From NCBI GenBank assembly GCA_026414565.1, contig JAOAIT010000057.1, positions 1 through 47,522 of the forward strand: a stretch of 47,522 nucleotides of DNA. Reading direction: 5' to 3'. Positions within the stretch are counted from its first letter, which is position 1. The number at the start of each line of letters is the position of its first letter. A program made the translations under genes and the position numbers. Below the pieces are notes generated by a model, which worked only from the letters and a program-made list of their open reading frames with translations, was not told the DNA's origin and made no database searches. This DNA is from Verrucomicrobiia bacterium (lineage in GTDB: Bacteria; Verrucomicrobiota; Verrucomicrobiia; Limisphaerales; Fontisphaeraceae). Shown here in pieces: positions 1 to 47,522 of this stretch.

Positions 1-19
1 AGATGTGTATAAGAGACAG
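1..19. other. Tn5/Nextera mosaic-end adapter remnant
   Basis: The first 19 bases, AGATGTGTATAAGAGACAG, are identical to the Tn5 transposase mosaic end used in Nextera-type library preparation. They lie exactly at the end of the sequence and are followed at once by native GC-rich coding sequence. This is a library artefact and not part of the genome. The apparent GTG start at base 5 of the first reading frame lies inside it and must be ignored. Confidence 0.97.
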
Positions 20-3000
20 GCCTTTACCAACTGGGCGGGGGCGCAGGTGCTGTGGCAGTGGCTGGGCCTGCGGCCGGGCAGTCCGGCCCGGGGCAAGGGG
101 GCGACGGGCCGCTGGGGGGTGACGGTGGCGGGGGCGCCGGCGGGGGGGACGCCCGAGCGCGGGGCCACCTTGCGGGGGGGCTTCAATGTGACGGGCAACG
201 GGATGCCCGCCGGGGCCTATCCGGCGGGGGCGGGTTACACGCATTACCGCTGGCGGCTGGACGGCGGCCCCTGGAGCGCCGAGACGCCCATTGGCACGCC
301 CATTGTCCTGAGCGGCCTGCCGGACGGCCAGCATGTGGTGGAGGTGGCGGGCAAAAACGATGTCGGCTGGTACCAGGACGACCCGGTGTTCGGCGAAGAC
401 GCCGTCGTCACCCGCGTCACTTGGGTGGTGGATGGACGCTCCTCACCGGTGCGCCTCAGTGAGGTGCTCGCCGCCAATCGCAACGTGACCAACCACTTCG
501 GCACCACGCCGGATGCCGTGGAGCTGTATAATGCCAGTGATGCGGAGATCCGCCTGGACGGCCTGCGGTTGACCGATGATCCCACCGTGCCCGACAAGTT
601 CACCTTCCCGGCCAACACGATCCTCGGTCCGCGCCAGTATCTCGTGCTGTGGGCCAACGAACCGGATGGCACGCCGGGGTATCACCTGGGCTTCAACCTG
701 AGCCAGACGGGCGAGGGCGTCTATCTCTACCATGCGGTGGCCTACGGCGGCGAGTTGTTGGACAAGGTGGAATTCGGCCTGCAATTAACCGATTATTCCA
801 TCGCCCGTTTCGAAGACGGCCAATGGCGGCTGGCCCAGCCCACCCTCGGCGGGCCCAATGTGGGCGCCCCCACGGGCGACATCTTTGCCCTGCGCCTCAA
901 TGAATGGCTGGCCCTCGCGCGCACGCCCTATGAGTGTGATTTCGTGGAAATCTTCAATCCCCAGCCGCTGCCGGTGCCCCTGGGCGGCCTCTACCTGAGC
1001 GATGAAATGGTGAGCTGGCGCAACCGGCACGCCTTGCCGCCATTGTCCTTCATTGCCGGCGGCGGTTATCAACTGCTGCTGGCCGATGGCAATGAACAGG
1101 CCGGCGCAGACCACCTGAGTTTCCGGCTGGAAGATACGCACGGCGGCCTGGGTCTGTATGCGCCCGATTTGACCCCCATTGACATCGTGGTGTACGACCG
1201 CCAAAACCCCAACGCCTCCATGGGCCGCTCGCCCAATGGCAGCACCAACGTGGTGATCTTTGCCACCCCCACCCCCGGCGCCCCCAACCCCACCGTGGGC
1301 ACGGCCGCCCCCTTCGGCGGCGCGCTGGTCATCAACGAAGTCCTCGCCCAAAACACCTTGACCGTGGTGGACGGCCGCACCCCGGACTGGCTGGAACTCT
1401 ACAATGGCTCCACCAACACGGCGGATTTGAGTGATTGCAGCCTCACCGATAATGCCGCCAATCCGCGAAAATATGTCTTTGCCCCCGGCACCACCCTGCC
1501 CCCGGGCGGGTATCTGCGCCTCTACTGCGACAGTGTCCTGCCCGTCTCCACCAACAACACCGGCTTCGGCCTCAGCGTGAACGGCGGCGGCGTGTATCTG
1601 TATGACAAGCCCGCCAATGGCGGCGGCCTGATCAGCGCGGTGAATTATGGCTGGCAGGTGGCCAACCTCTCCATCGGCCGCGTCCCCAACGGCAGCACCA
1701 ACTGGGGGCTTTGCCTCCCCACCCCCGCCGCCGGCAACATGGCCGTCGCCTCCCTCGGCGATCCCGCCCTGGTCCGCATCAACGAATGGATGGCCAACCC
1801 CAAGAACGGTGATGACTGGTTCGAGTTGTACAACCCCAGCTTCCAGCCCGTGGCCCTCGGCGGGTACTTCCTCACCGATACCCTCGGCAACCCCCTCAAG
1901 CATCCCATCCCGCCGCTCTCCTTCATCGGCAGCGGCACCAACGGCTTCGTCCGTTTGATCGCCGACAGCAACCCCGGCGCAGGCCCAGACCACGTCAACT
2001 TCTCCCTGCGCGCCGCCGGCGAGGCCCTCGGCCTGTTCACCCCGGCCGGCAGCCCGGTGGACACCGTGGAATTTGGCGCGCAGGACGAGGGCGTTTCCGA
2101 GGGACGCCTGCCCGACGGCGCGGCGGCCATCCGCCGTTTCCCCAACACCGCCACCCCGGGCGAGGCAAACTACGCCCTCATGAGCCATATCGTGATCAAC
2201 GAGGCCCTCACCCACACCGATCCGCCTCTCGAAGACGCCATCGAAATCCTCAACCTCGGCACCCAGGCGGTGGACCTCGCCGGCTGGTGGCTGAGCGATG
2301 ATCCGTCCTTCCCGCAGAAATATCAGATCACCGGCCCCGCCGTCCTGCCCCCCGGCGGCTTCCTGGTGGTTTATGAGCAGCAGTTCACCAATCGCGACCT
2401 GGCCGCCGTGCCCTTCGCCCTCAGCTCACGCGGCGATGAAATCGTCCTGGCCGAGGCGGTCAACAACCAGCTCACCGGCTACCGCGCCCAGGTCAGGTTT
2501 GGCGCGGCCGCCACCGGCGTTTCCTTTGGCCGTTACGTCAACAGCGTGGGCGAAGCCCACTTTGTTGCCCTGAGCGCCCGCACCTTTGGCGTGGATGACC
2601 CCGCCACCGTCGAGCAATTCCGCCAGGGCCGCGGCGCGCCCAACGCCCCGCCGCTGGTGGGGCCGGTGGTGATCAGTGAAATCATGTATCACCCGCCGGA
2701 CCTGGGCACCAATGACAACGTGCTCCATGAATACCTCGAATTGCAGAACATCACCACCGCCCCCGTGGCGCTGTTTGATCCGGCCTATCCCACCAACACC
2801 TGGCGCCTGCGCGACGCCGTGGACTTCGAATTCCCGCCCAACACCACCCTCATGCCGGGCGAGGTCATCCTCGTGGTGAGCTTCGATCCCCAGGCCGACA
2901 CCAACGCCCTGGCCGCCTTCCGCGCCCAATATCATCTGCCCTCCGCCGCCACAATTCTGGGACCCTACCGCGGCAAACTGGCCAACAACAACGATGCCAT

Positions 3001-3586
3001 TGAGCTGGAACGCCCCGATACCCCCGACACCAACGGCGTGCCCTACATCCTGGTGGAGCGCGTCCGCTACACCGACCAGGCCCCCTGGCCGGTGGAAGCC
3101 GACGGCGCCGGCTACGCCTTGCAGCGGGTTGACCTCCGCGCCTACGGCAACGATCCCATCAACTGGCGCGCCGACATCCCCAGCCCCGGCCCGGCCGCCG
3201 CCCCGCTGGACATTGACAACGACGGCATCCCCAACGCCTGGGAGCTGGCCCACGGCCTGGACCCCTTCAACCCCCTGGACGCCCAGGTGGATTCCGATGG
3301 CGACGGTTTGAGCAATTATCAGGAGTACCTGGCCGGCACCAACCCCTTTGATGCCCGCAGCTCCCTCAAGCTCCTCCTCGCCCCGGCCTCGGGCGCCCCC
3401 GGCCAGTTGCGCCTGAACTTTGAAGCGGCTCCCGACCGCAGTTACCGGCTGGAGCAGGCCACCCGCCTGCTCCCGGCCGATTGGCAGGTGCTCACCAATA
3501 TCAGCGCCGCCCCCACCAACCGGCAGTTCAGCCTGCCGGTGGCCCCGGCGGCCGGCCAGCGTTATTTCCGCCTGCGCGCACCGTGA
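20..3586 (+). CDS. Multi-lamin-tail-domain secreted protein, 5'-truncated
   Basis: Long open frame that enters from the left edge; the true start is missing. The first ~130 residues look like a beta-sandwich with a fibronectin-like repeat around bases 230-430. Six lamin-tail (LTD) domains follow, each opening with a V-x-[IL]-[NS]-E type strand: about bases 449, 892, 1327, 1771, 2191 and 2668. Recurring family signatures are ELYN or EIFN, then L.GL.L.D. A Ca-binding thrombospondin-3-like stretch (DIDNDGIPNAWE, then DSDGDGLSNYQEYLAGTNP) sits near 3211-3345. The last ~65 residues form a beta-rich module ending in QRYFRLRAP, also present in the protein at 31422-34700. Such proteins are extracellular; many carry an N-terminal CotH-like region, which may be what is missing here. 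The exact role is unknown. Confidence 0.85.
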   Translation, partial: AFTNWAGAQVLWQWLGLRPGSPARGKGATGRWGVTVAGAPAGGTPERGATLRGGFNVTGNGMPAGAYPAGAGYTHYRWRLDGGPWSAETPIGTPIVLSGLPDGQHVVEVAGKNDVGWYQDDPVFGEDAVVTRVTWVVDGRSSPVRLSEVLAANRNVTNHFGTTPDAVELYNASDAEIRLDGLRLTDDPTVPDKFTFPANTILGPRQYLVLWANEPDGTPGYHLGFNLSQTGEGVYLYHAVAYGGELLDKVEFGLQLTDYSIARFEDGQWRLAQPTLGGPNVGAPTGDIFALRLNEWLALARTPYECDFVEIFNPQPLPVPLGGLYLSDEMVSWRNRHALPPLSFIAGGGYQLLLADGNEQAGADHLSFRLEDTHGGLGLYAPDLTPIDIVVYDRQNPNASMGRSPNGSTNVVIFATPTPGAPNPTVGTAAPFGGALVINEVLAQNTLTVVDGRTPDWLELYNGSTNTADLSDCSLTDNAANPRKYVFAPGTTLPPGGYLRLYCDSVLPVSTNNTGFGLSVNGGGVYLYDKPANGGGLISAVNYGWQVANLSIGRVPNGSTNWGLCLPTPAAGNMAVASLGDPALVRINEWMANPKNGDDWFELYNPSFQPVALGGYFLTDTLGNPLKHPIPPLSFIGSGTNGFVRLIADSNPGAGPDHVNFSLRAAGEALGLFTPAGSPVDTVEFGAQDEGVSEGRLPDGAAAIRRFPNTATPGEANYALMSHIVINEALTHTDPPLEDAIEILNLGTQAVDLAGWWLSDDPSFPQKYQITGPAVLPPGGFLVVYEQQFTNRDLAAVPFALSSRGDEIVLAEAVNNQLTGYRAQVRFGAAATGVSFGRYVNSVGEAHFVALSARTFGVDDPATVEQFRQGRGAPNAPPLVGPVVISEIMYHPPDLGTNDNVLHEYLELQNITTAPVALFDPAYPTNTWRLRDAVDFEFPPNTTLMPGEVILVVSFDPQADTNALAAFRAQYHLPSAATILGPYRGKLANNNDAIELERPDTPDTNGVPYILVERVRYTDQAPWPVEADGAGYALQRVDLRAYGNDPINWRADIPSPGPAAAPLDIDNDGIPNAWELAHGLDPFNPLDAQVDSDGDGLSNYQEYLAGTNPFDARSSLKLLLAPASGAPGQLRLNFEAAPDRSYRLEQATRLLPADWQVLTNISAAPTNRQFSLPVAPAAGQRYFRLRAP

Positions 3587-3685
3587 GCAGGCCCGAAGGC
3601 GGCGGCCGCCGGCCTGGTATTGAAAGCCCCTCCGGCACGGCAGGGAGGCGGCCCGGCTGCCATCTCGTGCGGCTCGGGGCGGGAT

Positions 3686-4729
3686 TTAACCGGCCTCCCC
3701 GGCCACCAAATCCCAGCGGGGGGAAATGTCCGCATCCCAATCCGTGGCGATCGGCGCCCGGCGCCATTTCTGCTCGGCCAGCACGCCAATCATGGCGGCG
3801 TTGTCCGCGCAGTACTCCGGCGCGGCCAGCCGCAACCCCAGCCCCGCCGCCGCGCAGGCGCGCGCCAGCTCCCGGCGCAGGCTGCGGTTGCAGGTCACCC
3901 CGCCCGAGGCCGTGACCCACTTCACCCGGCACCGGCGCGCCGCCCGCACCGTCTTGCCCACCAGCGTCTCGACGATGGCCGCCTGCACGCTCGCGCAGAG
4001 GTTGCGCAACTGCTGCGGGTCATCCGCCAGCCCCGGTTGTTTGTCCAGGAAATACCGCACCGAGGTTTTCAATCCACTGAAACTGAAATCGTCATGATCC
4101 TCGTTCAACATGGGGCGCGGAAAATCAAACGCCCGCGGATCCCCCTGCGCGGCCAGCCGGTCCATGAGCGGCCCGCCGGGATAGGGCAGGCCCAGCATCT
4201 TGGCCGTTTTATCAAAGCACTCCCCGGCGGCGTCGTCCACCGTGCTCCCCAGCACCTGATGCTGCAGGGGCCCCTGCACCCACACCAGCAGCGTGTGTCC
4301 CCCGCTCACAATGAGCGAGACATTGGGTTGCAGCTCCCCCCACTGCGCCACCGGCGGCTGGCCGCCAATCCAGGGGGAGTAGAGATGCGCCTCGTGATGA
4401 TGCACCCCCACCAGCGGCTTGTTCAACGCAAAGGCCATGCCCTGCGCCAGCTTCAGGCCGGCCATCAAGGCGGTGGGCAGTCCCGGTCCGCGCGTGGCGG
4501 CGATCAGCTCCAACTCCCCGGGCGTCACCCCCGCCCGCTGGAGCGCCTCCCGCACCACCACCGGCAGGTTGCGCAGATGCTCCCGCACCGCCAGCTCCGG
4601 CACCACCCCGCCGTGCTCGGCGTGGATGTGCATCTGGGAGGAAACCACATTGGAACACACCCGCCCCTCGCACACCACCGCGGCGCTCGTCTCGTCGCAG
4701 GACGTTTCAATGGCCAAAACCGTTGGCAT
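3686..4729 (-). CDS. tsaD: tRNA N6-adenosine threonylcarbamoyltransferase TsaD
   Basis: Transfers the threonylcarbamoyl group from TC-AMP to A37 of ANN-decoding tRNAs (t6A synthesis), working in the cytoplasm with TsaB and TsaE. The 347-residue product has the family's usual length and opens with the hallmark VLAIETSCDETSAAVV (ASKHA/Kae1 fold). The metal-binding histidine motif HHHEAHLYS is at residues ~110-118 (H111 and H115). GGHTLLV, a GGVTCNRSLR loop and YCADNAAMIG near the C-terminus complete the ATP and metal site. The frame starts at an ATG 37 bases after the upstream peptidase gene on the same strand, so the two are probably co-transcribed. It converges on the lamin-tail gene across a 99-base gap. 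No obvious Shine-Dalgarno sequence is visible. Identification is firm. Confidence 0.97.
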   Translation of the reverse strand: MPTVLAIETSCDETSAAVVCEGRVCSNVVSSQMHIHAEHGGVVPELAVREHLRNLPVVVREALQRAGVTPGELELIAATRGPGLPTALMAGLKLAQGMAFALNKPLVGVHHHEAHLYSPWIGGQPPVAQWGELQPNVSLIVSGGHTLLVWVQGPLQHQVLGSTVDDAAGECFDKTAKMLGLPYPGGPLMDRLAAQGDPRAFDFPRPMLNEDHDDFSFSGLKTSVRYFLDKQPGLADDPQQLRNLCASVQAAIVETLVGKTVRAARRCRVKWVTASGGVTCNRSLRRELARACAAAGLGLRLAAPEYCADNAAMIGVLAEQKWRRAPIATDWDADISPRWDLVAGEAG

Positions 4730-4766
4730 GGGAAATGCCCGCCGCCGGGGCGGCCGGAACCGCGCC

Positions 4767-6074
4767 TTATTTCATCGCGGTCTTGCCCGTGGTGGCCTCC
4801 TTGCGGGTGAACAACGTAATGCCGCGCAGCAGGTCCATGGCCCGCTCCAACTGCACATCGCGCGTCTGCCGCACGCGCTGGGCCTCCTCCTCGCTCAGAT
4901 TCGCCAGCCCGCCCGGCGCGCGCAAAAGCTGCAAATCCCGCCACGCCTGATCGCCCATCGGCACCACAATGTCGGGCTTGATGCCGCGCTCGTGAATGAC
5001 CTTGTGGCTGGGGGTGTAATACTTCGCGGTGGTCAGCCGCAGCGCGGAGCCGTCATTGAGTTGCACAATGCTCTGCACGGAGCCTTTGCCGAAAGTCTGC
5101 TCGCCCACGATGATGGCCCGCTGATAATCCTGCAGGCAGCCCGCCACAATCTCGGAGGCGCTGGCGCTGGCATCATTCACCAGCACCACCATGGGCAGCC
5201 GCGGATGCGTGTTCCGGCTGCCGGCGCGATACTCGCTCCGATGCGCCGGATTGCGCCCCTCGGTGGAAACCACCAGCGCGCGCGGCGGCAGGAACTTTTC
5301 CGCCACCTTCACCGCCTGATCCAGCAGCCCCCCGGGGTTGTCGCGCAAATCCAGCACCAGCGCCTGCATGCCCTGGCTCTCCAGTTTCCGCAACGCCTGC
5401 TCCAGATCCGCCGCCGTCTGCTCGCCAAACTGCAGCAGCCGGATGTAACCAATCTTGTCCGGCCCCAGCACAAACTCGCGCCGGTTGAGGAGATCTTTGA
5501 CCGTGTGAATCTTGATTTCCGCCCGCTGCAGTTTGAAATCGCTCACCTGCCCGCTGGACGGCCGGTGAATGGTGAGCACCACTTCGCTGCCGGGCTTGCC
5601 CCGCAGCCGCTGCACCGCCTCCTGGAATCCCATCCGCTCGGTGCTTTGCCCGTCAATCTTCAGAATCTCATCCCCGGGCAGAATCCCGGCCCGCGCGCCG
5701 GGGGTGTCCTCCATCGGCTCCACCACCGTCAACCCCCCCTGGTTGGTGGTCACCACCAGCCCCACCCCGCCAAACGCCCCTTCGGTGTCCTTCTTCAAAT
5801 CCTCAAACTTGGCCGGCTCCAAATATTCACTGTGCGGATCCAGGGTGTTCAACATGCCCTTGAGCGCCCCGCGGATGAGGGTCTGATAGCTCACCTTGTC
5901 CGCGTCCACATAGTCCATGCGCACCCGCTCCAGCACCGTGGTGAACAGCTTCAGGTTGGGATACGCCTCATCCTGCGGCGCCGCCGCCACCGAATAGAAA
6001 TAAATCCGGGCGCCAATGATCAAATTAAGCACCACCAGCGTGGTGAGCACCCCAAAGTAAATGCGTCTCTTCAT
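4767..6074 (-). CDS. S41 family C-terminal processing peptidase (CtpA/Prc type)
   Basis: Periplasmic or membrane-anchored serine protease that cleaves the C-terminal ends of proteins. The 435-residue product starts with a short basic segment and one hydrophobic anchor (residues ~5-25). A PDZ domain follows at ~98-175 (GVGLVV, AGILPGDEILKIDG), then the S41 catalytic domain at ~195-375. The Ser/Lys dyad fits S305 in DASASASE and K330 in GEQTFGKGSVQ, with Q334 four residues on, the spacing seen in Prc and CtpB. The chosen ATG at 6074 gives a normal signal anchor. A TTG further upstream would add 16 unneeded residues. A G-rich Shine-Dalgarno-like run (AGGGGG) lies about 14 bases before the ATG. 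It stands between the radical SAM gene and tsaD on the same strand. Confidence 0.95.
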   Translation of the reverse strand: MKRRIYFGVLTTLVVLNLIIGARIYFYSVAAAPQDEAYPNLKLFTTVLERVRMDYVDADKVSYQTLIRGALKGMLNTLDPHSEYLEPAKFEDLKKDTEGAFGGVGLVVTTNQGGLTVVEPMEDTPGARAGILPGDEILKIDGQSTERMGFQEAVQRLRGKPGSEVVLTIHRPSSGQVSDFKLQRAEIKIHTVKDLLNRREFVLGPDKIGYIRLLQFGEQTAADLEQALRKLESQGMQALVLDLRDNPGGLLDQAVKVAEKFLPPRALVVSTEGRNPAHRSEYRAGSRNTHPRLPMVVLVNDASASASEIVAGCLQDYQRAIIVGEQTFGKGSVQSIVQLNDGSALRLTTAKYYTPSHKVIHERGIKPDIVVPMGDQAWRDLQLLRAPGGLANLSEEEAQRVRQTRDVQLERAMDLLRGITLFTRKEATTGKTAMK

Positions 6075-6172
6075 AAACGACACCAAGCCCCCTAACCTAC
6101 CGCTCGGCGCCCGCCTTGGCAAGGGCGCCCCTCGCCAGGCCGGGCGCCAAAAGCCATGCTCAGGGAAATCCC

Positions 6173-7678
6173 TTAAATCTTGTCTCCCCGCTCAATATCC
6201 ACGGAGGGGGGCGCGTTGGCCGGGGGCACCGCCCCCATGCTTTTCGCCGCCGCCTCAAACCGGCTCAGCCAGGAGTAATAACTCCACAGCGGCCCCACCG
6301 CCCCCCGCCGCCGCAGCCGCTCCACCAGGGCCAGAAACTCGGGGGGCGCCTCCCGCGTAATCCATCGCGGCGAGCGCCGGGCAAACTCCGCCAGCCGCCC
6401 GCTGATTCGCTCGGGGCTTAGCCCCGGCGCCACATAATACCGCGGCGCCAGCAGCGGCGTATCCCGCTCCACCAGCCCCTCCCGCACGGCCCGCTCATGC
6501 AGCGGCGTGCGCGGATAAATCCGCATCCCAATCACCGGCAGCACCACCCCCGCCGGCAGATGCTGCGAATTCGCAAAGCCTTCCTCCAGCGTCTCCTCCG
6601 TCTCCCCCGGCCCGCCGCAAATCAAAAAATGGCACGCATCCACGCCCGCCTCGTGCACCCGCCGGCTGGCCTCCAGCACCTCGCCAAAATCAAAGTGCTT
6701 GCCATATTCCGCCAGCACGGTGTCGCTGAAGCTGTCCGTGCCAAACTCCACATGGCGCAGCCCCGCCCGCGCCATCAGCCGGGTCAATTCCGCCGTCAGC
6801 CCCGCCGGCCGCAAAAAACAACCCCATGGCACCTGCAGCCGCCGGCGCACCAGCGCCTCGCACACGGCGGCGGCATGCTCCGGCGCTCCATTGAACACGC
6901 TGTCCACCACAAAAAAATAACGGGCGCCGGCCGCCTGCAGGGCGGCCACCTCCTCCGCCACCTCCTCGGCCGGCCGCCGCCGCAGCGCCCGGCCCTCAAT
7001 CAGCGGATACGTGCAGTAACAGCAGCGAAAGGCGCAACCCCGCTGCGTCTGCACATTCAGCATCGAGCTGTGCTCCAAATACCACCGCACCTCCTCCGCC
7101 GGACGCACCGGCTGCGGCAGGCGCTCCAGCGCCGCCCCGTGCGCCGGGGGATTGCAAACCACTTCCGCGCCGCGCCGGTACACCAGCCCGGACAGATGCG
7201 CCACGTCCTGCCCCTCCAGCAGCAGCTCCAGCAGCCGCGGCAACGTTTCCTCCGCCTCGCCCTGCAACCCGTATTCCGCCCCGCTGAGGGACAGCAGCTC
7301 GACGGGAAAAATGGAAAAACCGCTGCCCCCCAGCACAATGCGGGCCGTCGAGTGCCGGCGGATCACCTGACAAATCCCGGCCAGCCCATCAAAAAAAGTT
7401 TCCTGCCGCTGGATGAGCACATCGTCTATGTTGCGCAACGAAATGCCCACAAAGTCAGGATTCCAGCCCGCCAGCCGCGACGCCAGCGCCTCGCCCTCAA
7501 ATTGCCAGTCCAGCCATTGCGTGGCAAAACCGGCCTGCCGCAGCGCGGCATCCACATGCGCCAGCCCCAGCGGAAACACGGCGTAGGGATCCCGGCACGT
7601 ATTGAGACTCATCAGCAGGCAGCGGGCGCGCTCCCCGGCAGCCCGCAGTCGGGCGGGCGTGGCGGCGGCTTCGCTCAT
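6173..7678 (-). CDS. B12-binding domain radical SAM protein
   Basis: 501 residues in two parts. Residues ~15-165 fit a cobalamin-binding Rossmann domain (PLGLAHVDAALRQAG, then VLGGSGFSIFP and GEAEETLPRLL), although the classical DxHxxG histidine motif is not evident. Residues ~205-430 form the radical SAM barrel with the 4Fe-4S triad C215-x3-C219-x2-C222 (GCAFRCCYC). The C-terminal ~70 residues are helical. Family members carry out radical methylations or rearrangements on lipids, antibiotics and bacteriochlorophyll-type molecules. The GGSGFS sequence recalls members annotated in lipid biosynthesis, but the substrate cannot be read here. The gene heads a leftward run with the S41 peptidase (98-base gap) and tsaD. 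It is divergent from the HDOD gene across 193 bases. Confidence 0.9.
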   Translation of the reverse strand: MSEAAATPARLRAAGERARCLLMSLNTCRDPYAVFPLGLAHVDAALRQAGFATQWLDWQFEGEALASRLAGWNPDFVGISLRNIDDVLIQRQETFFDGLAGICQVIRRHSTARIVLGGSGFSIFPVELLSLSGAEYGLQGEAEETLPRLLELLLEGQDVAHLSGLVYRRGAEVVCNPPAHGAALERLPQPVRPAEEVRWYLEHSSMLNVQTQRGCAFRCCYCTYPLIEGRALRRRPAEEVAEEVAALQAAGARYFFVVDSVFNGAPEHAAAVCEALVRRRLQVPWGCFLRPAGLTAELTRLMARAGLRHVEFGTDSFSDTVLAEYGKHFDFGEVLEASRRVHEAGVDACHFLICGGPGETEETLEEGFANSQHLPAGVVLPVIGMRIYPRTPLHERAVREGLVERDTPLLAPRYYVAPGLSPERISGRLAEFARRSPRWITREAPPEFLALVERLRRRGAVGPLWSYYSWLSRFEAAAKSMGAVPPANAPPSVDIERGDKI

Positions 7679-7802
7679 GTTTCCGGCCTTGTCTGGGCGC
7701 CTTGCATCAGTGAACCGTCGCCTTCATAGCAAAAACCGCCGCCTTTGGCGAAGGGTTTTCGCCCCGCGGACAGGCCCCGGCCGCGGCTCCGCAATTTGAC
7801 GA

Positions 7803-7831
7803 TTTACGCGCGTCCCCATTTCTCGTACACT
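7803..7831 (+). promoter_or_regulatory. Candidate sigma-70 promoter for the HDOD gene
   Basis: TTTACG (-35, 7803-7808) and TACACT (-10, 7826-7831) are separated by exactly 17 bases, in an AT-richer patch of the 193-base divergent intergenic region. The start codon is 40 bases downstream, giving a leader of roughly 33 bases. Based on sequence match only. Confidence 0.5.
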
Positions 7832-7871
7832 CAGCCCAAGGAATGTTAAACGCCCGGCAAAACCATCCCTT

Positions 7872-9059
7872 GTGAACGAACGCGTGTTACTCGCAGGCCC
7901 CGCCTTCGCCGGTGGCTTGGCGCTGGAAAGCGAAGACCTTGGCCCTTCAGAAGCCTGGCAGGTGCAGGTGGCCCCCTCCGGCACGGCCGCCCTGGCCGCC
8001 TTGGAGCAGGCGGCCTTTGATGCGGTGGTGGTGGATGGCGCCATCGCCGAGGTGGATCCCCGCCAGCTCCTGCGCATCGCGGCGGAGCGCCACCCGGGCA
8101 GCGAGATTTTCCTCTGCGCGGATGTCAGCCCCGACACTGCCGAAGCCCCCCCCGTGGGCGAACGCTGGCAGCTCCTGGCCAAGCCCATTTCCGCCCCCGT
8201 CCTGAGCCGGGCTTTGAAACGGGCCTTCTCCTTCCGGACCTGGCTGCCCAGCCGGGCCGCGCGGGAGCTGTTGCACAGTGTCAACATTCTCCCCAGCCCG
8301 CCGGCCACCTACCTGAAGGTGCTGCGCGCCCTGGAGTCACCGGACAGCTCGCTCGATACCATCGGCCAGATCATCGCCCAGGACCCCGCCATGACGGCCA
8401 AGCTTCTGCAACTGGCCAACAGCGCCGCCTTTGGCCTCCAGCAGCAGGTGGCCGATCCCACCACCGCCGTCATGTATCTGGGCCTCGAAACCACCAAGGC
8501 CCTCATCCTCCTGGCCCATACCTTCTCCTATTTCGAAAAATTGCGCCCCGCCGATTTCTCGCTCGAAGTGCTCTGGAATCACAGCCTCATGACCGCCCAT
8601 GCCGCCCGCCAACTGGCCCGCGCCGAAAACCTCCGCGGCGAAGCCGCCGCCCCTTATTACACCAGCGGCCTGCTGCATGACCTGGGCAAATTGATTTACG
8701 CCGCCAATGTCCCCCTCAAGTTCAGCATGGCCATCCGCATGGCCCGCGATTACCAGCAACCCCTCTGGCAGATCGAAAAAAACCTCCTCGGCGCCTCCCA
8801 TGCCGAAATGGGCGCGGCCCTGCTGGCCATTTGGGGGCTGCCCACCGAAATTGTCGAAAGCGTCGCTTTTCATCATGAACCCTCCCGCAGCGAGCGCCCC
8901 GGCTTCACCCCCGTCGCCGCCGTCCATGTGGCCAATGCCCTGGTGCACGAAGGCGGGGCCGACTCCCAAGGCCTCCCCCCGGCCGAATTAGACCTCGATT
9001 TCCTGAAGGCGCGCGGATGGGAAGCGCGGGTGGATCTCTGGCGGCGCGCCGTCACCTGA
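7872..9059 (+). CDS. HDOD domain protein with N-terminal degenerate receiver domain
   Basis: 395 residues. Residues ~1-118 look like a response-regulator receiver fold: VVVDGAI puts a candidate phospho-acceptor at D55 and LLAKPIS a lysine at K104. The acidic pair normally near residues 8-10 is absent, so phosphorylation is doubtful. Residues ~135-335 are an HDOD domain (related to HD phosphohydrolases but usually without the metal-binding HD pair), with LPSPPATYLKVLRAL, DPAMTAKLLQLANSAAF and SGLLHDLGKLIYA. An HD pair is in fact still visible in LLHDLGK. HDOD proteins act in signalling, motility, stress and cyclic-nucleotide circuits. The start is the GTG at 7872; no strong ribosome-binding site is visible. 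It leads a rightward group with a methyltransferase and a glycosyltransferase. Confidence 0.9.
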   Translation: MNERVLLAGPAFAGGLALESEDLGPSEAWQVQVAPSGTAALAALEQAAFDAVVVDGAIAEVDPRQLLRIAAERHPGSEIFLCADVSPDTAEAPPVGERWQLLAKPISAPVLSRALKRAFSFRTWLPSRAARELLHSVNILPSPPATYLKVLRALESPDSSLDTIGQIIAQDPAMTAKLLQLANSAAFGLQQQVADPTTAVMYLGLETTKALILLAHTFSYFEKLRPADFSLEVLWNHSLMTAHAARQLARAENLRGEAAAPYYTSGLLHDLGKLIYAANVPLKFSMAIRMARDYQQPLWQIEKNLLGASHAEMGAALLAIWGLPTEIVESVAFHHEPSRSERPGFTPVAAVHVANALVHEGGADSQGLPPAELDLDFLKARGWEARVDLWRRAVT

Positions 9060-9085
9060 CCCCCCGGGCCGCGGCTGACATCCGC

Positions 9086-9823
9086 ATGAAGTGGTCCAGC
9101 TTCACCCCCGCCAATCTCAAGGAGAAAGCCCGCCAGGGCTGGCGCCGCTGGCTGGCCTGGCGTTACGCCCTGCCAGCCATTGAGCTGGCTGAGCTGGTGC
9201 CCCCCGACACCCCCGTTGCACCCCCCATCCTGGACCACATCTGCATGCCGCCCCATTATTACCGGCATGACCATGACGATTTCACTCCCCTGATGCAACT
9301 GGCCCGCGCCCGGCAGCCGGCCGTCATCGTCGAGCTGGGCACCGCCCACGGCAACACCACCGCCAACCTGTGCCGCAACTGTCCCCGGGCGCGCGTGCTC
9401 ACCGTCAACGCGCCCGTCGAGGAAATGACCGGCACCGTCACCACCTTCGGCCTGCGCCGCGAGGAAATCGGCTGCGTTTATCGCCAGCACGGTTTTGCGC
9501 CGCAGGTGACGCAAATTTACGCCAACACCCTCCACCTGGACCTGGCGCCCCACCTGGGCGGCCAGCAGGTGGATTTGGCCATCGTGGATGCCTGCCATGA
9601 CACCGAATACGTGCTCAACGACTTTCACAAACTGCGCCCGCATCTGGCGCCACACGGCCTGATTTTGCTGCACGACACCCACCCCAGCATGGAAGACCAT
9701 CTGCTGGGCAGTTACGTCGCCTGCCTCAAACTGCGGCAGCAGGGCTTTGATGTGCGCTGGCTGCGGCACACCTGGTGGGCCCTCTGGCAACCTCACTGGC
9801 CCGTGCCCCCTCTCCGCTCATGA
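9086..9823 (+). CDS. Class I SAM-dependent methyltransferase (Methyltransf_24-like)
   Basis: 245 residues. The SAM-binding glycine loop is VIVELGTAHGNTTANL. VDLAIVDACHDTEYVLNDF supplies the motif-III-like acidic strand, and LILLHDTHPSMEDH follows. This arrangement is typical of the methyltransferases often found with glycosyltransferases in polysaccharide clusters, so a sugar or surface-glycan substrate is likely but unproven. Start: the ATG at 9086, 26 bases after the HDOD stop. An upstream in-frame start at 9017 would overlap the HDOD coding end and adds a non-conserved segment. Its stop overlaps the next gene's ATG (ATGA at 9820-9823), indicating translational coupling with the glycosyltransferase. 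Confidence 0.85.
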   Translation: MKWSSFTPANLKEKARQGWRRWLAWRYALPAIELAELVPPDTPVAPPILDHICMPPHYYRHDHDDFTPLMQLARARQPAVIVELGTAHGNTTANLCRNCPRARVLTVNAPVEEMTGTVTTFGLRREEIGCVYRQHGFAPQVTQIYANTLHLDLAPHLGGQQVDLAIVDACHDTEYVLNDFHKLRPHLAPHGLILLHDTHPSMEDHLLGSYVACLKLRQQGFDVRWLRHTWWALWQPHWPVPPLRS

Positions 9824-11058
9824 GCGACCCCGCCCCCGCCCCTGAGAATCCGGCCCCCGCGGAGTCATGGGTGGCCGTGACCGCCTATTTCCCGCCCATC
9901 GTCGGCGGCTCGTCCACCGTGGCCGCCAATTTGATCTCCACCTTCCGCCCCGAAACCGTGCGGGTCATCAGCGAACGGCCTGCCACGCTGGGCGGACGCC
10001 ACAGCGCCGAGCCGCCCCCGGGGGTGGCCATCCGCCGTTTTGGCCTCCCCGCCGCCCTGCATCGCCTGCCGTTTGCCCGCTACTGGATTCGCTGGGGCCG
10101 CTACGGCCTGGTGCCCGCCGTGCGGCGCGCCGTGCTGGAGGCCGTCGCGGCGGGGGCCCAACGCATCGTGGCTTGGTATCCAAGCTGGCCTTTTCTCCTG
10201 GCCGCCGCCCAGGCAGCGCGCCTGACCCGTCGGCCCTGGTACACCTATCACATGGATGCTCCCGTGCCGTGGGAACAGGCCGTCTGGCCGGACCGCCATT
10301 TCCTGCGCCGCCGCCAACTGCCCCTCCTGCAGTCCGCCACCGGGCGCCTGGTAATCTCGGAGGCCCTCGCCGAGGATTTCACCCAACGCTTCGGCCTGTC
10401 CTCCACGGTCATCCGCCATGGTCTGGACCTGCGGCTTTATCCCCCCGCCGACCCGCCCCCCACGGCGGCCGACGGCCCGTTGCGCCTGGTCCACACCGGC
10501 GTGGTGGAGCATTTGCAATACGAAAGCCTGCGCCGCATCATTGACGCTGTGGCCCGCTGCCCCGAGCTGCGCGCCCAGGTCATCCTCAGCACGCCCAACC
10601 GCCGCGAAGATTTGGCCGCCTGCGGCCTGGCCCAGCCCCATGTGCAGATCGTGGCGCTGCCCACACCCGAGGTCCGCGCCTTGCAGCGCAGCGCCTCCGT
10701 GCTGCTCGCCGTGCTCCCCTTCTTCGGCACAGTGAAAGCGCTGGATTTAACGGCCTTCCCCACCAAATTGGTGGAATACATGGCCGCCGGCGTCCCCATC
10801 CTCGTGCACGCGCCGCCCGACAGCTTCCTGGCCCAACACGTGCGCCGCCATCATTATGCCTGGCTGGTGGACAAACCCGATGAAGCCGCCCTGCTGACGG
10901 CCTTGAAGGCCCTCCAGGCCGATGTGCCCCTCCGCCGCCGGCTGGCGCAGCGTGCCCGGCAGACGGCGGAGGAGCTTTACGCCCTCCCCCGCGTGGCGCA
11001 AGCCTTTGCACAGGCGTGCGGCCTGGCGCAAACCGCCCTGAAGCCCGACTTCCGTTGA
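9820..11058 (+). CDS. GT4-family glycosyltransferase
   Basis: 412 residues with the GT-B fold of family 4 (GT1_Glycos_transf) enzymes. The N-terminal acceptor domain opens with VAVTAYFPPIVGGSSTVAANL. The C-terminal nucleotide-sugar domain has RLVHTGVVEH and the diagnostic FPTKLVEYMAAGVPILV at residues ~320-337 (the E-x7-E-like loop is reduced). It probably transfers a sugar to a surface glycan or lipid carrier at the inner face of the membrane. The start is fixed by the ATGA overlap with the upstream methyltransferase. An upstream in-frame GTG at 9775 is less likely. Acceptor and donor cannot be inferred. Confidence 0.88.
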   Translation: MSDPAPAPENPAPAESWVAVTAYFPPIVGGSSTVAANLISTFRPETVRVISERPATLGGRHSAEPPPGVAIRRFGLPAALHRLPFARYWIRWGRYGLVPAVRRAVLEAVAAGAQRIVAWYPSWPFLLAAAQAARLTRRPWYTYHMDAPVPWEQAVWPDRHFLRRRQLPLLQSATGRLVISEALAEDFTQRFGLSSTVIRHGLDLRLYPPADPPPTAADGPLRLVHTGVVEHLQYESLRRIIDAVARCPELRAQVILSTPNRREDLAACGLAQPHVQIVALPTPEVRALQRSASVLLAVLPFFGTVKALDLTAFPTKLVEYMAAGVPILVHAPPDSFLAQHVRRHHYAWLVDKPDEAALLTALKALQADVPLRRRLAQRARQTAEELYALPRVAQAFAQACGLAQTALKPDFR

Positions 11059-11097
11059 CGCCGCCCCCGCCCCGCGGCGGCCGCTTCCATCTTTCTC

Positions 11098-11126
11098 TTT
11101 ATGGGCGCGGGCGGGCGGCGCATAAT
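11098..11126 (+). promoter_or_regulatory. Candidate promoter, probable leaderless transcript
   Basis: TTTATG (-35-like, 11098-11103) and CATAAT (-10, 11121-11126) are 17 bases apart. The ATG at 11134 is only 7 bases beyond the -10 box, so the expected transcription start falls on or beside the start codon. This argues against the upstream ATG at 11101, which would lie inside the promoter. Confidence 0.45.
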
Positions 11127-11133
11127 TCACTCC

Positions 11134-12348
11134 ATGCGCGGCGAAGATGCGGCGGATCAATTCTGGCAACACGCAGCGCGCTGTCTGCGCGCAGGCACCC
11201 TGGTGCGCCTCCGGCTCTCCTCCCCCCGCCCCTCGCCGCCCCAGCCCGACACCTTGAAAGCCGTCCTCGCCCGCCCCGTGCAGCTCAAGGCAGGCCTGCG
11301 CCTTTCCGTAACCCGCCAGTATCCCACCCGCGACGAGGTGAAAAACTACGAGCCGGAGGAGGGGCTGCGCCAACTGCAGGCTTTGCTGCCCCAGTTTCAA
11401 TCGGGTTATTTATCCTCCGCGCAGGGCGACTGGCAATGGCAGCACGGGGAACAGGGCGGCCGCCTCATCGCCCACCCTCCCCGCCTCACCGGCAACCTCT
11501 CCCTCCGGCATGACCACGAGAAATCCCACTGGCTCGACGCCACGGCGCAGGACTGGCTGCACGGGCTGGGCATCACGACCGCCGAGGGCCACGTGGCCGC
11601 CCGGCAGGCCGATAAACACCGCCAGGTGGCCCGGTACGTCGAAATCATGGCCCACCTGGCCCGCGCCGCCGGCTGGGGGCCGCCCGCAGCACCCATGCCG
11701 CTCACGTTGGCCGACATGGGCTGCGGCAAGGGCTATCTCACCTTCGGCATCTGGCACCTCTTCCGGCGCCGCTGGCAATGGCCCGTCACCGTCCTCGGCC
11801 TGGAGCAACGCCCGGAACTGGTGGAACACAACCGCCGCCTGGCCCGGCAAATCGGCGCCGAAGGGCTGGATTTTCGCGCCGGTACCATCGCGGCGACCCC
11901 CCTGCCCCGGCTGGATGTGCTGCTGGCCCTGCACGCCTGCGACACCGCCACCGATGACGCCCTGCTCCAGGGCATCCGGGCGGGCGCGCGCCTGGTGGTG
12001 GTGGCCCCCTGTTGCCATAAACAACTGCGGCCCCAGCTCGGCAAACCTGCGCCCCTGGCCCCCCTGCTGCGGCATGGGCTGCTGGCCGGGCGTTTTGCCG
12101 AATGGCTGACCGACGGCCTCCGCACCCTTTACCTCGAATGGGCCGGCTATCAAACCCGCGTGGTGGAGTTTGTGCCCTCCGAACACACTCCCCGCAACCT
12201 CATGCTCGCCGGCGTGCGGCGGCATCCCCCCTTCAGCCGACCGGCCCTCCGCGAGCAAATCGTGGCCTTGAAAACCTTTTGCGGCATCCAGCATCACGCC
12301 CTGGACGCCCTCCTGGATGGCCCGGCCGATTCCTCTCCCGCCTCGTGA
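11134..12348 (+). CDS. SAM-dependent methyltransferase, Methyltransf_32-like
   Basis: 404 residues. The N-terminal ~170 residues are a family-specific region (YPTRDEVKNYEPEEGL, LRHDHEKSHWLD). The linker KHRQVARYVEIM precedes the Rossmann methyltransferase core with motif I ADMGCGKGYLTFGIW (bases ~11710-11750). LHACDTATDDALL and VVAPCCHKQL follow, the latter matching the conserved HACgtaTD and PCC elements of the GSTCD/METTL25-like group (PF13679). The N-terminal part resembles uncharacterised bacterial proteins of this type. RNA or protein methylation is possible; the substrate is unknown. The start at 11134 was chosen because a promoter-like element ends at 11126. It stands alone between the glycosyltransferase and the ArsR gene, all on the plus strand. 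Confidence 0.82.
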   Translation: MRGEDAADQFWQHAARCLRAGTLVRLRLSSPRPSPPQPDTLKAVLARPVQLKAGLRLSVTRQYPTRDEVKNYEPEEGLRQLQALLPQFQSGYLSSAQGDWQWQHGEQGGRLIAHPPRLTGNLSLRHDHEKSHWLDATAQDWLHGLGITTAEGHVAARQADKHRQVARYVEIMAHLARAAGWGPPAAPMPLTLADMGCGKGYLTFGIWHLFRRRWQWPVTVLGLEQRPELVEHNRRLARQIGAEGLDFRAGTIAATPLPRLDVLLALHACDTATDDALLQGIRAGARLVVVAPCCHKQLRPQLGKPAPLAPLLRHGLLAGRFAEWLTDGLRTLYLEWAGYQTRVVEFVPSEHTPRNLMLAGVRRHPPFSRPALREQIVALKTFCGIQHHALDALLDGPADSSPAS

Positions 12349-12402
12349 GCCTCCAGCCGCCGCCGGGCCGGCCCCACTGCCCCTCGGCGAAGGCTTTGGA
12401 TT

Positions 12403-12439
12403 ACTATAAGAAAAAGTTGTGGGTAACTATAAGAAATAG
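12403..12439 (+). repeat. Direct repeat pair upstream of the ArsR promoter
   Basis: ACTATAAGAAAAAG (12403-12416) and ACTATAAGAAATAG (12426-12439) match at 13 of 14 positions and are offset by 23 bases, about two helical turns. They sit in an AT-rich island immediately before a promoter-like element. The likely role is a regulator-binding site for the adjacent ArsR protein or another factor; this is inference. Confidence 0.55.
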
Positions 12440-12440
12440 C

Positions 12441-12468
12441 GTGACAAATAACCCCATTACATTAGATT
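12441..12468 (+). promoter_or_regulatory. Candidate promoter for the ArsR gene
   Basis: GTGACA (-35, 12441-12446) and TAGATT (-10, 12463-12468) are 16 bases apart, directly downstream of the repeat pair. The ATG is 16 bases after the -10 box, so the leader would be very short. Sequence match only. Confidence 0.4.
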
Positions 12469-12484
12469 TGTTGAACTCGCTAAC

Positions 12485-12814
12485 ATGATGACGCCGTTGG
12501 CGCGACAAATCCAGGCCGACTTCAAACGTAACGAAGCGACCTGCCAGAAGGCGCTGACCTTGTTGCACCTGCTCTCCAACAAGGCCCGTTTTCGCATCGT
12601 TTGTGTGCTGGCCCGCGGCGAGTTTTGCGTGCACGAAATCTGCGAGATCGTCGGCGGCTGCAACCTCTCCAACATCTCCCAGCAGCTCAAAATGCTCACC
12701 CTGGCCGGCATCATCAAAAAACGCCGGGACCAGCGCCGCATCCTTTATTCCCTGAAAGACCCGCGGATCGCGCAGCTCGTCGAATTCCTGCGCCAGATGC
12801 TCGAGGCCAAATAA
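12485..12814 (+). CDS. ArsR-family winged-helix transcriptional regulator
   Basis: 109 residues covering a complete ArsR/SmtB winged helix. ALTLLHLLSNKARFRIVCVL is the core helix pair. CNLSNISQQLKMLTLAGII is the recognition helix, and RRDQRRILYSL the beta-wing. Cysteines cluster at GEFCVHEICEIVGGC, the alpha3 region where metal-sensing members place their thiols. However, the exact ELCVCDL motif is absent, so sensing of metal(loid), thiol oxidation or sulfide are all open. The protein would act as a dimeric repressor released by its inducer. No transporter or reductase gene lies next to it. The only obvious target is its own AT-rich upstream region with the direct repeats at 12403-12439. It is convergent with the NDK-like gene. 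Confidence 0.9.
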   Translation: MMTPLARQIQADFKRNEATCQKALTLLHLLSNKARFRIVCVLARGEFCVHEICEIVGGCNLSNISQQLKMLTLAGIIKKRRDQRRILYSLKDPRIAQLVEFLRQMLEAK

Positions 12815-12834
12815 CGCCCCCGCCCCGCCGCGCC

Positions 12835-14019
12835 TCAGGCGCCGACGCCGCCCACCGGCCCCAGAAACTCCTCCACCACCTGCCGGAATTGATTGTCGCC
12901 GGGCTTGACAATGCCCATTTCCCGCCGGGCGTTCTCCGGGGAATCGCTGGCATGGGCCGCATTGACCATGATGGTGGAGCCAAACTCGCGCCGGATCGAA
13001 CCGGGCGGCGCCTTGGAGGGATCCGTGGGGCCGAGCACGTCGCGAATCTTCGCCACCGCATTGATCCCCTCATACACCAGCGCAATGCACTTCTCCGTGC
13101 CCGGCTGATGCCGCAGGGTCACATCACACTCGCCCGGCGCGCGCCCCGCCATGAAACGAACAATCGCGTCAAACTGGCTGTCCCCGTACACCGGCCCCAG
13201 CAGCTCGCCCAACTGGGTGGTGACCTCGGGGGAAAGGTGGAATTCAAACTCCTTTTCCAGCACGGCCTTCGCCCGGCCGGCCACCATCCCCTTGAGCTTT
13301 TGGCGCAGCACCTCGCGCACCGGCCCGTAAAACTCGCACGCCTCGGCCACGCTCATCCGGTGCACCTTGATGGCCACAATGTAAAGGCCCGTGCGGCTGA
13401 AATAATCTATCATGTTCCCCGGCCGCCCCGTGGGGAAACGGAAGTTCTCCGGCTTGATGAGCACCAGCGTCTTCTCCGGCGTCTGCCCCGCCGGATATTC
13501 AATCACGTTCTCCAGCAACCCCCCGTCGCGATCCGAGTACTGGCCCCACAGGCGCAAATCCCGCACCGCAATCTCCGGCGTGGGCGCCGCCAGCACCGCC
13601 GGCTCAAAATATCGCAGCGTGCCGTCTTCGTTCAGCAGCACATCCCCATAGGTATCCCGGATGGTCTCGCCCATCGTCCGATTCGGATTGAGCGTCCCCA
13701 CCACCTGATACACCTTGCGCACCGCGTCCTCGCCCCGGAACAGCAACATCATCACCCGGCGCCGCCGCCCGCGCGGATCCGGCCCCACATGCGTCAACAG
13801 GTAATCCCGAATCCACTCCTCCACCCGGCGATCCGCCGGATTGGAGGCGCAAACCACCGTCTGCGCATAAGCCTCCACCAGCTCGCGGCTGGGGGCAAAC
13901 ATCCGCGCCGCCGCCAGCTCCAGCCCGGTGCGGGCCAGCAGCCGGGCTAAAATGCCGCCCGTGCGCGATTTATACAGAGAATAAGGTGTTATGATAACAT
14001 GAGCCAGTTGTTCAGCCAT
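12835..14019 (-). CDS. Double nucleoside-diphosphate-kinase domain protein
   Basis: 394 residues, against ~140-150 for ordinary Ndk. Two NDK-like halves are recognisable. The C-terminal half (~183-375) has the substrate lysine in VLIKPEN (K189), GPTDPSKAPPGSIRREFG, and the catalytic histidine H356 in NAAHASDSPENARREM. It carries an extra ~40-residue helical insertion after residue ~230. The N-terminal half (~5-140) keeps the fold signature TGGILARLLARTG and GTLNPNRTMGETIRDTYGD. It has IITPYS in place of the lysine strand and no NxxHxSD motif, so it is probably catalytically dead. Canonical reaction: ATP + NDP to ADP + NTP through phospho-His. The second half may still do this, with the first half structural or regulatory. 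It starts at an ATG after an AT-rich leader and is followed by a convergent ArsR gene. Confidence 0.88.
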   Translation of the reverse strand: MAEQLAHVIITPYSLYKSRTGGILARLLARTGLELAAARMFAPSRELVEAYAQTVVCASNPADRRVEEWIRDYLLTHVGPDPRGRRRRVMMLLFRGEDAVRKVYQVVGTLNPNRTMGETIRDTYGDVLLNEDGTLRYFEPAVLAAPTPEIAVRDLRLWGQYSDRDGGLLENVIEYPAGQTPEKTLVLIKPENFRFPTGRPGNMIDYFSRTGLYIVAIKVHRMSVAEACEFYGPVREVLRQKLKGMVAGRAKAVLEKEFEFHLSPEVTTQLGELLGPVYGDSQFDAIVRFMAGRAPGECDVTLRHQPGTEKCIALVYEGINAVAKIRDVLGPTDPSKAPPGSIRREFGSTIMVNAAHASDSPENARREMGIVKPGDNQFRQVVEEFLGPVGGVGA

Positions 14020-14097
14020 AAAATTGCCAGGTTAAATGTTCCAATAAAAAAATCAGGCCCCGCATCTTTGCCAGCCCGCTGAAATGTGCGAAATCTC

Positions 14098-14301
14098 TCA
14101 GGCAGAGGGGCTTGCCGGGGGCGACTCCGCGGCGGCGGCATCGGAAGCGATGGCGGACTTGCCGCCTAAAATCTTGAACATGACCACGCCGCACGTAGGG
14201 CATTTGCCTTTGATTGCCTTGCGCCCGTTCTTCATCGTCTCTTCCACCGCATTGGCAATCTCTTTCTTGGCCTTGCACTTTACGCAATATCCCTCGGGCA
14301 T
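14098..14301 (-). CDS. DUF5679 zinc-ribbon small protein
   Basis: 67 residues. Two cysteine knuckles, YCVKCKAKKEI at the N-terminus and GKCPTCGVVMFKI at ~33-46, make a small zinc ribbon matching the DUF5679 pattern (CVKCK...KNGR.A.KG.CP.CG.K.FK). The C-terminal ~20 residues are low-complexity Ala/Ser/Pro. The function is unknown; in some bacteria such domains accompany topoisomerase or nucleic-acid-binding proteins. A very good ribosome-binding site (AAAGGA, six bases before the ATG) supports the start. It lies just upstream of the NDK gene on the same strand, with a 78-base gap. Confidence 0.88.
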   Translation of the reverse strand: MPEGYCVKCKAKKEIANAVEETMKNGRKAIKGKCPTCGVVMFKILGGKSAIASDAAAAESPPASPSA

Positions 14302-14500
14302 AGAAATCCTTTCCCGGCGCCGCCAGACGCCGTTCTCATCACACCCAATTATCCAAAATCAAAGCTGGGATTAGTCTAAAAGGGGGGATTTGGGCCGTCA
14401 ACGGCGAAAAAACCGCCCCGCCGCTCCCGCCTTCGCCCTCAAAAGCGCTCCCGTCCCCCCGTCCCGGCAAAAAAACTTCCCCCCCCGGAAACCCGCCCTC

Positions 14501-15943
14501 TCATTCCCGCGACAAGGTGGACAGGACGGCGCACAGCAACAGAAACAAGAATAAAACAGAATGCACCTGCAACGGGAAATCATAAAAGGCATGCAGCAAA
14601 CACCCCCCCACCGCGCAATACAACAGCCAGACAAAATACCGGTCCACCCGGATGCCGCCGGGCGCCTGCCAGCGCACCAGGCAAACCCCCAGCGCCCCCA
14701 GAATCAAGAAAAAGCCCGCCCACCCAAAGGTGATGCGCGTCTCCAGCCAGTCATTATGAAGCTGCGCCGGGTAGTATTCCTCATAGGACTTGCGGTAAAG
14801 TTGAAACAAATTCTTGAAGCTGCCCGGCCCGCTCCCAAACACCGGATGATCCGCCGCCATCCGCCGGGCCGTGTCAAACGTGGCCTCGCGCGTGTAATAC
14901 CCCTCGCTGATGATCTCCATCCGCGGCCCCAGCTCCTCCCATCCCAGCAACAGCCCCCCGCCCAGCACCAGCGCAAACAGGCCAAAAATCCCCAGTTTCA
15001 ATCCCCAACCGCGCTGCCACTGGGCCAGCCACAGGATCACCACCGCCAGCACGCTCAACGCCAGCATGACCAGCGCCCCGCCCCGGCTGGTGGAAACCAC
15101 CGGGCAGATGCCCATCAACAGCACACAGGATAGCAGCAAATTGTGCCGCCGGGTTCGCGCCCCCAGCGGCGCCTGCAAATTCACCCGATGATAGCTCCAC
15201 CACAAGGCCAGCGCCGCCGGCCACGCCAGATTGAAGTATTGCGCGGCGTTGCTCCGATACGCATACGGGCCAAAAAAGGTTTCAATGTCCTTGTTCACCG
15301 TCGGCTCCACCAGCCAGAGCAGCTTGGGCGTGCCATCCACCCGCTGCACAATGCTGACCAGCGCCAGCACCGCGCCGTTGAGGCTCACCACCCACAACAA
15401 CCGCCGCAACCGGGGCGGCAGCAACCCCGCCGACGGCGCGCCGGCGCTTAGAAAACGCTCGGACGCAAAGCCCTCCTCCTGCCCGTTGAGCAGCCAGCGC
15501 CGCGCCGCCCAAAAGGCCAGCGCCAGCCCCAGATACATGCGAAAATAGGCCCAACTGGCCTCAGCATCATAACTATGCGGCAGCCACGGGATGATGCGAT
15601 GGTAATCAAACGTCCAGTCCGCCGGCCGGTAGGTGGCCCGGGCATTCCAGGCGCTGACCCAGCAATACAGCAGGATCAAGACGGTCAATATCCCCAACGC
15701 CCAATCCAGAATCTTGCCGGCATCCCAGCCCGGCCGCGGCATGTACTCCCCCAAAGCCCGGCTCAACAACCACCGCAGCCCCGTCAGCCCGCCCAGCGTA
15801 TAGCCGGTCACGGTCATGACTTGAATGGACCATTCCTGGGTGGTGCCAAAAGCCCACGGCCCGAAAACAATCATGAAATAAAGCCCCACCTCGATCAGGG
15901 CATCGAGCCAGTAGAGGACACTCATCCGTTGGTCGCCCGGCAT
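14501..15943 (-). CDS. O-antigen ligase (Wzy/WaaL) family membrane protein
   Basis: 480 residues with about 10-12 hydrophobic helices: for example LIEVGLYFMIVFGPWAFG near the start, and LFLFLLLCAVLSTLS at the end. The PF04932-type core contains STSRGGALVMLALSVLAVV (~residue 285). A large periplasmic loop follows with AADHPVFGSGPGSFKNLF and the LHNDWLE motif characteristic of O-antigen ligase/polymerase proteins. Such enzymes join or polymerise undecaprenyl-linked glycans at the outer face of the inner membrane. The genes upstream on the same strand are the two receiver-MBL fusions; the sugar transferase and exosortase are a little further on, which supports a role in exopolysaccharide. A second in-frame ATG at 15925 is an equally good start. 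Whether it acts as ligase or polymerase cannot be decided from sequence. Confidence 0.88.
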   Translation of the reverse strand: MPGDQRMSVLYWLDALIEVGLYFMIVFGPWAFGTTQEWSIQVMTVTGYTLGGLTGLRWLLSRALGEYMPRPGWDAGKILDWALGILTVLILLYCWVSAWNARATYRPADWTFDYHRIIPWLPHSYDAEASWAYFRMYLGLALAFWAARRWLLNGQEEGFASERFLSAGAPSAGLLPPRLRRLLWVVSLNGAVLALVSIVQRVDGTPKLLWLVEPTVNKDIETFFGPYAYRSNAAQYFNLAWPAALALWWSYHRVNLQAPLGARTRRHNLLLSCVLLMGICPVVSTSRGGALVMLALSVLAVVILWLAQWQRGWGLKLGIFGLFALVLGGGLLLGWEELGPRMEIISEGYYTREATFDTARRMAADHPVFGSGPGSFKNLFQLYRKSYEEYYPAQLHNDWLETRITFGWAGFFLILGALGVCLVRWQAPGGIRVDRYFVWLLYCAVGGCLLHAFYDFPLQVHSVLFLFLLLCAVLSTLSRE

Positions 15944-16015
15944 GGACGCGGCGCACTCTAGCCGGAAATGCGGCAGATGAAAATAAAAAACCCCTGCACC
16001 CCCGCCTTCCCCCCG

Positions 16016-17398
16016 CTACGCCGGGGTCTCCACCGGTTGCAGCACCAGCTCCAACCCTTCCTGCGCCGCGTTGACCTCCACGTTTTCCCCCAGCAGTTGC
16101 ACAAAGTTGCGCCCCCATTCCACCATGCGATCCACATGCTCATCCGTATGCCGTGGATCATGGTGAAAGAGAAACACCCGCTTGACCTTGGCGCTGACGG
16201 CCAGGGCCACCACGTCATCCACGCAGCCATGCCCCCAGCCAATCCGGCTCTGGTACTCGGTGGCATCGTACTGCGAGTCAATGATCAGCACGGCCGCCCC
16301 CTGCACAAAGTCAATGATCCGCTGATCCTGCCGCCGCGCATAATCTATGGCCTCCTGCGTCACCGGCGGGCCGCTTTCCTTCACCGTGGCGTGGTACTTG
16401 AACCGCTGATACGGCTCGTTGTCCGGCAGATACGCCACCGCCCCCGCCGGCGTGTGAAGCCGGTATCCCATGCACAAACCAGGATGATTGAGGTAGGTGG
16501 CCTCGACACGCACACTGCCCACTTGAAACGTCAGGTCCCGCATCTCTTCGATGCTGATGTTGCCCGGCAGCTCCGCCAGCGAAATGGGGAAATAGGGGCT
16601 TTCCATCTGGCTGCTCAGGGTGGACTCCAGCCCCTCGCGGGCGCCCTTGTAGCCAATGATGCGCACCTGATTGCGGGAATGGTAGGCCGGCTCGAAAAAG
16701 GGAAAACCCTGAATGTGATCCCAGTGCGTGTGCGAAATTAAAATCGTCACCGCAAACGGTTTCTCCCCAAATTCCTGCATCAGGCTTGCCCCCAGCGGCG
16801 CAATGCCCGTCCCGGCATCGAGGATGATGATCTGCCCCCCGGTGCGCACCTCCACGCAGGCCGTGTTGCCGCCGTAACGCAAGGTGGACCGCCCCGGCGT
16901 GGGGATGGAGCCGCGCACCCCCCAGAACCGCACCCGCGGCGGCGCGTCCTCCGGCAGGGCGGGCGGCGGCGGCCGGGCGCTGGGCGCGCGGGGCCGGCGG
17001 GTGGCTTCGCGGCGCAAAAAGGTGGTGTCGCCTTCGCCCATCAGCTCCTTGAGGAGATTGAGGAATTCGTGGCGCTGGAGCGGTTTGACCAGGCAGGCGT
17101 CGGCCCCGGCCTGGAGCGCATTGACGCGGTCGGTGGGATAGCCCCCGCCGGTGGTGAGCACCACCCGCGTGTAATTCCGCAGCACCGCCTCCTGCCGCAC
17201 CATGCGGCAAAGTTGAAAACCGTTGCAGCGGGGCATGAGCAGATCGCACACCACCAGCTCCGCGCGATTCTTGAGGGCCAGCTCCAGCCCCGTCTCGCCA
17301 TCCTCGGCCACCAGCACCCGCCAACCGTTCTCCGCCAGCCAGCCGGAAAGGGCCGCTCGCTGGCTCTGGTCTTCGTCCACTAGAACAACGGTTTTCAT
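16016..17398 (-). CDS. Response regulator receiver / MBL-fold hydrolase fusion (copy 2)
   Basis: 460 residues. Residues 1-118 are a receiver domain with acidic pocket VDED (residues 8-10), phospho-acceptor D52 in VVCDLLMP and lysine K105 in CLVKPL. A Pro/Arg-rich linker (~125-155) leads to an MBL domain opening with VRFWGVRGSIPTPG. Metal ligands visible: H223, H225, D227 and H228 in SHTHWDHIQG; H305 in NHPG; D374 in DSQYD; and histidines at FHHDP (~412). This is the group of MBL hydrolases with GGNTACVEV and DAGTGI signatures; the substrate is unknown. The design suggests an enzyme switched by phosphorylation from an unlinked histidine kinase. The start at 17398 gives a clean receiver N-terminus. 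It has its own promoter-like element in the 53-base gap after its paralogue. Confidence 0.9.
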   Translation of the reverse strand: MKTVVLVDEDQSQRAALSGWLAENGWRVLVAEDGETGLELALKNRAELVVCDLLMPRCNGFQLCRMVRQEAVLRNYTRVVLTTGGGYPTDRVNALQAGADACLVKPLQRHEFLNLLKELMGEGDTTFLRREATRRPRAPSARPPPPALPEDAPPRVRFWGVRGSIPTPGRSTLRYGGNTACVEVRTGGQIIILDAGTGIAPLGASLMQEFGEKPFAVTILISHTHWDHIQGFPFFEPAYHSRNQVRIIGYKGAREGLESTLSSQMESPYFPISLAELPGNISIEEMRDLTFQVGSVRVEATYLNHPGLCMGYRLHTPAGAVAYLPDNEPYQRFKYHATVKESGPPVTQEAIDYARRQDQRIIDFVQGAAVLIIDSQYDATEYQSRIGWGHGCVDDVVALAVSAKVKRVFLFHHDPRHTDEHVDRMVEWGRNFVQLLGENVEVNAAQEGLELVLQPVETPA

Positions 17399-17419
17399 GC
17401 CACGGGTTGCGCGTGGGGA

Positions 17420-17447
17420 AATATAGCCTCCCCGGGCGCTCTGCCAA
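17420..17447 (-). promoter_or_regulatory. Candidate promoter for receiver-MBL copy 2
   Basis: On the minus strand TTGGCA (17447-17442) and TATATT (17425-17420) are 16 bases apart; each matches the sigma-70 consensus at 5 of 6 positions. The element lies within the 53-base gap between the paralogous genes, 21 bases before the start codon. The second copy can therefore be expressed independently of the first. Confidence 0.55.
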
Positions 17448-17451
17448 CCCT

Positions 17452-18801
17452 TCAACCGGCACGGGCCAGGGCCCGGCGGCGCGCCGCCGGGCGCAGCACC
17501 ACTTCCACCCGCTCGCGGGCGCCGGCCACTTCCAGGCCGCCGCCGGCGGCCATGGCCAGCTTGCGGGCATGCCGCACCATGGCATCCACCTTGCGGTCAT
17601 CGTGGCTGGGATCATGATGGAAAAGAAAAAGCTTCTTCACCCCGGCGCGCACCGCCAGGTTCACCGAGTCATCCACGCAGCTATGGCCCCACCCCACGTG
17701 CCGCTCGTACTCCTCCGCGTCATATTGCGAATCCACAATCAACACGTCCGAGCCGCGAATGAATTCCACCAGTTTCTGGTCCTGTTGCTCGGCAAAGGCC
17801 TGCGCCTCGGCGCTGACCGGCTGCGCCCCCGCGGAGTGCGACTTCAGCCGCACGTAGTTCTCGTTGTCCGGGATGAACGTGATCGAGCCTTCCGGCGTGT
17901 ACAACCGGTATCCCACGCAAACGCCGGGATGGTTGACATAAGTGGCCCGCACCTGAATGGGGCCGACGGAAAATTGCAGATCGCGCAGCTCGGTGAATTG
18001 CAGATTGCCCGGCATCTCCTTCAGGCCGATGGGAAAATAGGGGCTTTCCATCTGGCCGGACAGCGTGTCCTGCAAACCGCGCGTCGCCCCCTCATACCCC
18101 AGCACCCGCACGGTGTTGCGCGGATTGTAGGCCGGCACAAAAAAGGGAAAGCCCTGGATGTGATCCCAGTGGGTGTGCGTGATGAGCAACGTCAGCTCCA
18201 GCGGGCGGTCCTTGAACTCCCGCGCCAGCGCCACGCCCAGCGGGCGAATCCCCGAGCCGGCATCCAGAATGATGATCTGGCCGGCCGCGCGAATCTCCAC
18301 GCAACTGGTGTTCCCCCCATATCGCACCGTCTCCGGCCCCGGCGAGGGGATGCTGCCCCGCACCCCCCAAAACCGCAGCCGCGTGGGGGCGTCCTCCGGG
18401 ATCATATTGGCGCAGGGCTTCATCAGCATCACCGTGTCCCCCTGGGCGATGTTCTCCAGCAGCCGCTTCAGGGCCACCGGATCATACGGTTTCACCAAAA
18501 AATGCCGCGCCCCCGCCTCGCTGGCATTCTGACGGTCGGCCGGAAAATCCCGCGCACTGGTGGCCACCAACACCGTCCCATCAAAGGCCGGCGTCTGCCG
18601 CAACCGCCGGCAAAGCTGGATGCCCGCCCCTTCCGGCAACAAATAATCAAACACCACCACCCGCGGATGATGCTGCTGCGCCAGCGCCCACGCCTGCTCG
18701 GGATCCTGCGCCTCCCAAACCGTCCAACCCTCCGACGCCAGAAAATTTTTCAAGCCACGACGTGCGCTGGCGTCTTCGTCAATGAGCAGGACGGTCTTCA
18801 T
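17452..18801 (-). CDS. Response regulator receiver / MBL-fold hydrolase fusion (copy 1)
   Basis: 449 residues, a clear paralogue of the downstream gene with the same order: receiver (1-118; IDED pocket, D52 in VVFDYLLP, K104 in FLVKPY), short linker, MBL domain (~140-430). The MBL metal ligands are H209, H211, D213 and H214 in THTHWDHIQG, then NHPG, DSQYD and FHHDPSH. Long identical stretches such as QMESPYFPI and FWGVRGSIP show a local tandem duplication. The linkers and C-terminal tails differ most; this copy ends in an Ala/Arg-rich tail. The lack of a DNA-binding domain means output should be enzymatic. It reads leftward toward copy 2 and the O-antigen ligase-like gene. No histidine kinase gene is in the window. 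Confidence 0.9.
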   Translation of the reverse strand: MKTVLLIDEDASARRGLKNFLASEGWTVWEAQDPEQAWALAQQHHPRVVVFDYLLPEGAGIQLCRRLRQTPAFDGTVLVATSARDFPADRQNASEAGARHFLVKPYDPVALKRLLENIAQGDTVMLMKPCANMIPEDAPTRLRFWGVRGSIPSPGPETVRYGGNTSCVEIRAAGQIIILDAGSGIRPLGVALAREFKDRPLELTLLITHTHWDHIQGFPFFVPAYNPRNTVRVLGYEGATRGLQDTLSGQMESPYFPIGLKEMPGNLQFTELRDLQFSVGPIQVRATYVNHPGVCVGYRLYTPEGSITFIPDNENYVRLKSHSAGAQPVSAEAQAFAEQQDQKLVEFIRGSDVLIVDSQYDAEEYERHVGWGHSCVDDSVNLAVRAGVKKLFLFHHDPSHDDRKVDAMVRHARKLAMAAGGGLEVAGARERVEVVLRPAARRRALARAG

Positions 18802-18812
18802 GAAGTTGAATT

Positions 18813-18841
18813 AGCCTAGGCCAATCGCCATACTTTTTCAA
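18813..18841 (-). promoter_or_regulatory. Candidate promoter for receiver-MBL copy 1
   Basis: Minus strand TTGAAA (18841-18836; 5 of 6 to -35 consensus) and TAGGCT (18818-18813; weak -10) are 17 bases apart. The ATG follows 11 bases after the -10 box, so the leader is very short. Confidence 0.4.
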
Positions 18842-19097
18842 GCCTTTCACATCAGGGCCTGGCGGCCCGGCGCCGGGGGCATCCCCAGGCCACCCTTGGC
18901 CACAGCCGGCACCGCCGCCGGTGATGCGGGCCGCGAGCTTTACCCAGCCCGCCGACAATTTACATTATGAGAAGCCTCCTGTGTAGGATTTTTTCTGACA
19001 AGCCTTTCAGGCGCGCATGGACTTGGTGCTGTTTCCCCTCTGCCGTTATAGTCACGGGTGACTGTTCACCCAGAGCAAAACGTAAGCAGTACCAGCC
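18842..19097. other. Divergent intergenic region with a weak rightward promoter
   Basis: The ~300-base gap between receiver-MBL copy 1 and the small hypothetical gene has no ORF I can support. It contains GC-rich short inverted repeats around 18870-18930 (for example CCGGCACCGCCGCCGG). Further right is an AT-richer part with TTGGTG (19023-19028) and TATAGT (19047-19052) spaced by 18 bases, a candidate plus-strand promoter for the gene at 19098. Confidence 0.35.
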
Positions 19098-19511
19098 ATG
19101 GGTCCTATGGGCACTGGATTGAAAGAAGCTGCACCCGCGCGGGCCGCAGCCAATGAAGAATCCCAGACGCTGCGCGATTTGTACCTGCAACAAGCCGGCA
19201 GCTCCCCCCAGAACTTTGAGCGGGATCTCCTGTTTGCCTGTGCTTATGCGCCGGCCCTGGTGCGCCTGGCGTGGCGGTTGGACCCGGATTTCTTTCTGCA
19301 CGACCTGCAGCTCATCCGCGCCGTGAGCCTGTGCCGCAACTTCGGGGACTGCCGCCATGAAGTCGAGGCCTTCCGCCGCGCCAACCCCCCGCGCGGATTC
19401 CTCCGCAAAACGCTGCGCGTCCGCCTTTCCGGGCAAAAGCTATTACGAATGGCCTCCCGGCTGTATCTGACCAAGACCCTGCCCTCCCGCAACGCCAATG
19501 CGGGACGATAA
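19098..19511 (+). CDS. Hypothetical protein
   Basis: 137 residues, not recognised. The composition is soluble and mainly helical (EESQTLRDLYLQQAG, FERDLLFACAYAPALVRLAW) with a basic C-terminal third (LRKTLRVRLSGQKLLRMASRL). It has no signal peptide or membrane segment. It is the only rightward gene inside the leftward exopolysaccharide/exosortase block, so it is independently transcribed; a promoter-like element ends 45 bases upstream. Two ATGs (19098 and 19107) are possible starts. The frame, length and non-repetitive amino-acid use support a real gene, but it has no named function and might be lineage-specific. Confidence 0.6.
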   Translation: MGPMGTGLKEAAPARAAANEESQTLRDLYLQQAGSSPQNFERDLLFACAYAPALVRLAWRLDPDFFLHDLQLIRAVSLCRNFGDCRHEVEAFRRANPPRGFLRKTLRVRLSGQKLLRMASRLYLTKTLPSRNANAGR

Positions 19512-19607
19512 ATCGGACCAGCGATTCTTCCTGCGTCCTCCCTGCGCGCCAGCAAACGATGAATACCGCGCCTTGAGCCGGCCTGGCTGCGGCGCCTTGT
19601 TCGCTCC

Positions 19608-20990
19608 TTAACGCGCCCCCGTCCCCTGCAGGACGGCGGGGATCGTGCGCAGCAGAATCTTCAAGTCCAGCCACAAGGACCAATGATCTATATACTCCAG
19701 GTCCAGCCGCACCCATTCCCGGAAATCGCTGACGTTGTTGCGCCCGCTGATCTGCCACAGGCACGTCAGGCCGGGTTTCACGCTGAGACGCCGGCGGTGG
19801 GACACATCATCAAACCGCGCCACTTCATTGACCGGCAGGGGGCGCGGCCCCACCAGACTCATCTCGCCGCGCAGCACATTGATAAGCTGCGGCAGCTCAT
19901 CGAGGCTGTACTTGCGGAGGAACCGCCCCACGGGCGTCACCCGCGGATCGTGGCTGAGCTTGAACACCGGCCCCTGCATTTCATTGAGTGTCTCCAGCTC
20001 GTGCCGCAACTGCTCGGCATTGGTGACCATCGTGCGGAACTTCAGCATCACAAACGGCTTGCCATGCAAACCGCAACGCTCCTGGCGGAACAACACCGGC
20101 CCCGGGCTGGTGAGGCGGATGAGCAGGGCAATCAACAGCAGCAGCGGCGCCAGCACCAGCAGCCCCACCAGCGCGCCCGTATAATCCATGACCTGCTTGG
20201 CCAGCGCCTGCCAACTGGCCTCCGGCGCGCTCCGAAACACCAGCACCGGCAAATCCAGAAATTCATCCAGCGACGTGCGGTAGGTGTGCGTCTTGAAGAA
20301 ACTGGCCACCAGCCATGCCTCCACCCCCTCCAGCTCACAGGTGCGCAGGATGTGCTCCGCTTCCCGGAAGTTGGAATGCCCGCAGTGCACCAGCACCGCC
20401 CCGGCGGAATGTTCATGCAGCAGACCGGCCAGCTCGGTGACCTGATTGCGCTCCAGATTCAATTCCGCCACCACCGTGGCCGAGCCGGGGCCCAGCGCGC
20501 GCAACTTCTCGCGCAGCATTTGCAAATCCCCTTCATTGCCGCCCACCAGAATGACGCGCTTCTCAAGCTGGTCCCGCCCGTGCCCGGTGTGGTACAGCCC
20601 GCTGAGCAGCAGCTCCTTGGCCATCAGCAGCACAAAACTGATGCCCCCATAAAGCACGAGCACGCCACGCGCCAGTTGCTCGCGAAACAGGAACATCATC
20701 AAAATCGCGGCCACCGTCGTCACCGCGCTGGCCTTCAACAGCATCACCGCCGTGCGGCGCCGCGAGAAAAAGAGCGGCCGCTGATAAAAGCCCAGCCAGC
20801 TCAGGCTGATCCACGCCGTCGGCGCAATCACCAGCCACAGCCACATGAATTCGTCAAAGGAGGCGATCGGCTCGCGGCCCAGCAGGTTTTTGGCGCGGAT
20901 CTCATGCGCCAGCCACAACGCCAGCAAATGCAGCCCCGTGTCCATCACCTGATGAACCCGCGTGCGCAGGATGCTGGAGCGTCGCAGCAT
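19608..20990 (-). CDS. Polyprenyl-phosphate sugar phosphotransferase (exopolysaccharide initiation)
   Basis: 460 residues of the WbaP/CpsE/EpsB-like type. The N-terminus has four membrane helices (roughly residues 15-130), then a cytoplasmic Rossmann-like domain (~145-250, KRVILVGGNEGDLQMLREKL). A fifth helix precedes the C-terminal catalytic bacterial sugar transferase domain (~270-460). Diagnostic catalytic features are TSPGPVLFRQERCG, FVMLKFRTM, YSLDELPQLINVLRGEMSLV followed by GPRPLP, and PGLTCLWQISGRN. It would transfer a sugar-1-phosphate from a nucleotide sugar to undecaprenyl phosphate, the first committed step of exopolysaccharide assembly. EpsI and the exosortase lie directly upstream on the same strand, the usual partnership in exosortase loci. 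Confidence 0.94.
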   Translation of the reverse strand: MLRRSSILRTRVHQVMDTGLHLLALWLAHEIRAKNLLGREPIASFDEFMWLWLVIAPTAWISLSWLGFYQRPLFFSRRRTAVMLLKASAVTTVAAILMMFLFREQLARGVLVLYGGISFVLLMAKELLLSGLYHTGHGRDQLEKRVILVGGNEGDLQMLREKLRALGPGSATVVAELNLERNQVTELAGLLHEHSAGAVLVHCGHSNFREAEHILRTCELEGVEAWLVASFFKTHTYRTSLDEFLDLPVLVFRSAPEASWQALAKQVMDYTGALVGLLVLAPLLLLIALLIRLTSPGPVLFRQERCGLHGKPFVMLKFRTMVTNAEQLRHELETLNEMQGPVFKLSHDPRVTPVGRFLRKYSLDELPQLINVLRGEMSLVGPRPLPVNEVARFDDVSHRRRLSVKPGLTCLWQISGRNNVSDFREWVRLDLEYIDHWSLWLDLKILLRTIPAVLQGTGAR

Positions 20991-21001
20991 GATTGATTTT
21001 T

Positions 21002-21030
21002 ACAATATCTGTTGTCCGGCCTTCATTTAA
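21002..21030 (-). promoter_or_regulatory. Candidate promoter for the sugar transferase
   Basis: Minus strand TTAAAT (21030-21025) and TATTGT (21007-21002) are 17 bases apart in an AT-rich stretch between epsI and the sugar transferase gene. The ATG is 11 bases past the -10 box. This would allow expression separate from the exosortase pair. Confidence 0.4.
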
Positions 21031-21068
21031 GCCCTCAAGCGGGCGCCGGCGTCAAGTCCCCCCCAGGC

Positions 21069-21833
21069 CTACGGAACGGCCTGGGCGTGACGGGTGTCCA
21101 CCCCGGCGGGCGGCACCTGGAATTGCGGCGCCGCCTCCTGAATCCACTGGGTCATCCAGTGCACCGTGGCGTCTTCCTGGCCGGGGGCGCAGGTGGTGAA
21201 AAGGGAAATGTAGGCCCACCGCTGCAGCTCGCCCGTCCGCAACATGTGCCAGGTTTGCGACCACACCCGCCGGGTGTGTAGGGCGGACATTTCACGATCC
21301 GTGACAAACCAGTACAGGTACATCCCCCGCAACGTCACCGAGCCGCGCGGCGTTTCCATCACCTTGGTGGACTGCACTTTCATCACCGGCAGCCGGTATT
21401 CCACCGGCCGGCGCATGGGCACCTCGATCACCGCGGTGTCGCTGGCCTTGTATTCCCAGCCCTGCCCGTTCAGGCAATATTCCGGCTTGTGGATGCTGGT
21501 CCGGTCACTGCCCATCAACACCACGCTGACCAGCAGCCGCCGCCCGTCCGGCCAGGCATACAACCGCCGCCCGTAGGTGGTATCGGCCGGCAGCCATTCC
21601 AGCTCCAGCTTGCTGACCGGCACCGAGGTGGAGGTTGCCCCCATGACCTCCGGCGGCAAAAAGATGCTCTGCGGCATCACCACCCGCCCATCCTCCGCAT
21701 ACGTCGGTTCCGGAATCAGCTTCACCCCCGGCGCGCCCAAATGCTGGCGCGTCTGCGCCCGCTGCAACAACATGCCCGTCCCCGCCATCAGGACGAGGGC
21801 CGCCACAAACACCTGCCATGCGCGCTGTTTCAT
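21069..21833 (-). CDS. epsI: Exosortase-associated protein EpsI (DUF3485)
   Basis: 254 residues: an N-terminal membrane anchor (residues ~6-24) followed by a periplasmic domain. The family signature is SIHKPEYCLNGQGW (~residues 116-129), equivalent to the HxPExCLxGxGW sequence of EpsI proteins. VYDR-like strands and a YWFVTDREM segment follow. EpsI is encoded beside, or fused to, exosortases and is thought to help exopolysaccharide/protein export; its biochemistry is not established. The start at 21833 overlaps the exosortase stop (ATGA), indicating tight coupling. The upstream 36-residue extension is inside the exosortase gene and was rejected. Confidence 0.9.
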   Translation of the reverse strand: MKQRAWQVFVAALVLMAGTGMLLQRAQTRQHLGAPGVKLIPEPTYAEDGRVVMPQSIFLPPEVMGATSTSVPVSKLELEWLPADTTYGRRLYAWPDGRRLLVSVVLMGSDRTSIHKPEYCLNGQGWEYKASDTAVIEVPMRRPVEYRLPVMKVQSTKVMETPRGSVTLRGMYLYWFVTDREMSALHTRRVWSQTWHMLRTGELQRWAYISLFTTCAPGQEDATVHWMTQWIQEAAPQFQVPPAGVDTRHAQAVP

Positions 21834-22825
21834 GCCGTCTCGGGAACTCCGGCCGCCGGCGCCCGCCGCCGCGGCGTCAACAACCGCCCGGTCACATACA
21901 CCATCGCAAAACCCACCACGTACGGCAGCAGGCTCAACCAAGCGCTGTCATGCACGTAATTCCCCCCCGCCTGCCCAAACAATTCCGCCGCCACGACGAT
22001 CATCACCAGCCGCAGGACGTTGCTGACAATGGCCGCGGGAATGGCCACCAGCAAAATGACCGCCCGCTGCCAGAACGATTGGAAAAACATGAACCCATAA
22101 ATCATCGTCAGCACGGTCAGCGCCGTCAGGCTCTTGATGCCGCTGCAGGCGGCGGCAATCTCATATTGAAACCGCCCGGCCGGATCAAATATCTGCACCC
22201 CGTTCTGAATCACCGGCACCCCCAAAACATGGTGCGAAATCCAAACCGTGATCTGCGTGGCCACCAGCCGCAGCGGAAAGGTCAGGCTTTCCGCTTGCGA
22301 GGCCACCGGCACGCAAAAAATGAACAAACAAAACGGAAAGGCCGTGGCCTTCAACCAGCGCCAGCCCCACAACATACCGGTGATGGCATAGATGCCCAGA
22401 TAGAAGCCCACAATGGAAATCCGCGCCTGCTGCGCCAGATATCCCAGCAGGTGCAGCCCCGCTGCCAGCCCCAGCAGCCCCAGCCCCGGCCACCACGGCG
22501 CCTTGGGCAGCGGCAGCAATTCCTCGCGCTTCCACCACAGCAGCACCAGCACCAGCAGGGGAATGAAAAAACCATGCTGATCCTCCGGATTCCACTCATA
22601 CGCATGCACCATCCACCCCAGCAGGCTGCCCGTCTTGATGTAACCCAGCGTGCTGTTGCCCCACAGGTGAAACAGCAGAATCCACACCCCCAACAACCCC
22701 CAGAACAATTCCCGATGCGGAAATTGCGCCCACGCCGCCAGAATTTCCGCCCCCAACTGGCGCAATTCGGCGCCCAGGCTTTTCCGTTCCTGGACGGGAT
22801 TGGTTGTCGTTGCTTCCACGCTCAT
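21830..22825 (-). CDS. Exosortase (EpsH/Xrt family)
   Basis: 331 residues, integral membrane cysteine transpeptidase-like enzyme with about eight helices. The three catalytic residues of the exosortase/archaeosortase superfamily are visible: C227 in AAACSGIKSL, R272 in IPAAIVSNVLRL and H292 in VHDSAW. Exosortases cleave C-terminal PEP-CTERM-like sorting signals and hand the protein to the outside, usually in bacteria that make exopolysaccharide. The exact Xrt subtype cannot be assigned by eye. The ATG at 22825 was chosen because it gives a normal cytoplasmic N-terminus before the first helix; an extension to 22906 is unconvincing. It is translationally coupled to epsI. No protein in the window carries a recognisable PEP-CTERM tail. 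Confidence 0.93.
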   Translation of the reverse strand: MSVEATTTNPVQERKSLGAELRQLGAEILAAWAQFPHRELFWGLLGVWILLFHLWGNSTLGYIKTGSLLGWMVHAYEWNPEDQHGFFIPLLVLVLLWWKREELLPLPKAPWWPGLGLLGLAAGLHLLGYLAQQARISIVGFYLGIYAITGMLWGWRWLKATAFPFCLFIFCVPVASQAESLTFPLRLVATQITVWISHHVLGVPVIQNGVQIFDPAGRFQYEIAAACSGIKSLTALTVLTMIYGFMFFQSFWQRAVILLVAIPAAIVSNVLRLVMIVVAAELFGQAGGNYVHDSAWLSLLPYVVGFAMVYVTGRLLTPRRRAPAAGVPETA

Positions 22826-22951
22826 GCGCGTTCTTTCGAGACCCCATCTTATGACACCTGCCGGGCGAAATTCACTCAAAAACACACGGCAATGGCCCGG
22901 CCACACGCAGGCCCGCCCATGGCACGGAAACGGGAGGCGGTGAGGACCGGC

Positions 22952-24793
22952 CTAGGGCGCGGCCGGCGCCTTCCACCGCTCGCGATCGGTCAGAAACAAC
23001 TGCTCCGGGAATAAATCCGCGTAGGCATGTTTCAACGGAAAACCCGTGGGCACTTCCTGCCGAAGCAGACATTGGGCGATGAACATGCCCCAACCCTGGT
23101 TCTCACCCTGCACCCATTGCGTCAAAAACCGGTTGTCCAGCGTTTGCGGCGTCAAATACAGCGCCTTCACCGGATGCTGCCGGTGGATGGCCTGAAAGTC
23201 CGCCTCCGAGTTCAACGGCAGCCAGCAGCACGTCCGCTGGCCGTACCAGGCCACCGCCCACGGTATGTCGCTCATCATCAATTCCTCCGGCTGCATCCAG
23301 GCGGACACCGCCTGGATCACCCGCGGCGCATAAGGCGGATACGCCATCATCGGCGAGCGGGGCGGCAGCAATTTGACCACCAGCGGCGCCACCGCGATGA
23401 GAATGAAGCCCCCCACAAACAGCGGCCGCGCCTCCCACACCGCCGCTCGCGCCTGATCCAGCACCGTGTAAAACAGCGCCACCCCAAACATCACCACCAG
23501 CGGCGTCAGCCACACCAGCACGTTCTCCGGCGACACCTCGCGGCCGGTGGTCCGCGGCGAGGCAATCAGGGCCTGCACCGCCGCCAGAAAGAGCAGCGAC
23601 AGCAGCGTAAAAAGCCGCAGACGGGACAACACCGGGCGCCGGAACGGCACCAACAGCCCCACCAGAAAGAACGCGCTCACCCACGTGCCGCCCATCTGCG
23701 GCATATCCTGAGGCACCACCTGCCGCAGCCCCTGCACCAGCTTGAGCGGCAAATCCAGCGCCTCCACATGCGTGAAGTCCGGCTGCAGGGAACGCGGCAG
23801 CGTGGTGGCCGGAAAACTGGGCGTGCCCTCATAAACCACATAACTGGCGGCGCCAAAAAAGGCCCCCGTCAGTTGGTAGTTGCGCCACAGCCACGGCGCC
23901 ACCACCGCGGCGGCCACCAGCAGCGTGACCCCCAGCGCCAGCCAGCGGCGCACGCCCAGATGCGCCACCAAAAAAACCACCACCGGTGCCGCCAGCCACG
24001 CAAACGCATACCGCGTCAACACCCCGGCCCCCAACACCAGGCCGGTCAGCGCCGCCAGCCCCGCCATGCGCCAGCCCCCGCAAAACTCCTCCGCGCCGCG
24101 CTCCATCCAGACCAGGCACCACACCAGCGCCAGCACCCACACCATCACCAGCAGGGTGGAGCCGCCGCTCATGCTGAATCGCCACAGCAACTCCGTCCCC
24201 ATCAACACCACCGCCGTCAGCCAGGCCACGTTTTCATCCAACAACCGCCGCGCCAGTGTGTACGCCAGCCACACCAGCACGAAAAACAGCGCCTGATTCA
24301 GCAGCACAATCGCCAGCTCCGGCAGATGCCGCGTGGGCCGCCCCTCGCCGCTGATCACCTCGTCCAGCGGCCACAGCTTCATCAGCCCCGCCAGCAACGC
24401 GGGATAAACCGGCGGATGCCGCACCTCCGGCATCGGCCCGCCCAGTCGCGCCGGCGCCAGCACGGCCTCGAATGCCTGCCGTTGCTCGGCGGTCCATTGC
24501 GATTCATCCGCCGGCAGCTTGCGCCGCGCCGCCTCGGCCTGCACCACGGCCTGTTTCTGCAGCAAATACACGCACAACGGATGTATCGAGCGGGTGACGT
24601 AACCCTCCCCCCGGGCCAGATTTCGCCCCAACTGGGCCAGCTCCATCGTGTCCGGCTGTTCAAAGTTGCGCCACACCCGCACATCATAAACCGCCGCCAG
24701 CCCCACCACGCTGAGCAGCAACAACACAAACTTGAGCGACCGGTTCCCGGCGCCTTCCGTCCAATGATAAATCCATTCCTGGATGCCCGACAT
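22952..24793 (-). CDS. GT39/ArnT-like membrane glycosyltransferase
   Basis: 613 residues with about 12 hydrophobic helices. The first helix (LKFVLLLLSVVGLAAVY) is followed by a periplasmic loop with DTMELAQLGRNLARGEGYVT, the acidic/ArnLa-G-GyvT pattern of PMT/ArnT-family (PF13231) enzymes. RHPPVYPALLAGLMKL follows as the second signature. These enzymes use polyprenyl-phosphate sugars to glycosylate proteins or lipids on the outer face of the membrane. The C-terminal ~150 residues form a soluble domain. It lies 126 bases upstream of the exosortase on the same strand and probably belongs to the same system. The start at 24793 gives a short cytoplasmic tail; the longer extension overlaps the divergent promoter region. 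Confidence 0.85.
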   Translation of the reverse strand: MSGIQEWIYHWTEGAGNRSLKFVLLLLSVVGLAAVYDVRVWRNFEQPDTMELAQLGRNLARGEGYVTRSIHPLCVYLLQKQAVVQAEAARRKLPADESQWTAEQRQAFEAVLAPARLGGPMPEVRHPPVYPALLAGLMKLWPLDEVISGEGRPTRHLPELAIVLLNQALFFVLVWLAYTLARRLLDENVAWLTAVVLMGTELLWRFSMSGGSTLLVMVWVLALVWCLVWMERGAEEFCGGWRMAGLAALTGLVLGAGVLTRYAFAWLAAPVVVFLVAHLGVRRWLALGVTLLVAAAVVAPWLWRNYQLTGAFFGAASYVVYEGTPSFPATTLPRSLQPDFTHVEALDLPLKLVQGLRQVVPQDMPQMGGTWVSAFFLVGLLVPFRRPVLSRLRLFTLLSLLFLAAVQALIASPRTTGREVSPENVLVWLTPLVVMFGVALFYTVLDQARAAVWEARPLFVGGFILIAVAPLVVKLLPPRSPMMAYPPYAPRVIQAVSAWMQPEELMMSDIPWAVAWYGQRTCCWLPLNSEADFQAIHRQHPVKALYLTPQTLDNRFLTQWVQGENQGWGMFIAQCLLRQEVPTGFPLKHAYADLFPEQLFLTDRERWKAPAAP

Positions 24794-24943
24794 AACGCAC
24801 TGCCTTCCGCGGCCCGCGCCTCCACTCGCGCAAGCTTGCCAGCCAACATGGAGGCTGGCCCGGCCCGGCGCAAGATAATTATCCACACCGCCCGCCCCCG
24901 CTTCGCGATTGGTCCCGCCGCCCCGCCCTTCCTGCATTACCCC

Positions 24944-24972
24944 TTGCCCCCGCGCCGTCCCATCTTCATCAT
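24944..24972 (+). promoter_or_regulatory. Candidate promoter, probable leaderless transcript
   Basis: TTGCCC (24944-24949) and CATCAT (24967-24972) are 17 bases apart. The ATG at 24980 comes 7 bases after the -10 box. The 186-base divergent region between this gene and the GT39-like gene holds no ORF. Confidence 0.4.
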
Positions 24973-24979
24973 TTCAGCT

Positions 24980-27145
24980 ATGCGCACCACCTGCTTTGCC
25001 TGCCTGACCGGCCTGCTCCTGCTGGCCGCCAACCTTCCAGCCGCCGCCCCGCTGCCCGCCGCCCCATCCCTGCCGCCGCATCCGCGCCTGCTGTTCACCG
25101 CCCGGGATTTGCCGGTGATTCAGGAGCGCATCGCGCAGCAACCATGGGCCCAATCTTTTTTCCACCAGTTGCAGGCGCGGGCCGACGGCTGGCTCCCGCG
25201 CGCCATCGAGCTCCCACCGCGCGGCGGCCAGTGGTATCATTATTACTCCTGCCCCAAACACGGCGCCCGCCTGCGCCAGGAAGGCCCCTCCCGCCATGTC
25301 TGCCCGGTGGATGGCGAGGTGCTCACCGGTTATCCCTATGACGATGTAGTCTTGATGACCGAGCACAACCGCCTGGCCACGGCCGCCCGCGAGCTGGGCA
25401 TCGTTTATCAAATCACCCGCAAACCCGCCTATGCCGCCAAGGCCCGGGAAATCCTGCTCGCCTACGCCGCCAAATATGAAAGCTATCCGCTGCACGACAT
25501 CCGCGGCGAAGCCAAAATTGGCGGCGGCAAGGTGGGCCCCCAAACGCTGGATGAATCCACCTGGCTGATCACGCTCCTGGGCGGCGCCGATACCGTCTGG
25601 AGCACCCTCACCGACGCCGAGCGCCAGCAGCTCACCACCGGACTGCTCCTCCCCGCCACCCGCCTCATCCGTGAACACAAGATGGGCATCCACAACATTC
25701 AATGCTGGAAAAACTCCGCCGTGGGCATGACCGGCCTCTTGTTGGGCGACATGGCGCTGGTGGACGAGGCCCTCCACGGCCCCAGCGGCTTTCACGCGCA
25801 AATGGCCCGGGGCGTCAGCGCCGACGGCCCCTGGTATGAAAATGCCTGGGGCTACCATTTCTACACCATGGCCGCCCTGGCGCCGCTGGCCGAGGCGGCC
25901 TTTCATTGCGGCATCCCTCTCTACGGCCCCGAGTTCAAACGCATGTTTGACGCGCCGTTGCGCCTCTGCATGCCGGACTTCCAACTGCCCGCCTTCAATG
26001 ACTCGCACACCGTCTCCGTCCTCCAGGCCGCCCACCTCTACGAGCTGGCCTGGGCGCGCTACCAGGACCCGGCCTACGCCGTGATCTTGAGCCGCTACCC
26101 CCGCCAATCCGAGCACGCCCTGCTGGCCGGACGCACTGAACTCGGTCCCCCCCGCGACTTCGCGCCCCGCAGCGGCAACCACCCCGCCACCGGCAACGCC
26201 GTGCTCTGCGCCGGCACCGGCACCAACGCCCTCTGGCTCTGCCTCGACTACGGCCCCCACGGCGGCGGACACGGGCACCCGGACAAACTGGCCTTTGTGA
26301 GCTGGACCCTGGGCCGCATTCAAGCCCCCGACCCCGGCACCGCCAACTACGGCGTGCCCATCCAGGCCGGCTGGTACCGCACCACCATCGCCCACAACAC
26401 CCTCACCGTGGATGAAACCTCCCAGCGCCCCGCCGAAGGCAAATGCGAGGCGTTCTTCGCCACCAACGACCTCGCCGCCGTGACGGCCGTCGCGGGCGAC
26501 ATCTACGACGGCGTGACCTTTCGCCGCACCATCGCCCTCCTCGGCCGCCAACATCTGCTGTTTCTGGATCAGGTCTCCGCGGCCCGCGAGCACACCCTCG
26601 ACTTCGCCTATTACAACCACGGCCAACTGGAGCCGCCGCCCGGGGCGCAACCGTTCTCGCCCCCGCAGAAACCGGGCTACAGCTATTGGCGGGACACCCG
26701 CAGCCTCACCCGCGACCAGGGCCTCCGCCTCCGTTGGACGGTGGGCCCCGGCCAGACCCTGCACTGGGTCTCCGCCCCGGCCGGCCGTCCCCTCACCTAC
26801 CTCACCGGCACCGGCGTGGGGGCGCACACCGAAGACCGCGTGCCCATGGTGGTCACCCGGCTCCAAGCCCGCGAGGCCGCGCTCGCCTGGGCGGTGGCCG
26901 TCAACACCCCGGAGCCGCCCCAGGTGGAACTGCTGCCCGTCTCCAACGCCGCCGGCCAGGCCGTGCCAGGAAACCTGGCCCTCGCCGCGCGGCTGCGGGA
27001 CGGCCCGCGCACCTGGCTCGTGGTGGTCAATGCCACAGGGACGCCGCTCCGCGTCCTCGGACAGGAGCTCCCCGCCCGCCTGACCCTCCTGACGGAAGCC
27101 CCCGGACAACCGCTGCGCCGACAGGCTGAAGCCAACGGCCCGTAA
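24980..27145 (+). CDS. Secreted heparinase II/III-like polysaccharide lyase
   Basis: 721 residues with a signal peptide (MRTTC... to about residue 23, LPAAA). An alpha-toroid domain (~35-400) includes HPRLLFTARDLP near the start and a small cysteine-containing insert with SCPKHG (C91) and HVCPVDG (C108), possibly a metal-binding knuckle. IHNIQCWKNSAVGM and ENAWGYHFYTM follow. The beta-sandwich heparinase II/III domain (~400-650) carries GGGHGHPDKLAF and AHNTLTVDETSQRP, the conserved His/Asn elements. It should cleave uronic-acid-containing polysaccharides (alginate, heparin-like or similar) outside the cytoplasm; the specificity is not readable. It is divergent from the GT39 gene. The ATG at 24980 is preferred because it begins the signal peptide; the open frame further upstream is antisense to the GT gene. 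Confidence 0.88.
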   Translation: MRTTCFACLTGLLLLAANLPAAAPLPAAPSLPPHPRLLFTARDLPVIQERIAQQPWAQSFFHQLQARADGWLPRAIELPPRGGQWYHYYSCPKHGARLRQEGPSRHVCPVDGEVLTGYPYDDVVLMTEHNRLATAARELGIVYQITRKPAYAAKAREILLAYAAKYESYPLHDIRGEAKIGGGKVGPQTLDESTWLITLLGGADTVWSTLTDAERQQLTTGLLLPATRLIREHKMGIHNIQCWKNSAVGMTGLLLGDMALVDEALHGPSGFHAQMARGVSADGPWYENAWGYHFYTMAALAPLAEAAFHCGIPLYGPEFKRMFDAPLRLCMPDFQLPAFNDSHTVSVLQAAHLYELAWARYQDPAYAVILSRYPRQSEHALLAGRTELGPPRDFAPRSGNHPATGNAVLCAGTGTNALWLCLDYGPHGGGHGHPDKLAFVSWTLGRIQAPDPGTANYGVPIQAGWYRTTIAHNTLTVDETSQRPAEGKCEAFFATNDLAAVTAVAGDIYDGVTFRRTIALLGRQHLLFLDQVSAAREHTLDFAYYNHGQLEPPPGAQPFSPPQKPGYSYWRDTRSLTRDQGLRLRWTVGPGQTLHWVSAPAGRPLTYLTGTGVGAHTEDRVPMVVTRLQAREAALAWAVAVNTPEPPQVELLPVSNAAGQAVPGNLALAARLRDGPRTWLVVVNATGTPLRVLGQELPARLTLLTEAPGQPLRRQAEANGP

Positions 27146-27247
27146 GCCGGCGCCCTGGCCCCAAACCGGCCCCACGCCCAGGGCACGCCCCCTTGCGCCT
27201 GTTCTTTGTGCGTGATTTGCCCCCCTTTTCTGGCTTAAGCTGCGGCC

Positions 27248-29935
27248 ATGAGCAGTTGGCGTAGATGTTTGACCTTGTGGCTGGGCGTGCTGCTGGCGGC
27301 CAGCCTTCTGGCCAGCCCGGAGGAGCAGTACGTCCGGGTTTATGATCTCATTCAACAGGGCGATCAACTCATGGAAAGCGGCCGGGGCGCCGAAGCCCTG
27401 CCCAAGTACCGCCTGGCCCTGCAGGAATTGCAGCGCCTGCAGGCCAATTTCCCCGGCTGGAATGACAAGGTGGTCACCTACCGCCTGAATTACTTGAACG
27501 GCAAAATCAAGGCCCTCGCCGAGCAAACCCCGGCCGCGCCCGCGCCGCCCGCTGCGCCGCCGTCTCCCACCCCCGCCCCGGCACCCGCCGCTCCCGCCCC
27601 TTCTCCTGCGCCCATCCCGCCGGCCACCGCTGAAGAATTGGAAACCCTGCGCGCCCAGGTCAAACAACTGCAGAGTGACCGGCTGCTGCTGGAGGCCAAA
27701 TTGCGCGAAGCCCTCTCCGCCCAGCCGGCCGGCGCGGACCCCCGCGAACTGGCCCGCGCCGAGGAGCGCATCCGCAACCTGGAAAAAGAACGGGATCTCC
27801 TGCAGGTCACCTTGCAACAGGAAAAAGACCGTGCCGCCCGGGCCGTGCCGCCCGAAAAACTCAACGAGCTGCAGCGCGCCCTCAAAGAAACCCAGCAACG
27901 CCTCGACAAACAACAGGAGCAGACCGCCGCCCTCCAAAAGGAGCGCGAACAACTGCGCGCCCAATTGCAGGAACAACAATCCCGCGGCAAAGGCCAGGCC
28001 GAAGCCTCCCGCACCGCCCTGGCCGAGGCCGAGCAGAAACTGGCCCGCGCCCAGGAGGCCATGGACAACCTCCGCCGCGAAAAAACCGCCGTCGAACAAC
28101 AACTGGTGGAGGCCCGGGCGCAACTGGCCGCCGCCCCCACCGCCGAAGACCTCCGCAAATCCCAGGACGCCCTGGCCGAAGTCCGCCGCCTGCTGCAAAC
28201 CGCCGAAGCCGACGCCGCCACCGCCCGGGCCGAGCGCCAGGCCGAGGCGGAAAACGCCCGGCAACTGGCCCGGCAGCTCGAGACGTTCAAAGAACAGCTT
28301 GCCCGCCAAAGCGCCGCCGCCGAACAACTGGCGCGGGAAAAGGAGGCCCTGCAAAAACAAGTGGCCGAAGAACAGGCCAAAGCCGGCAACAAGGTGGATC
28401 CCGCCGAGTTGAAAAAGGCCCAGGAGGCCCTCGCCGCCACCCAGAAGAAACTGGAGGAAACCACCACGCAAATGGCGGCGCTGCAGAAGGAAAAAGAGGC
28501 CCTGCAGGAAAGTTTGAAAAAGCAAACCCCGGAGAACGCGCTGGCCCGCTCCTACGAAGCCGAAAACCTCAGCCTGAAAAAACAGTTGTTTGAGCTTCAG
28601 CAGCGGCTCCAGGCCCTCCTCCCGCAGGTGGAACAGGGCGGCGCCGAACTGGAACGCGCCCGCCAGCAGCAGGCCGCCCTGCAGTCCGCCCTCGAAGCAT
28701 TGAAGCAGGAAAAGGAGCTGCTCGCCCGCCAGCTTCAGCAGGCCACCAACGCCCCGCCGCCCCAGGACCCGCGGCTGGCGGAGGCCGAAAAACAACTGGC
28801 CGCCCTCCAACAAAAGGCCGCCGCGCTGCAGGAGCAGACCGCCACCCTCCAGCGCGAGCGCGAGGTCCTGCAATCCGCCCGGCAGGATTTGGAAAAGCGG
28901 CTCAAAGCCACCCAGACCGAATACGAGCGCCTGCGCGCTCAGGATATGGAACGCCTCCGCCGCCTCGAACAGGAACTGCTGGCCGCCCAACAAACCCAGC
29001 AGGAGCGCGAGCAGCAACTGGCCGCCCTGAAAAAGGAACAGCAAATCCTGGAAACCCGCCTCGCCGCCCTCCTCTCCGAAAAAGAGCGCGCCTCCAGCAG
29101 CAAAAGCCGTGACAACCGCCGGCTCAAGGAGCTGGAAAATGAGCGCGAGCAGCTCCAGAAAAAACTCAATGAAACCCAGCGCGATTTGTACGCCCTCCGC
29201 CAGCGCGCCACCGCCGCCGACGATTTGAACCGGCAGATGCTCTCCCTGCGCGCCCGCCTGGAGGCCTATGAAATCAAACGTGTCCCCCTCAGCCCCGAAG
29301 AGCTGGCCCTGTTAAAAGCCCCGCCCACCCGCCCCCAGCCGCCCGCCAAGCCCACCAAGGCCGACGCCGCCCTGACCCAGGTCTTCCTCGAAGCCCGCCG
29401 GCACGCCGAGGCGGGCCGCCTCCCCGAAGCGGAGCAGAAACTGGCCGGCGCCGCCCGCCAGCCCAACCCCAGCCTGCAGGCCCTGCATCAACTGGCGGCC
29501 GTCCAGCTTGACCAGAAAAAGCTGGCGGAAGCCGAGCAGACCATTCAACAAGGCCTCGCCGCCGACGCCCAGCACGCCGGCCTGCTTTATCAGTTGGGCA
29601 TTCTGCGTTTTGAGCAGGGGCGCCTCGACGACGCCATCGCCGCCCTCGGCCAGTCGCTCAAGAGCGATCCCCAGCGCGCCGACGTGTACAATTACCTCGG
29701 CTTCGTGCTGGGCAAAAAGGGCCTGGTGCGCGAATCCGAAAGCGCCTTTCGCAAGGCCCTGCAACTCGACGCCTCCCTCGCCTCCGCCCACCTGAATCTC
29801 GCGTGGGTCTATGCCCATCAACAACCCCCCTCCCCCGCCCTGGCCCAGTGGCATTACCAAAAAGCCCTCGCCGGCGGCGCGGCCCCGCACCCGGAACTGG
29901 AGGCCAAACTCAAAGCCTTGACCGCGCAACCTTGA
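27248..29935 (+). CDS. Secreted coiled-coil protein with C-terminal TPR repeats
   Basis: 895 residues. Signal peptide (~1-22, LWLGVLLAASLLAS). A short helical N-terminal unit (~24-92) resembles a TPR-like hairpin (DQLMESGRGAEALPKYRLAL). A Pro/Ala linker (~94-125) leads to a very long coiled coil (~130-690) rich in Glu/Gln/Lys/Ala heptads. About four TPR units (~715-890) end the protein, for example LYQLGILRFEQGRLDDAIAALGQSL and VYNYLGFVLGKKGLVRESESAF. The architecture suggests a periplasmic scaffold or envelope-spanning tether, but the exact function is unknown. A TAAGCT -10-like sequence ends 6 bases before the ATG, with no clear -35. It is followed after 7 bases by yjbQ. Confidence 0.85.
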   Translation: MSSWRRCLTLWLGVLLAASLLASPEEQYVRVYDLIQQGDQLMESGRGAEALPKYRLALQELQRLQANFPGWNDKVVTYRLNYLNGKIKALAEQTPAAPAPPAAPPSPTPAPAPAAPAPSPAPIPPATAEELETLRAQVKQLQSDRLLLEAKLREALSAQPAGADPRELARAEERIRNLEKERDLLQVTLQQEKDRAARAVPPEKLNELQRALKETQQRLDKQQEQTAALQKEREQLRAQLQEQQSRGKGQAEASRTALAEAEQKLARAQEAMDNLRREKTAVEQQLVEARAQLAAAPTAEDLRKSQDALAEVRRLLQTAEADAATARAERQAEAENARQLARQLETFKEQLARQSAAAEQLAREKEALQKQVAEEQAKAGNKVDPAELKKAQEALAATQKKLEETTTQMAALQKEKEALQESLKKQTPENALARSYEAENLSLKKQLFELQQRLQALLPQVEQGGAELERARQQQAALQSALEALKQEKELLARQLQQATNAPPPQDPRLAEAEKQLAALQQKAAALQEQTATLQREREVLQSARQDLEKRLKATQTEYERLRAQDMERLRRLEQELLAAQQTQQEREQQLAALKKEQQILETRLAALLSEKERASSSKSRDNRRLKELENEREQLQKKLNETQRDLYALRQRATAADDLNRQMLSLRARLEAYEIKRVPLSPEELALLKAPPTRPQPPAKPTKADAALTQVFLEARRHAEAGRLPEAEQKLAGAARQPNPSLQALHQLAAVQLDQKKLAEAEQTIQQGLAADAQHAGLLYQLGILRFEQGRLDDAIAALGQSLKSDPQRADVYNYLGFVLGKKGLVRESESAFRKALQLDASLASAHLNLAWVYAHQQPPSPALAQWHYQKALAGGAAPHPELEAKLKALTAQP

Positions 29936-29942
29936 TCCCCCC

Positions 29943-30365
29943 ATGCTGCGCCAGGAATTGCATGAACTGACCGTGCCCACCCGCGGCCGCGGCTTTTATG
30001 AGTTCACCGACGAAGTGGCCGCGCTGGTGCGGCGCAGCGGCCTCACCACCGGCCTGGCCACCCTGCATCTGCAGCACACCTCCGCCTCGCTGCTCATCCA
30101 GGAAAATGCCGACCCCGAAGTGCGCCGCGACCTGGAGCGCTTCATGGCCCGGCTCGCCCCCGATGGCGATCCCCTTTTCCGCCACACCTGCGAAGGGGAT
30201 GACGACATGCCCGCCCACGTCCGCACCGCGCTCACGGCGGTCAACCTGAGCATTCCCATCGTGGCGGGGCGGCTCGCCCTGGGCACCTGGCAGGGCATTT
30301 ACCTCTGGGAGCACCGTTACGCCTCGCACCGCCGCCGCGTAGTGGTGCATCTGCTCGGCGAGTAA
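29943..30365 (+). CDS. yjbQ: YjbQ family protein (UPF0047; secondary thiamine-phosphate synthase-type)
   Basis: 140 residues, full length for the UPF0047 family. The signatures are LHLQHTSASLLIQENADPEV (~residues 41-60), HTCEGDDDMPAHVR, and GTWQGIYLWEHR with conserved His/Asp/Glu residues that could bind a metal. A secondary thiamine-phosphate synthase activity has been reported for the E. coli member; the main physiological role in most bacteria is unclear. The start lies 7 bases after the coiled-coil/TPR gene, so the two are almost surely co-transcribed, although nothing connects their functions. Confidence 0.93.
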   Translation: MLRQELHELTVPTRGRGFYEFTDEVAALVRRSGLTTGLATLHLQHTSASLLIQENADPEVRRDLERFMARLAPDGDPLFRHTCEGDDDMPAHVRTALTAVNLSIPIVAGRLALGTWQGIYLWEHRYASHRRRVVVHLLGE

Positions 30366-30443
30366 CGCGGCCCACGCCCATAATTCCAGCAGGCCCATCT
30401 GCCCCGCCCCAACCGCCCATCCCGCACCGGCTGCATTCCCCCA

Positions 30444-30472
30444 TTGCCTAAAGCCCCGCTTCGACCTATGCT
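30444..30472 (+). promoter_or_regulatory. Candidate promoter, probable leaderless transcript
   Basis: TTGCCT (30444-30449) and TATGCT (30467-30472) are 17 bases apart. The ATG at 30479 comes only 6 bases after the -10 box, so transcription should begin at or within a base or two of the start codon. Confidence 0.45.
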
Positions 30473-30478
30473 GCCCGC

Positions 30479-31375
30479 ATGAAACCTGCATTGTCCCTCC
30501 CTGCCCTGGGTCTGGTCCTCCTGACGGCCCTGGCCCTGAATGCCGCCGAAAGCAAAATCATCGCCCCCGGCGCCAAGCTGGAGCTGCTGGCAGATGGTTT
30601 CAAATTCACCGAAGGCCCCGCCGCCGATGCCGAAGGCAACGTGTATTTCACCGATCAACCCAACGACCGCATCATGAAATGGAGCGTGGACGGCCGGCTT
30701 TCCACCTTCCTGCAGCCCTGCGGCCGCGCCAATGGCCTTTATTTTGACCTGAACGGCCATTTGCTGGCCTGCGCTGATGAAAAAAACGAGCTGTGGTCCA
30801 TTGACAAAAACGGCCAGCACACCGTGCTGGTCAAGGATTACCAGGGCAAGCTCCTCAACGGCCCCAATGACCTCTGGGTTCATCCCAAGGGCTGGATTTA
30901 TTTCACCGACCCCCTCTACAAGCGCCCCTACTGGAAGCGGGGCGACATGGAGCAGGACGGCCAGCACGTTTATCGGGTCAGCGCCGACCGCAAAACCGTC
31001 ACGCGCGTGATTAATGATCTCCGCCAGCCCAATGGCATCATCGGCACCCCCGACGGCCGGACGCTCTACGTCGCCGACATCGGCGCCCGCCGCACCTATG
31101 TCTATGACCTGGATGCCAACGGCCAGCCCACCAACAAACGCCTCTTTTGCGAGCTGGGCTCCGATGGCATGACCCTCGACAACGAAGGCAATGTCTATCT
31201 CACCGGCCGCGGCGTCAGTGTCTTCGACAAAAACGGCCAGAAAATTGAACAGATTGACGTGCCCAAAGGCTGGACCGCCAATGTCACCTTCGGCGGCCGG
31301 GAGCGCAACCTCCTCTTCATCACCGCCAGCGATGCCGTTTATGGCCTGAAAATGCGCGTCAAGGGCGCCCAGTAA
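30479..31375 (+). CDS. Secreted SMP-30/gluconolactonase-like protein
   Basis: 298 residues with a signal peptide (~1-23, ALGLVLLTALALNAAES). A six-bladed propeller of the SMP-30/gluconolactonase/LRE family follows. Metal-site candidates are E45 in FTEGPAAD, N130 in LLNGPNDLW and N185 in LRQPNGIIG, with repeated YFTD and YVAD blade strands. Members hydrolyse sugar lactones or other esters, or act as plain binding propellers. Extracellular or periplasmic location fits its neighbours, a polysaccharide lyase and other secreted proteins. The substrate is unknown. It converges on the large leftward gene and shares an intrinsic terminator at 31404-31424. Confidence 0.9.
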   Translation: MKPALSLPALGLVLLTALALNAAESKIIAPGAKLELLADGFKFTEGPAADAEGNVYFTDQPNDRIMKWSVDGRLSTFLQPCGRANGLYFDLNGHLLACADEKNELWSIDKNGQHTVLVKDYQGKLLNGPNDLWVHPKGWIYFTDPLYKRPYWKRGDMEQDGQHVYRVSADRKTVTRVINDLRQPNGIIGTPDGRTLYVADIGARRTYVYDLDANGQPTNKRLFCELGSDGMTLDNEGNVYLTGRGVSVFDKNGQKIEQIDVPKGWTANVTFGGRERNLLFITASDAVYGLKMRVKGAQ

Positions 31376-31403
31376 CCGCTCGCAGGCCCCGCCAAAGCCG
31401 CGA

Positions 31404-31424
31404 GCGCCCCCCAGGCGCCTTTTA
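31404..31424 (+). terminator. Probable intrinsic terminator
   Basis: The stem GCGCC (31404-31408) pairs with GGCGC (31414-31418) around a CCCCA loop, followed by CTTTTATT. It lies 28 bases after the SMP-30 stop and overlaps the end of the convergent gene. A larger flanking pair CGCTCGC / GCGAGCG (from 31378) may reinforce it. Confidence 0.5.
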
Positions 31425-34400
31425 TTCCACCGGCAGCACCCGGTAAAACCGCCGGGGCTGGCCCACGCCGGAAGCATCCATCAACACCTGCGGCGTGGTG
31501 CTCAGCGTCAGGTTGGTCAACACCTGCCAGCGCGCGTTGGACTGCAAATCCGTCGTGAACTCGACCTGATACCTTCGCCCCACCACGCCCTGGATGGCCA
31601 AACTGGGCACCATGGCCACGGAGACCCCGACCGGCGACGGCGGCGGCTCCTGAAACAGCCGGAGGTTGTCCAGCCGGTAAGTCACCCTGGCCGCGCCCAA
31701 CCCCCAGCCGTCGGTGCCGGCCAGGTGGGCCCGGCTGATGCCCAACCGCTTCATCCCGGGGGGGAAAGCCTCCACCTGCATATCCAAAAAGCCCACCAAC
31801 GTGCCCGTGTCACGTTCCAGCACGTGCAGCGCCAGCCGGTCATGCGGGGCATCGTAAAACAGGCGGCAGCGATACCACAATCCCTCCTGCCATGACGGCG
31901 CACATTGATTGCGGCCCACCCCGCCCCCGTACAACAAAAAACCGCGCCCGCAATCCATGTGGCCCATCTCCATCGCCGCCGAGCCGGGCATCACGATGTT
32001 CATCGCCTCATCCCAAAAACCAAACGTCAGTCCCGCGCCGTACTCGCACGATTCCACCATCAGCTCCCATTCCAAATGCCAGGAACGATTCGGATTGAAT
32101 TCCGGCAGAGGCACAAAGGCCGTCGTCCCCTGCTGGTTGGTCAAGGTGCCCCGCAGGACGCCCACGGCCCCATCCCAGACGACACTGCCCGGATGCGATG
32201 TCGTCCAGCCCGGGGCCGCCGCGAAGTCCTGGGCGTGTTGCACCGTCCCCCCGGTTTCCGGCAGGATGATGTCCATGGCAATGAGGTAGCGCCAGCAGAG
32301 GTACAACCGGCGGCCGTCGGCGCTGATTTCCAGATCGCCGGTCTCTTCCCCGTGGCGCTCGGAGCGCCCCACCTCCCGCAGAGTCTCGGCATCCAGCACA
32401 ATCACGCTCTGCGCCGAGGGCGAATGCACAAACAAATATCGGCCGTTGGGATGCAGGACCATGTCCGCCGCCACAAAATCCACGTCATGCTCGGTCAGCG
32501 TCCAGGTCTCGCGGTTGACCTCCCAGATTTTACGGTTGAAATTATCGCCAAAAATCACCCGGTTTCCGTGGCACACCACCCCGGAAAAATTGCACGCGAT
32601 ATTGACCGGCAGGGACATCTGCCGCACCACCCCGCATGGCGGCTCCACCCGCACCTCATATAACTGCATGGCGGACGACTGGCGCGGGCGGGCCAGCAAA
32701 TAGAGAAAGCGCCCATCGGGCGAGCAGCCATGCTCCAGCGAATGGGGCTCGTCGTTCAGCGGAACCCACCCCACCAGATCAAAGGCCCCATCCCGAATGT
32801 CATAGACCGCCAGCCCGTCATTGCCCATGTCATAATTCCGGCCATCCACGCCTACCGACAAAATGACCCGGGACCGATCCGGCGTGATGGTAATGCGGCC
32901 TGGCCAACTGCCGGGCGGCGGGTTGATCTGGGAAAGCACCCGGTTGGTGTTCCGCAAATCCACCATGCTGATGTTGTCATAATAATAATCTGGTGTGAAC
33001 AGCCGCTGGCCATCGCTGGCGACCACCACATCGCCGTGGCACGTGCCAAACCGCGCCACCACCCGGGAATCCAGGGTCACCGGATCAAATTCCAAAATGC
33101 GCGCCCCTTCCATCGGCATTTCCCACTTCGCGCCAAACACGCGGGAATCCACCGGCGAAACGCCCAGGAAACAGGCCGGCCCCACATACGTCCGGGCGGT
33201 GATGGCCAGTTGCACCTCGGAAACCGCGGGCGGGATGGTATTGGTCAAGTTGCCGGAGAACCGGAGGGTCCACTGCTGCCCGGCCACCAAATCCGGCTCG
33301 CCCTCCCGCCAGAGCTGCACCAGCGCCATGTTGTCCACCACCTCCACCGGGCGCCCGGCATTGTCCTCCACCGTGGGTTGATAGATGCGCCTCGGCAGCA
33401 GGGCGATCACCGGCCGCGCCACATTGACCGCCCGGTTGAGCCGGATGTTCAGCGTATATTCCATCCGCCCCCCATTGGTGAAACCGGTTAAGGTTTGTTG
33501 GTAGTCCGGCAGGGTGACCGCCCGCACCCGCGCCACGTAGGCCGGATCGCCGTACAGCACAAACACATCCCGATCATACGCCAGCCCCGCCGGATCCAAG
33601 CCGGGGGTTTGCTGCGCCGCATCAAACAGCAACGCCTGGTTGATCAGGTAGCAGCTCTCGGCAAAGGTGAAGCGGCCTTGCGCTTTGATGAAATACTCCG
33701 CCACCCCCCATCCCATATAACCAAACCAAGTGTCCGCCACATACGCCGCCATCTGCGCCGCGCCTCCGCTCCCCAGCCACGCCAGGGCCATGGAATAATC
33801 GCGGTTGCTGCCCTCGGGGATCAACCCGATCAAACAATTGCCCGGCGCGTAATAGATCTTGGCATTGGTGCTCACAATGGGGTGCAGGCCCCCCTGCGCG
33901 TCCTGCGCCATCAACTGCCCCTGATAAGCCGTAAAATAGCCTTCCGGATACGCCTCCGGATAATGCAACTGCCAATGGTATTCGTTGGCATGGCCGGAGG
34001 AGACCAGCAAATCCACCCCCTGGGCATTGAGCTTTTGCGCAAACCACGGCGTGTCATCCGTCCGCGCGTCCAGCCCTCGGACAATCGGGCCGCCGGCAGT
34101 GCGGGTCCACAAGGCATGCGGCTCCATTTCGGCGTGGTACTCGCCGGCATACAGGTACTCCAGCCAGTCGCCTGCGGTTTTCAGCAGCGCATTTTGCACC
34201 TCCAACGGCCCCCGGTGCGAGGCCAGCCGCAGGGCGTAGGCGGCATCGTACCCCGTCACAATGCCCCAGATCGCATCCGTGTACCGGTCCCCGTCCAGAT
34301 CCCGCAACATCCGGTGACTGTTTTCCACCAGGCTGCGCGTCACCTCCGCCGGCTGCGCCACCACACAGACATAATCCGGCGCCATCGCGCTGAGGGCGCG

Positions 34401-34700
34401 GCGGGTGGCCTCGGGATACGGCGCGCCGCCATAACGCAACACACTGGCCGAGTGCTTGGTTTGCAACTGCGCCACCACCGCCTGCCAGGCCGGATCACTC
34501 CACGTCGTCTCGGAGACCAGGACCACGTAACCGGCCGCGCCGGCAGAAAGAGTCAGGCCCGGCAACAGCACACCCAAAACCAGGGCAAGCCATGATGTTG
34601 GCACCGGCCGCAAGTAACTCCTCGGCCGATTTGCCTGATTCCCTGGAAGCAATTGAAACGTTGAGACTCCCCAAACAACAAACGAGGCGAGGCGCTTCAT
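31422..34700 (-). CDS. Secreted gingipain-like (C25/clan CD) protein with propeller and lectin-like regions
   Basis: 1092 residues. The N-terminus carries a hydrophobic signal segment at ~37-52 (WLALVLGVLLPGLTL) after a longer basic lead. A GTG at 34604 would give a more normal signal peptide. Residues ~57-345 resemble caspase-fold C25 peptidases. Candidate catalytic residues are H237 in VSSGHANEYHW and C289 in APGNCLIG, followed ~20 residues later by LGSGGAAQMAAY and TWFGYMGWG, the pattern seen around the gingipain active-site Cys. Residues ~380-520 are beta-rich, ~535-840 look like a beta-propeller (repeated strand-turn units with DGR), and ~850-1015 resemble a concanavalin/LamG-type domain. 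The last ~70 residues (to FYRVLPVE) match the C-terminal module of the lamin-tail protein. Peptidase activity is inferred. Confidence 0.75.
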   Translation of the reverse strand: MKRLASFVVWGVSTFQLLPGNQANRPRSYLRPVPTSWLALVLGVLLPGLTLSAGAAGYVVLVSETTWSDPAWQAVVAQLQTKHSASVLRYGGAPYPEATRRALSAMAPDYVCVVAQPAEVTRSLVENSHRMLRDLDGDRYTDAIWGIVTGYDAAYALRLASHRGPLEVQNALLKTAGDWLEYLYAGEYHAEMEPHALWTRTAGGPIVRGLDARTDDTPWFAQKLNAQGVDLLVSSGHANEYHWQLHYPEAYPEGYFTAYQGQLMAQDAQGGLHPIVSTNAKIYYAPGNCLIGLIPEGSNRDYSMALAWLGSGGAAQMAAYVADTWFGYMGWGVAEYFIKAQGRFTFAESCYLINQALLFDAAQQTPGLDPAGLAYDRDVFVLYGDPAYVARVRAVTLPDYQQTLTGFTNGGRMEYTLNIRLNRAVNVARPVIALLPRRIYQPTVEDNAGRPVEVVDNMALVQLWREGEPDLVAGQQWTLRFSGNLTNTIPPAVSEVQLAITARTYVGPACFLGVSPVDSRVFGAKWEMPMEGARILEFDPVTLDSRVVARFGTCHGDVVVASDGQRLFTPDYYYDNISMVDLRNTNRVLSQINPPPGSWPGRITITPDRSRVILSVGVDGRNYDMGNDGLAVYDIRDGAFDLVGWVPLNDEPHSLEHGCSPDGRFLYLLARPRQSSAMQLYEVRVEPPCGVVRQMSLPVNIACNFSGVVCHGNRVIFGDNFNRKIWEVNRETWTLTEHDVDFVAADMVLHPNGRYLFVHSPSAQSVIVLDAETLREVGRSERHGEETGDLEISADGRRLYLCWRYLIAMDIILPETGGTVQHAQDFAAAPGWTTSHPGSVVWDGAVGVLRGTLTNQQGTTAFVPLPEFNPNRSWHLEWELMVESCEYGAGLTFGFWDEAMNIVMPGSAAMEMGHMDCGRGFLLYGGGVGRNQCAPSWQEGLWYRCRLFYDAPHDRLALHVLERDTGTLVGFLDMQVEAFPPGMKRLGISRAHLAGTDGWGLGAARVTYRLDNLRLFQEPPPSPVGVSVAMVPSLAIQGVVGRRYQVEFTTDLQSNARWQVLTNLTLSTTPQVLMDASGVGQPRRFYRVLPVE

Positions 34701-34878
34701 ACGAAAAAAATTTATAAAGTTTTGGGTTCACAATTTGTGTAATCAAAATTGGGGAGGGCCGCAAAGCAAAAAAGCGAAAAAACCTCCAAGAAAAGGCTGT
34801 TCGCCGGGAAAAGCCCAAAAAGCACTATCTCCCTCCGGCGGCACCCCGCCAACTCCATCCGCCCCCGGCTGTGGCAGG
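34701..34878. other. AT-rich intergenic region with a leftward -10-like box
   Basis: This 178-base gap separates the metallophosphoesterase from the gingipain-like gene, both leftward. Its left part is strikingly AT-rich for this genome and reads TTTATAAATT on the minus strand, about 10 bases before the ATG at 34700, with no clear -35 box. If that is the -10 element, the ATG at 34700 would have almost no leader and the GTG at 34604 becomes a plausible true start. No ORF is supported. Confidence 0.4.
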
Positions 34879-35790
34879 TCAGTTCCGGGACGGGGCCGCC
34901 GCTCCCTCTCTTGCCGCGGCTCCATCTCTTACCGTGCGCACCTGGATGCCCAGCCGCCCGTCTTTTTCCACCGTCAACAACATCCAGCCACGCGGCGGAT
35001 TCTTCTTGGGATCCCCCACGCCAATGGTGGTGGTGGTCAGGAGCGTGATGCCCTCGTGGTGATTGGTCAGGTTGCGATGCAGATGCCCGCTCAAAATGGT
35101 TTTCACCCCCCCCTGCCGGGCCAGCCCCAGCAAACGGGCGCGCGGGTAGGGCTCCAAATTCCAGTAACCCCCCCCGGGCTCGCTGTTGGAGCTTTGAAAA
35201 GGCGGAAAATGCACCAGCACCAGCGTGGGCACCGCGGAGGTCCGGGCCAGGGCCTGCTCCAAATCCGCCCACATCCGGGGCTCCTCGGGCAGGCCGCTGC
35301 CCAGCAGGGGGCCGTTCACGCCCACCACGCGCACCCCGGCATGTTCCCGCACCCACCAGGAGGGACCGAGCAGGGACTCATACCGCTGCAACCGCGTCGA
35401 GGTCACCGATTCTTTTTTGCCCTCGAGGCGTTTGTTGCCAATGTCATGGTTGCCGGGCACATACCACACCGGCGCCTGAAACCCCCGCGCCAGCCGTTGA
35501 AAATCCCGCAGCTCGGCCGCCGTGCCGTCCTCGGTCAAATCCCCGCCCAGCAACACCAAATCCACCTTCTCCGCGTTGACGGCGGCGATGGCCTCCTGCA
35601 ACCGCCGCTCGCGCACCGGCTGATCCTCCTTCAGCCGGTGGGTGATGTGGACATCGGACAGCAGGGCGATCCGCACCGGATAACGCGCCTCCGCCACCGG
35701 CGAAGCCGCTTGCTGCGGCGTGCGGCACCCCAGCCAGCCCAGCGCCAGGCCGGCGGCCAGCCCCCGCAGCAGGAAGGAGCGCAGTTTCAT
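34879..35790 (-). CDS. Calcineurin-like metallophosphoesterase, probable lipoprotein
   Basis: 303 residues. The signal sequence ends in GWLGC (C22 would be lipidated; the lipobox is non-ideal with Trp at -3). All metallophosphoesterase blocks are present: D46-x-H48 in LLSDVHIT, GD at LGGDLTED (D84), GNHD at VPGNHDIGN (N114, H115), H194 in VLVHFPP, and GHLH at LSGHLHRN (H236, H238). Together these bind two metal ions. The substrate could be a phosphomonoester, phosphodiester or nucleotide. Its ATG overlaps the stop of the upstream sugar-isomerase-like gene (ATGA, 35787-35790), so the two are translationally coupled and may act in one periplasmic phosphosugar or inositol-type catabolic step. 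Confidence 0.92.
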   Translation of the reverse strand: MKLRSFLLRGLAAGLALGWLGCRTPQQAASPVAEARYPVRIALLSDVHITHRLKEDQPVRERRLQEAIAAVNAEKVDLVLLGGDLTEDGTAAELRDFQRLARGFQAPVWYVPGNHDIGNKRLEGKKESVTSTRLQRYESLLGPSWWVREHAGVRVVGVNGPLLGSGLPEEPRMWADLEQALARTSAVPTLVLVHFPPFQSSNSEPGGGYWNLEPYPRARLLGLARQGGVKTILSGHLHRNLTNHHEGITLLTTTTIGVGDPKKNPPRGWMLLTVEKDGRLGIQVRTVRDGAAAREGAAAPSRN

Positions 35791-36716
35791 GCGCCGAATA
35801 CTTTTTTGGCCCAGGCCAGGCTGAGCCGGTGATTCTCCACCGCCGAGCGGGTGACCTCCGTTTTGCCCTCCAGCGCCAGCTCGACGGTGAAACGCCGGGC
35901 CAGTTGATGCTCCCGGGCGTAGCGGGCCACCGCCTCGTAATCAATGTCGCCCTTATCCAGCACCTCATGCCACACCCCGTTGCGGCTCTGCCGCAGATGC
36001 CACGTCACGATGCGCCGCCCATATTCGGGCAGCACCTCCATGGGTTGGAGGCCCCCCTTCCACACCCAATGCACATCGTAACACAGCCCCACCGTCTCGG
36101 GCGGCGTCTGGCGCAGGACATAATGAAACTCGCGCCCCTGATTCTGCATCTCCGGCAGATGATGATGGATGCCCAGCTTCAGCCCCAGCTCCTTCAAGCC
36201 CTGGCCCAAATCCTTCAGGGCGGAAACGGTGTTCTTCAATTCCTCCTCGGTTTTCTCGCGGCCAAGGGGATCCGGGTTGCAGCTTAACGCCTCAAAACCC
36301 GCCTCCTTGCATACCGCCGCGCATTTGAGCAGCCGCGCCACCACCTCCCGCGCGCGGGCGGCCTCATGCAGCGCCGCGCCGGTGTACAGACTCACCGGTC
36401 GCATGCCCCGGGCGCGCAGTTTTTCCGCAAAACGCGCGGCGGACTCCGGATTATTGGCGTCGAGAAAATTCTCCAGGTAGTCGTAGCCGCAATCGGCCAG
36501 CGCCGCGATCACCTCATCCAGATTGAAAGGCTTTTTCTCCCGCTGGTAATACTGGGTCCAGCCGTACACATTGGAGCCAAACAAGGTCTTGGGCGCCGCC
36601 CCGGCGGCCCCCAACTGGCCCGCCACCGCGCCCGCGGCCAGCCAGCCGGTGGCCCGCAGAAATTCACGGCGATTCATCTGCCACGCCAGGCTATGCGCCG
36701 AATAGGGGTCTTGCAT
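35787..36716 (-). CDS. Tat-exported sugar phosphate isomerase/epimerase-like TIM-barrel protein
   Basis: 309 residues from the ATG at 36716; a second ATG at 36677 (296 residues) puts the Tat motif directly at the N-terminus and may be the real start. The signal is NRREFLRATGWLAAGAVAG, a twin-arginine motif ending around AAGAA. The remainder is a xylose-isomerase-like TIM barrel (PF01261): NVYGWTQYYQ, GYDYLENFLDANNPESA, LGIHHHLPEMQNQG, VGLCYDVHWVW and the final acidic strand RFTVELALEG. These carry the usual metal-binding Glu/Asp/His positions. Secreted members of this family are common in Verrucomicrobia and Planctomycetes and likely act on sugars or polyols; the substrate is unknown. It is coupled to the metallophosphoesterase. 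Confidence 0.88.
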   Translation of the reverse strand: MQDPYSAHSLAWQMNRREFLRATGWLAAGAVAGQLGAAGAAPKTLFGSNVYGWTQYYQREKKPFNLDEVIAALADCGYDYLENFLDANNPESAARFAEKLRARGMRPVSLYTGAALHEAARAREVVARLLKCAAVCKEAGFEALSCNPDPLGREKTEEELKNTVSALKDLGQGLKELGLKLGIHHHLPEMQNQGREFHYVLRQTPPETVGLCYDVHWVWKGGLQPMEVLPEYGRRIVTWHLRQSRNGVWHEVLDKGDIDYEAVARYAREHQLARRFTVELALEGKTEVTRSAVENHRLSLAWAKKVFGA

Positions 36717-36833
36717 GGCGTGAATGTAGCGGGGAAAAGGCCGGATTGGCCACAAGAAAAAAGATTGCCGGCCGCGCCCGCCCCCACCCCGGGAAGGGGG
36801 ACAACCCCGGCCCGGCCGGCGCCGCCGGCCGAA

Positions 36834-36863
36834 TAAAAAACCCGGCCGGGAATCCCGGCCGGG
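36834..36863 (-). terminator. Strong intrinsic terminator of the nifJ/DHOD-like unit
   Basis: On the minus strand, CCCGGCCGGG-ATT-CCCGGCCGGG (36863-36841) forms a perfect 10-bp GC hairpin with a 3-base loop, followed by TTTTTTATT. It starts 26 bases after the stop of the DHOD-like gene. A second palindromic GC hairpin (GGCCGGCGCCGCCGGCC) lies just beyond it, near 36814-36830. Confidence 0.85.
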
Positions 36864-36889
36864 CTGGGCGCGGAGGAACACCCTGGGAA

Positions 36890-37894
36890 TCAAGCCAGTT
36901 GCGACGGCACAAAACTGCGCAGCGTGCGCATGTATTGGGCGCGCTCGAAGGCGCTGGGATCGGCGCAGTTCTTCTGGCTCACACTGCCAATCATCTGCTG
37001 CACCGACTCATACTCGTTCTCCTCCATCCACCGGGCCATGTCGGCCTCGACGATTTTGAGGTGCGGGATGCCGTGCTTCATCAGGGCGGAGCAGAGCATG
37101 GTCACCCGGGCGCCGGCCATCAGGGTCTTGAGCACATCCTGCGCGGTGTGGATGCCGCTGGTGGCCGCCAGGTCCGCCTTGACCTTGCCGTACAGAATGG
37201 CGATCCACCGCAACGGCAGCCGCCGCGCCTGCGGCGTGCTCAGCAGCACGGTGTTCTCCACCTCCAGCGTGGCCAGGTTGATGTCCGGCTGGTAAAACCG
37301 GTTGAACAACACCAGCCCGTTGACCCCCAGTTTGTCAATCCGCGCCGCCATGTTGGCCAGGCTGCTGAAATACGGGCTGAGCTTGACCGCCAGCGGAATG
37401 CTCACCACCGCGCGCACCGCCTTGATGATGTCCAGATACCGCTGCTCCACCTCCGCCCCCGTCTGGTGGGGATCGGTGGGAATGTAGTAGATGTTCAACT
37501 CCAGCGCGTCGGCGCCGGCCTGCTGAATCTGCCGGGCATACTCAATCCAGCCGCCCACCGAGGAGCCGTTGAGGCTGGCAATGACGGGAATTTTCACCGC
37601 CGCCTTGGCCTTGGCGATGTGCTCCAGATACTCCTCCGGCCCCAGTTTGAAGTCCTTGGGCTCGGGGAAATAACTCAGCGCCTCGGCAAAGCTCTCCGTG
37701 CCCTGGGTCAGGGCCTCCTCCAAATCGCCGGCCTCCTGCCGCAACTGCTCCTCAAACAGCGAGTGCAGCACCACCGCGCTGGCGCCGGAGTCCTCCATCA
37801 GCTTCAGGTTGTCAATCTTCTCGCTCAACACCGAGGCCGAGGGCACCAGCGGCGTGCGCAGTTTCAATCCGAGATATGTGGTTGAGAGATCCAT
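36890..37894 (-). CDS. Dihydroorotate dehydrogenase-like flavoprotein
   Basis: 334 residues, class 1 PyrD-like (alpha/beta)8 barrel opening with MDLSTTYLGLKLRTPLVPS. FMN-binding elements are visible: IPVIASLNGSSVGGW, ADALELNIYYIPTD, IPLAVKLSPYFS (Lys) and the phosphate-binding ATSGIHTAQDVLKTLMAGA. The catalytic base Cys of ordinary class 1 PyrD is not obvious in the usual loop. Genes of this dihydroorotate dehydrogenase-like type often accompany pyruvate:ferredoxin oxidoreductase, as here. A different redox substrate is therefore likely, and pyrimidine synthesis should not be assumed. It follows nifJ by 91 bases on the same strand and ends just before a strong terminator. The start at 37894 matches the family N-terminus; longer frames add low-complexity sequence. 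Confidence 0.9.
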   Translation of the reverse strand: MDLSTTYLGLKLRTPLVPSASVLSEKIDNLKLMEDSGASAVVLHSLFEEQLRQEAGDLEEALTQGTESFAEALSYFPEPKDFKLGPEEYLEHIAKAKAAVKIPVIASLNGSSVGGWIEYARQIQQAGADALELNIYYIPTDPHQTGAEVEQRYLDIIKAVRAVVSIPLAVKLSPYFSSLANMAARIDKLGVNGLVLFNRFYQPDINLATLEVENTVLLSTPQARRLPLRWIAILYGKVKADLAATSGIHTAQDVLKTLMAGARVTMLCSALMKHGIPHLKIVEADMARWMEENEYESVQQMIGSVSQKNCADPSAFERAQYMRTLRSFVPSQLA

Positions 37895-37985
37895 ACAGGT
37901 TTCGGTTCTGGGTTGTCGCTTAAGGTTGCCCCCGGCGGGACCCCCCGGCCACGCAGGCCGGGGAATCCGACGCCGGGTTAATTGC

Positions 37986-40900
37986 TCAGGAAGCCGCCGG
38001 CGCAGCCGGTTGGGCCGGCCCATATTTCCGCGCCGCCAGGTAGGCATACAACTGCCACCGCGCCTCGGCATCTTTTTGCGCCTGCTCGAAGTACCGCCGC
38101 GCGTCCTCCGGCTTGCTCTTCATCAGCATCTTGAAGCGGTTTTCGCTCATCAGATAATCCTGCACCTTGAGCTTCGCCGCAGGCGAGTCCAACTGCAGCG
38201 GATTCTCGCCCTTCTCGGCGCGGCGCGGATCATACCGGTACAACAGCCACTGCCCGGATTCCACCGCCAGCTTCTGCTGCCGGGCGCCAATCCCGCGGTC
38301 CAGATCAATGCCGTGCGCAATGCAATGGCTGTAGGCAATGATGATGGACGGCCCGGGGTACGACTCGGCCTCAATCATGGCGCGCAGCGTGTGCTCGTCC
38401 TTGGCGCCCATCGCCACCGACGCCACATACACCGACCCGTAGCTCATGGCAATCAGGCCCAGGTCCTTCTTGCTCACCGGCTTGCCGCCCGCGGCAAACT
38501 TCGCCACCGCGCCCCGCGGCGTGGATTTGGACGCCTGGCCGCCGGTGTTGGAGTACACCTCGGTGTCGAGCACGATCAGATTCACATCGCGGCCGCTGGC
38601 CAGCACGTGATCCAGGCCACCGTAACCAATGTCATACGCCCAGCCGTCCCCGCCCACCGCCCACACGCTGCGGCGCACCAGGCTGTCGGCCACGCCCAGC
38701 AGCATGCGCGCCTCGCTGGTGTTCTGCCCGCGCAGCTTCTCCTTCAGCGCCGCCACCCGCTGGCGCTGCTCGTAAATGCCGGCTTCGTCGGATTGATCGG
38801 CCGTGATCAGCCCGCGCACCAGCTCGTCGCCCAGCAACGGCGCCAGCTTCTGCGCCAGCTCCCGCGCCAGCTCCGCCTGCTTGTCCAGCGACACCCGGAA
38901 GCCCAGCGCAAACTCCGCCGTGTCCTCAAACAACGAGTTGTTCCACGCCGGCCCGCGCCCTTCATGGTTCTTGGACCAGGGCGTGGTGGGCAGGTTGCCG
39001 CCGTAAATGGAGGAGCAGCCCGTGGCGTTGGCCACCACCATCCGATCCCCGAACAACTGCGTCAGCATCTTCAAATACGGCGTCTCCCCGCAGCCGGCGC
39101 AGGCGCCGGAAAACTCAAACAGCGGCTGCAACAACTGCTGCTGCCGGAGTTGCGACACCTTGACCTTCCGGCGGTCCACCTCCGGAATGGTCAGGAAGAA
39201 GTTCCAGTTCTCGCGCTCGGTCAGGCGCAGCGGCATCTGCGGCCGCATGTTGATGGCCTTGAGCTTCGAGTCGCTCTTGTTTTTCACCGGACACACGTCC
39301 ACGCACAGCACGCAGCCGGTGCAGTCCTCCGCCGCCACCTGCAGGGTGTATTTCAACCCCTTGAACTCCGGCGCGCGCGCGTCCGTGCTCTTGAAGGTGG
39401 CCGGCGCCCCCGCCAGGTATTTGGCCTCGTACACCTTCGGCCGGATGGCCGCATGCGGGCAGATGGCCGCGCACTTGCCGCACTGGATGCAGATGGTTTC
39501 ATCCCAAACCGGGATTTCCAGCGCCAGGTTGCGCTTCTCGTACTGCGCCGTGCCCGTGGGGAAGGTGCCGTCCGGCGTGAAGCAGCTCACCGGCAGCAAG
39601 TCGCCCTCGTTGCCGTAAATGCGGCCCAGCGTGTTGGCAATATCCTTGGGCGCATTGGCGGTGAAGGGCGGCGGCAGCTCGCGCGTGCTGGTCACCTTGT
39701 CCGGCACCTTGACTTCAAACAGATTCGCCAGCGTTTGATCCACCGCCGCAATGTTCTTGTTCACCACCTCATCCCCCTTGCGGCCGTAGGTCTTTTTGAT
39801 GGCGTTTTTGATCTCCGCAATCGCCTCCTCGCGCGGCAGCACGCCCGCCAGCGCAAAGAAGCACGTCTGCATGATGGTGTTGATGCGCGAACCCATGCCC
39901 GTCTCCCGCGCCACCCGGATGGCGTCAATGACGTAGAATTTGGCCTTCTTCTCGATCAACGCCTTCTGCACCGGCCGGGGCAGCCGATCCCACACTTCGT
40001 CCTTCGAGAACGGCGTGTTCAGCAGGAACGTGCCACCCGGCACCAGCGGCTTCAGCATGTCATACCGCTCCAGAAACACCGGCTGATGGCAGGCCACAAA
40101 ATTGGCCTTGCTGATCAGATAGGTCGAGCGGATCGGCCGCGGCCCAAATCGCAAATGCGAAATGGTCACCGCCCCGGCCTTCTTCGAGTCATACACAAAG
40201 TAGCCCTGGGCGTAGTTGTCGGTGTTCTCGCCAATGATCTTGATCGAATTCTTGTTCGCGCCCACCGTCCCATCCGAACCCAGCCCGTAAAACATCGCCC
40301 GCACCACATCATCCGGCTCGGTGGAAAATTCCGGATCATACGGCAGGCTGAAGTGCGTCACGTCATCCTCGATGCCCACCGTGAAGTGATTCCGCGGCTG
40401 CGCCGCCGCCAGATTGTCAAACACCGCCTTGACCATCGCCGGCGTAAATTCCTTCGAGGACAGCCCATACCGGCCGCCCACCACCTTGGGCAGGCTCTTG
40501 AGCTGGCCGTAACCGGCCCCCAGCCCCTCCACCAGCGCGTTCTGCACGTCCAGATGCAGCGGCTCGGCCGACGCCCCCGGCTCCTTGCAGCGATCCAGCA
40601 CGGCGATGGCCTTGACCGTCGGCGGCAGCGCCTCCATGAACCGGCGGATGTCAAACGGCCGGAACAGCCGCACCTTCAGCACCCCCACCTTCTCCCCGCG
40701 GGCGGTCAGGTACTCCACCGTCTCATGCGCCGTCTCGGCGCCGGACCCCATGAGAACGATCACGCGCTCGGCATCCGGCGCGCCCACGTACTGGAACAGC
40801 TTGTACGTCCGGCCCGTCAACGCCGCAAACTTGTCCATCACCCGCTCCACCACGTCCGGACACGCCAGGTAGAACGGATTGCAGGCCTCGCGCGCCTGGA

Positions 40901-41576
40901 AAAACACGTCCGGGTTTTGCGCCGTCCCGCGCAACACCGGATTGTCCGGATTCAACGCCCGCTGGCGGTGGGCCAGAATCAACTTCTCGTCAATCATGGC
41001 CCGCATGTCGTCCTCCGTCACCAGTTCAATCTTCGACACCTCATGCGAGGTCCGGAAACCGTCGAAGAAATGCAGAAACGGCACCCGCGACTCCAGCGTC
41101 GAGGCCTGGGCAATCAACGCAAAATCCATCGCCTCCTGCACACTGGTCGAGCTGAGCAGCGCAAAGCCCGTCATGCGCGCCATCATCACGTCGCTGTGAT
41201 CCCCGAAAATGGACAGCGCATGCGTCGCCACCGTGCGGGCCGAGATGTGAAACACCGTCGGCGTCAGCTCCCCGGCAATCTTGAGCATGTTGGGGATTTT
41301 GAGCAGCAACCCCTGCGCCGCCGTGAACGTGCAGGTCAGCGCCCCCGTCTGCAGCGCCCCGTGCACCGCGCCCGCCGCGCCGGCCTCGCTCTGCATCTCC
41401 ACCACCTGGGGCACCGTGCCCCACAGGTTGGGAATGCCTTCCGAGGCCCACTGATCACACCATTCCCCCATGTTGGAGGAGGGGGTGATCGGATAAATGC
41501 TCATGACTTCATTGCAACGATACGCGACATACGCCACCGCCTCGTTGCCATCAATCGTTATGTATGGTCTGTTCAT
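37986..41576 (-). CDS. nifJ: Pyruvate:ferredoxin (flavodoxin) oxidoreductase
   Basis: 1196 residues, the full fused single-chain form. Converts pyruvate + CoA + oxidised ferredoxin into acetyl-CoA + CO2 + reduced ferredoxin in the cytoplasm. Domain order: N-terminal pyrimidine-binding PP domain (IDGNEAVAYVAYRCNEVMSI at the start), transketolase C-like domain, gamma domain, two 4Fe-4S clusters, and the C-terminal TPP domain. The cluster motifs are CIQCGKCAAICP (~39458-39494) and CTGCVLCVDVCP (~39290-39326). The TPP-binding motif is GDGWAYDIGYGG, with NTGGQASKSTPRG after it. A further CAGCGE motif gives the third-cluster ligands. The Shine-Dalgarno GGAG lies 7-10 bases before the ATG. It is probably the first gene of a two-gene operon with the DHOD-like protein. 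It marks anaerobic or low-oxygen pyruvate metabolism. Confidence 0.98.
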   Translation of the reverse strand: MNRPYITIDGNEAVAYVAYRCNEVMSIYPITPSSNMGEWCDQWASEGIPNLWGTVPQVVEMQSEAGAAGAVHGALQTGALTCTFTAAQGLLLKIPNMLKIAGELTPTVFHISARTVATHALSIFGDHSDVMMARMTGFALLSSTSVQEAMDFALIAQASTLESRVPFLHFFDGFRTSHEVSKIELVTEDDMRAMIDEKLILAHRQRALNPDNPVLRGTAQNPDVFFQAREACNPFYLACPDVVERVMDKFAALTGRTYKLFQYVGAPDAERVIVLMGSGAETAHETVEYLTARGEKVGVLKVRLFRPFDIRRFMEALPPTVKAIAVLDRCKEPGASAEPLHLDVQNALVEGLGAGYGQLKSLPKVVGGRYGLSSKEFTPAMVKAVFDNLAAAQPRNHFTVGIEDDVTHFSLPYDPEFSTEPDDVVRAMFYGLGSDGTVGANKNSIKIIGENTDNYAQGYFVYDSKKAGAVTISHLRFGPRPIRSTYLISKANFVACHQPVFLERYDMLKPLVPGGTFLLNTPFSKDEVWDRLPRPVQKALIEKKAKFYVIDAIRVARETGMGSRINTIMQTCFFALAGVLPREEAIAEIKNAIKKTYGRKGDEVVNKNIAAVDQTLANLFEVKVPDKVTSTRELPPPFTANAPKDIANTLGRIYGNEGDLLPVSCFTPDGTFPTGTAQYEKRNLALEIPVWDETICIQCGKCAAICPHAAIRPKVYEAKYLAGAPATFKSTDARAPEFKGLKYTLQVAAEDCTGCVLCVDVCPVKNKSDSKLKAINMRPQMPLRLTERENWNFFLTIPEVDRRKVKVSQLRQQQLLQPLFEFSGACAGCGETPYLKMLTQLFGDRMVVANATGCSSIYGGNLPTTPWSKNHEGRGPAWNNSLFEDTAEFALGFRVSLDKQAELARELAQKLAPLLGDELVRGLITADQSDEAGIYEQRQRVAALKEKLRGQNTSEARMLLGVADSLVRRSVWAVGGDGWAYDIGYGGLDHVLASGRDVNLIVLDTEVYSNTGGQASKSTPRGAVAKFAAGGKPVSKKDLGLIAMSYGSVYVASVAMGAKDEHTLRAMIEAESYPGPSIIIAYSHCIAHGIDLDRGIGARQQKLAVESGQWLLYRYDPRRAEKGENPLQLDSPAAKLKVQDYLMSENRFKMLMKSKPEDARRYFEQAQKDAEARWQLYAYLAARKYGPAQPAAPAAS

Positions 41577-41672
41577 AAAAATGCTCCATCTTGCGCGGGC
41601 GCGGCTGCCGGCGGCCTGGCCTCACCCGCTCCGGCGGGCCAGCTTCCGTAGGTGGGCGCCTTAAAAGCTCGG

Positions 41673-41702
41673 ATTCTACTCCGGCCTGCGTTGAATTAGC
41701 AA
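41673..41702 (-). promoter_or_regulatory. Candidate promoter of nifJ with structured leader
   Basis: Minus strand TTGCTA (41702-41697) and TAGAAT (41678-41673; 5 of 6 to consensus) are 18 bases apart, about 97 bases before the nifJ ATG. The ~90-base leader contains CTGGCC...GGCCAG that can fold into a GC-rich hairpin. The other part of this 370-base divergent gap (41703-41946) is AT/pyrimidine-rich. It holds a weak rightward pair TTGCTT (41779) / TATTTT (41801) spaced by 16, possibly for the CotH gene. Confidence 0.45.
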
Positions 41703-41946
41703 TTCTTAAATCACGCCGCCGCCCATCGTACCATTTCCGCCTTCTAATCATGCACCCCCTCACCGCTTCTGCCCAACCTTGCTTTGTTCATTGTTTTGCA
41801 TATTTTGCCTTGCCCGCCTTCAAAAAACAGCTCCTCCCTCCCGCGCCCCCGTTCCCCACCCGTCCCAGGCGGCCTCCCCGCCATTTTTCCAGCCACCCCG
41901 ATTGCCCTTTTTGAACAGCCGCCGGTGTGTTAGGGTCTTTGCATTG

Positions 41947-43704
41947 ATGCATCTGATGCCGCCTCCATCGCCGCCGCCCTCCCGCCACGGGCGGCCCTGG
42001 CCCCGGCGTCCCGGCTCCTGGATGATCCTGGCCGGGCTGGGCCTGCTGCTGGGATTTTGCGCCGCCGAGGGGCAGCCGGTTAAAACCAATACCCCGGCAA
42101 TTTCCGCCACCAACCGCCCGCCCGCTTTCCAGCCGCCGCCCCGCCGGCCCCCCCAGCTCAAGCCCGGCGAAGAGTTGTTCACCACCAACCGCGGCGTCCT
42201 GCATCTGCGCCTCCAATTGGAGCCCTCCGCCCTGGAGTCCCTGCGCCGCGACCCGCGCCGTTATGTGCGCGCGCAGCTCTTCGACGGCGACATCCATTAC
42301 CGCGATGTGGCCGTGCATCTGAAAGGCGCCGCCGGCAGCTTCCGCCACGTGGACGACAAACCCGCCCTCACCATCTCCTTGGACCGCTTCACCCGCAACC
42401 AATCCTTCTACGGCCTGAGCAAAATCCACCTCAACAACAGCGTCCAGGACCCCAGCTATATGGCCGAATATATTTGCGGCGTCATGTTCCGCGCCGCCGA
42501 CGTGCCCGCCCCGCGCGTGGCGCATGCGGTGGTGGAAATGAACGGCCGCAAACTGGGCCTCTACGTGCTCAAGGAGGGTTTCACCAAGGAATTCCTCAGC
42601 CTGCATTTCCGCGATCCCTCCGGCAACCTCTACGACGGCGGCTTCGTCAAGGACATCACCGACCCCCTGGAAAAAGACTGCGGCAACGGCCCCGATGACC
42701 ATTCCGACTTGAAGGCCCTGGCGGCCGCCGCCCAGGAAAAAGACCTGGACCGCCGCTGGGAGCGGCTGTGCAGGGTGCTCGATATGGAGCGCTTCATGAA
42801 TTACATGGCCATCGAGAACATGACCTGGGACTGGGACGGCTACCCCATGAATCGCAACAACTACCGCATCTACAGCGACCCCACCTCCGGGCGCATGGTG
42901 TTCCTGCCCCACGGCACCGACCAGATGTTCAGCCAGCCCGAAGGTCCGCTGCTCAGTCCCCTGCAGGGCATGCTGGCCCTCGCCGTCATGCGCACCGGCG
43001 AAGGCCGCCGCCTTTACCGCCAACAATATTATGAGAAATACCAGCGGGTTTATCACGCCGCCGACCTGACCAATCAGTTATGGCACCTTGAGCAGCGCAT
43101 CAAAAAGACTATCCCCAAGGATTACGCCCACCTCGCTCGCGACCTGGCCGGCCCTGCCCAGGACTTGCGCCGGCGCATCATGGAGCGCGCCCGCAGCATC
43201 GAGCGGCAACTTAAAGAACCCCCTTCCGCCACCTTGAAATTCACCCGCAACTCCGCCCCCCTCCGCACTTGGAGGCGGCAGGAGGACACCACCCCCGCCC
43301 GCCTGGAACAAGGCCCTGACTCCCAGGGCACCAACTCCCTCCTGATCGCCGCTGACCAACCGCTCACTGCCTCCTGGCGCGCCCGTGTCACCCTGCCCGC
43401 CGGCCAGTACCGCTTTTGCGCCGACGTCAAAATCTCCTCCCTCAAGCCTGCCCAGGCCAGCCCGCCCGTGGGCGTCGGCCTCCGGGCCAGTGGCGATCCC
43501 CGCCATCCCACCGCCTACACCACCCACGCCCCGCAGTGGACCACCCTGGTTTGCCCCGTGGAAATCGCCGCCCCTTTTGAAGAACTTGAACTCATCTGCG
43601 AGCTGCGCCAGGCCGCCGGTGAAGTGCGTTTCGCCCTGGACTCCCTGCGCGTCGAAAAAGTCCCGCCGCCCCCCAAATCATCCCCGCCCCAAACCGGCCC
43701 GTAA
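41947..43704 (+). CDS. Secreted CotH-like kinase family protein
   Basis: 585 residues from the ATG at 41947; starts at 41956 or 42022 are also possible. A hydrophobic signal (WMILAGLGLLLGFCA) is followed by a Pro-rich linker, then a CotH domain (~residues 75-430). CotH hallmarks: HLKGAAGSFRHVDDKPALTI, GLSKIHLNNSVQDPSYMAEY, GLYVLKEGFTKEFL, NMTWDWDGYPMNRNNYRIY and FLPHGTDQMF with the acidic catalytic-type residues. CotH proteins of spore coats are protein kinases of unusual fold, and related bacterial proteins are secreted. The C-terminal ~150 residues look like a beta-sandwich carbohydrate-binding module (LPAGQYRFCADVKISSL). Substrate and activity here are unknown. It stands alone, divergent from nifJ. 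Confidence 0.88.
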   Translation: MHLMPPPSPPPSRHGRPWPRRPGSWMILAGLGLLLGFCAAEGQPVKTNTPAISATNRPPAFQPPPRRPPQLKPGEELFTTNRGVLHLRLQLEPSALESLRRDPRRYVRAQLFDGDIHYRDVAVHLKGAAGSFRHVDDKPALTISLDRFTRNQSFYGLSKIHLNNSVQDPSYMAEYICGVMFRAADVPAPRVAHAVVEMNGRKLGLYVLKEGFTKEFLSLHFRDPSGNLYDGGFVKDITDPLEKDCGNGPDDHSDLKALAAAAQEKDLDRRWERLCRVLDMERFMNYMAIENMTWDWDGYPMNRNNYRIYSDPTSGRMVFLPHGTDQMFSQPEGPLLSPLQGMLALAVMRTGEGRRLYRQQYYEKYQRVYHAADLTNQLWHLEQRIKKTIPKDYAHLARDLAGPAQDLRRRIMERARSIERQLKEPPSATLKFTRNSAPLRTWRRQEDTTPARLEQGPDSQGTNSLLIAADQPLTASWRARVTLPAGQYRFCADVKISSLKPAQASPPVGVGLRASGDPRHPTAYTTHAPQWTTLVCPVEIAAPFEELELICELRQAAGEVRFALDSLRVEKVPPPPKSSPPQTGP

Positions 43705-43788
43705 TCACGGTTGGGCCCTTGAAAGGCGCAATCTGGCTACGACGCTTTTCCTGCCACCAGAAAAATCAGGCCTCCGGAACAGTGGGCT

Positions 43789-44181
43789 CTAAATCTTGAT
43801 CAAATTCAGGTTGCTCACCCGGTCAAAGTCATCGTCGGAAGTAATCAATTTATCACCACGCGCCCTTGCGGTGGCCGCAATTGCCGCGTCATAAAATTTC
43901 AACGGTTTCCCCATGCGGCGCATTTCGGCGTTTAGCCGGGCAAGCTCCGCCGCTTCAGCCTCCCCAAACACATCCACCAAATCGCGCAAGTATTCTTGAT
44001 AAAAGCGCCTGGTTCTTTCCTGCATTCTCGGGGTTGCGGGCGGGTATAACCCGGCTAAAAATTCGGCCGCCGCATGGGCCGGAATGTAAAAGGGCCCCTC
44101 TTCCCCCTGGGGGAGCAGAATGTCCAGATTCCCTGCATGTTCTGCGTGGATGAGAACGCTGGTATCAATCGCCGTGGGCAT
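43789..44181 (-). CDS. vapC: PIN-domain toxin (VapC type)
   Basis: 130 residues from the ATG at 44181. PIN-domain acidic residues: D6 in AIDTSVLIHAE, E40 in AAAEFLAG, D98 in KFYDAAIAA and D116 in TSDDDFDRV. These coordinate Mg/Mn for RNA cleavage. VapC toxins usually cut tRNA or rRNA when not bound by their antitoxin. A start at 44202 would overlap the antitoxin more; 44181 gives a 17-base overlap and the family N-terminus. It is translated right after the Phd/YefM-like gene, the usual antitoxin-first order. All key residues are present, so it is probably functional. Confidence 0.9.
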   Translation of the reverse strand: MPTAIDTSVLIHAEHAGNLDILLPQGEEGPFYIPAHAAAEFLAGLYPPATPRMQERTRRFYQEYLRDLVDVFGEAEAAELARLNAEMRRMGKPLKFYDAAIAATARARGDKLITSDDDFDRVSNLNLIKI

Positions 44182-44413
44182 ATGCGTCGTTGGCAGCCTC
44201 AATAATCCGGCGGAAACGTTCTGTCTCCTCTTTGGTGAAGGGGCAATGCTTGAGCCGCCTCGTCAATTCAGCCCGGCTCACACCGGGTTTCCGACGGAGC
44301 TCCGCCACAGGCCTGCCGTGGCGCTCAATAACGGCTGACATGCCCTTCTTGATCACCTCATCCAGCACGGCTTTGCTGTCGTGGGCCAATTTTGTGGCGG
44401 TTACTTTCACCAA
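44165..44413 (-). CDS. Phd/YefM-like antitoxin
   Basis: 82 residues. The N-terminal half (VKVTATKLAHDSKAVLDEVI, then SAVIERHGRPVAELRR) is the Phd/YefM DNA-binding fold. The C-terminal half (~45-82) is a charged helix (FTKEETERFRRIIEAANDAY) that would neutralise the toxin. Phd-type antitoxins bind their own promoter and repress the pair. It overlaps the PIN toxin by 17 bases, which couples their translation. It lies 69 bases downstream of miaA on the same strand. Confidence 0.9.
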   Translation of the reverse strand: MVKVTATKLAHDSKAVLDEVIKKGMSAVIERHGRPVAELRRKPGVSRAELTRRLKHCPFTKEETERFRRIIEAANDAYAHGD

Positions 44414-44482
44414 CCCAATATACGTCCTTTACCCCCGCTTTCAAGCTTCCCCCTGCCCTTGCCCGCCTCGAACCAGGCGCCT

Positions 44483-45403
44483 TCACACGGCGGCATCCCG
44501 CATTTCAATAAGCCGCTCCGCCATCGCCTCCACCGTCATCCCCTCCGGCCAGTCCACCCACACCACCGGCAACTGATGCCGCCAATACGTCATCTGCCGC
44601 CGCGCAAATTGCCACGTGCGCTGCTTGACCAGCCCCACCGTGGCCGCCAAGTCCCGCTCGCCGCGCAAATGCTCCACCACCTGCCGATAACCGATCGCCT
44701 GCAGCGCCGTCCGGTTCTCCGCCAGGCCCGCCGCCAGCAACCGGCGCGTCTCCTCCACCAGCCCCGCCGCAAACATCGCTTCCACCCGCGCCTCGATCCG
44801 CCGCCGCAAATCCTCCGCCCCTCGCCGCAGCGCATACACCTTCGCCCCCACTCCCGCCGCCCCGCCCCAATTCCTGGCGGCTTCGCTCACCGAGCGCCCC
44901 GACAACCGCAAAATCTCCACCGCCCGCACCACCCGCCGCGGATTCCGCCGATCCACCCGCGCCCACGTCACCGGATCCTTCTGTTGCAACTCCTTCAACA
45001 GCTCCTCCAACGGCGTGGCCTCCAGCTCCGCCCGCAACCCCGGCTCCGGCTCCGGCAACGGCGCCAGCCCCGCCAGCCACGCCTTGAAATACAATCCCGT
45101 GCCCCCGCAAAAAATCGGCACCCGCCCCCGCCGCTCCATCTCCGCCACGGCCTGGCCCGCCAGCGCCACAAACCGCGCCGCGTTAAAATCCTCCCGCAAC
45201 TCGCAAACATCAATCAAGTGATGCCGCACACGCGCCCGCTCGGCGGGGGAAGGCTTGGCCGTCCCAATGTCCAGGCCGCGATACACCTGCATGGAATCCA
45301 CCGAGAGGATCTCCCCCCCCAAACGCTCCGCCAACACCAGCGCCACCGCCGACTTCCCCACCGCCGTGGGGCCGGTAAGAAAAATGGGGGACGCCGCCGG
45401 CAT
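44483..45403 (-). CDS. miaA: tRNA dimethylallyltransferase MiaA
   Basis: 306 residues. Adds a dimethylallyl group from DMAPP to N6 of A37 in tRNAs that read UNN codons. P-loop IFLTGPTAVGKSAVALVLAE at the N-terminus, then GGEILSVDSMQVYRGLDIGTAKPS (nucleophile Asp and the DMAPP site), RVRHHLIDV, IFCGGTGLYFKAWLAGL, and DPVTWARVDRRNPRRVVRAVE. The ATG at 45403 is preceded by an AAGGGTGAG Shine-Dalgarno inside the lgt tail; an upstream TTG two codons away is possible. lgt ends only 7 bases before this ATG, so the two are probably co-transcribed. Identification is firm. Confidence 0.97.
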   Translation of the reverse strand: MPAASPIFLTGPTAVGKSAVALVLAERLGGEILSVDSMQVYRGLDIGTAKPSPAERARVRHHLIDVCELREDFNAARFVALAGQAVAEMERRGRVPIFCGGTGLYFKAWLAGLAPLPEPEPGLRAELEATPLEELLKELQQKDPVTWARVDRRNPRRVVRAVEILRLSGRSVSEAARNWGGAAGVGAKVYALRRGAEDLRRRIEARVEAMFAAGLVEETRRLLAAGLAENRTALQAIGYRQVVEHLRGERDLAATVGLVKQRTWQFARRQMTYWRHQLPVVWVDWPEGMTVEAMAERLIEMRDAAV

Positions 45404-45410
45404 GGCCAAC

Positions 45411-46196
45411 TCACCCTTCCGCCCCCGGCCCCCCCCGCCGCGCCAGCACCCGCGGCAGCCGGTAATACAAACCTACGCCCACCCCCAACACCACCAGACT
45501 CGTCCAATGCCCCGGCGTCATCCACCCCCCCACCACGTTGGGATAATCCCCGCGGAAAAACTCCACCCCGGCCCGCAGCACGGCGTAGCCGATCAAATAC
45601 GCCGCAAACACCTGCCCATCAAACTGCTTGCGCCGATACAGCGCCGCCAGCCCCAGATACAAACACAAATTCAGCCCCGCCTCGTACAACTGCGTGGGAT
45701 GCACCGCCACCCCATGCGTCTCATGCTCCAGCGGAAACCGCACTGCCCACGCCACCGCCGTCGGCCTCCCATAACAACAACCATTCATCAAACACCCCAT
45801 CCGCCCCAGCACATGCCCCGCCGCCAGACTCGGCGCCAGCGCATCGGCCAGCACCCACAACGGCAGCCGCCGCCGCCGCGCAAACCCCACCACCGCCACC
45901 GCCGCCCCGGCCAGGCCCCCGTGAAACACCAGCCCCCCCTCCCACACCGCCACCACATGCCACCACGGCCGCCCGCTGAAATTCTGCTCCCAATACGTGA
46001 CCACAAACAACAACCGCGCCCCCGCCACCCCCCCCACAATTATCCACGGCAGCAAATCGTAAAACACCTCCGGCTCCACCCGCTCCCGCAACCCCCGCCG
46101 CGCCGCCAGATAAATCCCCAGCACCATCGCCAGCACGATAAACACCCCGTACCAGTGAACGGTCAGCGGGCCAAAACGGATGACAACAGGGTCCAC
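45411..46196 (-). CDS. lgt: Prolipoprotein diacylglyceryl transferase Lgt
   Basis: 261 residues, seven-helix inner-membrane enzyme that transfers diacylglycerol from phosphatidylglycerol to the lipobox cysteine, the first step of lipoprotein maturation. Motifs: IRFGPLTVHWYGVFI at the N-terminus, WEGGLVFHGGLAGA, the key Arg loop HVLGRMGCLMNGCCYGRPT, and HPTQLYEAGLNL. The GCLMNGCCYG variant in place of GNFINGE is often seen outside Proteobacteria. It follows lemA after 34 bases and leads into miaA. It is consistent with the window's encoded lipoprotein (the metallophosphoesterase). Confidence 0.97.
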   Translation of the reverse strand: MDPVVIRFGPLTVHWYGVFIVLAMVLGIYLAARRGLRERVEPEVFYDLLPWIIVGGVAGARLLFVVTYWEQNFSGRPWWHVVAVWEGGLVFHGGLAGAAVAVVGFARRRRLPLWVLADALAPSLAAGHVLGRMGCLMNGCCYGRPTAVAWAVRFPLEHETHGVAVHPTQLYEAGLNLCLYLGLAALYRRKQFDGQVFAAYLIGYAVLRAGVEFFRGDYPNVVGGWMTPGHWTSLVVLGVGVGLYYRLPRVLARRGGPGAEG

Positions 46197-46230
46197 AACC
46201 CAAGCCTCGGCAATCCACTCTCCAAATCAA

Positions 46231-46800
46231 TTAAAACTGCACCGTCGGCGCCTTGCGCTCGGCCTCCGGCGCCTCGAAAAACGGCTCCTCCTGAAAACCC
46301 AGCATCCCCGCCACCAACACCGTGGGAAACATCTTCACCCGCGTGTTCAACTGCGTCACAGCGTCATTATACGCCTGCCGCGCAAAAGCTATCCGGTTCT
46401 CCGTGGACGTCAGCTCCTCCTGCAACGCCAGAAAATTCTGATTCGCCTTGAGATCCGGATACGCCTCGCTGATCGCCATCAACCGCGCCAGCGCGCTGCT
46501 CAACTCCCCCTCCGCCTTGATCCGCTCCGCCGGCAACGTGCAACTGGTGGCCTTGGCCCGCGCATTCACCACCGCCTCCAACGTGCCCTTCTCATGCGCC
46601 GCATACCCCTTCACCGTATTCACAATGTTCGGAATCAAATCGTGCCGCCGAATGAGCTGCACCTCAATCTGCGCCCATGCATTCTTCACCTTCTGCCGCA
46701 AGCCCACCAGCCCGTTGTAAGTGACCATGAGCCACAACCCCACCAACACCACCAGCCCAAGGACCACCCCCAGCACCACCAATAATACAATGCCTGTCAT
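46231..46800 (-). CDS. LemA family membrane protein
   Basis: 189 residues. One N-terminal membrane helix (~5-27, VLLVVLGVVLGLVVLVGLWLM) is followed by a helical extracytoplasmic region. The LemA signatures are YNGLVGLRQKVKNAWAQIEV, QLIRRHDLIPNIVNTVKGYA, HEKGTLEAVVNARAKA, and a helix from SEAYPDLKANQNFLALQEEL. The typical NxxxFPxxxxA segment appears as RVKMFPTVLVAGMLGF. LemA is widespread and of unclear function; some members work with TPM/YgcG proteins at the membrane. No TPM partner is visible here. It reads into lgt and miaA. Confidence 0.95.
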   Translation of the reverse strand: MTGIVLLVVLGVVLGLVVLVGLWLMVTYNGLVGLRQKVKNAWAQIEVQLIRRHDLIPNIVNTVKGYAAHEKGTLEAVVNARAKATSCTLPAERIKAEGELSSALARLMAISEAYPDLKANQNFLALQEELTSTENRIAFARQAYNDAVTQLNTRVKMFPTVLVAGMLGFQEEPFFEAPEAERKAPTVQF

Positions 46801-46807
46801 ACCCCCA

Positions 46808-46836
46808 CTTATGCCCTAAAAACCTGACCCGTGCAA
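46808..46836 (-). promoter_or_regulatory. Candidate promoter of lemA, probable leaderless transcript
   Basis: Minus strand TTGCAC (46836-46831) and CATAAG (46813-46808) are 17 bases apart. The lemA ATG comes 7 bases after the -10 box. A short G-run (GGGGG) sits between and might also act as a ribosome-binding site. Confidence 0.42.
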
Positions 46837-46899
46837 CCGCCAACTCAGACAATTTCACCCACCCAACCCCCCGGCCCTGGCCGCTGACGGATTTTACCG

Positions 46900-47068
46900 T
46901 CTCGGGGAGCGCACGCGTCCCGCGCGCCGCCTCCGGCCCCCGCCGAAGCCATACCAATCCAGCATGGATTAACCATTAGGACTGATCCTCACCCTCTTAC
47001 ACATTCGCCTGCGACAATTCTCCGGTTTTGCATTTTGCACTTTGCACTTTGCATTTTGCATTTCCCCC
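46900..47068. repeat. Intergenic repeat unit, copy 1
   Basis: First copy of a duplicated non-coding unit; the matching copy begins 186 bases further right. Order within the unit: TCTCGGGG, an inverted repeat (GCACGCG-TCC-CGCGCGC with one mismatch), a CCGCCTCCGGCC block, a CCAATCC...GGATTAAC block, a variable spacer, then a TTTGCA-type array. There is no ORF. The whole region 46837-47261 has no gene that I can support. Confidence 0.75.
47026..47063. repeat. Heptanucleotide TTTGCAC/TTTGCAT array, copy 1
   Basis: Short tandem array of about five TTTGCA-N units (variants TTTTGCA, TTTGCAC, TTTGCAT) in the tail of the first intergenic repeat. The units are directly adjacent with no spacers, unlike a CRISPR. 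Confidence 0.85.
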
Positions 47069-47085
47069 TCTGCCTTTCCCCTCGG

Positions 47086-47250
47086 TCTCGGGGAACGCAC
47101 GCGTCTCGCGTGCCGCCTCCGGCCCCCCCCGAAGCCAAACCAATCCGACAAGGATTAACATTCAGAACTGATGCACACCATTTTGCACCTTCGCCTCCGC
47201 CCCCTCCGGCTTTGCATTTTGCACTTTGCACTTTGCACTTTGCATTTCCC
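47086..47250. repeat. Intergenic repeat unit, copy 2
   Basis: Second copy of the unit. The inverted repeat is perfect here: GCACGCG (47097-47103), loop TCT, CGCGTGC (47107-47113). The CCAATCCGACAAGGATTAAC block corresponds to the first copy's, and the unit ends in the second TTTGCA array. The copies differ at scattered positions, so this is an old duplication or two independent insertions of a family repeat. Confidence 0.75.
47211..47247. repeat. Heptanucleotide TTTGCAC array, copy 2
   Basis: About five adjoining TTTGCA-N units, mostly TTTGCAC. The array ends about 15 bases before the RHS-type frame. Confidence 0.85.
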
Positions 47251-47261
47251 TCTCCCCATGT

Positions 47262-47522
47262 ATGGCCTTGAACGAAGAGAGGTTTTGGTGGATATTGGCT
47301 TCGGGTCAGCCGGAAACCATGCAAGCGTGGGGAACCATCGGCACGTATGAGGCCAGGGAGGAGACAAATCCCATCTCCCAAGATTCCTCTCCTCTGAACG
47401 ATGCTTGCAACGTGGGCGGGTTGTTGGCGACGGTGATTCATCATGGCCCGGATGCGGGGGTGTATTTTCCGTTCTATGATGGGAATGGGAATGTGATGGG
47501 GTATGTGCGGGGGGCGGATGGT
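47262..47522 (+). pseudogene. RHS/YD-repeat protein fragment, runs off the window
   Basis: An open frame from the ATG at 47262 to the window end encodes 87 residues. Its end reads GVYFPFYDGNGNVMGYV, with CNVGGLLATVIHHG upstream. This YDGNGNV block preceded by GVGGLL is the typical segment just before the RHS core of RHS/YD-repeat proteins, which normally lie at the end of proteins many hundreds of residues long. Here it starts abruptly next to a repeat array with no signal or upstream YD repeats, so it looks like a remnant or a displaced C-terminal cassette. Codon use is G-rich (GGG, GAT, AAT), unlike the C-ending codons of most neighbours. It may instead continue into an intact gene beyond the window. 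Confidence 0.6.

Follow-up and report, generated by a model that had tools for sequence, protein, structure and literature searches.

Tandem receiver–MBL proteins of a Verrucomicrobiia bacterium: orphan response regulators with a possible cyclic-nucleotide phosphodiesterase output

In a contig of a Verrucomicrobiia bacterium (47,522 nucleotides, hereafter the window), two adjacent genes that each join a receiver (REC) to a metallo-beta-lactamase (MBL) domain lie amid exopolysaccharide (EPS) and exosortase genes, raising the question of what such REC-MBL proteins do and whether they belong with their surroundings. The locus comprised the following features:

17452–18801, minus strand: copy 1, REC-MBL protein of 449 aa; ORF from ATG, Response_reg and Lactamase_B_2 above cut-off
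18445–18801, minus strand: copy 1 receiver domain, residues 1–119; Asp52 codon at 18646–18648
17488–18387, minus strand: copy 1 MBL domain, residues 139–438; HTHWDH at 18160–18177
17420–17447, minus strand: promoter-like TTGGCA-16-TATATT before copy 2; 10/12 matches, same in the same-genus genome G001
16016–17398, minus strand: copy 2, REC-MBL protein of 460 aa; ORF, Response_reg and Lactamase_B_2 above cut-off
17042–17398, minus strand: copy 2 receiver domain, residues 1–119; Asp52 codon at 17243–17245
16028–16939, minus strand: copy 2 MBL domain, residues 154–457; HTHWDH at 16715–16732
19098–19511, plus strand: divergent small gene of 137 aa without Pfam family; kept beside copy 1 in a same-genus genome

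The copies shared 52% identity over 455 columns, and in Pfam both exceeded the cut-offs of Response_reg (PF00072; 74.6 bits in copy 1, 73.3 bits in copy 2) and Lactamase_B_2 (PF12706; 52.3 and 56.2 bits), with no DNA-binding family reported for either. The length of copy 2 was counted from a conserved ATG, and its reading frame extends upstream without a stop as far as a TTG at 17455. Both receivers possessed the key residues D8/E9/D10, D52 and K104, with S82 at the switch position in copy 1 and T in copy 2. The MBL signature, THTHWDH in copy 1 and SHTHWDH in copy 2, fitted [T/S]HXHXDH in both, the ligands of the two-metal site were complete in both, and an AlphaFold model of copy 1 had a mean pLDDT of 90.5. 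Each copy is an intact receiver plus a complete RNase Z-like MBL domain and nothing else; with both ORFs, the Pfam families and the motif residues present, this bears out the preliminary description of two paralogues that pair a complete receiver with a complete MBL domain and have no DNA-binding part. The divergent 137-aa gene, which had no Pfam or NCBIfam match, has a counterpart in G001 that is 69% identical over 129 aa and occupies the matching place beside copy 1.

Comparison of the window with G001 gave dN/dS values of 0.145 for the receiver and 0.039 for the MBL domain of copy 1, and 0.049 and 0.028, respectively, for those of copy 2; since the values were low in both copies, both are real, selected genes, the copy 1 receiver being less constrained and the copy 2 receiver tightly constrained. 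Across 103 aligned MBL domains, His209, His211, Asp213, His214, His291 and Asp312 were present in all 103 and His396 in 102, and among 59 aligned receivers Asp52 was kept in 56, Lys104 in 58 and the T/S in 56. A recent duplication was rejected, as copy 1 and copy 2 fell into separate supported groups (99/93 and 100/99). Both groups held members from the window, G001, G002 and G013, with gene order alike, and the tandem is a pair of old paralogues.

The copies are separated by 53 bp (17399–17451). The promoter-like site in this gap was the best of three found in 9 kb (shuffle mean 1.5, sd 1.2), and its hexamers and spacing were identical in G001; inspection by eye of G002 and G013 showed none. 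The good promoter for copy 2 that had been placed in the gap was thus recovered as a prediction, a 10/12 match unchanged in G001, and the independent expression of the copies proposed with it is possible, although conservation of the site was seen only within the genus. Structured RNA in the gap was not indicated by folding (z-scores of -0.91 and -0.73, not notable), and no Rfam family reached its gathering score within the window.

On this contig the pair has a Wzy-type ligase on one side and a sugar transferase–EpsI–exosortase block on the other, in G001 it lies 9.5 kb from such a block, and some rhizobial plasmids carry a relative with the MBL domain alone beside genes for a polysaccharide deacetylase and a glycosyltransferase. 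These placements favour the signalling module dedicated to EPS and exosortase control that the preliminary description had in mind, but a recurring link within the order, set beforehand as the test, was absent as far as tested there. The pair stayed together as one block in the complete genome from the same genus, with the Wzy-ligase block ~826 kb away. A sugar transferase (Bac_transf) or exosortase gene was found on the REC-MBL contig in 3 of 22 genomes (at 0.8, 9.5 and 27 kb), a count limited by short contigs; linkage within 10 kb occurred in two of the 22, both of the window's genus, and the 100 loci retrieved gave no match of ≥60 bits to any EPS protein of the window. We rejected the module on synteny and consider it, of all the readings weighed here, the least probable; the EPS/exosortase setting is incidental and should not guide experiments. 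Neighbouring kinases, also suggested as companions of the fusions, did not recur (HATPase_c made up 3 of 102 neighbours in the window's order), and the REC-MBL proteins are orphan response regulators. The MBL domain itself often does without a receiver, because receiver state changed at least eight times in a 54-row Verrucomicrobiota clade, and in G013 the orthologue of copy 1 lacks one. Such losses or gains, together with the dN/dS of the copy 1 receiver, fit a receiver that serves only for dimerisation or localisation, not as an on/off switch, on an MBL enzyme that is always active. This is very improbable in our judgement, given the retention of Asp52, Lys104 and T/S, the tight constraint on the copy 2 receiver, and single-domain receiver genes that adjoin unfused MBL genes.

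Two further alternatives concern what the MBL domain hydrolyses. By fold it matched RNase Z (2cbn, Z 26.4) and YhfI (6kns, Z 26.1), then arylsulfatase (8gyg, Z 23.1), PNGM-1 (22.8–23.5) and PhnP (21.4); sequence profile E-values were 1.3e-16 for RNase Z, 5.1e-12 for 1zkp, 9.7e-12 for 8gyg and 3.2e-7 for YhfI. RNase Z (2cbn, 1y44), the best sequence and profile match, tied for the best fold match and identical in its catalytic motifs, would suggest a receiver-gated ribonuclease: a diverged RNase Z with tRNA precursors or other RNA as its substrate, which would place RNA processing under two-component control. No RNase Z above the curated cut-off was found in the genomes of 39 relatives, and the own genome's best RNase Z matches were the two REC-MBL copies, but that cut-off is not decisive, being passed by only 9 of 14 control genomes, and REC-MBL fell far short of it (TIGR02651, 73 of 293 bits). 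The RNase Z model was matched in two pieces (about 17–154 and 214–288) by copy 1 and most relatives, and in a single spanning match by the window's copy 2 and by G004:C10. The distance between GYR/MR and the following metal Asp is 13 residues in copy 1 and 1zkp, as against ~63 in B. subtilis RNase Z; the RNase Z insert of ~50 residues between GYR and the metal Asp, which we take to be the tRNA-binding arm, is absent from REC-MBL. The tRNA genes of the own genome encode CCA in all 38 rows read from 30 loci (repeats included), and RNase Z-type maturation is therefore not needed in this genome. With tRNA maturation weakened by the missed cut-off, the CCA-encoding tRNAs and the missing insert, the ribonuclease is quite unlikely. 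RNase Z-like proteins seemed unevenly spread relative to REC-MBL presence, partial model matches being hard to classify. The functional breadth of the MBL superfamily and the fold matches to 8gyg, PNGM-1 and PhnP would also accommodate a receiver-gated hydrolase of a lactone, aryl sulfate, PhnP-like cyclic phosphate, glycan or lipid phosphate. We regard this as unlikely, since RNase Z and YhfI are better fold matches than these three and the fused and adjoining domains are signalling domains.

Among distant relatives, three records had the architecture MBL-REC-cNMP_binding-GGDEF and one had MBL-GAF. Of 11 plasmid loci examined, five had a class III cyclase or cNMP-binding gene within ~2.5 kb, one of them overlapping, and at 49 loci from outside the Verrucomicrobiota clade 15 of the 125 neighbouring genes encoded receivers; the named loci were found with a receiver-containing query, which favours receiver-bearing relatives. 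The own genome had six PF00211 and seven PF00027 matches, and the three relatives in which PF00211 had no match (G006, G021 and G033) also had no REC-MBL, a post hoc and weak correspondence. In the window's order, neither cyclases nor cNMP-binding genes recurred next to the REC-MBL gene: cNMP_binding accounted for only 2 of 102 neighbours and PF00211 was not among the 25 neighbour families shown. With moderate confidence, we read REC-MBL as an orphan response regulator with a dinuclear-metal, RNase Z-like phosphodiesterase output of the YhfI/Rv1339/CpdA group, acting likeliest on a cyclic nucleotide; the reading draws on the invariant metal ligands, the fold match, the YhfI-like spacing, the CCA-encoding tRNAs and the signalling domains fused or adjacent to the MBL domain in distant relatives. 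We infer the phosphodiesterase chemistry, the cyclic-nucleotide substrate, the direction of the switch and what each copy does. Asp52 would be phosphorylated by a histidine kinase whose gene lies elsewhere, and the receiver would respond by altering either the activity of the MBL domain or its dimer state. The MBL domain would hydrolyse a small phosphodiester, most probably a cyclic nucleotide that one of the genome's class III cyclases produces. Two-component input may in this way be converted into a shift in a second-messenger pool, much as in Dictyostelium RegA, with the tandem copies probably responding to different inputs. Of the earlier proposal that phosphorylation switches a hydrolase of a signal molecule or glycan intermediate, a receiver-switched hydrolase is the best reading, with a cyclic nucleotide the likeliest substrate.

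Receivers control second-messenger enzymes in response regulators with GGDEF, EAL and HD-GYP outputs, which have other catalytic folds and dinucleotide messengers; one of these, PleD, also appeared among the fold matches. Closer in arrangement is RegA, described in sections of PMC11988041 as having, like REC-MBL, a receiver ahead of a phosphodiesterase and aspartate phosphotransfer; its substrate is cAMP, its catalytic domain is class I rather than MBL, and it is fed by the phosphorelay protein RdeA. REC-MBL would, by analogy, work like RegA without being a RegA-type member. The same sections describe Dictyostelium GbpA/GbpB, in which an MBL (class IIb) catalytic domain that acts on cGMP/cAMP is subject to a regulatory part, but this consists of two cyclic-nucleotide-binding domains and there is no receiver; the likeness to REC-MBL is one of description. 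YhfI, Rv1339 and Corynebacterium CpdA, atypical class II enzymes in parts of PMC9293780 and PMC9117128, have PF12706 and [T/S]HXHXDH in common with REC-MBL (the features by which PMC9293780 groups them), and YhfI prefers cAMP/cGMP (PMC9117128). The fold is alike and the metal-Asp spacing is that of 1zkp, but in those parts they are MBL enzymes without a receiver, and copy 1 missed the cut-off of the cyclic-nucleotide phosphodiesterase family NF041851 (NCBIfam; 38 of 400 bits).

REC-MBL regulators are widespread. Full-length proteins were present in 24 of 39 relatives from the order, and the domain pair was also present in other phyla. In a phylum sample of 194 genomes, the receiver was covered only by the own genome's matches. 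Phage cargo was rejected, the MBL domain being without a match in the phage collection, as was plasmid cargo, no plasmid record covering 80% of copy 1. In the records seen, REC-MBL genes carried only the name 'MBL fold metallo-hydrolase'. Our literature search found no paper on the REC-MBL architecture, though earlier mention in response-regulator reviews is possible. The relevant portion of PMC4364456 concerned a regulator of OmpR/PhoB type, not MBL, that of PMC554113 a different fusion (DUF442-lactamase), and the words 'lactamase' and 'MBL' were absent from the main text of PMC5847659. The class thus seems unstudied. More tentatively, we propose that REC-MBL is an uncharacterised, multi-phylum class of response regulator in which phosphorylation switches an MBL cyclic-nucleotide phosphodiesterase, a counterpart of RegA on an independent catalytic fold, and that the old tandem pair in the window's family could control a single messenger pool through a pair of gates with different tuning. 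If true, this would give a function to genes recorded only under that MBL name, and would connect bacterial histidine kinases directly to the breakdown of cyclic mononucleotides, a connection of the kind known from RegA in Dictyostelium.

The preliminary description of two paralogues, each joining a receiver to a metallo-beta-lactamase (MBL) domain without a DNA-binding part, was borne out by the open reading frames and Pfam:

17452-18801, minus strand: copy 1, 449 aa (ORF and Pfam)
16016-17398, minus strand: copy 2, 460 aa (ORF and Pfam)

Each protein carried one receiver and one MBL domain, with no further family in the Pfam scan of either copy, and the two were 52% identical; from their predicted domains, both are classed as response regulators. 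The predicted structure of copy 1 had a mean pLDDT of 90.5 and a pTM of 0.78, with poor prediction of the linker (residues ~120-138). Asp52, Lys104, HTHWDH, His291, Asp312, His395 and His396 were 100% conserved across 25 aligned homologues. In wider sets, receivers kept Asp52 (56/59), Lys104 (58/59) and Thr or Ser at the switch position (56/59), and MBL domains kept His209, His211, Asp213, His214, His291 and Asp312 (103/103) and His396 (102). Against G001, a complete genome of the same genus, the MBL domains of copies 1 and 2 had dN/dS values of 0.039 and 0.028, and their receivers 0.145 and 0.049.

The tandem is old on the evidence of the MBL tree, where copy 1 grouped with proteins of G001, G002 and one of G013 (support 99/93), and copy 2 with the other proteins of those genomes (support 100/99); copy 1 preceded copy 2 in all four genomes, of which G013 belongs to a different family within the same order. 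The copy 1 orthologue of G013 (L050:8578-9507) has no receiver and its copy 2 keeps one, consistent with the copy 1 receiver having the higher dN/dS within the window's genus. Across 54 rows of the Verrucomicrobiota clade (34 with a receiver, 20 without), receiver state changed at least eight times, a count blind to gain versus loss. Between the copy 1 stop and the copy 2 ATG lie 53 bp, where a promoter for copy 2 had been proposed. Such a promoter is plausible: TTGGCA-16-TATATT matched at 10 of 12 positions, was the top of three promoter-like sites in 9 kb scanned (shuffled control: mean 1.5, sd 1.2 sites) and recurs with the same hexamers and spacing in G001, but inspection by eye found no such site in G002 and G013. 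The gap (17399-17451, minus strand) could also form a GGGGA(G/A)GC-UAUAUU-UCCCC hairpin that encloses the -10-like hexamer and whose single stem change in G001 preserves pairing; the folding energy was no better than that of shuffles.

Full-length receiver-MBL (REC-MBL) matches were found in 24 of 39 order relatives (own genome counted); in G032 the match was truncated at a contig end, only the MBL part was matched in G014 and G035, and the remaining 12 held, among the matches listed, receivers or a fragment. When 194 genomes of the phylum were sampled, 32 had a match at 1e-40 and only those of the own genome covered the receiver, so within that sample this clade's fused form is uncommon outside the order. 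Among the best 80 of 573 confirmed relatives from named genomes, record titles placed REC-MBL proteins in Verrucomicrobia, Elusimicrobia, Betaproteobacteria, Acidiferrales, Latescibacterota, Bacteroidota, Nitrospinales, Methylomirabilota, Lindowbacteria and Parachlamydiales. Of 105 classified MBL proteins, 54 were preceded by a receiver in the same chain and 7 followed by one; 14 had a receiver gene within 400 bp (the G013 tandem is one of these) and 30 had none of these, including that of locus L097, whose Pfam receiver fell below cut-off; since the query contained the receiver, the receiver-bearing shares are biased upward.

Fold comparison of the MBL domain gave a tie between RNase Z (2cbn; Z 26.4, 246 residues, 2.6 A) and YhfI (6kns; Z 26.1, 236 residues, 2.4 A), followed by arylsulfatase 8gyg (23.1), PhnP (21.4) and yeast PDE1 (21.2). 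Sequence profiles ranked RNase Z first (1.3e-16), then 1zkp, 8gyg and YhfI, and copy 1 scored below the NCBIfam cut-offs for both RNase Z (73 of 293 bits) and the cyclic-nucleotide phosphodiesterase model NF041851 (38 of 400 bits). Window copy 2 gave one spanning match to the RNase Z model; copy 1 and most relatives matched in two pieces, with ~155-213 left out. Copy 1, like the YhfI-like 1zkp, has 13 residues between GYR and the metal Asp, versus ~63 in B. subtilis RNase Z, whose long insert is the tRNA-binding arm; because of this short spacing, RNase Z proper is unlikely. Also counted against that identity were the split match and the encoding of CCA in 38/38 tRNA rows (30 tRNA loci, repeats included; 44 tRNA matches in the genome). 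RNase Z exceeded the NCBIfam cut-off in none of 39 genomes (the window's own and 38 relatives), a threshold passed by just 9 of 14 control genomes. Both copies possess PF12706 (Lactamase_B_2) and [T/S]HXHXDH, which according to PMC9293780 define Rv1339, YhfI and CpdA; YhfI is reported to prefer cAMP/cGMP (PMC9117128).

Membership of an exopolysaccharide (EPS)/exosortase module, as previously proposed, was not upheld. All 22 REC-MBL genomes had a Bac_transf match (in 21 of them over cut-off) and 20 had one for exosortase, and such genes shared the REC-MBL contig in only 3 of the 22, many contigs being short: the window's genome (0.8 kb), G001 (9.5 kb) and G022 (27 kb). G001 is a single contig of chromosome size; there the pair forms one 2.78-kb block (84% DNA identity to the window), ~826 kb from the NDK-Wzy ligase block and 9.5 kb from the sugar transferase-EpsI-exosortase block. 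None of the window's EPS proteins was found at 60 bits or more in 100 loci, and no EPS family was among the 25 of 183 neighbour families listed for 29 REC-MBL loci. Scattered blocks in G001 and the lack of a recurring neighbour link in these loci speak against an EPS component, and from gene positions we judge the EPS setting incidental. The suggested search for neighbouring kinases fared no better: among 102 neighbours of the 29 loci, HATPase_c occurred 3 times, receivers 2 and cNMP_binding 2, the commonest family being the pilin-type N_methyl motif (7). Because no partner recurs, proteins of this type look like orphan response regulators.

Several neighbouring genes were also observed. The window encodes a 394-aa protein (12835-14019, minus strand) whose NDK domain matched in two stretches, as though a long insert interrupted it, and an HDOD protein (7872-9059, plus strand) whose N-terminus weakly resembles a receiver (18 bits, below cut-off). 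In L116 a REC-HDOD homologue and a REC-MBL gene lie ~2 kb apart, and an HDOD gene directly precedes the MBL gene in L111, L114, L134 and L155. Divergent from copy 1, a 137-aa gene (19098-19511, plus strand) without Pfam or NCBIfam match has a 69% identical homologue at the matching place in a same-genus locus (L039:10778-11164), and may be part of the REC-MBL unit. In Mesorhizobium and Phyllobacterium (L154, L163, L200), MBL-only relatives adjoin genes for a polysaccharide deacetylase and a GT4 glycosyltransferase; two of the three also have a cyclase or cNMP-binding gene nearby.

Related MBL domains keep signalling company. An MBL-REC-cNMP_binding-GGDEF fusion occurred in three records, two Rokubacteria and one Nitrospirae (L097:9617-12271, L103:9995-12235 and L130:9998-12280), a chain that would unite a predicted phosphodiesterase with a diguanylate cyclase; in L136 the MBL domain is fused to GAF. 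Matches occurred in 855 plasmid records. Of 11 loci examined among them, 5 had a class III cyclase (PF00211) or cNMP_binding (PF00027) gene within ~2.5 kb: Ensifer PDNC004 (a CHASE2-cyclase gene that overlaps the MBL gene), Mesorhizobium (a cNMP-binding gene at a distance of 6 bp), Niveispirillum (divergent double cNMP-binding gene), Phyllobacterium T1293 (by annotation) and Rhizobium BG6. Elsewhere the plasmid neighbours were DUF3095 (L195, L199), an ORF (L197), HDOD (L155), a metallophosphoesterase (L200) and a Fer2 protein truncated at the edge of the sequence examined (L196); several plasmid loci are syntenic and thus not independent of each other. Outside the Verrucomicrobiota clade, the neighbours in 49 loci (125 proteins) were most often receivers (15); HisKA and HATPase_c occurred 4 times each and HDOD 3 times. 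In the window's genome, class III cyclases were matched 6 times and cNMP_binding 7 times, so both producers and sensors of a cyclic-nucleotide messenger are present. Three relatives without a PF00211 match all lack REC-MBL, a post hoc tie that is a weak hint.

A literature search found no description of the REC-MBL architecture, two central reviews being outside its reach. We do not class the proteins as RNase Z, the NF041851 family or an EPS component. In catalytic domain they are closest to YhfI/Rv1339; going by PMC11988041, Dictyostelium RegA is closest in way of working, and GbpA/GbpB in having an MBL catalytic domain controlled by a regulatory one. The likeliest mechanism, to which as a whole we give an even chance, is that the receiver would gate an MBL phosphodiesterase acting on cyclic nucleotides.
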